From the NCBI GenBank assembly GCA_001767455.1, contig MELC01000036.1, positions 111,636 through 175,635 on the forward strand: a stretch of 64,000 bases of DNA, in the 5' to 3' direction. This document shows positions 1 through 64,000 of the stretch, piece by piece; positions within the stretch are counted from its first letter, which is position 1, and each line of letters begins with the position of its first letter. This stretch comes from Acidobacteria bacterium RIFCSPLOWO2_12_FULL_66_21. GTDB taxonomy: Bacteria; Acidobacteriota; Vicinamibacteria; Vicinamibacterales; 2-12-FULL-66-21. Both the position numbers and the translations under genes were made by a program. The notes below the pieces were generated by a model that was given only the letters and a program-made list of their open reading frames with translations, was not told the DNA's origin and did not search any database.

Positions 1-1006
1 AGAACCCGCCTCCGGGGTTGACGTCGGTCGCCAGCGCGACCGGCACCGACGCGGTGATGAAATCGCGCGCCGGCGCAAACCGCCCGAGCTTCAGGTAGAA
101 GGCCGCCGCCGGAAGGAGCGTTGCCGCCACGTTCGCGCGCGCCAGGGCGGCAATCCCGTCGGCCGGCACGAAAATCAGGTGATCGGCCGAGCGCGCGCCG
201 AGCGCCGCCGCGACCTGCGACCCGCCGCTCGCGCCAAGCTCGTCGGCGTGGATTCTCGGCTTCAACCCGGCGCGGGCCCCCGCGTTCAGAATCCGCCGCG
301 ACTCCCCGGGAGTGAAGACGCCCGTTTCGCAGAACACGTCGCACCACCGGGCGAGCCCTTCCGCCGCGACCGCCGGGATCATCTCCTCGATCACCAGCCG
401 CACGTACTCGTCGCGGCGCTCGCGGTACTCGAGCGGCACTTCGTGCGCGCCCAGAAAGGTGGGGACGATGTCCAGCGGGTGCTCGCCGGAGAGGCGTCGG
501 ACGGCACGGAGCAGCTTCAGCTCGGACTCCAGGCTCAGGCCGTACCCGCTCTTGATCTCGCAGGTCGTCGTGCCGCAGGCGAGCATCTCGTCGAGCCGCG
601 GGCGCGTGACGGCCACCAGGTCGTCCTCGGAGGCGGCCCGCGTCGCCCGCACCGTCGACACGATGCCGCCGCCGCCGGCCGCGATTTCCGCGTACGTGGC
701 GCCGGCCAGCCGGCGGCGCAGCTCTTCGCGGCGGTCCCCCGCGAAGATCGCGTGCGTGTGGGCATCCACAAAGCCCGGGACGATGGCGTGCGCGGCGGCG
801 TCGATGATCTGTGCGCGAGGCGTGGGGGCGACCTCCGTGTCGAGATCGGACGTTGCGCCCGCGTACACGATGCGCCCCGCGAGTGACGCGAGCGCGCCGC
901 CGGCAATGATCGGCACGGCGCCCTGGTCGGCGCCGCGCCGGGGGGCCGGCCCCGCGCACGTGATCAGCTGGCGGATGTTGCGGAAGATGAGGTCGGCGGC
1001 TTCCAT
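1..1006 (-). CDS. hutI: Imidazolonepropionase (partial, runs off left edge)
   Basis: Minus-strand translation from ATG at 1006: MEAADLIFRNIRQLITCAG...IIDAAAHAIVPGFVDAHTHAIFAGDRREEL...GGGIVSTVRATR...EIKSGYG; amidohydrolase/HutI motifs. Confidence 0.88.
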   Translation of the reverse strand, partial: MEAADLIFRNIRQLITCAGPAPRRGADQGAVPIIAGGALASLAGRIVYAGATSDLDTEVAPTPRAQIIDAAAHAIVPGFVDAHTHAIFAGDRREELRRRLAGATYAEIAAGGGGIVSTVRATRAASEDDLVAVTRPRLDEMLACGTTTCEIKSGYGLSLESELKLLRAVRRLSGEHPLDIVPTFLGAHEVPLEYRERRDEYVRLVIEEMIPAVAAEGLARWCDVFCETGVFTPGESRRILNAGARAGLKPRIHADELGASGGSQVAAALGARSADHLIFVPADGIAALARANVAATLLPAAAFYLKLGRFAPARDFITASVPVALATDVNPGGGF

Positions 1007-1291
1007 TCAGCGTCCGGAGACGAGCGCCGCCACTTTCGCCTCGAGCTCGGCGGCGGTGACGCCGGCGATGGAGATGCGTTTGTCGCGGCTGCGTTCGCCC
1101 GCTTCGATTGCCAGGTCGCGGCGCGGGCAGCCGAGGGCCTTCGCGAGCAAATCGATCAGGGCGTCGTTCGCGGCGCCGTCCACGGGCGCGGCGGCGAGCC
1201 GCACGAGCACCGCGTCCCCGCGCATGCCGGCGATGCCGCTGCGGCCGGCCCGGGGGATCACCCGGACCTTAACTTCCGGCCTTGCGCTCAT
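1007..1291 (-). CDS. DUF167 (YggU-like) family protein
   Basis: 94 aa ORF; VRVIPRAGRSGIAG...VRLAAAPVDGAANDALIDLLAKALG typical of DUF167. Confidence 0.85.
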   Translation of the reverse strand: MSARPEVKVRVIPRAGRSGIAGMRGDAVLVRLAAAPVDGAANDALIDLLAKALGCPRRDLAIEAGERSRDKRISIAGVTAAELEAKVAALVSGR

Positions 1292-1910
1292 CGCGCGGCG
1301 CCTGCTCGCCCGTCCGCGGCTGTCCCGGCACGTCGGCCGGGCGCGGCCGGTGGAGCAGCAGCTTGTCGTCAGGCTTGTCCTGGTCGCGGATGAACTCGAG
1401 CGCGTGGTACAGAGCCTGGATGGACGCCTCGACGGATCCCTCGACGCCGCGGCGCCGCAGGCGCAGCTCGGTGATGTCGCGCTCGATCTCCTCGAGACGC
1501 ACCTGCGTCTTCTGCAGCAGCAGGTCGGCGCGGCCCTGCGCCTCGCGGACGATCATCTTCGCCTCGTTCTCGGCGATCTGCTTCATCTCGTCGGCGAGCC
1601 TCTGGGCGGTGAGCAGCGTGTTGCGGAGATTGGCCTCGCGCTCGCGGTGCTCCGTCAGCAGCGCCTCCATCCGTGCGAGGTCCTGGCGCAGGCGGTCGAT
1701 CTCGCGGAGGGCGTGCTCGTAGTCGTCGGCCGCCTCGGTCAGGAACGCCACGACCTCCGTCCGGTCGTAGCCGCGCAGCCCGATCTTGAACCGCTGCTGC
1801 CGCAGGTCGAGCGGCGCGATCCGCATCACCCGTTCGGCCGGGGCGGAGCCCGAGCCGGCGGCCGACGTGCTCGACGGGGTCTGCGGTGGTCCGGATTGAC
1901 GATCGAACAT
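1269..1910 (-). CDS. DivIVA domain-containing protein
   Basis: Start ATG at 1910 inside a longer ORF; RIAPLDLRQQRFKIGLRGYDRTEVVAFLTEAADDYE followed by coiled coil. Confidence 0.85.
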   Translation of the reverse strand: MFDRQSGPPQTPSSTSAAGSGSAPAERVMRIAPLDLRQQRFKIGLRGYDRTEVVAFLTEAADDYEHALREIDRLRQDLARMEALLTEHREREANLRNTLLTAQRLADEMKQIAENEAKMIVREAQGRADLLLQKTQVRLEEIERDITELRLRRRGVEGSVEASIQALYHALEFIRDQDKPDDKLLLHRPRPADVPGQPRTGEQAPRDERKAGS

Positions 1911-2626
1911 CAGGTCCTCACTGTTCTCTTGCCGAAGATCGCGGTGCCGACGCGTACTATCGTGGCGCCTTCCTCGATGGCGGCCTCGAAGTCGTGGCTC
2001 ATGCCCATGGACAGGTGCCGCAGCGCGGCGGCCGGCACGCCGTCGGCGAGCCACCGATCGCGCAGCTCGCGAAGGCGCACGAACCAGGGGCGCGTCTGCT
2101 CCTGGTCCTCGTTCCACGGCGGAATGAGCATCAACCCCGTCACCCTGGCCGCGCGCGCGTCGAGCGCGCGATCCAGCAGCCGGCGCGCGCCGGAGACGTC
2201 GGCGCCGAATTTCGTGGCTTCGCCGGCCAAGTCCACCTGGACGAGCACCTCGGGCGACGTCCCCTGCTCGACGGCGGCCGCGTCGACGCGCTGCAGCAGA
2301 TCGATCGAGTCCATCGACTGGATGCAGGCGAACGCGCCGGCCGCTTTCTTCGCCTTGTTCGACTGCAGGTGGCCGATGAGATGCCACCTTATCTCCATGT
2401 CGGCTGTTTCCTGGATCTTCTGCAGGGCCTCCTGGACCTTGTTCTCGCCGAAGTCGCGGTGGCCGGCGGCCCAGACCGCCCGGACGGCGTCGGCCCCGAA
2501 CGTCTTCGACACGGCGATCAGCCGCACGCCGGCAGGATCCCGGCCGGCGTGGCGGGCGGCCGCGTCGATCCGGGACCTGACAGACTGGAGGTTGCTGGCA
2601 AGGCCAGGCTCGGGGGACGAAGGCAT
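1910..2626 (-). CDS. YggS family pyridoxal phosphate-dependent protein
   Basis: LIAVSKTFGADAVRAVWAAGHRDFGENKVQEA...RWHLIGHLQSNKAK...LSMGMSHDFEAAIEEGATIVRVGTAIFG. Confidence 0.92.
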   Translation of the reverse strand: MPSSPEPGLASNLQSVRSRIDAAARHAGRDPAGVRLIAVSKTFGADAVRAVWAAGHRDFGENKVQEALQKIQETADMEIRWHLIGHLQSNKAKKAAGAFACIQSMDSIDLLQRVDAAAVEQGTSPEVLVQVDLAGEATKFGADVSGARRLLDRALDARAARVTGLMLIPPWNEDQEQTRPWFVRLRELRDRWLADGVPAAALRHLSMGMSHDFEAAIEEGATIVRVGTAIFGKRTVRT

Positions 2627-2641
2627 GGAACGCCAGCGGGG

Positions 2642-3640
2642 CTACTTGATGTAGGACTTCAACGCCTCGTAGTTCGCCTGCGCTTCCTTCGCGTTCGGTC
2701 CCGTCGGCGCCACCTTCGTATAGGTCTGGAACTCGCCGGCGGCCTCGGCGAGCTTTCCGAGGTTCAGGTACACCTTGCCGAGCATGAAGTGCCCTTCGGC
2801 GTGGTCCGGCTTCGCCTTGACGGCATTGCTGAAATGCTCGAGGGCTCCCTGGAAGTCGTTCGCGTTCCAGGCAATGACGCCCTGGTTGTACAGCGCGTCC
2901 GGGTTGCCGACGCCGCCGGTCGCGGCGGCCGCGCGCTTGCTCGCCTCGGCGCTCATCTCCTGCGCTTCCTTGAATTTCTTCTGCTGGTTGTAGATCGTCG
3001 CCAGCCCGTTGTACGCGTCAGGCGCGTCCGGCTTGATTTCGAGCGCCTTCCTGTAGGCCTCCTCGGCCTTGTCGTACTCCTTCTTCTGCGTGTACACCGC
3101 GCCGATGTTCAGGTAGCACTCCATGCAGTTCGGCACGTCCGCCATCACCTCGGTGAACTTGGCGATCGCCTCGTCGTACTTGCCCTCGTTGGACATCGTG
3201 GCGGCTTCGGCGAATTTCGCCTTGATCCCTTCGACGCGCGCGGCCTCCTTCGCGGCCTCTTCCTTCGACATCGCGCCGGCGGCGCCGCCAGGCTTCAGCA
3301 CGAAGTTGACGACCAGCGGATCGCCGAGCGCGACGCGGACCCTGAAGGACTGTGACAGGCCGCCCTTTTCCGCCGTCACCGTGTAATCCCCAGGCGCGAC
3401 GCCGACCTGCATGTAATCGCCGCCCTTGCGGCTCTTCGTCTCCAGCTTCAGATTCCTGTCGCCGGACATCAGAATCGTAATGTTCGCGCCGTCGACGGGC
3501 TTGTTCTGCGCGTCGACGACCCTGCCTTTGAGCGCGCCCGTCGTCGCCCCCTGGGCGTGCGCGGGCACCGCCCAGACGGTCAGAGCGAGCACGATCGCGC
3601 AGATCGCAAGCGATCGGCGCCCTATGCCTGTCGGCACCAT
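2642..3640 (-). CDS. Secreted TPR-repeat protein with carboxypeptidase-regulatory-like domain
   Basis: Signal peptide, LKGRVVDAQNKPVDGANITI, then TPR motifs. Confidence 0.8.
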   Translation of the reverse strand: MVPTGIGRRSLAICAIVLALTVWAVPAHAQGATTGALKGRVVDAQNKPVDGANITILMSGDRNLKLETKSRKGGDYMQVGVAPGDYTVTAEKGGLSQSFRVRVALGDPLVVNFVLKPGGAAGAMSKEEAAKEAARVEGIKAKFAEAATMSNEGKYDEAIAKFTEVMADVPNCMECYLNIGAVYTQKKEYDKAEEAYRKALEIKPDAPDAYNGLATIYNQQKKFKEAQEMSAEASKRAAAATGGVGNPDALYNQGVIAWNANDFQGALEHFSNAVKAKPDHAEGHFMLGKVYLNLGKLAEAAGEFQTYTKVAPTGPNAKEAQANYEALKSYIK

Positions 3641-3662
3641 AGGAACCTCCGTGTGCTATCGC

Positions 3663-3711
3663 AAAAAAAACGGTGTAAAACCGCGTGAATACGCTGGATA
3701 CAGTTTACACC
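3663..3711 (-). terminator. Putative intrinsic terminator downstream of dam
   Basis: Minus strand: GGTGTAAA ... TTTACACC stem (3672-3679/3704-3711) with internal GCGT/ACGC stem, followed by GTTTTTTTT. Confidence 0.6.
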
Positions 3712-3718
3712 CTACAAG

Positions 3719-3818
3719 GGTGCTGAAGGGTGCTGAAGGGTGCTGAAGGGTGCTGAAGGGTGCTGAAGGGTGCTGAAGGGTGCTGAAGGGTGCTGAAGGG
3801 TGCTGGAGGGTGCCGAGG
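3719..3818. repeat. 10-bp tandem repeat GGTGCTGAAG (8 perfect + 2 degenerate units)
   Basis: Directly visible ggtgctgaag units at 10-bp spacing from 3719. Confidence 0.97.
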
Positions 3819-3827
3819 GGTGCACCC

Positions 3828-4754
3828 TCAGCACCTTTGTATGTTCGTGATCAGGTACTCGTGAACGGCCCCGCGGGCAGAGGCGCGCGAGTTGATCGCC
3901 CGGCGCGCCTCGACGGTGGTGACAGTGAAGCCGGCGCCGCGCACCTCATCACTATCCGCGTAAAGCGCCTGGATGTCGGGCGCAACGGAATTGCTGAGCA
4001 GCACGGACACGCCGCGGCGGGCCAGTGCCAGCACCGTCCGCTGTAGCGCGGACTGCTCGGACGATCCAAACGGCGCGGCCGTGTACGACGTGAAATACGC
4101 GGTGGGACTGACGGGAGCGTACGGCGGATCGAGATAGACGAAATCGCCGGCCGAGGCGCCCGACAGCGCCTCTTCGAAGCGCTCCACCCGCAGCGTGACG
4201 CCGGGCCGTGCGAGCGCCTCGGAAAGCCGCCGGAGGTTCTGCGCGTTGCAGATGCGGATCGACCCGTGCCGGCCGGCGGGCACGTTGAACTCACCGCGCG
4301 AGTTGAGCCGGAACAGGCCGTTGTAGCCCGTGCGGTTCAGGTAGATCAGCATCGCCGCGAGATCCGGCGTGTAGCGGTCGGCCGGATGCGGCGCCGCGTG
4401 CACTTCTCGCCGCAGCGGATTGAAGCGGCGATCACGAATCCCGTAGAAGTGGGCCGCCCCTCCCGCCCGGTGTCCCTCCTCGAGCCGCTGCAGCGCCGCG
4501 ATCACCTCCTCGACCGAGTCGCGCACGACGCGATAGCAGCCAATCACGTCGGCGTTGACGTCGGACAGGTGGACGCCGTGTCCGTCGACACGCCCCGCGG
4601 CGTGCAGATCGAGGAAGACCGCGCCGCTGCCCAGAAACGGCTCGAAGAAGCGATCGAACGCGCGGGGATAGTACGGCCGCAGCACGGGCAGGAGTTGACG
4701 CTTCCCTCCCGCCCATTTGAGGATCGGCCGAGCGGCTGCCGGCATCCTCAGCAT
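3828..4754 (-). CDS. dam: D12-class N6-adenine DNA methyltransferase (Dam-like)
   Basis: ILKWAGGKRQLLP, FLGSGAVFLDL, FVYLDPPYAP motifs. Confidence 0.92.
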   Translation of the reverse strand: MLRMPAAARPILKWAGGKRQLLPVLRPYYPRAFDRFFEPFLGSGAVFLDLHAAGRVDGHGVHLSDVNADVIGCYRVVRDSVEEVIAALQRLEEGHRAGGAAHFYGIRDRRFNPLRREVHAAPHPADRYTPDLAAMLIYLNRTGYNGLFRLNSRGEFNVPAGRHGSIRICNAQNLRRLSEALARPGVTLRVERFEEALSGASAGDFVYLDPPYAPVSPTAYFTSYTAAPFGSSEQSALQRTVLALARRGVSVLLSNSVAPDIQALYADSDEVRGAGFTVTTVEARRAINSRASARGAVHEYLITNIQRC

Positions 4755-6708
4755 TCCATGAAGCGCTCGATGTCCTCGAGCTGGCTCGTCACCGGGGACG
4801 GCGGAAGCGAGGCGAGAAAGCGCTGGCCGTACGTCATGGTGCGCAGCCGAGGATCCAGCACCGCCAGCACGCCACGATCCTGCCGGTGGCGCAGCAGCCG
4901 TCCGAGCCCCTGTTGCAGCGACAGGATCGCCAGTGGAATCTGGTACTCGCCGAACGCCGACCCGCCGGCGGCGTTGATGGCTTCGATCCGCGCAGCCGTA
5001 ATCGGATCGCCGGGCGAGGCAAACGGCAGCTTGTCGATGATGACGCAGCTCAACGCCTCGCCGACGACGTCGACGCCCTGCCAGAAGCTCGACGTCGCGA
5101 GGAGGACCGCGTTGGGCGTCGCCTTGAAATCCCGCAGCAGCGCCGAACGCGGCGCCGAGCCCTGGACGAGAATCGGGTACTCAATCTCCACCGACGCGAT
5201 CGCCTGGACCTCGCGCAGGTTCGAGTAGCTGGTGAACAGCACGAACGCGCGCCCGCGCGTGCGCTTGACGATCTCGATCACCTCGCGCGCCGCCGCCGCG
5301 GCGAACTCCCGCGAGCGGGGATCCGGCATGCCGGCCGGCAGGTAGAGGATCGACTGCCGCGCGTGATCGAATTCCGACGGCAGCCGCACCTCCTGCGCCC
5401 GGCCGATGCCGAGCCGGCCGCGGACGTAGTCGAACGAGCCCTCGACGGCAAGCGTCGCCGAGGTCAGGACCGTCGCGCGCATCGGGTCGAGCAGCAGCTC
5501 GCGGACGATGTTCGAGACGTCGATGGGCGACGCGCGCAGGAACACGCCCCTGCCGCGGATATCCAGGTAATAGACGTAGCCTTCGTCGTCTGCGCGCAGC
5601 AGGAACACGAGGTCGCCGCGCAGCTCCGCGGAGCGGCGCCCCAGCGCGATGACGTCTTCGGGAATGCCCTTCGCGAGCGCGAAGTCGGCCTCGAGCGCCG
5701 TCAGCGCATCGACGAGCGCCAGGCCGTCATCGGCCACCTTCGACATCTGCGCGCGGCGGACGCGCACGCGGCTGTCGGCGGCGGGCGCCGCCATGTCGAG
5801 GCGCACCGCCTGGAGCGCGTAGAAGAACGCGCGCGCGGCCTCGCGAACCCGCTCTACGTCTCGCGCGACGTCCGAGGCGCTCGCCTCGTCTGGTACGAGC
5901 CGCGCGCCGAGCGCGCGGTCCACGTCGCTGGCGAGGTCCTCGGCACGGTACGTGCTGACCGCGATGCCGAAGTACTGTGTGGCGACGTCCTCGAGCTGGT
6001 GCGCCTCGTCGACGATGGCGTAGCTGCACGGCGGGATGACCTCACCGAAGTCGCTCTGCCGCACGGCGGCATCGGCGCAGAGCAGGTGATGATTCACGAT
6101 CACGAGGTCCGACTCCGCCGCGCGCTGGCGCATGCGCGTGACGAAGCAGTCCTGGAATTGCGGGCAGTCGGCCCCGATGCAGTTCTCGGTCGTGGCCGCG
6201 ATCTCTCCCCAGAACGGGAGGTCCTCCGGCAGGTCCTCGATCTCCGCGCGATCGCCGGTCGTCGTCTCGCGGCGCCACTCGTCGATGAGCCGGATGTACA
6301 TGTCCTGGTCGGCGGTGCGCCCGAGCGAGAGGCCGGGCAGCGTGGCCCCCTCGCGCAGCGCGTCGAACCGGTGCAGGCACAGATAGTTCCCGCGTCCCTT
6401 CATGTAGGTCGCGGTGAACGGCACGCCCAGCGAGTCGCGCAGGATCGGCAGGTCCTTGAAGTAGATCTGTTCCTGGAGGTTCTTGGTGCCGGTGGAAATC
6501 AGCACGCGCTGGCGGCTGAGAATCGCGGGGACCAGGTAGGCGAGCGTCTTGCCGGTGCCGGTCCCGGCTTCCGCGAGGAGGACCCCGCCGTCGACGAAGG
6601 CGGCCGCGACCGCGTCGGCCATCTCGATCTGGCCGGGGCGCGCCTCGAAGCCGTCGAGCGCCCGCGCGATCGGGCCGCCGGGCGCGAAGACCGCCGCGAC
6701 GGCGGCGC

Positions 6709-7986
<1,278 letters not shown>

Positions 7987-8001
7987 GATGACTCTTTCCC
8001 A

Positions 8002-8098
8002 GGCAGCCCTGAAGGGCTGCGCAACAAGGCCGCTAGTACGAATATGCGCAACAAACCCGCCAGTACGAATAATCGTTGCGCAGGGCTTTAGCCCTGCC
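8002..8098. repeat. REPIN-like composite: two inverted palindromes flanking a 27-bp tandem duplication
   Basis: GGCAGCCCTGAAGGGCTGCGCAAC (8002-8025); gcgcaacaaNNccgcNagtacgaata duplicated at 8019-8045/8046-8072; GTTGCGCAGGGCTTTAGCCCTGCC (8075-8098). Confidence 0.85.
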
Positions 8099-8107
8099 TC
8101 TCTGGCT

Positions 8108-8560
8108 TCAGCCCTGCCGCTCCTTTCGCTCGATCTCCATGATCTGATCGACGCGCTTCTGATGACGGCCGCCCTCGAACGGCGTCTTCAACCAGAGGGC
8201 CACGATCTCGTCGGCGAGGCCGGTGGCGACGAGGCGGCCACCCATGGAGAGGACGTTGGCGTCGTTGTGCTCGCGCGACATGCGAGCGGTATACAGATCG
8301 TTGCACAACGCGGCGCGGATGCCGCTGACCTTGTTGGCGGCCATCTGCTCGCCCTGGCCGCTGCCGCCGATCACGATGCCGCGATCCGCGCGCCCGCCCG
8401 CGACCAGCCGCGCGACGTCCGCGCAGATCGGCGGATAGTCGACCGATTGCTCGCTGTCGGTGCCGCGATCGTCCACGTCATGGCCGAGACGCTGGAGCGT
8501 GGCCACGAGATGCTGCTTGAGCGCGAACCCCGCGTGGTCGGCGCCGATCGCGATGCGCAT
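8108..8560 (-). CDS. rpiB: Ribose-5-phosphate isomerase B
   Basis: [19 protein letters not shown]...[46 protein letters not shown]. Confidence 0.93.
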
Positions 8561-8583
8561 GTGTGGGATTATAGCTGACGACC

Positions 8584-9744
8584 ATGTCGACCGTTGTCAT
8601 CACCTCGCGCGGAGAAGAGCGGATTCGGAACGGCCATCCCTGGGTGTACCGGTCCGATGTGGCCGAGGCACAGGCGGAGGGGGGCGCGACCGTGCGTCTC
8701 GTCGGCAGCCGCGGCCGCACGATCGGTCACGCGCTGTACAGCGACAAGTCGGAAATTGCGATCCGGCTGCTGACGCATGGGAACGAGGTCGCAGATCCTG
8801 CAATGTGGCGAACACGGCTGCAGCAGGCGATCGCCTTTCGCAACGACCTTTCCATCGACGCGACCGCGTATCGGCTGGTGCACGGCGAGGCGGACCGCTT
8901 GCCCTCGCTCGTCGTGGATCGGTATGGTGACTACCTCGTCGTTCAGGCGCTCTCGCAAGGTGTGGATCGCCTCCTGCCGGACCTGACGCGGATCCTGGTG
9001 GAGCTCGCGCGGCCGGCGGGCATCCTGGCGCGCAACGATCCGCGCGTGCGGCTGCTCGAAGGGCTCGAGCAGCGTGTCGACCTCCTGCACGGCGCCGTCC
9101 CGGAGGCGATCGAGGTGCGCGAAGGGGCCGTGCGCTACCAGGTGGATCCGTATCACGGGCAGAAGACCGGACTGTTCCTGGATCAGCGGGAGAACCGGGT
9201 CGCCGCGGCCGAGTACGCGCACGGCCGGCTGCTCGATGCCTTCAGCTACAACGGCGGGTTCGCGCTCGCGCTGGCGCCGAAGTGCGACGAGGTCCTCGCG
9301 GTCGATATCTCCGAAGAGGCGGTGGCGCGCATCCGGGCGAACGCCGAGCGCAACGGCCTGCGCAACGTGGAGGCGCGCGCGATGAACGTGTTCGACGAGC
9401 TGCGCGAGCTGGAGCGGCGCGGCGAGCGTTTCGACACGATCGTGCTGGACCCGCCGGCCTTCGCGAAGAACCGCGCGTCGGTGACGAAGGCGCTCTCCGG
9501 CTACAAGGAGATCAACCTGCGGGCGCTGAAGCTGCTCTCGCCGGGCGGGTTCCTGGTGACGTGCAGCTGCTCGTACAACGTCAGCGAAGCCGCGTTTGCC
9601 GACGTCCTCGCGGCAGCCGCCGTCGATGCCCGCGCCGATGTGGCCGTTGTCGAGAAGCGCATGCAGGGACGCGATCATCCCGTGCTGATGACGGTCCCCG
9701 AGACGTTCTACTTGAAGTGCTTCATCCTGCGGAAGATCGCATAG
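8584..9744 (+). CDS. Class I SAM-dependent rRNA methyltransferase (RlmI-like, PUA domain)
   Basis: HPWVYRSDVAEAQ, VDPYHGQKTGLFLDQRENR, LDAFSYNGGFAL, IVLDPPAFAKNR, LVTCSCSYNV. Confidence 0.9.
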   Translation: MSTVVITSRGEERIRNGHPWVYRSDVAEAQAEGGATVRLVGSRGRTIGHALYSDKSEIAIRLLTHGNEVADPAMWRTRLQQAIAFRNDLSIDATAYRLVHGEADRLPSLVVDRYGDYLVVQALSQGVDRLLPDLTRILVELARPAGILARNDPRVRLLEGLEQRVDLLHGAVPEAIEVREGAVRYQVDPYHGQKTGLFLDQRENRVAAAEYAHGRLLDAFSYNGGFALALAPKCDEVLAVDISEEAVARIRANAERNGLRNVEARAMNVFDELRELERRGERFDTIVLDPPAFAKNRASVTKALSGYKEINLRALKLLSPGGFLVTCSCSYNVSEAAFADVLAAAAVDARADVAVVEKRMQGRDHPVLMTVPETFYLKCFILRKIA

Positions 9745-9819
9745 GAGACTTCGCTGCCGTTGCTCGTTGCTCGTGCTCGTGGCTCGTTACGAGCCACGAG
9801 CCCCGAGCGCCGAGCGCCG
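9745..9819. repeat. GAGCCACGAG-family word-repeat palindrome in convergent gap
   Basis: 13-bp perfect stem 9775-9787/9789-9801 (GCTCGTGGCTCGT t ACGAGCCACGAGC) with flanking tandem GTTGCTC / CGAGCGC words. Confidence 0.85.
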
Positions 9820-12321
9820 TTACTCCGACCGCAAGGCGGTCAGCGGGGTGACGCGCGTGGCCCGGCGCGCGGGGAGCCAGGTCGCGACCAGCGCGGCGAG
9901 TGCGAGCACGCCCGGCGCGGTGGTGAAGACGACCGGGTCCAGCGGCTTGACGTCGTAGAGCAGGCTGCTCAGCGTGAACCCGAGCAGCGCCGCGAGCGGC
10001 AGCCCCAGGGCGACGCCGGCGGCGGCCAGCACGGCCCCTTCCTTCAGCATCATCGCCAGCACGTCCGCCGGCCTTGCGCCGAGCGCCATGCGGATCCCGA
10101 TCTCCCGCGTCCGCTGCGACACGATGTACGACTTGACGCCGTAGAGTCCGACGGCGGCGAGCAGGAGCGCGAGCAGTCCGAAGATCACGAACAGCCGCCC
10201 GCCGGCCTGGACGGCCCACAACTCGATGCTCCGCTCATGGAACGCGTGCATCGTCGTGGCCTGCAGCACCGGCAGCTTCGGGTCGTAGGTGCGCATCTCG
10301 CGGCGGATCGCGTCGAGAAGACTGGCCTCGACGCCCCCCTGCGCCGCGCGGACGTGCAGGAACATGTTTCCGCGATAGGTGCGCCCCCACGGCTCGTAGA
10401 CGGCCGGCCCCCCCTCGCGATCGAACAGGTTGTCACGGATCGGCGCGGCGATGCCGACGATCTCCATCGGCTCCCCGTTGTTCTTGGTCGCCTCGCCCGG
10501 CCGGGCGGAGTAGCGGATCATCTGGCCGATCGGATCGTCGGCGCCGAACAGCTTGTGTGCGAGCCGTTCGTCGACGATCGCGACGCGCGGGGCCGTCGCC
10601 GATGTCTCTTCGGCGTCCGTGAATTCGCGGCCGCGGATCATCGGCAGGTCCAGCGCGCGAAAATAGCCGGCGCCGATGATGCGATACGTCGCATTCGAGC
10701 GCGGCGCCTGGTCCGGACGGGCGGCCCCACCCACGCGCTCGACCGTGTGCCCTTCGTGAAAATCACCGAAGGGCACGGAGGCCGCCATGCCGGCCGCGGC
10801 CACCCCCGGCAGCGCGCGGACGCGCGCCAGCACGTCACGATAGCTGGCCCGCCCGCGCACTTCGTCGTACTGCACGAGCGTCGGATCCGTGGAGACGAGC
10901 AGCTGCCGGTCGTAGCTGAAACCGGGATTGGCCGCCGCTGCCTTCAACGCGCCGCGCGCGAACAGGCCCCCGGCCGAGAGCAGCATCAGCGACAGCGCGA
11001 TCTGGCCGACGACCATCACGTTGCGCGCGGAGAAGCGCCGGCCGAGGAGCGGCGATCCGTCGGCCGTCAGCGCCTTCAGGTCCGTGACCAGGTCGCTCCT
11101 GGACAGCTTCAGCGCGGGCCCGAGGCCGGATATCACGGTCGCGATCACGGCGAAGGCCGTGGTCGCCGCCATCACCATCAGATCCGGCTTCGGCTCGAAC
11201 GCGATCGTGAGCGGCATCACGGCGGCGAGCGAGCGGCCCAGCGCCGCGATGCTCCAGGACGCCAGCACGAGGCCGCCTGCCGCGCCCGCCAGGGCGAGCA
11301 GCAGCCCTTCGGTCAGCAGTTGCCGGACGATCCGCGCCCGGCCGCCGCCGATCGCCAGACGGATCGCGATCTCCTTGCGGCGCGAGGACCCGCGCGCGAG
11401 CAGCATGTTCGCGATGTTCAGGCACGCGATGAGCAGCACCACGCCCGAAAGGCCCATGAGAAACGCCGCCGCGCCGGCCGGACCCGCGTCCGACGAGGGG
11501 GACGTGCTCGTGCCGAGCCGCGGCAGCGGGTTCACGGTCAGCAGTTGATCCTTGTTCTCCGCCGGGTAGGCCCGCTCGAGCTGCCGCGACAGCACGTCGA
11601 GCCGCGGCCCGGCGTTCGCCACGGTCACACCCGGCTTCAGACGTCCGGCGAGCACGAGCGACAGGTTCTTCCGATCCGCGAGACCCGATCCGTTGTTCTT
11701 GAAGATATCGTTGACGACGACGTCGAACATGCCGAGCGGCAGCCACATGTCCGGCGAGAGGAGCGCCATCGTGCCGGTGAACTTCGGCGGCGCGACGCCC
11801 ACAACCGTGAAGTCGATGGCGTTGATCTTGATGGTCCTGCCGAGGAGGTCGGCGTGCTCGTGCCGGACGATCACCACGGGGATCCGCGACGCGGGACGCT
11901 CCTCTTCGAGCGTGAACGCGCGCCCGGCCGCCAGCCTCACGCCCAGCGTGTCGAAGTAGTTGGACGAGACGACCTCGACGAACGACTGCCGCGTCGTGTC
12001 GCCGGCCGGCAGGCCCACCATCGAGAAGGTGTGCGCCGCCAGCGACTCGAACACGTCGTTGCCGTCGCGGATGTCGACGTAGTTCGCGTACGCGAAGCCC
12101 CGGTAGGAGGATTCCGCTTTCGTGCGGTCGTGGCTGAAGAGACCGACCAGCTCATCCGCTTTGCCCGCCAGCGGCTTCAGCAGCATCGCGTTGACCAGGG
12201 TGAACATCGCGCTGTTGGCGCCGATGCCGAGGGCCAGGACAAGGATGGCGACGGCGGTGAACCCCGGGGCCTTGATCAGCGTCCGGGCTCCGAAGCGCAG
12301 GTCCTGCACAAGTTGGCGCAT
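9820..12321 (-). CDS. ABC transporter permease (MacB/FtsX, ADOP-type)
   Basis: LRFGARTLIKAPGFTAVAILVLALGIGANSAMFTLVNAMLLKPL; two FtsX domains. Confidence 0.9.
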   Translation of the reverse strand: MRQLVQDLRFGARTLIKAPGFTAVAILVLALGIGANSAMFTLVNAMLLKPLAGKADELVGLFSHDRTKAESSYRGFAYANYVDIRDGNDVFESLAAHTFSMVGLPAGDTTRQSFVEVVSSNYFDTLGVRLAAGRAFTLEEERPASRIPVVIVRHEHADLLGRTIKINAIDFTVVGVAPPKFTGTMALLSPDMWLPLGMFDVVVNDIFKNNGSGLADRKNLSLVLAGRLKPGVTVANAGPRLDVLSRQLERAYPAENKDQLLTVNPLPRLGTSTSPSSDAGPAGAAAFLMGLSGVVLLIACLNIANMLLARGSSRRKEIAIRLAIGGGRARIVRQLLTEGLLLALAGAAGGLVLASWSIAALGRSLAAVMPLTIAFEPKPDLMVMAATTAFAVIATVISGLGPALKLSRSDLVTDLKALTADGSPLLGRRFSARNVMVVGQIALSLMLLSAGGLFARGALKAAAANPGFSYDRQLLVSTDPTLVQYDEVRGRASYRDVLARVRALPGVAAAGMAASVPFGDFHEGHTVERVGGAARPDQAPRSNATYRIIGAGYFRALDLPMIRGREFTDAEETSATAPRVAIVDERLAHKLFGADDPIGQMIRYSARPGEATKNNGEPMEIVGIAAPIRDNLFDREGGPAVYEPWGRTYRGNMFLHVRAAQGGVEASLLDAIRREMRTYDPKLPVLQATTMHAFHERSIELWAVQAGGRLFVIFGLLALLLAAVGLYGVKSYIVSQRTREIGIRMALGARPADVLAMMLKEGAVLAAAGVALGLPLAALLGFTLSSLLYDVKPLDPVVFTTAPGVLALAALVATWLPARRATRVTPLTALRSE

Positions 12322-12378
12322 ATGGGCTTCCTTGACGGCATCCCGTTGCCGGAAGTTCCCACAACGTCCAGGCTTACC

Positions 12379-14063
12379 TCACGGGTTTGCCGCGAGGCTG
12401 CTCCGGACCCACTCCTTCGTGAAGTCCTGAAGAATCGTCGGGTCCTTCGCGGTCTCGAACACGCGATACGTGTACACCATCAGCAGCCGGTGACGCATAT
12501 GCAGAAGCGACGTCGTCGCGAGTATGTTTGTCTTCCGCTCGCCCATGCTGACGGCAGCGAGCGCGAGCGTCGTCGCCGACTTCGGCGTTTGATCGATCAT
12601 CCCCATCTGACTCGGCTTCTCGAGAATGACGCCTCGCTGCCGCTCCAGCTCGGCGATCCGCTCTCTGACCGACGCCTCATCGTATACATTCGCGCCCGCG
12701 AGCTGCTTCGCCACGTCGGCGAATGTGGCGTCCGGAAGGTCGGTGGTCTTGGTCGCTCTCGATATCGAGACCTTCGTGTAGAACTTGAGATCTTCCGCCA
12801 CACGAGATGCGCATCGGCACCGGCGACGTGGTTCGAGTAGGCGCCGTCGATGCGATCCGTGTAGACGAAGCCCGCGCGGGAGGAGGCCGCGAGATCGCGC
12901 TGCACGCGGACGATGTTGAAAAACGGATGCGAGCGCCCGTCGCGTGACTGCCGGCTGTCGTCCACGGCGGACAGGGCGGCGATGGTGGTGCCCGCCGTCT
13001 TGCCGGTCAGCTTTGCCGCCGCGAGCGGTTCGACGATGCGCCGGCTGTGCACGAGGCTGTTCGGGGTCGAGAAGAACTCGATGCCGTCGAGGAAGAACGG
13101 GCGCTTCTCGGAGAAGAACAATGCCTGTCGCGGATCGATCTGGAACTGGGTGGCGTCGGCTTCGACCTGCGAGAAATCCGCGTTGAGCGTGGCGTTGAAC
13201 GTCAGGTTGGGGGTGACGCCCCAGCGTACGTTGCCGCCCGCTTCGGGGCGGCGCCCGTCGTAGGTCCAGCCGCCCGCTTCGTCGCGGCCGTCCGCGCGCG
13301 CCGTGATGACCGGGTTGAGATCCATCACGAGACTGCGGCGCAGATCCGTGAGACCCGCGAGCGTGCCGGCCTGCCCCAGAAACGACGCCGCCGATCGCCG
13401 GGCCGGCACCCACGAATCGTCGTGCCCGCTGCTCTGGACCCGCCGGATGACGTGAATGCCCCAGTCCTGCACGGCGGCCGTCTGATACCTGAGACTCTTG
13501 AACGGGATGCGGATCTCGACCTCGTAGCCGTCGGGCGTGAGCCGTCCCTTGGATTCGAAGACGAAGTCGGGGCTCAGGTCCGTCGCGGGGCGCCCGGCCG
13601 CGAGGCCGCCGAACCCGTGTCCCTGATTGCCGGTTCCCTCGAGAACGGCGCCGTCGAGCTGCACGCCAAGCGGATTGACGCCGAACACCGAGGCCTGGCG
13701 TCCGTCGTTGAATGTCGCGAGGTAGATCTGGATCGAGTCGTCGCTGTCGATGTGATCGCGAGCGGCGAGCGTGGCGCGAACCGTTCCGGCGGCCGCGTGC
13801 GCGCGGATGCCGAAGTACATCGCCGTCGGCGCGTACCAGACGAGGACGTCGGTCTCGTCGTTGGCCGGCCGGCCGTCGTCGGGCGCGTACTGGGAGAAGG
13901 CCGTCAAGCGCGCCGCCTGCTCCCACGCCGGCTCTGAGAGCTGCCCGTCGATTTGCGCGGAGGCCTCGACCCGCGGCACGTTGACACGAATGTTGCGCTC
14001 GGTCCCCTGATACCCGGGACCCATCGATACCGCGGCGAGGACGAGTGGCAGCACAAACGTCAT
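12379..14063 (-). pseudogene. CBM9/DUF5916-type protein, truncated and fused out of frame to an unrelated C-terminal fragment
   Basis: Frame 1 (14063 to ~12800) is CBM9/DUF5916-like (SEPAWEQAARLTAFSQYAPDDGRPANDETDVLVWYAP...DATQFQIDPRQALFFSEKRPFFLDGIEFF), then turns to nonsense; another frame (12379 to ~12800) reads as a natural C-terminus (EDLKFYTKVSISRATKTTDLPDATFADVAKQL...DFTKEWVRSSLAANP). Confidence 0.7.
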
Positions 14064-14308
14064 AAGACGCTCTACGGTAGCAGTACTCGCTGGCAGGACT
14101 GAAGCCCTCCGCCACGAGCAACCCCAGTTCCTAGCGACGAATGGTGGGACACATGGAACGGGGTCATCCAGCTCTTCCGTTGCTGGCGCGTTCTTCCGCA
14201 GCGCGTAATGCCGTTACACCGCGCGTAACGTCATCCGTTCGGCCATCGAGCGCCAGCGGTCGCTCGCGCCCGCGCCGAGTGGGCACCCATATTGCGGAAC
14301 CTGTTCGC

Positions 14309-15205
14309 GTGAAGGTCTGGTATTCCGCCTGTGCTGTCGTGGTGCTTGTCCTCCCGCTGCTTGCCGCGGCGCCGGAGGTCCCGCCCGTCGGCATCGAGAT
14401 GCGCAACGTGCATCTCCACGTCGCCGCCGACGCGGTGCTGGAGGTGCGCTGGCTCCGCGGACGCCTGCATTCAGTCTCCGCACATCCGCCGGTGTTCGAC
14501 GATCAGCAGTCGTTCACGATGGCCATCCAGGATGGCGAGATCGCGATCGACGCGGCGAGCCTCACCGCGCTGGTGAACCATGCGTTCGATTACAAGGGCG
14601 CGGCGCTGTCGAACCTGCGGGTCGGCTTCGAAAGCGGGCAGCTCGCGCAGCACGGCACGCTGAAGAAGGGCATCCGCGTCCCGTTCTCCATCGTCGCCAC
14701 CGTTGCCGCCACGCCCGATGGCACGATGCGCATGCATCCCGTCAAAGTGAAGACAGCCGGCGTGCCCACGGCGAAGCTGATGTCCCTCTTCGGAGTCGAG
14801 CTGGACGACATCATCAAGAGCCGCCCGGATCGGGGCATCGTGTTTCACGACAACGATCTCTTTCTCGATCCGTCGCGCATGCTGCCGCCACCGCGGACGA
14901 CGGGGACGCTGACCAGAGCAGTCGTTCGGGGCGACCGTCTGGTCCAGGTGTTCGGCCGCGGTGCGGCGGGCGCCGCCACGGGCGGGGGCAACTACATCTG
15001 GTTCCGGGGCGGCAACATCCGGTTTGGCAGGCTCTTGATGTCGGATGCGGATTTGAAGTTGATCGACATGGACCCCAAAGACCCGTTCGATTTCTACTCG
15101 GCCAAGTACAACGATCAGCTCGTTGCCGGCTATTCGAAGAACACGCCGCAGAAGGCGCTTCGCACTTACATGCCGGATTACGCAGATCTGAGAACAAAGC
15201 GATAG
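14309..15205 (+). CDS. Secreted hypothetical protein (GTG start proposed)
   Basis: VKVWYSACAVVVLVLPLLAAAPEVPPVGIEMRNVHLHV... signal peptide; internal start in ORF 14141-15205. Confidence 0.65.
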   Translation: MKVWYSACAVVVLVLPLLAAAPEVPPVGIEMRNVHLHVAADAVLEVRWLRGRLHSVSAHPPVFDDQQSFTMAIQDGEIAIDAASLTALVNHAFDYKGAALSNLRVGFESGQLAQHGTLKKGIRVPFSIVATVAATPDGTMRMHPVKVKTAGVPTAKLMSLFGVELDDIIKSRPDRGIVFHDNDLFLDPSRMLPPPRTTGTLTRAVVRGDRLVQVFGRGAAGAATGGGNYIWFRGGNIRFGRLLMSDADLKLIDMDPKDPFDFYSAKYNDQLVAGYSKNTPQKALRTYMPDYADLRTKR

Positions 15206-15304
15206 TTTCGTTGCTCGTTGCTCGTTGCTCCGTTGCCCGCTTCTTGTAAACGAGCCGCGCGCCACGAGCCACGAGTCACGAGTCACGAGCCACGAGTCGC
15301 GAGT
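15206..15304. repeat. GAGCCACGAG/GAGTCACGAG word-repeat with inverted arms in convergent gap
   Basis: cgttgctcgttgctcgttgctc ... gccacgagccacgagtcacgagtcacgagccacgag. Confidence 0.85.
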
Positions 15305-17937
<2,633 letters not shown>

Positions 17938-17964
17938 CCACCGCGCCGACCGCCCGATTTCCGT

Positions 17965-18292
17965 CAGTCTTACTCAATGCGCTCGAGCCGTTGTCGCACA
18001 TCATTCGTGAACTGAACGAGAAATTCGGGACCGATTTCAAGGAAAAGACAAGGTCGTCATCCGCCAACTGGAGGAGCGCCTCGCCGCTCACGAATCGCTC
18101 GCCGACAGCATCCGTGTGAACACGCCTGAGAACGCACGGCTCACATTCGATTCAGTCGTCACGGATCAACTGCAGGATCTGGCGAATGCGAATTTCGAGT
18201 TCTACAAGCGGGTCACCGACGACGAGGCATTCGCGCGCCATTTCCTGAATTGGCTGTTCGATCGCGCGCGAAAGACCGCGGTCGGGGAGTGA
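17965..18292 (+). pseudogene. Type I restriction enzyme R subunit (HsdR) C-terminal remnant, frameshifted
   Basis: Two frames join as ALEPLSHIIRELNEKFGTDFKEK / DKVVIRQLEERLAAHESLADSIRVNTPENARLTFDSVVTDQLQDLANANFEFYKRVTDDEAFARHFLNWLFDRARK*, matching the HsdR C-terminal pattern; one-nt frame break near 18045. Confidence 0.82.
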
Positions 18293-18301
18293 ATCGCGGT
18301 G

Positions 18302-19897
18302 CTACGATGCCTCCGCCGCCTGCCGCTCCGTCTGTCCCGCGACGGCCGCGAGATCGCGGCCGAACGGCTCCTTGCGACCCGCATCGATGCGCATGGCGAT
18401 CTGATCGTCGATGAGCGTCGCGGCATCCGGACACTCGAACGCGACGCGGCTCCCGTAGATGCTGCGCGCGTATTCGACGTTGGCCTTCAGCCGGTGCCGC
18501 AGTTCCTCGCCGGACTTGCCCGCCTTCGCGTCCGCCACGTACATCTGGTCGATCTCGTTCAGCAGCGACGCCGCATAGGCGCGCAGCTCCGCGCGCGTCT
18601 TCAGCTCCGCGGTCAGCCGCATCAGCAGCGCGACCGCGTGCTGGAGGAGCGCTTCGGCGAACTTCGCGCGCGACTGATGGCCGCCTTGCTCGGCATCCCG
18701 CTGGCCCGAATCGTCCGCGTACACCACCGCCAGCGTCTCGCCGCCGGCGGCGACGGGCAACGCCAGCGCGATCGTGGGCGATCCGGTGAACGGCGCGCGG
18801 CTGCCGTCCGCGAGCTCCTCTCCCGACATCTGCTCGACGCGTCCTGACGAGGCCGCGCGCGTCAGCAGCGAGTCCATGCCGAGCGGCATCACCAGCTTCG
18901 CGATGTCGCGCTTCAAATCGAAGCCGATCTGGTGCTCGCCCTGCAGGCGGTTGCCGTTGACCTTGAAGAGCGCCACTCGCGGGAATTCCGCCGCGAGCTG
19001 CTCCACCAGCGTGGCGAGCACGTCGGAAATGGAGGTGGCGCCCGCCAGCGCCTCGAAGCCGCCCAGCAGCCCGTCGAGGAGGGAATCCGATGGGGCCGCG
19101 TGAACGACCGCCGCCGCCTCCGACGCCACGGCGCCTTCGAGCTTCGACTCGAGCTCGCGCCGCGCCTGCTCGTGCTCCTTCTCCGCCCGTTCGAGCGTCT
19201 GGACCCGGCTGCTGCTGGCCTTGAACAGCGAGGTCATCGCGCTGACCTTCGATTCGAGCGCGCGGATGCGATCCTTGGCGGTCTCGACCGCCGCGTCGAG
19301 CGTCGCCTTCTGGGCGGCCGCGGCTTCGAGCTGGTTGCTCAGGCGCTCCGCCTCGGCGCGCATCTTCACGAGGGTGGCTTCGAGGTGATCGTGATCGCGC
19401 CGGCTCTCGGTCTGGACCGTCTCGACACGTCCCTGGGCGTCCTTGAGCGCCGCCGCCAGCGCCTCCTTCTCCCTGGTGCGCTCCTTCAGCGCCCCCGCCA
19501 GGCTGTCCGTCTCCTTCGCGTGCTCCTTCAGCGCCGCCGCCAGGCCGTCCTTCTCCTTCGCGTGCTCCTTCAGCGCCGCCGCCAGACCGTCCTTCTCTTT
19601 CGCGTGCTCCTTGAGCTCGGCGCGCAGCGCTTCCAGTTGCTTGTGCGCCTCCGCCTTGGTCCGCGCGACGGCCGCTTCGGTGTCGGCCGCCGCCGCCTTC
19701 GCCAGCCGGCCGATCAGATCCACGACCTCGCGCTCGGCGCCCACCGGGGTCGAGAGCGCCGTCTCGAGCGCTTTCGTGGCCGTGTCTATCGACGCACGCA
19801 GCGCGTGGAGGTGCTGGAGGGATGAGGCCGCCGATCCGCCCAGTGCGCGGGTGACGAGCGCCGTGGTTTCCTTCGCCGCATATTCGCTGAATTCCAT
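18302..19897 (-). CDS. Coiled-coil protein with tandem 14-aa repeats and possible GAF-like domain
   Basis: LKEHAKEKDGLAAA repeats (19449-19616); later segment ALAGATSISDVLATLVEQLAAEFPRVALFKV...IALALPVAAGGETLAVVYAD is GAF-like. Confidence 0.75.
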   Translation of the reverse strand: MEFSEYAAKETTALVTRALGGSAASSLQHLHALRASIDTATKALETALSTPVGAEREVVDLIGRLAKAAAADTEAAVARTKAEAHKQLEALRAELKEHAKEKDGLAAALKEHAKEKDGLAAALKEHAKETDSLAGALKERTREKEALAAALKDAQGRVETVQTESRRDHDHLEATLVKMRAEAERLSNQLEAAAAQKATLDAAVETAKDRIRALESKVSAMTSLFKASSSRVQTLERAEKEHEQARRELESKLEGAVASEAAAVVHAAPSDSLLDGLLGGFEALAGATSISDVLATLVEQLAAEFPRVALFKVNGNRLQGEHQIGFDLKRDIAKLVMPLGMDSLLTRAASSGRVEQMSGEELADGSRAPFTGSPTIALALPVAAGGETLAVVYADDSGQRDAEQGGHQSRAKFAEALLQHAVALLMRLTAELKTRAELRAYAASLLNEIDQMYVADAKAGKSGEELRHRLKANVEYARSIYGSRVAFECPDAATLIDDQIAMRIDAGRKEPFGRDLAAVAGQTERQAAEAS

Positions 19898-20023
19898 GAA
19901 GGGGGCTCCGACTTTGCAACGTCGGGGCCGGAGGCCACCCGCGGATTGGCGTGGAGTTTTCTGGAGATCGCCTTGTGGGCGCTTACCAATCGGACCTGCG
20001 ATCGAACGGTTCTGTAAGCGGGC

Positions 20024-20533
20024 CTACCGCGGCACCGGTGGGGGCGCGGGAACGATCTGCACGATCGTCTTGAAGCGCTCGGGCGCGGCCCCCCTCTTCG
20101 GGTTCAGGTAGCCGGCCAATCCTGCCCACGTGTAGTCCTTCACGGTGACGCTCGGCGGGAACGCCATGGACTCCTCGCGGAACTTCGCCAGATCGAACAT
20201 GTGCACCGGCGGCTCCTCGAAGACCATCTCCCCCTTCTGCTTCAGCACCGTCTTGTAGTAGGCGACGATCTGCGTGAAGTCGGTCAGCGTTCCAAAGAGG
20301 TAGTACCGCTGTCCCATGCCCGCGTCATACGAGGCGATGAACTGAGAGCCGGGATACAAGGGGACGCCGAGGGTCGTCTCGTTCGGCTCGCCCGAAGGCT
20401 GCGCCGTCGCGGCAGCCGGCCGCGGCGGCGTCGCAGGCTTCTGCGCTGGCGGCGCCGGCGGCTGGCCCGGGCGTGGGAAGGGCACAGGCGTCTGGCCCGC
20501 CAGCGCGAAGACGAGAGCCAGGGGCAGGAACAT
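20024..20533 (-). CDS. Secreted proline-rich hypothetical protein
   Basis: MFLPLALVFALAGQTPVPFPRPGQPPAPP signal; ATG at 20533. Confidence 0.65.
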   Translation of the reverse strand: MFLPLALVFALAGQTPVPFPRPGQPPAPPAQKPATPPRPAAATAQPSGEPNETTLGVPLYPGSQFIASYDAGMGQRYYLFGTLTDFTQIVAYYKTVLKQKGEMVFEEPPVHMFDLAKFREESMAFPPSVTVKDYTWAGLAGYLNPKRGAAPERFKTIVQIVPAPPPVPR

Positions 20534-20639
20534 CGGTACGATTATAAAACGTAGAAGGTAGAAGGTAGAACGTAGAATGACGAAAATTCGCAACTCCCAA
20601 CCTTCCAACCTCGAACTCCAAACTGCCAATGGACGACGA

Positions 20640-21785
20640 ATGACTGACACTCTGCGGTTTTGTGAGGCGGAGCGGCCGTGGCTCCTGGAGACGATCGAGG
20701 CTCTGGTGCGCCTGGAATCGCCCAGCACGGACAAGGCGGCCGTGGATCGGTGCGGCGCCGAGCTGGCGCGCAGGCTCACTGCCGCCGGCGGACGGGTCGA
20801 GCGTGTGCCCCAGGTGGAACGCGGCGATCACGTGCGCGCCGTGTTTCCAGGCGGGCCCACGCAGGTTCTCGTGCTCGGGCATTACGACACCGTCTGGCCG
20901 GTCGGCCAGATCGAGCGCATGCCGCTGGTCGAACGGGACGGGCGGCTGCACGGGCCGGGCATCTTCGACATGAAGTCGGGTATTGCCGTCGCGATCCTGG
21001 CCGCGCGAGCCATGCGCGGGACGCCGCGCGCCACTCCGCCGACGATCGTGATGCTGTGGACGACCGACGAGGAGATCGGCAGCGCGACCTCGCGCGCGCT
21101 GATCGAACGGGAGGCGCGGGCGAGCGCCGCCGTGCTGGTGCTCGAACCGTCGCTTCCCGGCGGCGCGGCGAAGACGAGCCGCAAAGGCTGCGGCGAATTC
21201 GAGCTGGTGGTGCACGGGATCTCCGCGCACGCGGGACTCGACCCCGGAACGGGCGCGAGCGCCATTCACGAGCTGGCCCGGCAGATCATCGCGATCGAAG
21301 CGATCCAGGATCTTCCGCGCGGCATCAGCGTGAACGTCGGGGTGATCGCGGGAGGGTCCCGGGCGAACGTCGTCGCGGCCGAAGCGCGCGCCACAATCGA
21401 CGTGCGCGTGCCGGCGATGGCTGATGTCGCGCGCGTGGAGTCGGCGCTCGCGGGACTCTCGCCCGAGCTTCGCGGCACGCGGCTCGAGCTGCGTGGAGGG
21501 GTGGACAGGCCGCCGCTCGAACGAAGCGACCGCGTCGTTCGTCTGTACGAGCTGGCGAAGGGCATCGCCGCCGACCTCGGCCGCACTCTGGGTGAGGGCG
21601 GCGCGGGCGGGGGCTCGGACGGGAATTTCACGGCGGCCGCCGGTGTTCCCACATTGGATGGCCTCGGCCCCGCGGGAGACGGCGCGCACGCGGCTCACGA
21701 GCACGTGATCGTCGACGATCTCGCGTGGCGGGCCGCGCTCGTGTGCGAGCTCATCGCACGCGTGGGCGCGGAGCAAAAGGACTAG
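20640..21785 (+). CDS. M20 family metallopeptidase (carboxypeptidase G2-like)
   Basis: VLVLGHYDTVWPVGQ, GPGIFDMKSGIA, TTDEEIGS, SDGNFTAAAGVPTLDGLGPAGDGAHAAHE. Confidence 0.9.
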   Translation: MTDTLRFCEAERPWLLETIEALVRLESPSTDKAAVDRCGAELARRLTAAGGRVERVPQVERGDHVRAVFPGGPTQVLVLGHYDTVWPVGQIERMPLVERDGRLHGPGIFDMKSGIAVAILAARAMRGTPRATPPTIVMLWTTDEEIGSATSRALIEREARASAAVLVLEPSLPGGAAKTSRKGCGEFELVVHGISAHAGLDPGTGASAIHELARQIIAIEAIQDLPRGISVNVGVIAGGSRANVVAAEARATIDVRVPAMADVARVESALAGLSPELRGTRLELRGGVDRPPLERSDRVVRLYELAKGIAADLGRTLGEGGAGGGSDGNFTAAAGVPTLDGLGPAGDGAHAAHEHVIVDDLAWRAALVCELIARVGAEQKD

Positions 21786-21794
21786 AATAACGTC

Positions 21795-22643
21795 ATGCCC
21801 AACGGAATGAAGACGGCGCTGCTGCTCGGACTGTTGAGCGCGGTGCTGCTCGCGCTCGGAGACATACTTGGCGGGTCGAACGGGCTCGTTCTCGCGTTCG
21901 TATTCGCCGCGATCATGAACTTCGGATCGTACTGGTTCTCGGACAAGATCGTCCTCCGGATGTACCGTGCGCGGGAGGTCGGTCCTGAGCACCCGCTGTA
22001 CCAGACCGTCCAGCGGCTCACGGTACGGGCGAGCCTGCCGATGCCGAAGGTGTACGTGATCCCGGAGGCGTCGCCCAACGCGTTCGCGACCGGGCGCAAC
22101 GCCTCGCACGCCGCCGTGGCGGCGACCGAGGGCATCCTGCGCGTGCTCAGCGAGCACGAGCTCGAAGGCGTGCTCGCGCACGAGCTCGCGCACGTGAAGC
22201 ATCACGACATCCTGATTAGCTCCGTGGCGGCGACGCTCGCCGCCGCCATCATGATGGTCGCGCGCATGGCGCATTTCGCCGCGCTCTTCGGCGGGGTCGG
22301 CGGGCGCGACGACGGGCGCGACCGCGGCAGCAACCCGATCGCCCTGCTCGCGATGATGATCCTGGCGCCGCTCGCGGCGATGCTGATTCAGGCGGCGATC
22401 TCGCGGTCGCGCGAGTTCGCGGCCGACGCCGGCGGTGCCGCGATCGCGGGCAACCCGTACGGACTGGCCGACGCGCTGCGCAAGATCGACGCGGTCGCGA
22501 AGCAGGTGCCGCTGGACGCGAATCCGGCGACCGCCCACATGTTCATCGTGAAGCCGTTCTCGGGCGCGGGGTTGATGTCGCTTTTCAGCACCCATCCGCC
22601 GACCGAGGCGCGGATCGCCGCCCTGCTCGGCACATCGCGGTAA
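21795..22643 (+). CDS. htpX: Zinc metalloprotease HtpX
   Basis: [35 protein letters not shown]. Confidence 0.95.
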
Positions 22644-22839
22644 GAAACTCCCTCCACTCCTGTGTGTCTTGGGTGTCCGCCGTCAGCCTGCGGGGGCGGC
22701 GCCCGGGACGCGCAAGCTCGAACATCGCGACGCTTTCTCTTCCCGCTCAAGCGATTAGCGCGTCCCTCCGCCGGCCATTCCCTCTGGCGCTGTTCTTGCT
22801 GACACCCCTGCCGACGGTGCCCGCGAGTGGCACAGGGTC

Positions 22840-25137
22840 GTGGAGGGTCTGACAGTGGACGACTTCGACATCCCGCAGAACAAGCTGGCTGAGTCGGCCG
22901 AACGCGTCGTGGACCGGGCGCTGGATGAGGCGCGGCGCCGCGACCACGCGCTGCTGACGAACGAGCACGTCTGCCTCGCCTTTGCCCAGGTCGAGTGGGA
23001 CATGTTCGGTCAGGTGATGCGCGACCTCGACCTGAATCCGCACGAGATTCTCCAGGCGCTCGAAGAGCACCTGCGGCTGCTGCCAAGCGTGCCGGGACGC
23101 GACCTGCGCGTCGCCCCCTCGACGAAGCTGCTGTTCAAGCTGGCGCTGCTGCAGGCGAGCCGGCTGGGGCGTCACGCCATCGAAGCGACGGATCTGTTCT
23201 CGGCGATCTTCGAGGAAACGCAAGGGATTCCCGTGTCGATCATCCGCCGCCACGGCATCGAGCCCGAGGCGCTGGTCTCGCGGCTCGCGACGCGCATGCG
23301 CGATCACGAGCTGCACGAGGAGCGGCTGAAGAAGCGGTTCGAGCTGCCCCCCTTCCTCAAGCATTTCGCGATCAACCTGAACCAGCTCGCGCGGCAGGAC
23401 AAGATCGCGCCGGTCTACGGGCGCGACTTCGAGATGGACCAGGTCCTCGAGGTCCTCTGCCATCGCGAGCGCGCGAACTCGGTGCTGCTGCTCGGCGAGC
23501 CGGGCGTCGGCAAGACCGCGATTGCCGAGGGGCTGGCGCGCCGGATCGAGTTCGAGCCCGAGAAGGTGCCGGTCCGCCTGCGGGACTGCCAGATCGTCAA
23601 CCTGCAGATGAACACGATGGTGGCCGGCACCATGCTGCGCGGCATGTTCGAGGATCGCATCCAGAACGTGATCCGCGAGATCAAGGAGCGGCCGAACCTG
23701 ATCCTGTTCATCGACGAAGTGCACACGATGATCGGCGCCGGCTCGGCGCTCGGCGCCCCGTCGGACGCGGCCAGCGTCTTCAAGTCCGTCCTGGCGCGCG
23801 GCGAAGTGCGCATCGTCGGGGCCACCACGCTGAGCGAGTACAAGGAGTTCATGCAGGAGGACGAGGCGCTCGCGCGGCGGTTCCGCACCGTCCACGTGGC
23901 GGAGCCGAGCATCGAGGAGACGCGCAGCATCCTGTACAACCTGCGGCCCCGGCTCGAGCGGAACTACTCGGTGCGCATCAAGGACGAAGCCATCGAGACG
24001 GCGCTCGAGATGTCGCCGCGATACATGCGGCACCTGCAGCTGCCCGACAAGGTGATCGGCTGGCTCGACACCGCCGCGGTGAAGGCGGAGATCGCGCGGC
24101 GGTGGGAAGTCGGTTCGGCCGACGTGGTGAACGTGATCTCGAAGATCGCGCGGATCCCGGAAGACATGGTCTTCCGCGAGGTGACCGAACGCTTCCACGA
24201 CATCGAGACCGAGCTCGCGCGCCGCGTCGTCGGGCAGCATGCCGCCATCGACGCGGTCGCGCGTCGGCTCGTGCTCAACAAGGGCCCGCTGAAGGACGGC
24301 TTCGACCGCCCGGATGGCGTCCTGCTGTTCCTGGGGCCGACGGGCGTCGGCAAGACGGAGCTGGCGAAATCGGTCGCCGAGTTCCTCTTCGGCGACGAGA
24401 AGAAGATGATCCGCGTCGACATGTCCGAGTACCAGGACGGCGCCGTGGCGGTCGACAAGCTGATCGGCATGCCTCGGGGCATCGTCGGCTCCGAGCGCGG
24501 CGGCGTGCTGACGAACCAGCTGAAGGACAACCCGTACTCCGTCGTGCTGCTGGACGAAGTCGAGAAGGCGAGCCCCGGCATGTTGAACCTGTTCCTGCAG
24601 GCATTCGACGAAGGCTGGGTGACGGATGGCCGCGGCAAGCGTGTCTACCTGAGCGACGCGATTGTCATCATGACGTCGAACATCGGCTCCGAGTGCTTCA
24701 GGAGGCTGAGCAGCCCGCTGGGCTTCTATTCCAAGCAGGTCGAGGTCGAGCAGGTGCAGGGCGAGATCACGCGGGAGCTGGAGCGGCGGTTCTCCCCCGA
24801 GTTCCGGAACCGCATCGACGAGGTGGTCATCTTCCGGCCGCTCGCCAAGGACGAAGTGCGCCAGATCGCGCTGCAGCAGATCGCGAAGATCGAAGCGTCG
24901 CTCGTCAAGACGGGGCGCTCGCTCACGGTCACTCCGGCCGCGCTCGAACAGCTCGTGGCCGACGGGTACAGCCTCGCCTACGGCGCCCGGTTCCTGAAGC
25001 GCGCGATCGAGAACCGGATCAAGCTGCCGATCAGCCAGCGCTGGACCGAAGGCGAGGCGTTCACCGCCGACGTGCGCGACGGCCAGTTGCAGATCGAGGT
25101 GACGCACCGGCGCTACGCGCTCGCGGCCACGGCATGA
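22840..25137 (+). CDS. clpA: ATP-dependent Clp protease ATP-binding subunit ClpA
   Basis: Clp_N repeats, GEPGVGKTAIAEGLA, ILFIDEVHTMIGAGSA, LGPTGVGKTELAK, IVIMTSNIGSE. Confidence 0.93.
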   Translation: MEGLTVDDFDIPQNKLAESAERVVDRALDEARRRDHALLTNEHVCLAFAQVEWDMFGQVMRDLDLNPHEILQALEEHLRLLPSVPGRDLRVAPSTKLLFKLALLQASRLGRHAIEATDLFSAIFEETQGIPVSIIRRHGIEPEALVSRLATRMRDHELHEERLKKRFELPPFLKHFAINLNQLARQDKIAPVYGRDFEMDQVLEVLCHRERANSVLLLGEPGVGKTAIAEGLARRIEFEPEKVPVRLRDCQIVNLQMNTMVAGTMLRGMFEDRIQNVIREIKERPNLILFIDEVHTMIGAGSALGAPSDAASVFKSVLARGEVRIVGATTLSEYKEFMQEDEALARRFRTVHVAEPSIEETRSILYNLRPRLERNYSVRIKDEAIETALEMSPRYMRHLQLPDKVIGWLDTAAVKAEIARRWEVGSADVVNVISKIARIPEDMVFREVTERFHDIETELARRVVGQHAAIDAVARRLVLNKGPLKDGFDRPDGVLLFLGPTGVGKTELAKSVAEFLFGDEKKMIRVDMSEYQDGAVAVDKLIGMPRGIVGSERGGVLTNQLKDNPYSVVLLDEVEKASPGMLNLFLQAFDEGWVTDGRGKRVYLSDAIVIMTSNIGSECFRRLSSPLGFYSKQVEVEQVQGEITRELERRFSPEFRNRIDEVVIFRPLAKDEVRQIALQQIAKIEASLVKTGRSLTVTPAALEQLVADGYSLAYGARFLKRAIENRIKLPISQRWTEGEAFTADVRDGQLQIEVTHRRYALAATA

Positions 25138-25302
25138 TCGTGAGTTGATGAGAAGATCAACTCCAAATTCCAAAGTCCAAATTCCAAAGGACTCCAAACG
25201 TCAAAACTCCACAGGACTCCAAACGTCAAATTCCAAAGTTTGGAGTTTGTCGTTTGGCGTTTGGAGTGTCTTTGGACTTTGGAATTTGGAGTTTGGAATT
25301 AT
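25138..25302. repeat. ACTCCAAATTCCAAA word-repeat palindrome in convergent gap
   Basis: 23-bp perfect inverted arms 25159-25181 (aactccaaattccaaagtccaaa) / 25271-25293. Confidence 0.95.
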
Positions 25303-26220
25303 CTAGAGAAGGTACGCGAGCGCGAACCCTATCTGCGCGACGAACATCATGCGGTACATGTGCGCCCAGGACACGTGGTTCTCTTCGACGGCGAGATCCT
25401 CCGGGCGCCGCAGCATCAGGTAGCAGACGTAGGCCCCGTAGATGGTCATCAGCGCCGCGAGCGCCTGCAGCAGGTAGAAGTTGCCCGTGAGGACATGCGC
25501 GAACGCGCCGGCCGAAATCATCAGGAAGGGAAGGACGAACGAGGGCGAGATCATCCACGCCGCTCGCGTCACGCCGTGGATGATCGGCAACGTCCGGCAG
25601 CCGCCGCGCGCGTCCCCCTCCATGTCGGCGAAGTCCTTCGTCGTCGACGCGCCGAGCAGGAACAGGCCGAAGATCGCGCCGATGTACCACGGTTCCGGTC
25701 CGTACATCGTCTTGATTGATGTCCAGCCGGCCACTTTCAGGAGCACGCCCCTGGGGATTGCGATGGTGACATTGGCCCAGACACCGCGCCGCTTCGTCCG
25801 CAGCGGTGGGACCGAGTAGATGTACGTGCACACGACCGCCGCGGCCACCAGCCAGAAGCACTCGTGGCGACCGCCTGGCGCGACTATCCACGCAAGAACG
25901 AGCGCGATCGCGTAGGTCACCCAGGTGAACACCCACGCGTCCCGCCGGGACAGCCGGCCGGAAGGCAGCGGGCGTTTCGGCTTGTTGACGCTGTCGATCT
26001 CCAGGTCGTAAATCTGGTTCAGCGCGTTGTTCCCGGCGTTCAGCACCGCCGCCATGGTCGCGCCCACAATCGGAAACAGCAGCAGGCCGGCATGCCACGT
26101 CTCGCGCGGCGTCGCGCCGTACGCTGTTGCGGCACCCGACACGAACCCGAGCGCCGGGGCGACGAGGGTAAAAGGCCGCGAGAATTCGAGGAAGAGGCGC
26201 GCGCGCGACTGCTCCGTCAT
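25303..26220 (-). CDS. UbiA family prenyltransferase
   Basis: NALNQIYDLEIDSVNKPKRPLPSGRLS; multiple TM helices; second DFADMEGDA motif. Confidence 0.88.
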   Translation of the reverse strand: MTEQSRARLFLEFSRPFTLVAPALGFVSGAATAYGATPRETWHAGLLLFPIVGATMAAVLNAGNNALNQIYDLEIDSVNKPKRPLPSGRLSRRDAWVFTWVTYAIALVLAWIVAPGGRHECFWLVAAAVVCTYIYSVPPLRTKRRGVWANVTIAIPRGVLLKVAGWTSIKTMYGPEPWYIGAIFGLFLLGASTTKDFADMEGDARGGCRTLPIIHGVTRAAWMISPSFVLPFLMISAGAFAHVLTGNFYLLQALAALMTIYGAYVCYLMLRRPEDLAVEENHVSWAHMYRMMFVAQIGFALAYLL

Positions 26221-27563
26221 GACAGGATCGCCGCGAGCCAGAGCGCCGCGGCCGCCGCGATGGCGGTATTGAGGAAATTCAGCACGTCGTTGTTCACGAA
26301 ACCGGGCGCCTCAAGCGTAGCGCCGAGCGCGCTTTCCGCAAAGGATCCGATCGTGGCGCCTGCCACGACTGGCAGCAGCATGGATGCGGGCACGATGCCG
26401 GTCAGCACCGCGAGACCCGCGAGCGCGGCCGCGCCCAGAAGGCCCGCGGCCGTGCCTTCGATTGACACCGCGCCAGAGGTGCCTGGCGCGACGCGCGCAA
26501 ACCTCCCCACGAGGTACGTCCGCCGCCCCCACGCCTTGCCGATCTCGCTGGCGACCGTGTCGCTTCCGCCCGCCGCAAGCGCCGCGACGAATGCGAGGCG
26601 CGCCGGACCTGACGCGTACGTCAGCGTCGAGAGCACTGCCGCCGCCGCGGCAAACCCGGTGTTCGCCAGGGCATTGGCCGCGCCTCTCCGTCCGCCGCGC
26701 CCTTCCGCAATCCCGAGGAGCATCTTGCGGCGGAGACCGGCGCGCGACGCGATGACCGCGGCGGTAAACGTCGCGAACAGCAGCCCCCAGCCCGCCCAGC
26801 CGAGCGACACCATGATGGCGGTGCCGAGCACCGCCCCGATGACGGCGCCTGAGATGCCGACGGTGCGCGCGGCATACCCTGCCAGTGCGACAGCCGCATT
26901 GACGGCGATGGCGAGTGGCAGCGCCGACCTTGCCGCGCTCCATGCGGCCGCGGCAAGGTCGTTACTCACGAGCGACGACCCCCAGAGCACGGCGGCGGCG
27001 GTGAACGGCACGGACAGGTTGTCGTCGAGGCGAATCGGGATCGTTTCGACCAGTGCGGCAGCGACAGCCGCGACGAGCGGCGCGCCGACGGAGAACCACA
27101 CGTACGGCGGCGGCATCACCGGCGGCCGGCACCACCAGCAGAGAAAGGCCCCCGCGGCTCCCCCGCCCACCATCAGGGCGGCCGTGCCCGCCACCGACTT
27201 CTCACGGTTCCACGGAATCTTCACGCCGGGGAACCTCCGGCCGACGAGCGTCGCCAGCCCGTCTCCAGCCGCAAGGATGCCCCATGCGCCCGCAACGATG
27301 TCGGGACGCGCCGGGAACAAGACGATGAGCAGCAGGACGGAGAGAGGGTAGAAGACGATGCCCGAGAGCCGGCGTCGAATCCCTTCGTCCGCGCGGAACA
27401 GCGACGGCGCGATGCGCGGGAGGGCGTAGAGGTTGAAGAGGACCGCGAACGAGGCCAGCGCCGCCGCCTCCCACGGACTGAGGACCCGCAGGAGGGCGGC
27501 AGCCGCCCCCATGGCGATGTGGACGAACTGCCGCCGGTCGTCGGCAAAGCGCGTCGCCGTCAT
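26217..27563 (-). CDS. Fusion of phytol/dolichol kinase-like domain with DUF92 domain
   Basis: N-term AAGDGLATLVGRRFPGVKIPWNREKSVAGTAALMVGG (phytol/dolichol kinase-like); C-term GRRGAANALANTGFAAAAAVL...GSDTVASEIGKAWG...GTSGAVSIEGTAAGLLGA...GSFAESALGATLE (DUF92). Confidence 0.85.
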   Translation of the reverse strand: MTATRFADDRRQFVHIAMGAAAALLRVLSPWEAAALASFAVLFNLYALPRIAPSLFRADEGIRRRLSGIVFYPLSVLLLIVLFPARPDIVAGAWGILAAGDGLATLVGRRFPGVKIPWNREKSVAGTAALMVGGGAAGAFLCWWCRPPVMPPPYVWFSVGAPLVAAVAAALVETIPIRLDDNLSVPFTAAAVLWGSSLVSNDLAAAAWSAARSALPLAIAVNAAVALAGYAARTVGISGAVIGAVLGTAIMVSLGWAGWGLLFATFTAAVIASRAGLRRKMLLGIAEGRGGRRGAANALANTGFAAAAAVLSTLTYASGPARLAFVAALAAGGSDTVASEIGKAWGRRTYLVGRFARVAPGTSGAVSIEGTAAGLLGAAALAGLAVLTGIVPASMLLPVVAGATIGSFAESALGATLEAPGFVNNDVLNFLNTAIAAAAALWLAAILS

Positions 27564-28513
27564 GCGCCCGGCGCGGCGCGCGACACCTCGCGGCGCCAGT
27601 AATCGAGCAGATCCTGCAGCGTGCGCTCGATGGGAATCTCCGGCGACCACCCCGTCTCCGCGGCAATCCGCGACCCGTCCCCCAGGAGCAGGGGGTTGTC
27701 GCTCGGCCTGAACCGCGAACTGTCGACTTCCACTGCGATCGCGCGAGGCGACAACGCGACGAGCGCATCGAGGAGGTCGCCGACGCGGTACGCTTTCCCC
27801 GAGCAGACGTTGTAGGGCCGGCGTGCCGTCCCCCGCGTGACGATCAGCCGGTAGGCCCGAACGGTGTCGCGCACGTCGGTGATGTCGCGCCGGGCGTCCA
27901 GATTGCCGACCTGCAGGACCGGATCCCGGCGTCCAGCCTCGATCTCGGCGATCTGCCTGGCGAAACCCGACGTGGCGAAAGTCGGCGACTGGCGCGGACC
28001 GGCGTGGTTGAACGGACGCGCCACGAAGACGCGAGTCACCTCGTCATGGCCGGCGAGCATTTCCTGCGCGAGCTTGCTGACGCCGTACGGCGTTGCCGGC
28101 CCGATCGGATGCGTCTCGGTCATCATCGAATTGGACCGCCGGTACACCAGCGCCGACCCGGTCACGAGAACGGGACAGGCCAGCCCGGCGCGGGCGACAC
28201 CCTCGAGCACGTGATGCGTGCCGAGGACGTTGATGCGCAGCGGGCGCACCGGCTCGGACCACGAATCGCCCGCGTGCGCGCTCCCCGCGCAGTGATACAC
28301 GGCCGACGGCCGCAGCTCGGCCAGCGCCGCGGCCACCGCCTCGCGATCGAGCACGTCGACCGCTTGCCAGACGACGCGTGGGTCGTCCACCGCGATCGGC
28401 GTGCCGCCGGGCCCCTCCCACGCGGCGACGGCCGGATGGAACTGCAGGAGATGCTCGACGAGATGACTGCCGGCGAATCCTGTGGCGCCCGTGACGAGAG
28501 GTGGACCCGGCAC
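27560..28513 (-). CDS. NAD-dependent epimerase/dehydratase (GDP-4-keto-6-deoxymannose reductase-like)
   Basis: VTGATGFAGSHLVEHLL, TPYGVSKLAQEML, RPFNHAGPRQSP. Confidence 0.85.
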   Translation of the reverse strand: MPGPPLVTGATGFAGSHLVEHLLQFHPAVAAWEGPGGTPIAVDDPRVVWQAVDVLDREAVAAALAELRPSAVYHCAGSAHAGDSWSEPVRPLRINVLGTHHVLEGVARAGLACPVLVTGSALVYRRSNSMMTETHPIGPATPYGVSKLAQEMLAGHDEVTRVFVARPFNHAGPRQSPTFATSGFARQIAEIEAGRRDPVLQVGNLDARRDITDVRDTVRAYRLIVTRGTARRPYNVCSGKAYRVGDLLDALVALSPRAIAVEVDSSRFRPSDNPLLLGDGSRIAAETGWSPEIPIERTLQDLLDYWRREVSRAAPGA

Positions 28514-28523
28514 GATGGTGGGG

Positions 28524-29540
28524 CTACGCGTCCCGCGAGCCGTACTGCGACTCGTAGTAGGTCCGGAAGGCAGGGTCGGCGTCCTTGATCGGCCGCCACC
28601 ACCATTCGTTCTGCGCGTACCACGCGACGGTCTGGGCGAGGCCCATGTCGAACGAGATGCGCGGCGTCCAGCCCAGCCGGCGGAGCCTGGACGTATCGAG
28701 CGAGTAGCGGCGATCGTGGCCGAGGCGATCGGCGACCGGACGAATGAGCGACTCGGGCTTGTCCAGGAGCTGGAGGATGCTCCTGGTCAGGTCGACGTTG
28801 CGGACCTGATTGCCGCCGCCGATGTTGTACACCTCCCCGGACACGCCGGCGTCGATCAGCAGATCGAGAGCCTGGCAGTGATCCGACACGTGCAGCCAGT
28901 CGCGCTCGTTCAGGCCATCACCATACAAAGGCACCGGCACGTTGTCGATCGCATTGGTGATGAAGAGCGGAATGACCTTCTCTGGAAACTGATTCGGTCC
29001 GTAGTTGTTCGAGGCGCGCGTGACGATGACGGGCACGCCGTAGGTCGCCCAGTAGCTGTAGGCGAGCCGGTCGGCTCCCGCCTTGCTCGCCGAGTACGGA
29101 TTGCGCGGGCGGAGCTCGTCGGTCTCGCGGCTCGATCCGTCCGCCACGCTGCCATAGACCTCGTCGGTCGAGATTTGCACGAACCGCCGCAATGACGGCG
29201 CCTGCCGCGCCGCCTCGAGCAGCACGAACGTGCCGTACACGTCGGTCATGATGAACTCGCCGGCGCCTGCGATCGATCGATCGACGTGCGTCTCGGCGGC
29301 GAAGTGAACGACGATCTCCGATTCCGCGACGAGCGGTCCCGCGGCGGTCGGGTCCGCGACGTCTCCCTTGACGAAGGCGTGCCGCGGATTGTCCATCACG
29401 TCCTTCAGGTTCTCGAGGCGGCCCGCGTAGGTCAGCTTGTCCAGCGTCGTCACCTCCCAGTCGCCGTGGGTGCTGAGGGCGTGGCGCACGAAGTTGGAGC
29501 CGATGAAACCGGCGCCGCCGGTAACCAGGACCTTGATCAT
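28524..29540 (-). CDS. rfbB: dTDP-glucose 4,6-dehydratase
   Basis: VTGGAGFIGSNFVRHAL, QISTDEVYGSV, PYSASKAGADRLAYSYWATYGVPVIVTRASNNYGPNQFPEKVIPL. Confidence 0.94.
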   Translation of the reverse strand: MIKVLVTGGAGFIGSNFVRHALSTHGDWEVTTLDKLTYAGRLENLKDVMDNPRHAFVKGDVADPTAAGPLVAESEIVVHFAAETHVDRSIAGAGEFIMTDVYGTFVLLEAARQAPSLRRFVQISTDEVYGSVADGSSRETDELRPRNPYSASKAGADRLAYSYWATYGVPVIVTRASNNYGPNQFPEKVIPLFITNAIDNVPVPLYGDGLNERDWLHVSDHCQALDLLIDAGVSGEVYNIGGGNQVRNVDLTRSILQLLDKPESLIRPVADRLGHDRRYSLDTSRLRRLGWTPRISFDMGLAQTVAWYAQNEWWWRPIKDADPAFRTYYESQYGSRDA

Positions 29541-29584
29541 TTATTGAGCGCCTCCGGTGGAACGGCGTGGAGCAGATCCGACCG

Positions 29585-31897
29585 TCATCGTTGCGTCGTC
29601 GGCTGCCCCGTGAGCGCGCCGAGGAAATTCGAAAACGTGCCGACGCCGGCGAGCGTGAACGAGATGTTGAACCGCTGATCCTTTGGGATGATGAACCGGC
29701 TGAAACTGGGGTAATTGTAGCGCTGGTATTCGAAGGCAATCCCACAGCACTGCGCGTTGTAGTACGCGGTCACACGCTGCTGGATCCAGGTGGATCGCCC
29801 GATGTCGTAATTGAAGCTGTACGCGCCCCCCAGTCGCTGGCTCGGGAGACGGTAACTGGCGGCGCCCGTGATGAAGTTATCAGAGCGGAACAGGTCGGCC
29901 CCGGTCGGCAACTTTCGCTGGCTGAAGTTGCCGGAGGCCTGCAGCAGCGTGGTATTCACCGAGCCGCCGAGCGAGATGCTCTGGAAGGCCGAGATCTCCG
30001 GGTCGTACTCCATGCGCACATCCACGCTGGCGCTCGATACCGGAGTGAACCGCGTCGTGAGCGACACCGGAGAGAAATTGCTCGGAGGCCGTCCATAGAA
30101 GCTCGTGCTGTAGCTGCCGTCGAACTGCGACAGCTCCGGATTGCCGTAGTGCGTCTGCTGGATCGTGGTCGAGAGAATTTCCCGTGCCGTGGCATCGGGG
30201 CCGCTCCCCTTGACGAGCACCCGGTTCACGAGACCGTACTGCATCTCGAGGCTGCCCCCGATGGTGTAGTCGCGTCTATCCAGCTTGATGACCTGCTTGA
30301 CGTTCTCGACGGTGGTCGTCCGGCGAAACTCGATCGACGGCTCGATGACGTGCTTGATGCGCGCCGCGTACCCGCTGCCGGGGCGGTCCCACACGCGCGC
30401 GAATACCGGGCCGACGATTTCCGAGCGGAAGTCGAAGTACTGGCGCAGGATGCCAATCGGGACCACGGCGCCCGTGACCGGATCGTTGCTCTTGTTGTAC
30501 CAGGTGCCGCGCCAGCCCATGTTCGAGTTGACCGTCAGGAAGGTCAGTTTCGAGAACGGGAGACGCACGCCCCCTCCACTGTCCCACCGCTGCAGCGTCA
30601 GGTCGGACACGGTGGTTCCGCTTCGCGTGCCCCGCAGTGCGTTGGAATAGTTGACCGAGCCGTTGACGTAGAGGGGTGTTTTGCCCAGCCGGGTGGTGGA
30701 GCGTGAGAACGAAATCGACGGCCGCTGCTCGTTGATCGACGACGAGGTCGCCCCGTAGAAGTACTCGTCGTAGCTGTACGTGCCGCTCAGGGAGAATCCG
30801 CTCAAATTGGCGGCTGCCGAGCCGCCCCACCGACGCGATCGCTGTGACGCGTCGTAGATGTTCTGGTTGTACAACTGCTGAACGGTGACGTCCGAGAAGT
30901 AATCGAGGTATCCGCTCACCCGCGTGTGACCGGGCAGTTGCTCGCTCATGTTGCCGCGGAGCGAGTAGCTCTTCCTGGCGGGGCTGTCGATGGTCTGCCC
31001 GTTGTTCTCGAACGTGGCCTGGTGTTCGTTGATCACGTACGCGCGCGCGTTGCCGTTGCCAGTCGCCGAACGGATGTACCGGTATTCCCCGCCGTACCCC
31101 ATGCCCGTGTTCGAGAACCAGTCGTGAACGAACGTCGCGTCCTGGCTGCGCGAGAGAGCCCAGAAGAACTGGTTGCTGATCGTGCGCCCGCGATAAGTCG
31201 AGTTGCCGTAGATCGGCATCAGGAACCCGGTCGCGCGGTCCTCCTCCTGGATCGGGTAGTACATGATCGGCAGATACATCAACGGGACGCCCTTCACCGA
31301 AAATATGGCGTTCTTCAGGATGGCGTAGTCGTCGAGATTCAGCGTGATCGACCCCGACACCAACACCCAGCGGGGCGTCGGCTGCACGCAGGTGGTGAAG
31401 CCTCCGTTCTTGAGCCGGTACTTCTTCGGGCCGATCTTGTGCAGCTCCTCCCCCCAGAAGTACGCGTCGGGTTCCTGGCTTCCGAACAGGCTGGGATTCG
31501 GCTTGTCGCGCAGCTCGGCCGTGCCGAACGCGACGTAGAAGGTGCCGGTGCGGTTCTTTGTGTCGAACTCCATCCGCTCCGCCGTGATCCGGTTGCGGCC
31601 CGACACGAACACGATGTTTCCTCGAGCGGTGATGCGTCCCAGCTCCGGGTAATGCTCCATGTGATCCGCGAAGAACTGCATCTCGTCGCAGTCGATGCGC
31701 ACCGGCACGTCAGGTGTGCCGTCCAGAATCGCGTGATCCGCGAGCTTGCCGTTGACGATCTCCTTCCCCATCGACGCCTTGAGGCTCTGCGCCTGGTAGA
31801 GATTGCAGCCGGAGAAGTCCTGCGCGCGCGCAGGCGCGGGGACGCCGAGCCAGTCGACGGCGAAGCAGAGCACGAGGATGGGGTAGAAACGGACCAT
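29585..31897 (-). CDS. lptD: LPS-assembly protein LptD (OstA)
   Basis: Signal peptide; OstA-like N-domain (ITAERMEFDTKNRTGTFYVAFG); LMYLPIMYYPIQEEDRATGFLMPIYGNSTYRGRTISNQFFWALSRSQDATF; beta-barrel. Confidence 0.87.
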   Translation of the reverse strand: MVRFYPILVLCFAVDWLGVPAPARAQDFSGCNLYQAQSLKASMGKEIVNGKLADHAILDGTPDVPVRIDCDEMQFFADHMEHYPELGRITARGNIVFVSGRNRITAERMEFDTKNRTGTFYVAFGTAELRDKPNPSLFGSQEPDAYFWGEELHKIGPKKYRLKNGGFTTCVQPTPRWVLVSGSITLNLDDYAILKNAIFSVKGVPLMYLPIMYYPIQEEDRATGFLMPIYGNSTYRGRTISNQFFWALSRSQDATFVHDWFSNTGMGYGGEYRYIRSATGNGNARAYVINEHQATFENNGQTIDSPARKSYSLRGNMSEQLPGHTRVSGYLDYFSDVTVQQLYNQNIYDASQRSRRWGGSAAANLSGFSLSGTYSYDEYFYGATSSSINEQRPSISFSRSTTRLGKTPLYVNGSVNYSNALRGTRSGTTVSDLTLQRWDSGGGVRLPFSKLTFLTVNSNMGWRGTWYNKSNDPVTGAVVPIGILRQYFDFRSEIVGPVFARVWDRPGSGYAARIKHVIEPSIEFRRTTTVENVKQVIKLDRRDYTIGGSLEMQYGLVNRVLVKGSGPDATAREILSTTIQQTHYGNPELSQFDGSYSTSFYGRPPSNFSPVSLTTRFTPVSSASVDVRMEYDPEISAFQSISLGGSVNTTLLQASGNFSQRKLPTGADLFRSDNFITGAASYRLPSQRLGGAYSFNYDIGRSTWIQQRVTAYYNAQCCGIAFEYQRYNYPSFSRFIIPKDQRFNISFTLAGVGTFSNFLGALTGQPTTQR

Positions 31898-31920
31898 GAA
31901 CGTCGGAGTCCTTCGGAGGA

Positions 31921-33210
31921 TCAGCGAAGAATAGCACGCAGGGGACCGATGAGAAAGATCGATCCCGCGACGACGATGGGCGCCGCCGCCGCGTGCGCGC
32001 GATCCAGCGCGGCCTCGGGATCCGCGACGATGTCGATGCGGACCGCCGGGCCGGCGGCCTCGCGCGCCGCCGCGGCCAGCTCCGCCGCGCTCAACGCGCG
32101 GGGGCTCGGCGCGGTGGTGCAGACGATCGTCGCGCACGCGGGCGCCAGGGCGGCCGCCATCCCAGCCACGTCCTTGTCGCGCATCGTCCCGAACACGAGC
32201 GTGACCTTCGTCCAGCCGATGTCGCGCAGGTGCGCTGCCAGCGCGCGGGCACCCGCGGGATTGTGCGCGGCGTCGAGCAGCACGTCCACTCCCCTCCACG
32301 TCAGGCGCTCCAGCCGGGCGGGCCAGACCGCGTCGGCCACGCCGGCCCGCGCCGCGTCGTCGCCGACGGTGATGCCGATCCTGTCGAGCTCGTCGAGCAT
32401 CGCGACGGCGACGGTGGCGTTGTCGCGTTGATGCCGGCCGGCGAGCGCCAGCGTGACGTGGTCGAGCGTGCGGCGGGGCGAGTGAATGCGGACGAGGCGC
32501 GACGCGGCGGCGCCGAGCGGCGCGACCCGCACGCGCTCGTGCGCGCGAATCAGATGCGCCCCCTGCGCGAGGCAGACCTCCGCCACCACACGCCAGGCCT
32601 CGGGCGGGAGCGCGCCGCAAACCACGGGGATGCCCGCCTTGATCACGCCGGCCTTCTCGCGCGCGATCGATTCGACGGTGGAGCCCAGCTGCTCCTGGTG
32701 CTCCAGATCGATTGTCGTGATCGCCGCGGCAACCGGAGTGACCACGTTGGTGGCGTCCAGCCGCCCGCCAAGACCCACTTCGAGGACCGCGATGTCGACT
32801 CGCGCCTCCCGAAAGAGCTCGAAGGCGGTCGCCGTCGTGCACTCGAAGAACGTCGGCGGGGCGGCCAGATCGCCGGCGCGCCTCAGCGACTCGACGGCGG
32901 CGCGAACGCGGTCGGCCGCCGCGCGCAGGGCGGATGTGGACACCTCGCGTCCGTCGATGACGAAGCGCTCTTCCAGGCGGACGAGGTGCGGCGACGTGTA
33001 GCGGGCGGTGCGGTGGCCGGCCGCGCGAAGCGCAGTCTCCACCATGACGGTGACCGACCCCTTGCCGTTGGTGCCGGCGACGATGAGGGAGCGAAAGCTG
33101 CGCTCCGGATGGCCGAGCGACTCGCAGAGCCTCGAGATGTTCTCGAGGCCGAATTTCATCCCGAGACGTTCGAGGGCGAACAGCCAGGCGATCGGATCGT
33201 CAGCGTTCAC
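31921..33210 (-). CDS. folC: Folylpolyglutamate synthase / dihydrofolate synthase
   Basis: LIVAGTNGKGSVTVMVETALRAAGHRTARYTSPHLVRLEERF; VDIAVLEVGLGGRLDATNVV. Confidence 0.93.
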   Translation of the reverse strand: MNADDPIAWLFALERLGMKFGLENISRLCESLGHPERSFRSLIVAGTNGKGSVTVMVETALRAAGHRTARYTSPHLVRLEERFVIDGREVSTSALRAAADRVRAAVESLRRAGDLAAPPTFFECTTATAFELFREARVDIAVLEVGLGGRLDATNVVTPVAAAITTIDLEHQEQLGSTVESIAREKAGVIKAGIPVVCGALPPEAWRVVAEVCLAQGAHLIRAHERVRVAPLGAAASRLVRIHSPRRTLDHVTLALAGRHQRDNATVAVAMLDELDRIGITVGDDAARAGVADAVWPARLERLTWRGVDVLLDAAHNPAGARALAAHLRDIGWTKVTLVFGTMRDKDVAGMAAALAPACATIVCTTAPSPRALSAAELAAAAREAAGPAVRIDIVADPEAALDRAHAAAAPIVVAGSIFLIGPLRAILR

Positions 33211-34112
33211 GCCGGCGCTTCTGAAGGCGGCTGCGGCTCCGCGACGGCGGGCGCGGGTTCCGGGGCAGCCAGCCCGGCCCCGCCGAACCGGAGGACGCGA
33301 ACGAGCACGTCTTTCAGCTCCCGCCGATCCACGACGAGGTCGAGCATGCCGTGCTCCACGAGGAACTCGCTGCGCTGGAAGCCTTCGGGGAGCTTCTGGC
33401 GAATCGTCTGCTCGATGACCCGTGGCCCCGCGAACCCGATGAGCGCCCGCGGCTCGGCGATGTTGACGTCACCCAGCATGGCGAAGCTGGCCGTCACGCC
33501 GCCGGTCGTGGGATCCGTCAGGATGGAAATGTAGGGCAGGCGCGCGCGATCCAGCCGCGCGAGCGCGGCGCTGATCTTCGCCATCTGCATCAGCGACAGC
33601 GTGCCTTCCATCATGCGCGCGCCGCCCGAGCACGACACGATCACCACGGGGATCCGTGCGGCGATGGCCCGCTCGATGACGCGCGTGATCTTCTCGCCCA
33701 CGACGACACCCATGCTCCCGCCGATGAAGCCGTACTCCATGGCGGCCACGGCGCACTCGACGCCCCCGATGCGCCCCGTCGCGGTAATCACCGCGTCCTT
33801 GAGTCCCGTCGCGATGATGCTGGCGTCCAGGCGCGTGCGGTAGGGCTTCGTGTCGGTGAACTGCAGCGGATCGGTCGACGCGAGGCCGGAATCGTGCTCC
33901 ACCCACTCGCCGTCGAACAGCGTGCGCAGCCGCTCGGTCGCCGAGAGGCGCAGATGGTGGCCGCACTTGGCGCAGACGTTCAGGCTGGCCGCGAGATCCT
34001 TGTTGTAGATGGCCTGGCCGCACGCCGGACACTTCACCCACAACCCTTCCGGCACCCGGCTCTTGTCGGGCGGCGGCTCGATCGGCTTGCGTACCTTCTT
34101 GAACCACGCCAT
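33207..34112 (-). CDS. accD: Acetyl-CoA carboxylase carboxyltransferase subunit beta
   Basis: Zn ribbon CPACGQAIYNKDLAASLNVCAKCGHHLRL; SGGARMMEGTLSLMQMAK; PTTGGVTASFAMLGD. Confidence 0.96.
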   Translation of the reverse strand: MAWFKKVRKPIEPPPDKSRVPEGLWVKCPACGQAIYNKDLAASLNVCAKCGHHLRLSATERLRTLFDGEWVEHDSGLASTDPLQFTDTKPYRTRLDASIIATGLKDAVITATGRIGGVECAVAAMEYGFIGGSMGVVVGEKITRVIERAIAARIPVVIVSCSGGARMMEGTLSLMQMAKISAALARLDRARLPYISILTDPTTGGVTASFAMLGDVNIAEPRALIGFAGPRVIEQTIRQKLPEGFQRSEFLVEHGMLDLVVDRRELKDVLVRVLRFGGAGLAAPEPAPAVAEPQPPSEAPA

Positions 34113-34130
34113 ACGGGGAGCATACCTCAG

Positions 34131-34250
34131 GGTGCTGAGAGGTGCTAAGGGGTGCTGAAGGGTGCTGAGAGGCGCTGAAGGGTGCTGAGAGGTGCTGAAG
34201 GGTGCTGAGAGGTGCTAAGGGGTGCTGAAGGGTGCTGAGAGGTGCTGGGA
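34131..34250. repeat. 10-bp tandem repeat array (12 units of GGTGCTGAGA/GGTGCTGAAG/GGTGCTAAGG)
   Basis: Units aligned at exactly 10-bp spacing. Confidence 0.97.
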
Positions 34251-34308
34251 CTGGGTGCCTGGTGCCGCAGCGTGACGGCTGGACTCGCTGCCTGCCGCCT
34301 ACTGCCTG

Positions 34309-34956
34309 CTACGTTCTCGGTACGTAGTATCGCGTGCCCTTGCCCATCGTTCTGAGCTGCCGCTCCAGATCCGCCAGCGCGTCCTCTCCCCACGACAGAT
34401 CGAACTGCGAGGTTTCGACGACGAGCAGCGGCGTCGCGTTGTAGTGGAAGAAGAAGTGGTTGTAGGCCTCGTTCAGCTCGCGGACGTACTCGTCGCCAAG
34501 CGGCGGCAGCTCGGGGTTGGCGCGCTCGCGCTCCCGCAGCCGGCGCCTGAGAACGTCGGTCGGCGTCTGCAGGTAGATCACCAGGTCGGCGGCCGGAACA
34601 TCCTGCGCGAGCAGCTCGAACACCCGCTGGTAGATGAACAGCTCGTTGTCGTCGAGGTTCAGGTACGCGTAGATCTTGTCTCGCTCGAACAGGTAATCGC
34701 AGATGGTGAGCTGGCTGAACAAATCGCTCTGGCGGAGCAAGGTCTGCTGCCGGTGCCGCGAGAGCGTGAAGAACAGCTGCGCCTGGAACGCGGCGCCCGG
34801 CCGCTCGGCGTAGAAATCCGCGAGGAACGGGTTGTCCGTCTCCTCGAGCACGGTGGTCGCGTCGAGGCGGGACCCCATCCGGTCCGCCAGCAGCGACTTG
34901 CCGACCCCGGTGGGCCCCTCGATGGCGATGTAACGGAAGTCGAAGCTCGCGCTCAA
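34309..34956 (-). CDS. Deoxynucleoside kinase (dGK/dAK-like), TTG start proposed
   Basis: FRYIAIEGPTGVGKSLLADRM...FERDKIYAYLNLDDNELFIYQRVFELL...LVIYLQTPTDVLRRRLRERER. Confidence 0.87.
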   Translation of the reverse strand: MSASFDFRYIAIEGPTGVGKSLLADRMGSRLDATTVLEETDNPFLADFYAERPGAAFQAQLFFTLSRHRQQTLLRQSDLFSQLTICDYLFERDKIYAYLNLDDNELFIYQRVFELLAQDVPAADLVIYLQTPTDVLRRRLRERERANPELPPLGDEYVRELNEAYNHFFFHYNATPLLVVETSQFDLSWGEDALADLERQLRTMGKGTRYYVPRT

Positions 34957-35008
34957 CCTGCCCGGAAGTATAGCCAAAGGCCGCGGGCGTTGCGATAGCA
35001 TTGATCCC

Positions 35009-36208
35009 GTGCGGATCGAGCGCATCGAGCTGAGACTGCTGCGGCTGCCGCTCGTCCGCTTCTTCGAGACGAGTTTCGGGCGGATCCACGAGCGGCCGTT
35101 CGTCCTCGTCACGGTGGAAGAGGCCGGCAGCGCCGGCGTCGGCGAGTGCGTCGCCGATGCCAATCCGTTCTACAGCGCCGAGACGACCGCGACGGCGTGG
35201 CACATCATCAGCGAATTCGTCGCGCCGATTGTCCTCGGACGCGAGTTCGCGCATCCGCGCGAGATCTTCGATGCCCTCGCCGTCATCCGCGGGCACAACA
35301 TGGCGAAGGCCGCGGTGGAGATGGCGGCCTGGGATATGTACGCGCGCCAGCAGGGACGCCCGCTGGCCGGCGTCCTGGGAGGCAGTCCGGCGATCATCGA
35401 GTCGGGGATTGCGTCAGGCGTGTCGATCGGCATCCAGGACTCGCTCGACGAGCTGGCCGAGCGGGTGGACGTCGAGCGCCGCACGGGTTATCGCCGCATC
35501 AAGATCAAAATCAAGCCGGGCTGGGACATCGACGCCGTGGCGATGATCCGGGAGCGCTTCGGCGATATTCCGCTGATGGTCGACGCCAACGCGGCCTATC
35601 ACCTGGCGGACGCGGCGCACCTGTCGCGCCTCGATCCGTTCGGCCTGATGATGATCGAGCAGCCGCTCGATTACGACGACATCCGCGACCACGCCGCGCT
35701 GCAGCGGCAGATCCGGACGCCGATCTGCCTCGACGAATCGCTCCACGCGGTCCGCGCGGCGGCCGAGGCCATCGAGATCGGCGCCTGCCGGATCATCAAC
35801 ATCAAGCCGGGCCGGGTCGGCGGGCACGGCCAGTCGATTCGGCTGCACGACCTCGCGGCGGCACACGGCATTCCCGTCTGGCACGGCGGCATGCTCGAAA
35901 GCGGCATCGGCCGCGCGCACAATATTCACTTGTCGACGCTCGCGAACTTCCGGCTGCCGGGCGACGTCGCCGCGAGCCGACGGTACTACGCGCCCGATTT
36001 GATCGATCCGGAGATCGACGTACGCCCCGACGGCACGATCGCCGTGCCGACCGGTCCGGGGATCGGGGTCACGATCGACTGGAATCGCGTGGCGGCCGCG
36101 ACCGAGGCGCGTCTCGAAACACGGATGAACACGGACCACGGAAGCACACCGACCACGGACGACCACGGAAGCACACGGAAGGCTGAACCGCCGAAGGCAC
36201 GCACGTAA
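35009..36208 (+). CDS. menC: o-Succinylbenzoate synthase (enolase superfamily), with repeat-encoded C-terminal tail
   Basis: AKAAVEMAAWDMYARQQGRPLAGVLGG, IKIKIKPGWD, LMVDANAAYHLAD, MMIEQPLDYDD, KPGRVGG. Confidence 0.9.
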   Translation: MRIERIELRLLRLPLVRFFETSFGRIHERPFVLVTVEEAGSAGVGECVADANPFYSAETTATAWHIISEFVAPIVLGREFAHPREIFDALAVIRGHNMAKAAVEMAAWDMYARQQGRPLAGVLGGSPAIIESGIASGVSIGIQDSLDELAERVDVERRTGYRRIKIKIKPGWDIDAVAMIRERFGDIPLMVDANAAYHLADAAHLSRLDPFGLMMIEQPLDYDDIRDHAALQRQIRTPICLDESLHAVRAAAEAIEIGACRIINIKPGRVGGHGQSIRLHDLAAAHGIPVWHGGMLESGIGRAHNIHLSTLANFRLPGDVAASRRYYAPDLIDPEIDVRPDGTIAVPTGPGIGVTIDWNRVAAATEARLETRMNTDHGSTPTTDDHGSTRKAEPPKART

Positions 36209-38382
36209 TGCAGATGAAGCACTCGATCTCGATCCGTCGATACGCACTCGCGCTGGTCTCCACGATGTCGCTCTCGGCCTGCGGCAGCGCGCCTGTCGCT
36301 CCGGCCGCGCCCGCCATCCGGTTCGAGCAGAAGCTCGCATGGATCCTCCGGCTCGAAGACCAGCGCCTGCTTCGTATCGAGCCCGCCGCGCCGGCGGTCC
36401 CGGCGGTCGTCCCCGGCCGGAAGCGGGCGGCGCTGCCCGTCGCGCCTCCACCCGCGCCTCCGGATCTGCTGACACTCGTCGCCGATCCGGAAGCGCGCGT
36501 CCGGCGGCGCGCCGCGCTCGCGATCGGCCGCATCGGCCTCCGGGAAGGGGTTCCCCCCCTCGTCACGGCGCTCGCGGATGTCGATCCCGAGGTTCGCGAG
36601 ATGGGCGCCTTCGCGCTGGGCTTGATCGCGGACGTCTCGGCTGTCGCGCCGTTGTCGACGGCGCTGACCGACGCGTCGCCGCTGGTGCGCGGGCGCGCCG
36701 CGGAAGCGCTCGGACTCATCGCGGCCAAAGATGCCGCGGGACTGGCGGCCGCGAAGGTCTCCGCGGCCGCCGTGGGCCGGATGACGGCCGAGTATGCCAG
36801 CCACCCCGCCGTTGCCGGCATGAAGCCGGACGACGAGACGAACGGACCGCCGGAGGCGCAGGCGTTTCGGCTCGGCCTGTTCGCGCTCGTGCGGCTGAAA
36901 GCGTACGAGCCGCTGGCCGCGGCCGCGCTCGACGCATCAGGCCGGCCCGTGACTGCGTGGTGGACGGTTGCCTTTGCGCTGCAACGGATCAACGACCGGC
37001 GCGCGGCGCCGGCGCTCGTGCGACTGCTCGCCACGCCCGGCAAGTACACCGCATCGTTCGCGGCGCGCGGCCTGGGTGCGCTGAAGGAGCCGTCATTTGT
37101 CGGCCCGCTGCTGCCGTTGGCGGCAGCCCCGCAGACGCCGCTCGAGGTGAGGATTTCGGTGGTTCGCGCCCTGGCGCAGCTTGGCGACGCCCGGTCGGCG
37201 GAGCCGCTCGCGCGCCTCGCGTCGGACGCGCAGACGGATCCGAACGTGAGGCTCGAGGCGGTATCGGCGCTCGGCGCACTGCGCGCCGCGTCAGGTCTGT
37301 CGGTCGTCCAGGACCTGATGAGCGATCCGTGGCCGTCCATGCGGATCGCCGCGCTCCGGGCCGCAGCCGCCATCGACCAGGAGAGCTTCCTGCTGGTGCT
37401 GTCGGGACTCGATCCGGATCCGCAGTGGAGCGTCCGCGCCGCGCTGGCCGACATCCTGGCGACGCTGCCCAGGGACGTGGCCGCCGCGCGCCTCGAGGCC
37501 ATGCTGCATGACGAGGACCAGCGGGTGCTGCCCCCGGTCCTGAACGCGCTGGTGCGGGTCGGCGCCCCGGACGCGGCTTCGGTCGTCATGGCTCACGTCA
37601 AAGTGACGGACTTCGTGGTTCGCGCGCACGTCGCGCGCCTGATCGCGCAGCTGAAACCGGCAGGCGGGCTCGACGCGCTGAAGGAGTTGTACCGCGTGTC
37701 CCGCGCCGACGCCGCCTATGACGCGCGCGCCGACACGCTGGCCGCGCTGGCGGAGTACGGGGGCGCCGCGGCCAGCGAGACGGTCAAGGAGGCGCTGGCC
37801 GACAAGGACTGGGCGGTGCGGCTGCGCGCGGTGACGCTGCTCGCGAAACTCGATCCGTCCGGCGATTACCGGCTGGCGATTCGCCCCGCTCCGCCGACCC
37901 CGCTCGGCACCTACGAGGATCCGGCCCTGGTGTCGCCGGCCTACTCCCCGCACGTCTTCATCGAGACGGCGAAGGGCACCATCGAGATCGAGCTGGCCGT
38001 CCTCGACGCGCCCGAGACGTCGCGCAATTTCATGGCGCTCGCGCGCAAGGGGTTCTTCAACGGCCTGCAGATCCACCGGGTCGTCCCCAACTTCGTCGTG
38101 CAGGACGGGGATTCGCGCGGAGACGGGGAAGGAGGGCCGGGCTATACCATCCGCGACGAGCTGAACGAGCGGCCGTTCGTGCGCGGGGCCGTCGGCATGG
38201 CGCTGGCGGGACCCGACACCGGGGGCAGCCAGTTCTTCATCGCGCACTCGCCGCAGCCGCATCTCGACGCGAAGTACACGGTGTTCGGCCAGGTGGTCGG
38301 CGGGATGGCGGTCGTCGATCGCATTCAGCAGGGGGACGTGATCCAGCGGGTGAGAGTCTGGGACGGAAAAACAATGCAGTGA
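36208..38382 (+). CDS. Lipoprotein with HEAT repeats fused to cyclophilin-type peptidyl-prolyl isomerase
   Basis: Lipobox LSAC; HEAT-like repeats; C-term IEIELAVLDAPETSRNFMALARKGFFNGLQIHRVVPNFVVQDGD...GGSQFFIAHSPQPHLDAKYTVFGQVVGGM. Confidence 0.9.
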   Translation: MQMKHSISIRRYALALVSTMSLSACGSAPVAPAAPAIRFEQKLAWILRLEDQRLLRIEPAAPAVPAVVPGRKRAALPVAPPPAPPDLLTLVADPEARVRRRAALAIGRIGLREGVPPLVTALADVDPEVREMGAFALGLIADVSAVAPLSTALTDASPLVRGRAAEALGLIAAKDAAGLAAAKVSAAAVGRMTAEYASHPAVAGMKPDDETNGPPEAQAFRLGLFALVRLKAYEPLAAAALDASGRPVTAWWTVAFALQRINDRRAAPALVRLLATPGKYTASFAARGLGALKEPSFVGPLLPLAAAPQTPLEVRISVVRALAQLGDARSAEPLARLASDAQTDPNVRLEAVSALGALRAASGLSVVQDLMSDPWPSMRIAALRAAAAIDQESFLLVLSGLDPDPQWSVRAALADILATLPRDVAAARLEAMLHDEDQRVLPPVLNALVRVGAPDAASVVMAHVKVTDFVVRAHVARLIAQLKPAGGLDALKELYRVSRADAAYDARADTLAALAEYGGAAASETVKEALADKDWAVRLRAVTLLAKLDPSGDYRLAIRPAPPTPLGTYEDPALVSPAYSPHVFIETAKGTIEIELAVLDAPETSRNFMALARKGFFNGLQIHRVVPNFVVQDGDSRGDGEGGPGYTIRDELNERPFVRGAVGMALAGPDTGGSQFFIAHSPQPHLDAKYTVFGQVVGGMAVVDRIQQGDVIQRVRVWDGKTMQ

Positions 38383-38460
38383 GACAGCTTCCAGCTTCCT
38401 GCTTCCAGCTTCCTGCTGGAAACTGGGAGCTGGGAGCTGGGAACTGGAAACTTCTTTTGT
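38383..38460. repeat. CAGCTTCC / GGGAGCTG word-repeat palindrome
   Basis: 18/22 matching inverted arms 38389-38410 / 38428-38449. Confidence 0.85.
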
Positions 38461-38471
38461 ACAAGCGAAAA

Positions 38472-38490
38472 GGGGGCGACGGCCGCCCCC
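38472..38490. terminator. Bidirectional intrinsic terminator
   Basis: aaaaGGGGGCGacggcCGCCCCCttttt. Confidence 0.88.
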
Positions 38491-38510
38491 TTTTTCAGCG
38501 GGAGAGGTGG

Positions 38511-38564
38511 CTACCGCTTCTTGCCGCCCTTCTTCTTCCCGCCCTTGGCCGTCTTCTTTGCCAT
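38511..38564 (-). CDS. 17-aa lysine-rich micro-protein, copy 1 (MAKKTAKGGKKKGGKKR)
   Basis: Identical peptide to 38723-38776 with only synonymous codon differences; followed by intrinsic terminator. Confidence 0.78.
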   Translation of the reverse strand: MAKKTAKGGKKKGGKKR

Positions 38565-38680
38565 TGCGCTTTATCCCCCCCTTCACTCGTGGGATTCCGA
38601 CTGCGAGGAGCTCTCGCGGCGCCCGTCGCCTCTTTGCGTAACTCCCGCCTCATCGCGGGAGGTCGGCCGCCAAAAAAATT

Positions 38681-38705
38681 GGGGGTGTCATCATTCGACA
38701 CCCCC
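38681..38705 (-). terminator. Intrinsic terminator between the two micro-ORFs
   Basis: Minus: GGGGGTGTC gaatgat GACACCCCC AATTTTTTT. Confidence 0.93.
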
Positions 38706-38722
38706 GGTCCGGTGGACGGCGC

Positions 38723-38776
38723 TTAGCGCTTCTTTCCGCCCTTTTTCTTGCCGCCCTTAGCAGTCTTCTTCGCCAT
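38723..38776 (-). CDS. 17-aa lysine-rich micro-protein, copy 2 (MAKKTAKGGKKKGGKKR)
   Basis: AAGGAGG Shine-Dalgarno 5 nt upstream of ATG; identical peptide to copy 1; own promoter and terminator. Confidence 0.85.
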   Translation of the reverse strand: MAKKTAKGGKKKGGKKR

Positions 38777-38870
38777 TATTCCTCCTTGGAACGTGGCAGC
38801 TCAGCTGAGTTTCCGGTCGCCTATGGTTACAACAGGTGGGCTGAGCGATCCACCCTCATACAAGATGTAG

Positions 38871-38898
38871 ATTATGGATGAGAAAATGCGACTGTCAA
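38871..38898 (-). promoter_or_regulatory. Sigma70-type promoter for micro-ORF copy 2
   Basis: Minus: TTGACA (38898-38893) - 16 nt - CATAAT (38876-38871). Confidence 0.78.
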
Positions 38899-38967
38899 GC
38901 ACAAAGTGGCATCGAAAGTCAAAAACCGCACAAAAAGTTTGTCGGCGGGAGCGCGCGGAGACTGTAG

Positions 38968-40599
38968 CTATGCCGCGCCGAGGCGCGTGAGCGCGCGGCG
39001 CGCGGTGGCGCGCGAGTCCGCGGCGGCGCCGAAGAGCGACGCGGCGGTTCGATAGTAGGCGATCGCGCGGTCGCGGCGGCCGGCGCGTTCGTGCAGCCGC
39101 GCGGCTTCGACGTACGCGGTGCCGAGGATCGGCGGCGGGCACACGGCCGCCCCGCCGATCGCGAGCTCGAATTGCGCGAGCGCCTCGATCTCCGCGCGCC
39201 GCGCTTCGAGCAGACGGCCGTATCGATAGCGCGCGACGGGATCGCCGCCGTTGAGCGCGAGCGATCGTTCGAGCGCCGCCGCCGCCGCGTGGAGCGCGTT
39301 CTGCTCGAGGTTTCGAAATCCTTCGAGCGAGAGCCGATACGCCTCGGCGCGGCGCGCGTCGGGCGCGTGGCGCAGCCGCTCGGCGGCCCGCGCGCGGATG
39401 TCGTAGGGATCCGGCGACCCCGCGGCCACGATCGCCGAGTGATAGGCGCTCGTCGCGGCGGACCGGTGGCCGAGCCGGTCGTAGGCTTCGCCGAGCCGCA
39501 GGTACGCAAGCGCGAGCGCCAGATACGGCTGCTGGGGCTTGCGCTGGACCACGGCGGTCAACTGCTCGATCGCATGATCGGTCTGGTGCAGGGTCTCGAG
39601 ATGGCGCGCGATCCCGACCCGCGCCTGCACCTCGGCGAGGGCCGGCTGGTTGACGCGCTGCTCGCGGGCCGCGGCGAGCAGCGTCCCCCAGGTGTCCAGG
39701 CTGGCGCTGGTGTCGTGCAGGTAGTTGTCCTGGATCTCCGCGGTCTGCGACACGAAGAGCGGGTTGCCAGGGTAGCGGTCGTGGAGCGAGTCGAGCATCT
39801 GGAGGGCGCGGCCGGCGGCCTCCTCGTACCAGAGGTAGATGACGTGCAGCTGGTAATCCGCCTCGCCCTGCATGAGGCGGCCGCGATTGCGCGCGCGCAG
39901 CATCTCCTCGAGCCCCTCCTTGCGATCCCCCCCGGGCAGCAGCAGGAGAAACCGCAGGATCTTCGCCGCGGCGGGCGCGACATCCGCGTAGTACTTGTAC
40001 ATTCCGATGCCGAAGTAGGCATCCTCGAGTCCGGGATCGAGCGCGACGGCCCGCTCGAGGGCCTCCTTGATCCGCTTTCCGTCGCGCGCGGCCGAGAGCT
40101 TCTCGTTGCGCAGCACACGGAACTGGACGCGGGCCGCATACGCGCCGCCGTGGTAGAACCACGCTTCCGGATCGTCGGGGGCACGCGCCGTCCAGGCACT
40201 GGTGGTGCGGATGGCCCGCTCGACGGCGGCGGAGAATTCCGCGTCGAGCATGTGGCTGTCCGGGTCGAGCAGGATGCGCCACCAGACGGCGGTCGCCGCG
40301 AGCACGTCGCAGGCTTCCTGCGGCGCGGGGCCGCAGGCGCGGCGCAGTTCCGCGTCGACCTGGTCGAAGCGGGCCTCCAGGATGACGTCGTACGCGCGGA
40401 CGAGGCCGTCCACGCCACGCAGCTCGTGCCCCTTCGACTCGCGTGCGACCATGCGCTCGCTCGGGGCAGGTCCCTTCGACTCGTCGCCAGGGGTAGAGAG
40501 CCCTGGCCTGAGCGAGCGCGTAGAGGCAGGCGAGCCGAAGGCCAGCAGCCAGGCTGCCGCGCAGAGGACCAGCGCGCTCGGCCACGAGATCCGGGTCAT
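38968..40599 (-). CDS. Secreted TPR-repeat hypothetical protein
   Basis: Signal peptide MTRISWPSALVLCAAAWLLAFGSPA; TPR-like repeats; ATGA-type overlap with ddl stop. Confidence 0.75.
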   Translation of the reverse strand: MTRISWPSALVLCAAAWLLAFGSPASTRSLRPGLSTPGDESKGPAPSERMVARESKGHELRGVDGLVRAYDVILEARFDQVDAELRRACGPAPQEACDVLAATAVWWRILLDPDSHMLDAEFSAAVERAIRTTSAWTARAPDDPEAWFYHGGAYAARVQFRVLRNEKLSAARDGKRIKEALERAVALDPGLEDAYFGIGMYKYYADVAPAAAKILRFLLLLPGGDRKEGLEEMLRARNRGRLMQGEADYQLHVIYLWYEEAAGRALQMLDSLHDRYPGNPLFVSQTAEIQDNYLHDTSASLDTWGTLLAAAREQRVNQPALAEVQARVGIARHLETLHQTDHAIEQLTAVVQRKPQQPYLALALAYLRLGEAYDRLGHRSAATSAYHSAIVAAGSPDPYDIRARAAERLRHAPDARRAEAYRLSLEGFRNLEQNALHAAAAALERSLALNGGDPVARYRYGRLLEARRAEIEALAQFELAIGGAAVCPPPILGTAYVEAARLHERAGRRDRAIAYYRTAASLFGAAADSRATARRALTRLGAA

Positions 40600-41762
40600 G
40601 TGACGCTGGTGCGCAGCTGCTGCTTGTCGGCGTGGCGCTCGAGGGCCAGCGCAATCAGCCGATCGAGCAGCGCCGGGTACTCGAGCCCCGAGGCTCCCCA
40701 CAGCTTCGAGAACATGCTGATCCGCGTGAACCCCGGGATCGTGTTCGCCTCGTTCACATAGATCGCGCCGGTGCCGCGGGCGAGCAGGAAGTCGACGCGC
40801 GCCATTCCCGCGCAGTCGATCGCCCGAAACGCCGCGATGGCCAGCCTCCGGATCTCTGCGGCCGTCGCCTCGGGGAGATCGGCCGGGATGACGATCTTCG
40901 ACCCGTCATCGAGATACTTCGCTTCGTAATCGTAGAACTCGCGCGACGGGATGATTTCGCCCGGCACCGATGCCTCGGGCTCGTCGTTGCCGAGCACGGC
41001 GCACTCGATCTCGCGCGCCTCGGGAATCGCGGCTTCGACGACGATCTTGCGGTCGTACGAGCCGGCGAGATCCATGGCGCCGACGAGCGTCGATCGGTCC
41101 TTCGCCTTCGAGATACCGACGCTCGATCCCAGGTTGGCGGGCTTGACGAACAGCGGATAGCCGAGCGCAGACTCCAGGTCCGCGGCGGCGCGATCGCGCG
41201 CGCGGACCCAGTCGCGGTGCATGACCACGCGGTACGGACCGACGGGCAGTCCGTAGGCCGCGAACACGATCTTCATCACCCCTTTGTCCATGCCGACGGC
41301 CGAGGCGAGGACGCCCGCGCCGACATACGGGACGTTGGCGAGCTCCAGCAGTCCCTGGATGGTGCCGTCCTCGCCGTACGGGCCGTGGAGGACCGGGAAA
41401 ATGACGTCGAGGTTCAGGCCGGTGACCACCGCCTGCCCCTCGTCGAGGCGCGTGGTGACGCCGCGATCGATCGAGAGGATGGTCTCCTCGCTCGGACGGG
41501 CGACCAGATGGACCTCGCGGCCGCCGCGCGTGGGCCGGGCCGCTTCGACCCGCGCATGCTCGATGACTTCCGCCGCGGACACCGCGGTGGGCAGGCGATC
41601 GGCGAGCGACCAGCGGCCGTCCTTGTCGATTCTGAGCGGGACCGGCTCGTACCGCGCGCGATCCAGGTTCGCGAACACCGCCGCCGCCGATGCGAGCGAC
41701 ACTTCGTGCTCGCCCGATCGTCCGCCGTAGAGTACGCCGACGCGAAGACGCTTCACACACAA
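40596..41762 (-). CDS. ddl: D-alanine--D-alanine ligase
   Basis: RVGVLYGGRSGEHEVSLASA; FPVLHGPYGEDGTIQGLLELANVPYVGAGVLASAVGMDK; NEANTIPGFTRISMFSKLW. Confidence 0.96.
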   Translation of the reverse strand: MCVKRLRVGVLYGGRSGEHEVSLASAAAVFANLDRARYEPVPLRIDKDGRWSLADRLPTAVSAAEVIEHARVEAARPTRGGREVHLVARPSEETILSIDRGVTTRLDEGQAVVTGLNLDVIFPVLHGPYGEDGTIQGLLELANVPYVGAGVLASAVGMDKGVMKIVFAAYGLPVGPYRVVMHRDWVRARDRAAADLESALGYPLFVKPANLGSSVGISKAKDRSTLVGAMDLAGSYDRKIVVEAAIPEAREIECAVLGNDEPEASVPGEIIPSREFYDYEAKYLDDGSKIVIPADLPEATAAEIRRLAIAAFRAIDCAGMARVDFLLARGTGAIYVNEANTIPGFTRISMFSKLWGASGLEYPALLDRLIALALERHADKQQLRTSVT

Positions 41763-41846
41763 AGGATACAGGAGTCAGGAGACGGGAGGTAGGAGGAGGT
41801 TGATCCCGAGCCTCGTCGAGGGGCGAGCCGGGATATTCTTGGGTTC

Positions 41847-43016
41847 GTGACCGACCGTGCCTTTGCGTTCCGCGTGACGCACCGCGACGGGCTGGCGCGC
41901 CGCGGCGAGCTGTCGACGGCGCACGGCAGCGTCCAGACGCCGGCGTTCATGCCGGTCGGCACGCGGGGCGCGGTCAAGGCAATCACGCAGCGGGATCTTC
42001 TGGACCTCGGCGCCGAGATCATCCTCGGCAATACCTATCATTTGTACTTGCGCCCGGGCGACGGCCTGATCGCGCGCGCGGGCGGGCTGCACCGGTTCAT
42101 CGGATGGGACCGGCCGATTCTCACCGACAGCGGCGGGTACCAGATCTTCAGCCTGGCCGCGATGCGGCACATCCGTGACGAGGGCGCCGAGTTCCGGTCC
42201 CACCTCGACGGCTCCCTGCACCTGCTGACGCCCGAGCGCGCGAGCGACATCCAGACGCAGCTCGGGTCCGACATCGCCATGGTGCTGGATCACTGCCTCG
42301 CCTCGGCGTCCGACGAGGCGGCCTCTCGCGACGCGATGGAGCGCTCGGCGGCCTGGGCGGCGCGCGCCCGCGCGCGGTTCCTGGATCCAGGTCGGTCGCC
42401 GGGGGCGGGTCTTGACGTGATCGTCAGCAATCCGGGCCAGGCCCAGTTCGGGATCGTCCAGGGGGGCGTCCATCCGGCGCTTCGCACCGAGAGCGTCGAG
42501 CGCACCGTGGCCATCGGGTTCGACGGCTACGCGATCGGCGGCCTGAGCGTCGGCGAGCCGGTCGAGGTCATGTATGAGGTGATCGGACACACGGCCCCGC
42601 TTCTGCCGGAAGATTGCCCCAGGTACTTGATGGGGACGGGCATGCCCGACGACCTCATCGAATCGGTCGCCCGCGGCGTGGACCTGTTCGACTGCGTCCT
42701 GCCGACGCGCAACGCCCGCAACGGCCAGCTCCTGACGAGCCGGGGGCCGCTGGCGATCAAGAACGCCCGCTACGCGGAGGACCTGTCGCCGCCCGATCCG
42801 GACTGCGGCTGCTACACCTGCCGTCACTTCTCGCGGGCGTACCTGCGCCACCTGTATTTGAGCGGCGAAATGACGGCGGCGACCCTCAACACGTTGCATA
42901 ACCTCTACTTTTACCTTGACACGATGCGGAGGATTAGGGAGGCTATTGTGTTCGGCTCGTTTGAAAGGCTCCGCCAGGAGTTCCGTCAAACCTTCTCCCG
43001 CCGACCTCAACATTGA
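41847..43016 (+). CDS. tgt: Queuine tRNA-ribosyltransferase
   Basis: TPAFMPVGTRGAVKAITQRDLLDLGAEIILGNTYHLYLRPG; LTDSGGYQIFSL; CGCYTCRHFSRAYLRHL. Confidence 0.97.
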   Translation: MTDRAFAFRVTHRDGLARRGELSTAHGSVQTPAFMPVGTRGAVKAITQRDLLDLGAEIILGNTYHLYLRPGDGLIARAGGLHRFIGWDRPILTDSGGYQIFSLAAMRHIRDEGAEFRSHLDGSLHLLTPERASDIQTQLGSDIAMVLDHCLASASDEAASRDAMERSAAWAARARARFLDPGRSPGAGLDVIVSNPGQAQFGIVQGGVHPALRTESVERTVAIGFDGYAIGGLSVGEPVEVMYEVIGHTAPLLPEDCPRYLMGTGMPDDLIESVARGVDLFDCVLPTRNARNGQLLTSRGPLAIKNARYAEDLSPPDPDCGCYTCRHFSRAYLRHLYLSGEMTAATLNTLHNLYFYLDTMRRIREAIVFGSFERLRQEFRQTFSRRPQH

Positions 43017-43358
43017 ATGCACTGGTTATTTGATTCTCTCGTGATCGCGATGGCCGGCGATGGACAGCAGGGCGGCCTCGGCATGTTCGTCCCGATGGCC
43101 ATCATCGGCGTCATCTTCTACGCGCTGATCTTCATGCCGATGAAACGCCGGCAGAAGAAGATCCGCGAATTCCAGGATGCGCTCAAGGTGGGCGACAAGG
43201 TCGTGACCACGAGCGGCATCTACGGCCAGATCACGCGCCTCAGCGACAAGTCGATCCAGATACAGATTGCCGACAAGGTGCGCATCGAGGTGGCGCGCGC
43301 CGCGATCGGCGGTTACCAGGGCCAGGAACCGGTCGTCCCGGAGCCGGGCAACGCCTAA
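43017..43358 (+). CDS. yajC: Preprotein translocase subunit YajC
   Basis: IFMPMKRRQKKIREFQDALKVGDKVVTTSGIYGQI. Confidence 0.95.
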   Translation: MHWLFDSLVIAMAGDGQQGGLGMFVPMAIIGVIFYALIFMPMKRRQKKIREFQDALKVGDKVVTTSGIYGQITRLSDKSIQIQIADKVRIEVARAAIGGYQGQEPVVPEPGNA

Positions 43359-43361
43359 TCC

Positions 43362-44972
<1,611 letters not shown>

Positions 44973-44979
44973 GGCCATC

Positions 44980-45993
44980 ATGCAGATCTTCCACAACCCG
45001 AATTACAATTTCGTCCGCTGGCGGTGGCACGCGATCGCGTTGTCATGGGTGGTGATCATCGCGGGCCTCGTCACCATCTACACGCGCGGGCTGCCACTCG
45101 GCGTCGAGTTCTCCGGCGGCACGATCGTCATCGTCAAGTTCGACAAGACGCCGCCGGACAGCGGCGTGATTCGCGCGGCGCTCGACACGTCGATGGCGGG
45201 CGTCGGCGCGAACTCGGTGATCAACCGGTATGGCGATCCCGCGCTCAACCAGGTGATGATCCGGGTGCCGAACGTCGGCGCCGAGGCGGGCGGCGAATTG
45301 AGCCGCACCGGCGATGCCGTCGTCCACGCGGTGAACCAGGCGGGGCTCGGCCCGATCAACGGCAGTTGTACCGCGACCAATTCGGCGAACTGCGTGGCGG
45401 GCACGGACATCGTCGGGCCGATCGTCGGCAAGCAGCTCACGCGGCAGGGCACGCTGGCGACGGTGCTCGCGCTCGGCGGCATCCTGCTGTACGTCGCGTT
45501 CCGCTTCCAGTTCAGTTTCGCGGTCGGCGCCGTCGTGGCGACGATCCACGACCTGCTCGTGACGTTCGCCGTGCTCGCGTTCTTCCGGTACGACCTGAGC
45601 CTGAACGTGATCGCGGCGATCCTGACGATCACCGGCTACTCGGTGAACGACACGATCGTCATCTTCGACCGCGTGCGCGAGAACCTGCGCGGCATGCGGC
45701 GCGACAACATCTCGCAGATCGTCAACGTCGCCGTCAACCAGACGCTCGGGCGCACGATCCTCACGGCGGGCACGACGCTCATATCGGTCCTGGCGCTGTT
45801 CTTCTTCGGTGGCGAGGTGCTCCACGGGTTTGCGTTCACGATGCTCGTTGGCGTCGTCACGGGCACGTATTCGAGCGTGTTCATCGCGGCCGCGATCGTG
45901 ATCATCTGGCAGGGCCGCCGGCCGATGAAGGGCCAGACCGCGGCGGCGTCGGCCGCCAGCGCGCCGAAGCCGAAGCGGCGCCGCGCGTCGTGA
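44980..45993 (+). CDS. secF: Protein translocase subunit SecF
   Basis: GVEFSGGTIVIV; TGYSVNDTIVIFDRVRENLR; NQTLGRTILTAGTTL. Confidence 0.97.
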   Translation: MQIFHNPNYNFVRWRWHAIALSWVVIIAGLVTIYTRGLPLGVEFSGGTIVIVKFDKTPPDSGVIRAALDTSMAGVGANSVINRYGDPALNQVMIRVPNVGAEAGGELSRTGDAVVHAVNQAGLGPINGSCTATNSANCVAGTDIVGPIVGKQLTRQGTLATVLALGGILLYVAFRFQFSFAVGAVVATIHDLLVTFAVLAFFRYDLSLNVIAAILTITGYSVNDTIVIFDRVRENLRGMRRDNISQIVNVAVNQTLGRTILTAGTTLISVLALFFFGGEVLHGFAFTMLVGVVTGTYSSVFIAAAIVIIWQGRRPMKGQTAAASAASAPKPKRRRAS

Positions 45994-46003
45994 TGCGCCG
46001 GAC

Positions 46004-46822
46004 GTGTCCGCGGGCGTGAAGCTGCTCGTCGCCGCGCTGCTCGGCGTCGTCCAGGGGCTGACCGAGTTCCTGCCCGTGTCGAGTTCCGCGCACCTGATTC
46101 TCGCGCGCGCGTTCTTCGGATGGGACGCCGCTGTCTTCGGCCTCGCGTTCGACGTCGCGCTTCACGCGGGCACGCTGGCGGCCATCCTCGTGTTCTTCCG
46201 GGAGGATGTGCTCGCGATGATCGCCGCGGCCCCCTCGGCCCTGACCGCCAAAGCCGGCGCGGGCCGTCTGGCGCGGCTGATCGCGATCGGCACGCTCCCC
46301 GTCGTCGTGGTCGGCGTGCTGTTCGCCGACTGGCTGGAAGCGAACCTCCGCACGCCGGCGGTGATCGCCGTGACCCTGACCATCGGCGGAGTGGCGCTGC
46401 TCGCGGCGGAGCGGGTCGGCGCGCGGCGCCGCGACGAGACGGCGCTCACGGCGGCCGATTCGCTGGCACTGGGCGGCGCGCAAACCACCGCGCTCGTGCC
46501 GGGCATGTCGCGCTCGGGGTCGACGATCGCGATGGGCATGTTTCTCGGCATGACCCGCGAGTCGGGGGCGCGGTTCTCGTTCCTGCTCGGCATCCCCGCG
46601 ATTGCCGCCGCCGCAGGGAAGGAAGGGGTGCACGTGCTCCGCGCGGGCCTGAGCGGCGAAGAGCTCGCGCTCTTTGCCGTCGGGATGGTGACCTCCGCCG
46701 CGGTCGGCTACATGACGATCAAGTACTTCCTGCGCTTCCTCGCCGGTCATCGCCTCGACGTGTTCGCGTATTACCGCCTGGCGCTGGCCGCGGTTACGGT
46801 CGTCTGGCTCCTGGCACTTTGA
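46004..46822 (+). CDS. uppP: Undecaprenyl-diphosphate phosphatase
   Basis: GVVQGLTEFLPVSSSAHLIL; PGMSRSGSTIAMGMFLGMTRE. Confidence 0.95.
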   Translation: MSAGVKLLVAALLGVVQGLTEFLPVSSSAHLILARAFFGWDAAVFGLAFDVALHAGTLAAILVFFREDVLAMIAAAPSALTAKAGAGRLARLIAIGTLPVVVVGVLFADWLEANLRTPAVIAVTLTIGGVALLAAERVGARRRDETALTAADSLALGGAQTTALVPGMSRSGSTIAMGMFLGMTRESGARFSFLLGIPAIAAAAGKEGVHVLRAGLSGEELALFAVGMVTSAAVGYMTIKYFLRFLAGHRLDVFAYYRLALAAVTVVWLLAL

Positions 46823-46830
46823 CAGTGAAA

Positions 46831-46848
46831 GCAGCCCTGAAGGGCTGC
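46831..46848. repeat. Single REP-like palindrome GCAGCCCTGAAGGGCTGC
   Basis: Same core as 8002-8025. Confidence 0.85.
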
Positions 46849-46867
46849 GCTGCAGGCGTGGAATGGG

Positions 46868-47512
46868 TTGTATCGACTGATGCAATGGTTGCGTCGCAGT
46901 TTCATCGCGGGGTTCTTCGTCACCGTGCCCCTGGTGATCAGCGTCGCCGCGTTCGTCTGGATCTTCCGGCTGATTGACGGGTTCGTGGGGCCGCTGTACG
47001 CCACCTACACGACCGCCTGGCTGGGGCACGAGATCCCGGGTCTCGGCATCCTCACCACTGCCCTCGTCGTGCTCCTGGTCGGCGCGCTGGCGACCAACGT
47101 CATCGGCAAGCGGCTGCTCCAGCAGGCGGAAGCCATCCTGCTGCGCGTGCCGGTGTTCCGGACGATCTATGCGCCGGTGAAACAGCTCGTCGTGGCCTTC
47201 TCGCCTGACAACGAGTACGGGTTCAAGCGCGTCGTCCTCGTCGAGCAGCCGGGACGCGGCTTCGTGCTCGGCTTCCTGACGAGGGAGTTCACGGTCGACC
47301 GCGGGCACGGGATCGAGCCGATGGTGGCCGTGTACGTGCCGACCAACCATCTGTACCTCGGCGACGTGATCATCTGCGGGCGCGACCAGGCGTCGTATCC
47401 CGACATCACCGTGGAAGAGGGCATCCGGGTGTTTCTCACCGGCGGCATGGCCCTCGCCTCCCGCCTGAGGGCGCGGCGCGGCGGCGACCGCGTCGCGGAC
47501 TTCCGCGTGTGA
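46868..47512 (+). CDS. DUF502 domain membrane protein
   Basis: FIAGFFVTVPLVISVAAFVWIFRLIDG; PVFRTIYAPVKQLV; VYVPTNHLYLGDVIIC. Confidence 0.88.
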   Translation: MYRLMQWLRRSFIAGFFVTVPLVISVAAFVWIFRLIDGFVGPLYATYTTAWLGHEIPGLGILTTALVVLLVGALATNVIGKRLLQQAEAILLRVPVFRTIYAPVKQLVVAFSPDNEYGFKRVVLVEQPGRGFVLGFLTREFTVDRGHGIEPMVAVYVPTNHLYLGDVIICGRDQASYPDITVEEGIRVFLTGGMALASRLRARRGGDRVADFRV

Positions 47513-47640
47513 CCGTTGACTCGATCGTTGGGAGGTCCGGCGGGGCGAAGCCCCCCGGTTGAAAATGCCGGGCCTGACGCTGTACGATTCCTGGTTTTGT
47601 TCGCGCCCGTTCCGGGTGCCCCAGGGTCTTGAGGAGAGAG

Positions 47641-50157
<2,517 letters not shown>

Positions 50158-50244
50158 GCCTGGGGCGCTGCCGGATTCTCGTCAGCCGGGCGGCCGGTGG
50201 CCATTTTCGGAATCGCGGTGTCTAATTTGCCGGAGGATGCTTCG

Positions 50245-50274
50245 TTGACACCTCTTTTTGGCTCTGACTATAAT
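50245..50274 (+). promoter_or_regulatory. Consensus sigma70 promoter upstream of tonB-exbBD cluster
   Basis: TTGACA (50245-50250) - 18 nt - TATAAT (50269-50274). Confidence 0.85.
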
Positions 50275-50317
50275 TCGCGGTCTTTCGTTGCCAACGGAAG
50301 CCAGGAGGACTACAGCC

Positions 50318-51040
50318 GTGCCGCGTGATCTGTTCGGCGACGTTGTCAATCCATCCATCAAGCTCGGCTCGCAGAAGTGGTACACGGTGCCGCTCTCGGT
50401 ACTGGCCCATGTCGTCATTTTCGCGGCCGTGATCATCGTCCCCTTGATGGCCACTGATGTGCTGCCGACGCCTCCGACGATGATGGCGTTTGTCGGCGCA
50501 CCGCCTCCGCCTCCGCCGCCGCCTCCGCCGCCGCCCGCGCCCGCCGCGGTGCAGCCGAAGATGGCGCCGGTCCCCGAGGTCAATCCGAACGCGGCCCCCA
50601 TCGAAGCCCCGAAAGCGATCGTCCCGGAGCGGCCGAGCGCGGGCATCGGTGAAGGCGTGCCGGGCGGTGTCGAAGGCGGCGTGCCGGGCGGTGTCGTGGG
50701 TGGTGTCGTCGGCGGCCTTCCGGAGGCGCCGCCGCCTCCGCCGCCGCCTCCGGCGCCGGTCCGGGTCGGCGGCAACATCAAGCAGCCGACGAAGACGCAC
50801 GACGTCCGGCCGATCTATCCGCCGATCGCGCAGTCCGCGCGCGTGTCGGGGGTGGTCATCATCGAGGCGACGATCGGCGCCAACGGGAGAGTGACCGACG
50901 CGAAGGTTCTGCGCTCGATTCCGCTGCTCGACCAGGCGGCGCTCGACGCGGTCAAGCAGTGGGTCTTCACGCCCACACTGCTCAACGGCGTGCCGGTGCC
51001 CGTCATCATGACGGTCACCGTGAACTTCACGCTGCAATAG
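50318..51040 (+). CDS. TonB-type energy transducer
   Basis: GTG start with AGGAGG upstream; N-terminal TM, Pro-rich linker, C-term YPPIAQSARVSGVVIIEATIGANGRVTDAKVLRSIPLLDQAALDAVKQWVFTP. Confidence 0.92.
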   Translation: MPRDLFGDVVNPSIKLGSQKWYTVPLSVLAHVVIFAAVIIVPLMATDVLPTPPTMMAFVGAPPPPPPPPPPPPAPAAVQPKMAPVPEVNPNAAPIEAPKAIVPERPSAGIGEGVPGGVEGGVPGGVVGGVVGGLPEAPPPPPPPPAPVRVGGNIKQPTKTHDVRPIYPPIAQSARVSGVVIIEATIGANGRVTDAKVLRSIPLLDQAALDAVKQWVFTPTLLNGVPVPVIMTVTVNFTLQ

Positions 51041-51129
51041 TCGATAGGGTCGGGCGGGCGTGAGACCCGTCCTCGGTTCAGAAACAACGCTGACTAATTC
51101 TGGATGTTCCAGTACCGGAGGAGTGGCAG

Positions 51130-51801
51130 ATGGATCTGATGCACATGTGGGCGCAGATGGGCTTACCAGCCAAGGGGATCGGCGTCGTGCTGGTCATCAT
51201 GTCGATGATCTCGTTCGGCGTCGCCATCGAGCGGATTTACACGTTCACGCAGGCGCGCAAGCAGTCGAAGCTCTATGCGCCCCAGGTGGCGAAGCACTTG
51301 AAGGACGGACGTCTCAAGGACGCCATTGCCATCTCCTCGTCGAAGAACTACCGGTACAGCCACCTGGCGAAAGTCGTCCTGGCGGGGCTCCAGGAGTACC
51401 AGTTCCAGCAGGAAAGCGGCGCGAATCTCAGCCGTGAGGACCTGGTCGACACCGTCCGCCGCGCCATTCAGCGCGCGTCCGCGCTCACGGCGAACGACCT
51501 GAAGAAGGGCGTCGCGGCGCTCGCGACCATCGGCGCGACGGCGCCGTTCGTCGGACTGCTCGGCACGGTCATCGGCATCATCACGGCGTTCCAGGGCATC
51601 GCGGCCACCGGCTCGGGCGGCCTGGGCGCGGTCTCGGCCGGCATCTCGGAAGCGCTCGTCGAAACGGCGCTCGGGCTCGTCGTCGCGATTCCCGCGGTGT
51701 GGTTCTACAACTACCTCACCGGCCGCATCGAGTATTTCAACGTCGAAATGGACAACTCCTCGTCGGAGCTGCTCGACTACTTCATTAAGAAAACAGCGTA
51801 A
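51130..51801 (+). CDS. exbB: MotA/TolQ/ExbB proton channel family protein
   Basis: GVAALATIGATAPFVGLLGTVIGIITAFQGIAATGSGGLGAVSAGISEALVETALGLVVAIPAV. Confidence 0.93.
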   Translation: MDLMHMWAQMGLPAKGIGVVLVIMSMISFGVAIERIYTFTQARKQSKLYAPQVAKHLKDGRLKDAIAISSSKNYRYSHLAKVVLAGLQEYQFQQESGANLSREDLVDTVRRAIQRASALTANDLKKGVAALATIGATAPFVGLLGTVIGIITAFQGIAATGSGGLGAVSAGISEALVETALGLVVAIPAVWFYNYLTGRIEYFNVEMDNSSSELLDYFIKKTA

Positions 51802-51829
51802 CTGATTCACCAATTGGGAGTACGCCGTC

Positions 51830-52261
51830 ATGTCAATGGATATCGGGCAGAAGGGCAGCCTCAAGGCGGACATCAACGTGACGCCGCTCGTCGACGTCAT
51901 GCTGGTGCTGCTCATCATCATGATGCTGATCGCGCCCATGCTGCAGAAAGGCGTGGCCGTGACGCTGCCGGAAGCGGTCAACACGAGCGACAAGCCCGAC
52001 ACGCAGCAGCAGACGGTCGTCGCCGTCGATTCGGCGAACCAGTTCTGGGTGAACGGCCTCCAGGTGAGCAAGTCCGACTTCGCCGACAAGGTGAAGTCGG
52101 CCCTCGAGGACAAGACCGAGAAGGTCGTCCTCATCAAGGGGGACAAGGACGCCCGCTACGGCGCCATCATGCAGGCGATGGACGATCTCCGGAAGGTGCA
52201 GATCGAAGACATCGGGCTGATCACGGAAAAGAAGGACCTGCGCGCGGCGGGAGGCAAATAA
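51830..52261 (+). CDS. exbD: ExbD/TolR family biopolymer transporter
   Basis: INVTPLVDVMLVLLIIMML. Confidence 0.92.
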   Translation: MSMDIGQKGSLKADINVTPLVDVMLVLLIIMMLIAPMLQKGVAVTLPEAVNTSDKPDTQQQTVVAVDSANQFWVNGLQVSKSDFADKVKSALEDKTEKVVLIKGDKDARYGAIMQAMDDLRKVQIEDIGLITEKKDLRAAGGK

Positions 52262-52264
52262 CCC

Positions 52265-52741
52265 ATGAAGCACGCCCATAAGCACCACGGCGCCGAACTC
52301 ATCGTCAAGGGGGAGGTGCCGAAACCGAGTGCGGACATGAACGTCACGCCGATGATCGACGTGTTGCTCGTGCTCCTCATCATCTTCATGGCGGCCCTTC
52401 CGCTCACGCAGAAGGGCGTCGACGTCAACCTTCCGCTCGAGACGAAGAAGCAGAATCAGCCAACCGACACGAGCCAGCAGATCGTGCTCGAGTACACGGC
52501 CGATCGGCAGATCTCGGTCAACAAGCAGCCGATGACGATGCTGACCCTCGAGAGCCGCCTGCGCGACATTTTCGAGGCGCGCAAGGACAAGACGATGTTC
52601 ATCGTCGGCGACGCCTCGCTGCGCTATGGCGACATCGTCGACGTCATCGACGCCGCCAAGGGGGCGGGCGTCGACAAGGTCGGCATCGTGACCGAGGGCA
52701 TGCGCCGCGGCGAGGATCCGGGCGCGCCGGGCGGCATGTAA
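52265..52741 (+). CDS. exbD: ExbD/TolR family biopolymer transporter (second paralog)
   Basis: MNVTPMIDVLLVLLIIFMA. Confidence 0.92.
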   Translation: MKHAHKHHGAELIVKGEVPKPSADMNVTPMIDVLLVLLIIFMAALPLTQKGVDVNLPLETKKQNQPTDTSQQIVLEYTADRQISVNKQPMTMLTLESRLRDIFEARKDKTMFIVGDASLRYGDIVDVIDAAKGAGVDKVGIVTEGMRRGEDPGAPGGM

Positions 52742-52770
52742 CGCCTCGCACGGCTGACGGCACGAACAAA

Positions 52771-52799
52771 GAGGGCGGCCCGTCCAGCGGGCCGCCCTC
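52771..52799. terminator. Strong intrinsic terminator after exbD2 (convergent gap)
   Basis: GAGGGCGGCCCG tccag CGGGCCGCCCTC followed by TTTGCTTT. Confidence 0.93.
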
Positions 52800-52829
52800 T
52801 TTGCTTTGCGGGGATCTCCCGGCCGCTGG

Positions 52830-53783
52830 CTACTTCCGGCCGGTCGCCTTCTTCTTCTTCAGCTCGTTCCCGCGGCTGCGCAGGTCGTCGGCCTGCTTGT
52901 AGAGCGCCGCGCGCCTGGCCATGTCGGTCTCTTCGTTGCCCTGGAGCCGCAGCAGCAGGTTCTTGAAGATCATCGCGTCGTCGTATTCAGGATTGAGCGC
53001 CAGCGCCTTGTCCGTGGCCGCGGTCCCCTCGGCGAGGTACTCCTTCTTCTGCGCGGCGGTGAGGCGGTGGTCCTTGTAGACCTTCTCCCAGTAGTACGTG
53101 GCCATCAACTGATAGCCCTGCGGATCGTTGGGCGCCAGGTCCGCGGCCTTGTGGAGCGCCTCCATCGTCTTGTCGAAATCCCCCTGGGTGTTGTAGAAGC
53201 CGGCCAGGGTCGTATAGACGATCGGGTCGTTGGGCTTGTGGTCGCGGGCCATGATCAGCTGCTGCTCGGCCTCTTCGTACCGGCCGGCCTCCTCGTAGAT
53301 CTTCGAGAGCTGGAAGTAGCCCAGTGGCTCGTTCGGGTTGAGTTTGACCATGTCCTGGACGATTGGCTCCGACTTCGAGGGGTCGTTCAGCTTTTCCGGC
53401 CCATAGGCCGCCACGAGGTACTGGAGCGCCAGCTCCTTCATCTGGGCGTTGGGGTCGAGCTGGGCGGCCTTCCGGTAATTGTCCACCGCTTTCTGGATGT
53501 AGGCGTCGTTTTCCGGCTCGCCGGCGCGCGCCGGCTTGTAGAGGTTGTCGTAGGCGTTCCCCAGGTAGAAATAGGCCTCCACCTTCGCGGGATTCAGCTG
53601 CAGCGCGTATTCGTACCGCTCCGCCGCCCTCCTCCAGTCCTGGGCCTTGTAGGCGTCTACCGCCTCTTTGTAGGCCTTCTGCGCCTTGAGGTTGCTCCAC
53701 GAGTACTTTCCACAGCCGGCGGCGGCCAGGCTCAGGCCGAGCAGCAGGGCCACGGCGGCCATCGTTCGAAATCGGATTTTCAT
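52830..53783 (-). CDS. TPR-repeat lipoprotein
   Basis: MKIRFRTMAAVALLLGLSLAAAGCGKYSW lipobox; consecutive TPRs. Confidence 0.85.
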   Translation of the reverse strand: MKIRFRTMAAVALLLGLSLAAAGCGKYSWSNLKAQKAYKEAVDAYKAQDWRRAAERYEYALQLNPAKVEAYFYLGNAYDNLYKPARAGEPENDAYIQKAVDNYRKAAQLDPNAQMKELALQYLVAAYGPEKLNDPSKSEPIVQDMVKLNPNEPLGYFQLSKIYEEAGRYEEAEQQLIMARDHKPNDPIVYTTLAGFYNTQGDFDKTMEALHKAADLAPNDPQGYQLMATYYWEKVYKDHRLTAAQKKEYLAEGTAATDKALALNPEYDDAMIFKNLLLRLQGNEETDMARRAALYKQADDLRSRGNELKKKKATGRK

Positions 53784-53993
53784 GCTCTTCCTCACGCTTA
53801 TCGCGCGCACACGGTCGGCGTGGGCCGCGACCTGGGTATTAGAATGTCCTTAGGTGCAACGGCCGGTGCCGGCGCCAGGGCGCATACACAGAAGGATTGC
53901 GACGCGACAGAACCGGGTCAGTATAGTGAACCGAAAAACGTGCCGTCAACCGGCCCGGACACACCCCTTTTCCAAGGTTAGACACCGCCTTTC

Positions 53994-56144
53994 ATGATCC
54001 GGTTCGAGGACCTCGTCGAAAAAGTCCGGGCGTACAACCCCGATGCCGACATCGAGCTGCTCAGGCGTGCCTACGTCTTTTCCGCCTTCGAGCACAAAGG
54101 CCAGGTCCGCCATTCAGGGGAGCCGTACCTGGTGCACCCGCTCGAGGTCGCCGACCTGCTGGCGGACATGAAACTGGACGTCGTGGCCATCGCCGCCGGC
54201 CTCCTCCACGACATCGTCGAGGACACCCAGACCCCGATCGAGCGGATCAAGGAGCTGTTCGGACCCGACGTGGCGCACGTGGTCGAGGGGGTGACCAAAC
54301 TCGGCGCGATCTCCTTTTCGTCGAGCGAGGAGAGGCAGGCGGAGAACTTCCGCAAGATGCTGCTGGCGATGGTCGACGACATTCGGGTCATCCTGGTCAA
54401 GCTCGCCGACCGGCTGCACAACATGCGGACGCTCCATCACCTGTCGGAAGAGCGGCGGGTGAAGATCGCGCAGGAGACGCGCGACATCTATGCCCCGATC
54501 GCCAACCGCCTCGGCATGAGCAAGATCAAGAACGAGCTGGAGGAGCTCGCCTTCAAATATCTCGAGACCAAGGCGTACGAGTCGCTGCGGGCCCGCGTCG
54601 AGGCGCGGCGCCGCGCGACGGAGGGCATGATCGAGGACCTGAAGAACACGGTGGCCGCGAAGCTCACGGAGGCCCAGGTGCCGGTGATCGAGATCGACGG
54701 GCGGATCAAGCGGCTGTTCAGCATCCACCAGAAGCTGAAGCGGCAGAAGATCGATCTCGATCAGGTGTACGACATGGTCGCGCTCAGGATCGTGACCCAG
54801 TCGGTGAGGGACTGCTACGCCGCGCTCGGGATCATCCACCAGACGTGGGCGCCAGTGCCGGGGCGCATCAAGGACTTCATCGCGATGCCGCGGCCCAACG
54901 GCTACCAGTCGCTCCACACGTCGGTCGTGAGCGAACGCGGCTTCCCCTTCGAGGTCCAGATCCGGACCGCGGACATGCACCGCACGGCGGAGGAAGGCAT
55001 CGCGGCGCACTGGAAGTACAAGGAAGGGCGCATCGGCGCCGGCCGCGACGAGCAGTACTTCCTGTGGCTGCGGCAGCTCCTCGAGTGGCAGCAGGAGGTG
55101 CGCGATCCGCAGGAGTTCCTCCAGAACCTCAAGATCGAGCTCTACCCGGAGGAGGTCTACATCTTCACGCCGAAGGGGGAGGTCAAGGCGCTGCCGCGCG
55201 ACGCGACGCCGGTGGACTTCGCCTACGCGATCCACACGGACATCGGGCACCAGTGCGTCGGCGCGCGCGTGAACGGGAAGATGGCGCCGCTCCGGACGCG
55301 GCTTCGCAACGGCGACATCGTCGAGATCGTGACGACGGCGGGGCACAAGCCGAGCCGCGACTGGCTGAGCTTCGTGATCACCTCGCGCGCCCGCAACAAG
55401 GTCCGCCACTACATCCACGCGGAAGAGAAGGAGCGGAGCCTCGACATCGGCCGGAAGCTGTTCGAGAAGGAAGCCCGGCGCTTCGGCATCAACGCCAAGA
55501 CCCTGGCGGACCCGGCCGCGATGACGCGCGTGCTGGCCGACTACGGCCTGGCGAAGGCGGACGAGCTGTACGCCGCGATTGGCTACGGGAAGCTGTCCGC
55601 CAAGAACGTGCTCGCGAAGTTCGTCCCGGCCGACCAGTTGAAGGAGACGCCGGAGACCGGCATCGCCTCGGTCGTCCGCCGCGTCCTCGGCACGGGCGAC
55701 GAGAAGATCAAGGTGCGCGGCATCGACGATCTGATGGTCTTCCGCGCGCGCTGCTGCAATCCCATTCGCGGCGAGCAGATCGTGGGGTACATCACCCGCG
55801 GCAAGGGCGTGTCGGTGCACGCCGCGGCGTGCCCCAACGTCGTGAACCTTCTGTACGATCCGGAGCGGCGCATCGACGTCGAATGGGACAAGGCGTCCGA
55901 CGCCTCGCCGTACACGGTGCGCCTCAGCATCCAGGTCGAGGATCGAAAGGGGATTCTCGCCGACGTCAGCTCCAAGATCGCCGGGATCAACACGAACATC
56001 CGCAACGTCGAGGCGACCGTCGACGATCAGATGGGGCGCATCGACATGACGGTGGAGATCAACGACGTGAAGCACCTGCAGAAGGTGATCAAGTCGCTGC
56101 GCGGCATCGACGGGGTGATTGGGGTGGAGCGAGCGAGCCGCTGA
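53994..56144 (+). CDS. relA: Bifunctional (p)ppGpp synthetase/hydrolase (RelA/SpoT)
   Basis: HSGEPYLVHPLEVADLLADMKLDVVAIAAGLLHDIVEDT; RPNGYQSLHTSVV; TGS and ACT domains. Confidence 0.96.
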   Translation: MIRFEDLVEKVRAYNPDADIELLRRAYVFSAFEHKGQVRHSGEPYLVHPLEVADLLADMKLDVVAIAAGLLHDIVEDTQTPIERIKELFGPDVAHVVEGVTKLGAISFSSSEERQAENFRKMLLAMVDDIRVILVKLADRLHNMRTLHHLSEERRVKIAQETRDIYAPIANRLGMSKIKNELEELAFKYLETKAYESLRARVEARRRATEGMIEDLKNTVAAKLTEAQVPVIEIDGRIKRLFSIHQKLKRQKIDLDQVYDMVALRIVTQSVRDCYAALGIIHQTWAPVPGRIKDFIAMPRPNGYQSLHTSVVSERGFPFEVQIRTADMHRTAEEGIAAHWKYKEGRIGAGRDEQYFLWLRQLLEWQQEVRDPQEFLQNLKIELYPEEVYIFTPKGEVKALPRDATPVDFAYAIHTDIGHQCVGARVNGKMAPLRTRLRNGDIVEIVTTAGHKPSRDWLSFVITSRARNKVRHYIHAEEKERSLDIGRKLFEKEARRFGINAKTLADPAAMTRVLADYGLAKADELYAAIGYGKLSAKNVLAKFVPADQLKETPETGIASVVRRVLGTGDEKIKVRGIDDLMVFRARCCNPIRGEQIVGYITRGKGVSVHAAACPNVVNLLYDPERRIDVEWDKASDASPYTVRLSIQVEDRKGILADVSSKIAGINTNIRNVEATVDDQMGRIDMTVEINDVKHLQKVIKSLRGIDGVIGVERASR

Positions 56145-56242
56145 GAAAGTTGTGAATTCTGAGTTGTGAATTGAGAGGCAGCTTGCTCGAGTCGTCCGCC
56201 CGGACGGCTCCGGCAAAGTGCCTGTCAACTCACAACTCGCAA
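56145..56242. repeat. GAGTTGTGAATT word-repeat palindrome in convergent gap
   Basis: Inverted arms 56161-56174 / 56225-56238 (13/14). Confidence 0.85.
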
Positions 56243-56620
56243 CTACAGCGAAGCGATGAGGTCTATCTCTATCCGGGCGTCTTTCGGGAGCCGCGCGACC
56301 TGGACGGTGGCGCGCGCCGGGGCGGGCGAGGAAAAATAGCCGCCATACACTTCATTGACCACGCCGAAGTCGTTCATGTCGGCGAGGTACACGGTCGTGC
56401 GGACGACGTGGTCGAAAGAGGCACCCGCCGCCTCGAGAATCGCGCCGAGGTTCTTGAACACTCGGTGCGTCTGCGCCGCGATATCCCCTTCGACGAGATG
56501 GCCCGTCGCAGGGTCCAGCGCCACCTGACCCGACAAAAACAGTAGCGAACCGGCTCGGATTGCCTGAGAATACGGACCGATGGCCTTTGGCGCGGACGAG
56601 GTGGCAACCGCCTGACGCAT
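56243..56620 (-). CDS. ridA: RidA family reactive-intermediate deaminase
   Basis: APKAIGPYSQAIRAGSLLFLSGQVALDPATG; RATVQVARLPKDARIEIDLIA. Confidence 0.93.
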   Translation of the reverse strand: MRQAVATSSAPKAIGPYSQAIRAGSLLFLSGQVALDPATGHLVEGDIAAQTHRVFKNLGAILEAAGASFDHVVRTTVYLADMNDFGVVNEVYGGYFSSPAPARATVQVARLPKDARIEIDLIASL

Positions 56621-56622
56621 GG

Positions 56623-56814
56623 TTACGCCGCCTTGACGACCTTGTTCGAGCGCAGGCAGCGGGTGCACACCCGCAGGCGCTTCACTCCGCCGTTGACCAC
56701 CGCGCGGACGCGCTGGAGGTTCGGCTCGAAGCGCCGGGACGTCACGTTATGCGCGTGACTGACGTTGCGCCCGACGACCGGGCCCTTTCCACAAATCTCG
56801 CAGCGTTTCGCCAT
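56623..56814 (-). CDS. rpmB: 50S ribosomal protein L28
   Basis: [42 protein letters not shown]. Confidence 0.95.
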
Positions 56815-57006
56815 ACTTGAGCCTGGAATGGTAATACCGTCATCCGGGAAGTACAGCCGCACGGGTGGCGGCGGCACAAACACCGCATTATAGCATGTTT
56901 AGCGGCACCGGCCGCTCAGGTATATCCGTTGCAGTGACGGGGGAACAGGCACCCCAGGCCGATCGGCACGTGCCTGCCACTCGGACTGGGCGAAGGAGGA
57001 ACCCGG

Positions 57007-57594
57007 ATGAAGGATCCGCTGCTGCGCGAGGAGAGTCCGGCCGAGTACTTCAAGGATCTCGTGGAGGGGGCGCTGGCGCGCCAGCGCCTTCGCGCCGGAG
57101 ACCTCACCGCCTACTACCTCGTCAACCTGTTGTTGCAGTTCATCCGTCTCGACAGCACGCGGTTCGCCGATTCGTCCGAGCCGCTGGTCTTCCGGCTGGC
57201 CCGGGCGCTCGAAAGCGGCGGGTCCGAGCAGCGGGCGCGCCTCCGCAGCGTGGGGGACTTCTCCCTGTTCATGTCCGGGTTCTTCGCAGACAGCTTCAAC
57301 CGGAAGATCGTCGACGTGGACTACTACGTCTCGATGGGCGAGTACGCGTATGGATCCCTCAGCCGCCGCGACGAGGACGCTTTCTCGGAGGTCTTCCGCG
57401 AGCTGGCCCGGAAGTTCGTGGGGTTCGTGGACGTCCTGTCGGACATCAGCGAACGCACCGGCGGCGCGCAGCGCTCGGATATCCTGCGGCTTTATGAGAA
57501 GTGGCTGCGTACGGGCAGCTCTCGGGACGGGCAGAAACTGGTCGAGCACGGAATCGTGCCGAACCAGTCCATAGGCAAGAAGTTCATCCAGTAA
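57007..57594 (+). CDS. Conserved hypothetical protein
   Basis: 195 aa ORF with natural composition (MKDPLLREESPAEYFKDLVEGALARQRL...); no family recognised. Confidence 0.7.
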   Translation: MKDPLLREESPAEYFKDLVEGALARQRLRAGDLTAYYLVNLLLQFIRLDSTRFADSSEPLVFRLARALESGGSEQRARLRSVGDFSLFMSGFFADSFNRKIVDVDYYVSMGEYAYGSLSRRDEDAFSEVFRELARKFVGFVDVLSDISERTGGAQRSDILRLYEKWLRTGSSRDGQKLVEHGIVPNQSIGKKFIQ

Positions 57595-58073
57595 GAGTGA
57601 AGCGCGAAGGGCCAAGGACAGGCTGCCGGCTGTCGCCGTCCGTTTGGACGACCTGAGCTGGGTTGCCTCTGAATCGCTCTTCGCGCTTCACCCCTGACCC
57701 CGTCCCCGTTTGCATTTTGGCCACACCGGGCTGTGTTAACTCTTCCGCGGCTCGTACGATTCCGTGTCATCTACAGGTAACACTCAGCGGATTCCCACCA
57801 GCACCGCCGCTTCCTCACACCCGGAGAACCGCCGCAGGGGGGTGCGGCGTCTAAACCAGAACCGAGGCATCCGCGAACAGGCGCCGAGCCGCAGGACCAT
57901 GGTAACCAGTTGTGTATCAGTAAGTTGCGAGCGGCGGCAGCGGAGCGGCCCCTGCCGTGGCCGGGTTTCGCCCCGGGAAATCGTGTGGGACATTTTGCGC
58001 CGAATTGCGTAGTTCCCGCGAAGGGGACTTCACAAAGGACGTCAACCGATGTAAGCTGAGCGGATTTGGTAAG

Positions 58074-58089
58074 TGGCAAATCATTTGCA
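58074..58089 (+). promoter_or_regulatory. Sigma54-type -24/-12 promoter candidate upstream of dksA-like gene
   Basis: TGGCAAATCATTTGCA: GG and GC elements at canonical 12-bp offset. Confidence 0.6.
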
Positions 58090-58143
58090 TAACGGCCTGC
58101 GACATTCGGAGGCCGGCGCGGTGGCGGAAAGGAAGGGAATCAG

Positions 58144-58599
58144 ATGAGCGTTCAAAAGACGCCTGGCGGACAGATGACGCGGGACCGGTATGCCGAACTG
58201 AAGCGAATCCTCGAGGAGCGTCGCCGCGAGATTACCGAGCAGGTCCACGAGAAGATCCGGGATGTCCGCACCGAGGGTGCGAACAACCCGAATGTCGGCG
58301 TGCTCGACGCGGCGGAAAGCTCCGAGGCCGACATCCAGGACGACATCGAGTTCGCGTTGATCCAGATGAAGGCGGAAACGCTGAACAAGATTCAGGAAGC
58401 GCTGCGCCGTCTCGAGGAAGGGACGTTCGGCTACTGCTTCGAGTGCGGCGAGGAGATTTCCGAGCGCCGCCTGCGGGCGCTGCCCTTCGCGGTGCGGTGC
58501 AAGGACTGCGAGGAGGCGCGCGAAGCGGCCCAGCAGCGCGAACGGACGCTGCAGGCTCGCCGTGGCGCCGCGTCCCTCTTCATCGACATGCAGGGATAA
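58144..58599 (+). CDS. TraR/DksA-type zinc finger regulator
   Basis: RYAELKRILEERRREI...LRRLEEGTFGYCFECGEEISERRLRALPFAVRCKDCEEARE. Confidence 0.92.
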   Translation: MSVQKTPGGQMTRDRYAELKRILEERRREITEQVHEKIRDVRTEGANNPNVGVLDAAESSEADIQDDIEFALIQMKAETLNKIQEALRRLEEGTFGYCFECGEEISERRLRALPFAVRCKDCEEAREAAQQRERTLQARRGAASLFIDMQG

Positions 58600-58711
58600 C
58601 CCGACCATCCCTGGACTCCGAGTTTGCAGGCCCCGCCGGAGGTGGGGCCTCGCGTTCCCCCCTTCCGGCCTCATTTCCGCGTATCATCGCCTCGCGAGGA
58701 GGATCGCCCTG

Positions 58712-61162
<2,451 letters not shown>

Positions 61163-61186
61163 GCCGGACCTTCAGGTCCGGCGGAC

Positions 61187-62080
61187 ATGAAGGTCGTCTA
61201 CAGCCCTGCCTACGAGATCGACCTCGGCGGCCACGTCTGGCCGATCGCCAAGTACCGCCTCATCGCAGAACGGCTTCTCGCCTCAGGCCTCGTCGGGGAC
61301 GCCGCGTTCGTCGTCCCGGTGCCTTGCACGTGGGACGGCCTTGCGCTCGTGCACAGGTCCGAGTACCTCGACAAGGTCCGGACGTGCGCGCTCACGCCCG
61401 CCGAAATCCAGACCCTCGAGCTGCCGTTGAGCCCGGCGCTCGTCGACGGGTTCCGCACGATGGCCGGGGGCACCTGCGACACGGGGCGCCTGGCGCTCGA
61501 GGACGGCGCCGCGATTCACCTTGGCGGCGGACTCCATCACGGATTCCCGAATCACGGTGAAGGCTTCTGCCTGTTCAACGACGTCGCGGTGGCGATTCGC
61601 CGGCTGCAGCGCGACGGCCGCATCCATCGGGCAGCCGTCGTGGACTGCGACGTCCACCACGGCAACGGCACGGCGACGATCTTCGAGCGCGATCCGTCGG
61701 TCTTCACCTTCTCGATTCACCAGCAGCACAACTATCCGCTGTTCAAGCCGGCCAGCGATCTGGACATCGGACTGGAGGATGGGACCGGCGACGAGGAATA
61801 CCTGCGGCGGCTGGGTCCCGCGCTGGCGCGGGCCGTGGCGTCGAAGCCTGACGTGACGTTCTACCTGGCGGGCGCGGATCCGTTCCGCGAAGATCGGCTC
61901 GGCGGCCTCGCGCTCACCCTCGAGGGATTACGCGAACGCGATCGGCAGGTGTTCGCGGCCGCAAGAGCCGCCGGGGTGCCCGTCGCCGTCGTCCTGGCCG
62001 GAGGGTATGCGCTCGATGTCGAGGACACGGTGGCGATCCACATCGCGACGGTGGAAGAGGTATTGAGCGTCTGCGAGTGA
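61187..62080 (+). CDS. Histone deacetylase/AcuC-like superfamily protein
   Basis: FNDVAVAIRRLQRDGRIHRAAVVDCDVHHGNGTATIFERDPSVFTFSIHQQHNYP. Confidence 0.92.
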   Translation: MKVVYSPAYEIDLGGHVWPIAKYRLIAERLLASGLVGDAAFVVPVPCTWDGLALVHRSEYLDKVRTCALTPAEIQTLELPLSPALVDGFRTMAGGTCDTGRLALEDGAAIHLGGGLHHGFPNHGEGFCLFNDVAVAIRRLQRDGRIHRAAVVDCDVHHGNGTATIFERDPSVFTFSIHQQHNYPLFKPASDLDIGLEDGTGDEEYLRRLGPALARAVASKPDVTFYLAGADPFREDRLGGLALTLEGLRERDRQVFAAARAAGVPVAVVLAGGYALDVEDTVAIHIATVEEVLSVCE

Positions 62081-62304
62081 CCGGACAGGTCGGACGAAAC
62101 CCTTACACGGAGGCACGGCGACGCACGGAGCACGAAAAGCGGAGCACGTGTGAGTGTGGGCGACGTGGCCGGTCTGGCGTCGGCCGTCGGTTGCCTCCGG
62201 CCTCACTGCGCGCGAGCGCGGCCAGACCGGCTACCTCCGTGCGTCGCCGCGTGCTCCGTGTCTCCGTGTAAGCCGTCTCCGCGCTCTCCGTCTTCTCCGT
62301 ATTC
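62081..62304. repeat. CACGGAG word-repeat with nested inverted arms in convergent gap
   Basis: Outer 13-bp arms 62116-62128 / 62237-62249; inner 11-bp perfect arms gccggtctggc 62168-62178 / 62221-62231. Confidence 0.88.
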
Positions 62305-62820
62305 TCAAATCAGCCCGAGGCCCACGATCGTCTTCATGTCCGTGATCTCCCCGTTGCGGACCATGTCGCGCGCCTCGCGCAGCGTGAACACTCTCGGCTC
62401 GATGTCCTCGTCCTCGTCCCCGGCTGCCGCCTCGGCCGCCTGCGCCAGCCCTGACAGGCGGAAGAACACCATCTCCTCGTCGCAGTAGCCGGGCGTCGGA
62501 AACATCGCGGCCAGGCGGATCACGGTCGCTGGAACCTGCCCGATCTCCTCGTGGCACTCGCGGCGTGCGGCGGCTTCAGGCTCCTCTCCCGGGTCCACGC
62601 TGCCGGCCGGCAGCTCCCACAGCCATCGGTTGACGGGGTACCGGTACTGCCTGATCAGAAACACGTGGCCGGGCTCGGGTACGGGGATCAGGACGACCGA
62701 TTTCACGTGGCGGACGACGTCCACCGTGACGTCCCGGCCGTTCGGCATCCGGACGCGATCGCGGTCCACGTCGAACACTTTGCCGTCGTACACGCGCTCG
62801 TGGGATAAACGCTCGATCAT
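62305..62820 (-). CDS. NUDIX hydrolase (ADP-ribose pyrophosphatase-like)
   Basis: LWELPAGSVDPGEEPEAAARRECHEEIGQ Nudix box. Confidence 0.93.
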   Translation of the reverse strand: MIERLSHERVYDGKVFDVDRDRVRMPNGRDVTVDVVRHVKSVVLIPVPEPGHVFLIRQYRYPVNRWLWELPAGSVDPGEEPEAAARRECHEEIGQVPATVIRLAAMFPTPGYCDEEMVFFRLSGLAQAAEAAAGDEDEDIEPRVFTLREARDMVRNGEITDMKTIVGLGLI

Positions 62821-62857
62821 GACGGGAACTCCTGGTCCGGACAGCACGAGCTGCGAC

Positions 62858-63820
62858 CTATTCTTTCTCTTCCCGGGCCTCGATGTCGTCCACGACCACC
62901 TGCAGATCCGGCGGGAGCGGCGAATCGCACTCGATCCGGCGGCCGTCCGCCGGGTGAGTGAACGCGAGCCGCGCGGCGTGGAGGAAGGGGCGCTCGAGCC
63001 GCTGCACCGCGCGCAGGTTGTCGGGCACGCGGCGGTGCGCGCCACCGTACACGGAATCCCCGACGATCGGATGGCCGATCGCGCTGAGGTGCACGCGGAT
63101 CTGGTGCGTCCGGCCGGTGGCGATCGCGAGCTTGACGAGCGTGGCCCCCTTGAAGTGCCGCGCCATCGTGACCCGCGTGACCGCGCTCCTCGCGCGGCGC
63201 GCGCGCGTCGACATCTTCTGACGGTTGACGGGATCGCGGCCGATGGGTGCGTCGATCCGCCGGCCGGACTGCACCACGCCCCACACGAGCGCGATGTACT
63301 CCTTCTCGACCTCGCGGTCGGCAAACTGCCGCGCCAGCTCCTGGTGCGCGCGGTCGTTCTTGGCGACGACCATCACGCCCGACGTTCCGCGGTCCAGCCG
63401 ATGCACGATCCCGGGCCGCAGCTCGCCGCCGATGCCGCTGAGGTCCTTCACGTGATGCAGAAGCGCGTTGACGAGCGTGCCGCCGCTATGTCCGGCGGCC
63501 GGGTGCACGACCATCCCGGCGGGCTTGTCGAGGACGACGAGGTCGGTGTCCTCGTATATGATGCGCAGCGGCAGCGCTTCGGGCTCGGGTGTGGCCGGCG
63601 AAGGCGCCGGGATGGCGACCGCGTACGACTGCCCTTCACGGACCGGCGTGCTGGTCCGAAGCGCGGAAGACGGTCCGGTGACGTGCCCCTCCTTGATCAG
63701 CCGCTGGAGGCTCGATCGCGACAGGTCGGGCACGAGGGCCGCGAGAAACGCATCCAGACGCGTACCGTCGTACTCGGCATCGACGACAAGCGTGCGGTTC
63801 TGGACGTGAACCATCGGCAT
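62858..63820 (-). CDS. rluD: RluA/RluD family pseudouridine synthase
   Basis: DKPAGMVVHPAAGHSGGTLVNALLHH; GIVHRLDRGTSGVMVVAKND; GRTHQIRVHLSAIGHPIVGDSVYGG. Confidence 0.94.
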   Translation of the reverse strand: MPMVHVQNRTLVVDAEYDGTRLDAFLAALVPDLSRSSLQRLIKEGHVTGPSSALRTSTPVREGQSYAVAIPAPSPATPEPEALPLRIIYEDTDLVVLDKPAGMVVHPAAGHSGGTLVNALLHHVKDLSGIGGELRPGIVHRLDRGTSGVMVVAKNDRAHQELARQFADREVEKEYIALVWGVVQSGRRIDAPIGRDPVNRQKMSTRARRARSAVTRVTMARHFKGATLVKLAIATGRTHQIRVHLSAIGHPIVGDSVYGGAHRRVPDNLRAVQRLERPFLHAARLAFTHPADGRRIECDSPLPPDLQVVVDDIEAREEKE

Positions 63821-63825
63821 CAGTT

Positions 63826-63867
63826 CCCAGCTTCCAGTTCCCAGCTTCCAGCTTCCAGCTTCCAGCT
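63826..63867. repeat. CAGCTTCCAGTTCC word-repeat
   Basis: cagttcccagcttccagttcccagcttccagcttccagcttc; same family as 38383-38460. Confidence 0.85.
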
Positions 63868-63907
63868 CAGCGTGACAGCGTGATCCACTGCCTACTGCCT
63901 ACTGCAA

Positions 63908-64000
63908 CCTGTTGGCAGGGCTAAAGCCCTGCGCTACGCCCTGCCACCTGTTGGCAGGGCTAAAGCCCTGCGCTACGCCCTGCCACCTGTTGGCAGGGCT
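63908..64000. repeat. 39-bp tandem palindromic repeat (continues past window edge)
   Basis: cctgttggcagggctaaagccctgcgctacgccctgcca starting at 63908, 63947, 63986. Confidence 0.95.

Follow-up and report, generated by a model that had tools for sequence, protein, structure and literature searches.

Bacterial H1-like proteins (chlamydial Hc1 and Hc2, Pseudomonas AlgP and the Bordetella/Burkholderia proteins) share Lys/Ala(-Pro) repeats, strong basicity and a variable repeat number. The micro-proteins described here have the same Lys/Ala-dominated composition without acidic residues, but they differ in being mostly 14-22 aa long, in being encoded by tandem and often identical copies, in having structured leaders of their own and in scoring under every cut-off. 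Coxiella ScvA, a small basic DNA-binding protein of ~30 aa, is likened to them by description as a tiny, basic, proposed nucleic-acid binder; it belongs to a different phylum. The small ribosomal proteins bTHX and Sra are also tiny and basic, and have a fixed sequence bound in rRNA; the longer micro-proteins gave no match to such a family in Pfam or NCBIfam. Cis-regulatory leader RNAs of the riboswitch and ribosomal-protein types share with the micro-gene leaders a conserved 5' UTR and covarying helices adjoining the ribosome-binding site, whereas the micro-gene leaders match no Rfam 15 family. AlgP is tied to the even spacing of polyphosphate granules in one report (PMC9239181).

The window (the whole stretch of DNA analysed, 64 kb) carries two micro-genes on its minus strand. 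Micro-gene A (38723-38776, ATG at 38776, stop TAA), which is kept across the order, and micro-gene B (38511-38564, ATG at 38564, stop TAG) encode the same 17-aa peptide, MAKKTAKGGKKKGGKKR, about half of it Lys and the remainder mostly Ala and Gly, with acidic and bulky residues absent. On neither strand does the window hold another ATG-started ORF that is 10-35 aa long and at least 40% Lys; proteins of 14-17 residues fall below the size range of standard gene callers. Between the two 54-nt ORFs there are 8 differences, every one at a third position: 7 are silent codon changes and the other is TAA/TAG. With 21% of random single-base changes in this ORF being silent, 8 of 8 silent would arise by chance with a probability of ~3.8e-6. 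The initial annotation proved correct in its coordinates, its peptide and its list of differing codons. The flanks of A and B are mutually dissimilar, as it had stated, yet each is strongly conserved relative to the same copy in other genomes. The promoter, Shine-Dalgarno sites, terminators and base-paired leaders described below are not part of that annotation.

Upstream of A, a sigma70-type promoter, TTGACA-N16-CATAAT (minus strand; -35 hexamer at 38898-38893, -10 hexamer at 38871-38876, spacing 16), has 11 of 12 consensus matches, and one such pattern was found against 0.1 expected in shuffles. The -35 hexamer is part of a conserved region, TTTTTGAC...TTTGTGCTTGACA (38893-38925, minus), that has the same layout in other loci. 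In the window and in other loci TTTTTGAC stands at a near-fixed distance 5' of the conserved -35, and is perhaps a second promoter element or an activator site. Shine-Dalgarno sequences precede both ORFs (AGGAGG at 38786-38781 before A; GAAGGGGGGG before B). A is followed by a terminator (38681-38705, minus) with the 10-pair stem GGGGGTGTC...GACACCCCC and then AATTTTTTT, and most A copies in relatives have a similar G+C-rich hairpin and T tract downstream. The terminator after B (38468-38490, minus; GGGGGCG-GCCGT-CGCCCCC then TTTT) was read by eye and lies outside the scan result because its T tail is shorter than the rule of the terminator scanner demands; B copies in the other printed loci are followed by the same kind of hairpin. 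With a promoter upstream, a Shine-Dalgarno sequence and a terminator at each ORF, and recurrence across the order, A and B are real genes. No second promoter between them was found in the promoter scan of the window, so B is probably expressed by readthrough of the A terminator or from an unrecognised promoter.

Convergent to the micro-genes, a plus-strand gene (36208-38382) encodes a HEAT-repeat and cyclophilin-type prolyl isomerase; a simple motif test placed the isomerase motif in convergent orientation at 66 of the 85 loci, and the gene is a conserved landmark, not a proposed working part. Just beyond terminator B, positions 38377-38464 form an imperfect inverted repeat of TTCCAG/CTGGAA units. 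Weak Rfam miRNA matches at these positions look like chance matches on the local inverted repeat and were rejected.

The A-leader, a conserved 5' UTR (38777-38870, minus), contains helices P1 (38854-38850 with 38839-38835) and P2 (38846-38840 with 38805-38799) as well as the Shine-Dalgarno AGGAGG. Together P1 and P2 would form an H-type pseudoknot abutting the A ribosome-binding site, or would be mutually exclusive helices; the minimum-energy fold of the A-leader in the window is a nested alternative and not the pseudoknot. The B-leader of the window genome is a shortened form (38565-38680, minus) with an extended Shine-Dalgarno, GAAGGGGGGGATAA, from 38584, and in many relatives it has a conserved hairpin, TGCC-AGGC-GGCA, and two covarying lower helices. 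Standard pairs made up 89% of P1 and P2, falling to 29-50% when the partner strand was slid, and pairs made up 86% of the three B-leader helices. Double-changed cells numbered 13 in the A-leader (3.0 in shuffles; 0/500 as high) and 54 in the B-leader (23 in shuffles; 0/500), and these counts exceed the number of independent pairing events, since the helices were chosen by eye on the same alignments as were tested and the shuffles leave relatedness in. The covariation score of the B-leader was 0.302 against 0.152 in shuffles. In genus g71 a near-invariant CTCA/TGAG pairing of the A-leader becomes CTAA/TTAG, a compensatory change (by eye). Several genomes, among them that of the window, lack the B-leader anchor hairpin or have a shorter form of it, and the outer B-leader helix P0 lacks firm support, 13 of 200 within-group swaps being equally good.

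RNAalifold on its own recovered no more than a portion of the helix in the A-leader and, in the B-leader, just the invariant hairpin, and helices chosen by eye were therefore counted instead. Single-sequence folding z-scores were weak (-1.2, -1.8, -0.6 and 0.05), so the argument for leader structure is one of covariation. No match to either leader at gathering score was found in Rfam 15, the weak matches listed being elsewhere or at chance level. Both leaders are conserved and, as judged from these pairings, base-paired, and each may represent a new RNA family.

In g71, a small-genome genus, the promoter and A-leader occur a second time, directly 5' of ftsZ and with no micro-gene (L166:170-900 in G122; also L165, L193 and L194; genomes G118, G120, G121 and G122). 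This second copy lies ~34 kb from the micro-genes where one contig carries both. A domain search, on G122 only, identified the GTPase domain of FtsZ in the ORF after the leader (PF00091, E 2.7e-46), and in the other g71 genomes the sequence after the leader is, by eye, the same. This copy supports the A-leader as a portable 5' regulatory region.

Family members were sought by DNA patterns, the 17-mer being too short for a protein search, in 162 genomes of one order of soil bacteria, probably Vicinamibacterales to judge by the 'gp6' titles (Acidobacteriota; its families include f1, f2, f12 and f14). With degenerate ORF patterns the gene was detected in 6 of the family's 12 genomes and in 16 of all 162 from the order (reversed control pattern, 0), and a pattern for the promoter and leader start matched 102 of 162, one per genome (control pattern, 0). 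The A-leader model R1 matched 127 of the 162 genomes and 84 of the 100 high-quality ones, usually once each. In a phylum-wide draw it matched 38 of 396 genomes, all 38 among this order's 42, and none of the ~354 outside the order, four same-class genomes included. When 84,980 species genomes were scanned for exact matches, 13 contigs came up; 12 bear an Acidobacteria title (several of these with 'gp6'), and the remaining one, VFZH01000009.1, is titled Acidimicrobiia (L130). The latter title is probably wrong, as the contig apparently belongs to a genome placed in the acidobacterial order (G112). Viral contigs gave 0 exact leader matches, and hence no sign of a mobile element. In about a dozen f14 genomes (g76-g78, g83 and g84; e.g. 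G132-G137 and G150-G154), several of them >94% complete, leader, promoter and micro-gene were not found; the micro-gene is thus not universally required, and is either dispensable there or too diverged for detection. No description of the micro-protein family was found in the literature.

Almost all leaders that were read stand before an ORF of the form MAKK...KKR/KKK encoding 14-65 aa (14-22 aa in most genomes); the exceptions are the ftsZ copies and one weak match in a masked stretch (L164). With the pattern ATGGCnAAR, 141 ORFs were collected, and 139 of them start MAKK, a count that is partly made by the search because the motif itself fixes M-A-K. The KKR end (127 ORFs; KKR or KKK in 137), the frame and the composition (K 48.6%, A 28.0%, G 7%, R 4.8%, V 2%) are not fixed by it, and D, E, L, I, F and W do not occur in the 141 ORFs. 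The locus is normally present once per genome, usually with two copies: f1 and most of f12 have both A and B, most of f2 has B only, and f14 has A only, as one longer gene of 35-65 aa with KAAKK/PAAKK repeats behind the A-leader. Single-copy families thus retain either A or B, and the copies appear interchangeable. On sequence grounds these ORFs constitute a previously unrecognised family of predicted tiny lysine-rich proteins, present in most members of the order.

Purifying selection on the peptide, which the initial annotation had read from the two window copies, is borne out by the relatives. Within genomes, A and B differ by 130 silent nucleotide changes and 35 non-silent codons, silent changes being ~20% of those possible; the MAKK...KKR frame is kept, with only in-frame length changes among the 141 ORFs. 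Constraint therefore stood at the peptide level, but not as an exact 17-aa sequence fixed across the order: the persistent traits of the predicted peptides are charge, the MAKK start and the KKR end, while exact sequence, length and K/A/G pattern drift. In 13 of 48 genomes the A peptide equals the B peptide, where 6.25 (sd 1.29) would be expected from swapping B within families (0/20,000 as high), a test that leaves in relatedness below the family level. Third-position identity is 0.60 between A and B of the same genome, 0.65 between A and B of different genomes and 0.85 between A copies across genomes. The peptides thus remain similar although their DNA has not been copied recently, and a recent duplication as the origin of the pair is excluded.

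We propose, with a probability of roughly one half, that the peptide is an abundant H1-like polycation which would bind DNA and/or structured RNA non-specifically through its charge, at a dose regulated by the leaders. It would behave as a detached, lysine-rich histone H1 tail and compact or coat these nucleic acids by charge-driven, sequence-independent binding, a property suggested by its composition. A and B would supply an identical product, the lone strong promoter would give high transcription, and the A-leader pseudoknot by the A ribosome-binding site, with the terminator between the genes, would set the output of A and B. The preservation of charge and composition, and not of sequence, fits the expectation for an H1-like tail. 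Pfam and NCBIfam scans covered the longer members, the 17-aa forms being below scannable length. The longest f14 members matched Hc2 in Pfam (PF07382) at 13.7 bits (cut-off 40, E 0.068) and NCBIfam models NF038052 and NF038053 at 19.4 (cut-off 135) and 17 (cut-off 80), with E values in f14 of 9e-4 for the Hc2 model and 0.0055 for the Burkholderia-type model; these matches are far below the curated cut-offs, and low-complexity sequence yields such matches easily.

The length of 17 residues, very short for DNA compaction, counts against an H1-like role. All 12 genomes searched for HU have it, so the micro-protein is not the sole nucleoid protein. No lysine-rich tail was found on seven HU-family proteins from five genomes, and by way of speculation the micro-protein could provide such a tail in trans. 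A free polycationic tail acting in trans, its dose controlled via two undescribed leader RNAs (the A-leader pseudoknot and the B-leader hairpin), with the A-leader recruited to ftsZ in one genus, is a rather doubtful extension; if true, it would be a novel type of peptide, RNA-controlled and conditioning chromatin or ribosomes.

Extreme basicity, tiny size, one strong promoter and a structured leader against the ribosome-binding site are also traits of ribosomal-protein genes, and the product could be a ribosome-associated or small ribosomal-type peptide (bTHX- or Sra-like) that binds rRNA, with the leaders as autoregulatory sites. We regard this as rather unlikely: in ribosomal proteins the contact sequence stays fixed, whereas these peptides range from 14 to 65 aa with drifting sequence, are confined to one order and partly lost within it, and in their longer members gave no ribosomal-protein family match. 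The poly-K/A composition likewise recalls AlgP-type H1-like proteins, and with the link of AlgP to polyphosphate granule spacing made in the report cited above (PMC9239181) it could point to a peptide that serves polyphosphate, or some other polyanion, as counter-ion or organiser. Such a role is unlikely, as no polyphosphate gene is among the immediate neighbours identified and the micro-proteins are without the long AlgP-type repeat domain.

The RNAs themselves might be the main product, as dual-function small RNAs of ~200 nt each with terminators and a secondary peptide; the base-paired, conserved leaders and the recurrence of promoter and A-leader at ftsZ would suit this. It is improbable given that constraint on the ORFs is clearly at the protein level, that the ftsZ copy is an ordinary 5' leader of a gene and so fits cis-regulation, and that the B hairpin is missing in several genomes, the window's among them. 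A Lys-rich ORF followed by a terminator also resembles a lysine-sensing leader peptide in a transcription attenuator, a reading largely refuted by the absence of a same-strand gene after B (the next gene is convergent in the window and in 66 of 85 loci), by strong ribosome sites on both ORFs and by peptides of up to 65 aa. Conservation in most of the order's families, together with silent-only divergence and low A/B third-position identity, refutes chance ORFs and a recent DNA duplication. A type I toxin-antitoxin peptide was rejected, since the 141 ORFs encode no hydrophobic membrane-spanning segment (V 2%; L, I, F and W absent).

Conserved in most families of an order, and usually encoded twice, peptides of 14-17 residues would rank among the smallest conserved bacterial proteins, and the family suggests that selection can act on charge and composition by themselves. 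Length (14 to 65 aa), copy number (one or two) and presence of the B hairpin all vary among its members, a natural series in which to ask at what minimum length an H1-like polycation still works. Genome G051 (L064) has three tandem micro-genes (ORF positions 116, 394 and 587, counted from the -35), the third encoding MAKKAAKKAAKKPAKKTAKKR. In genome G057 (L068) the B position is occupied by a K/A/P-rich protein of 52 aa that ends in GCKAC, an unusual cysteine-bearing form.
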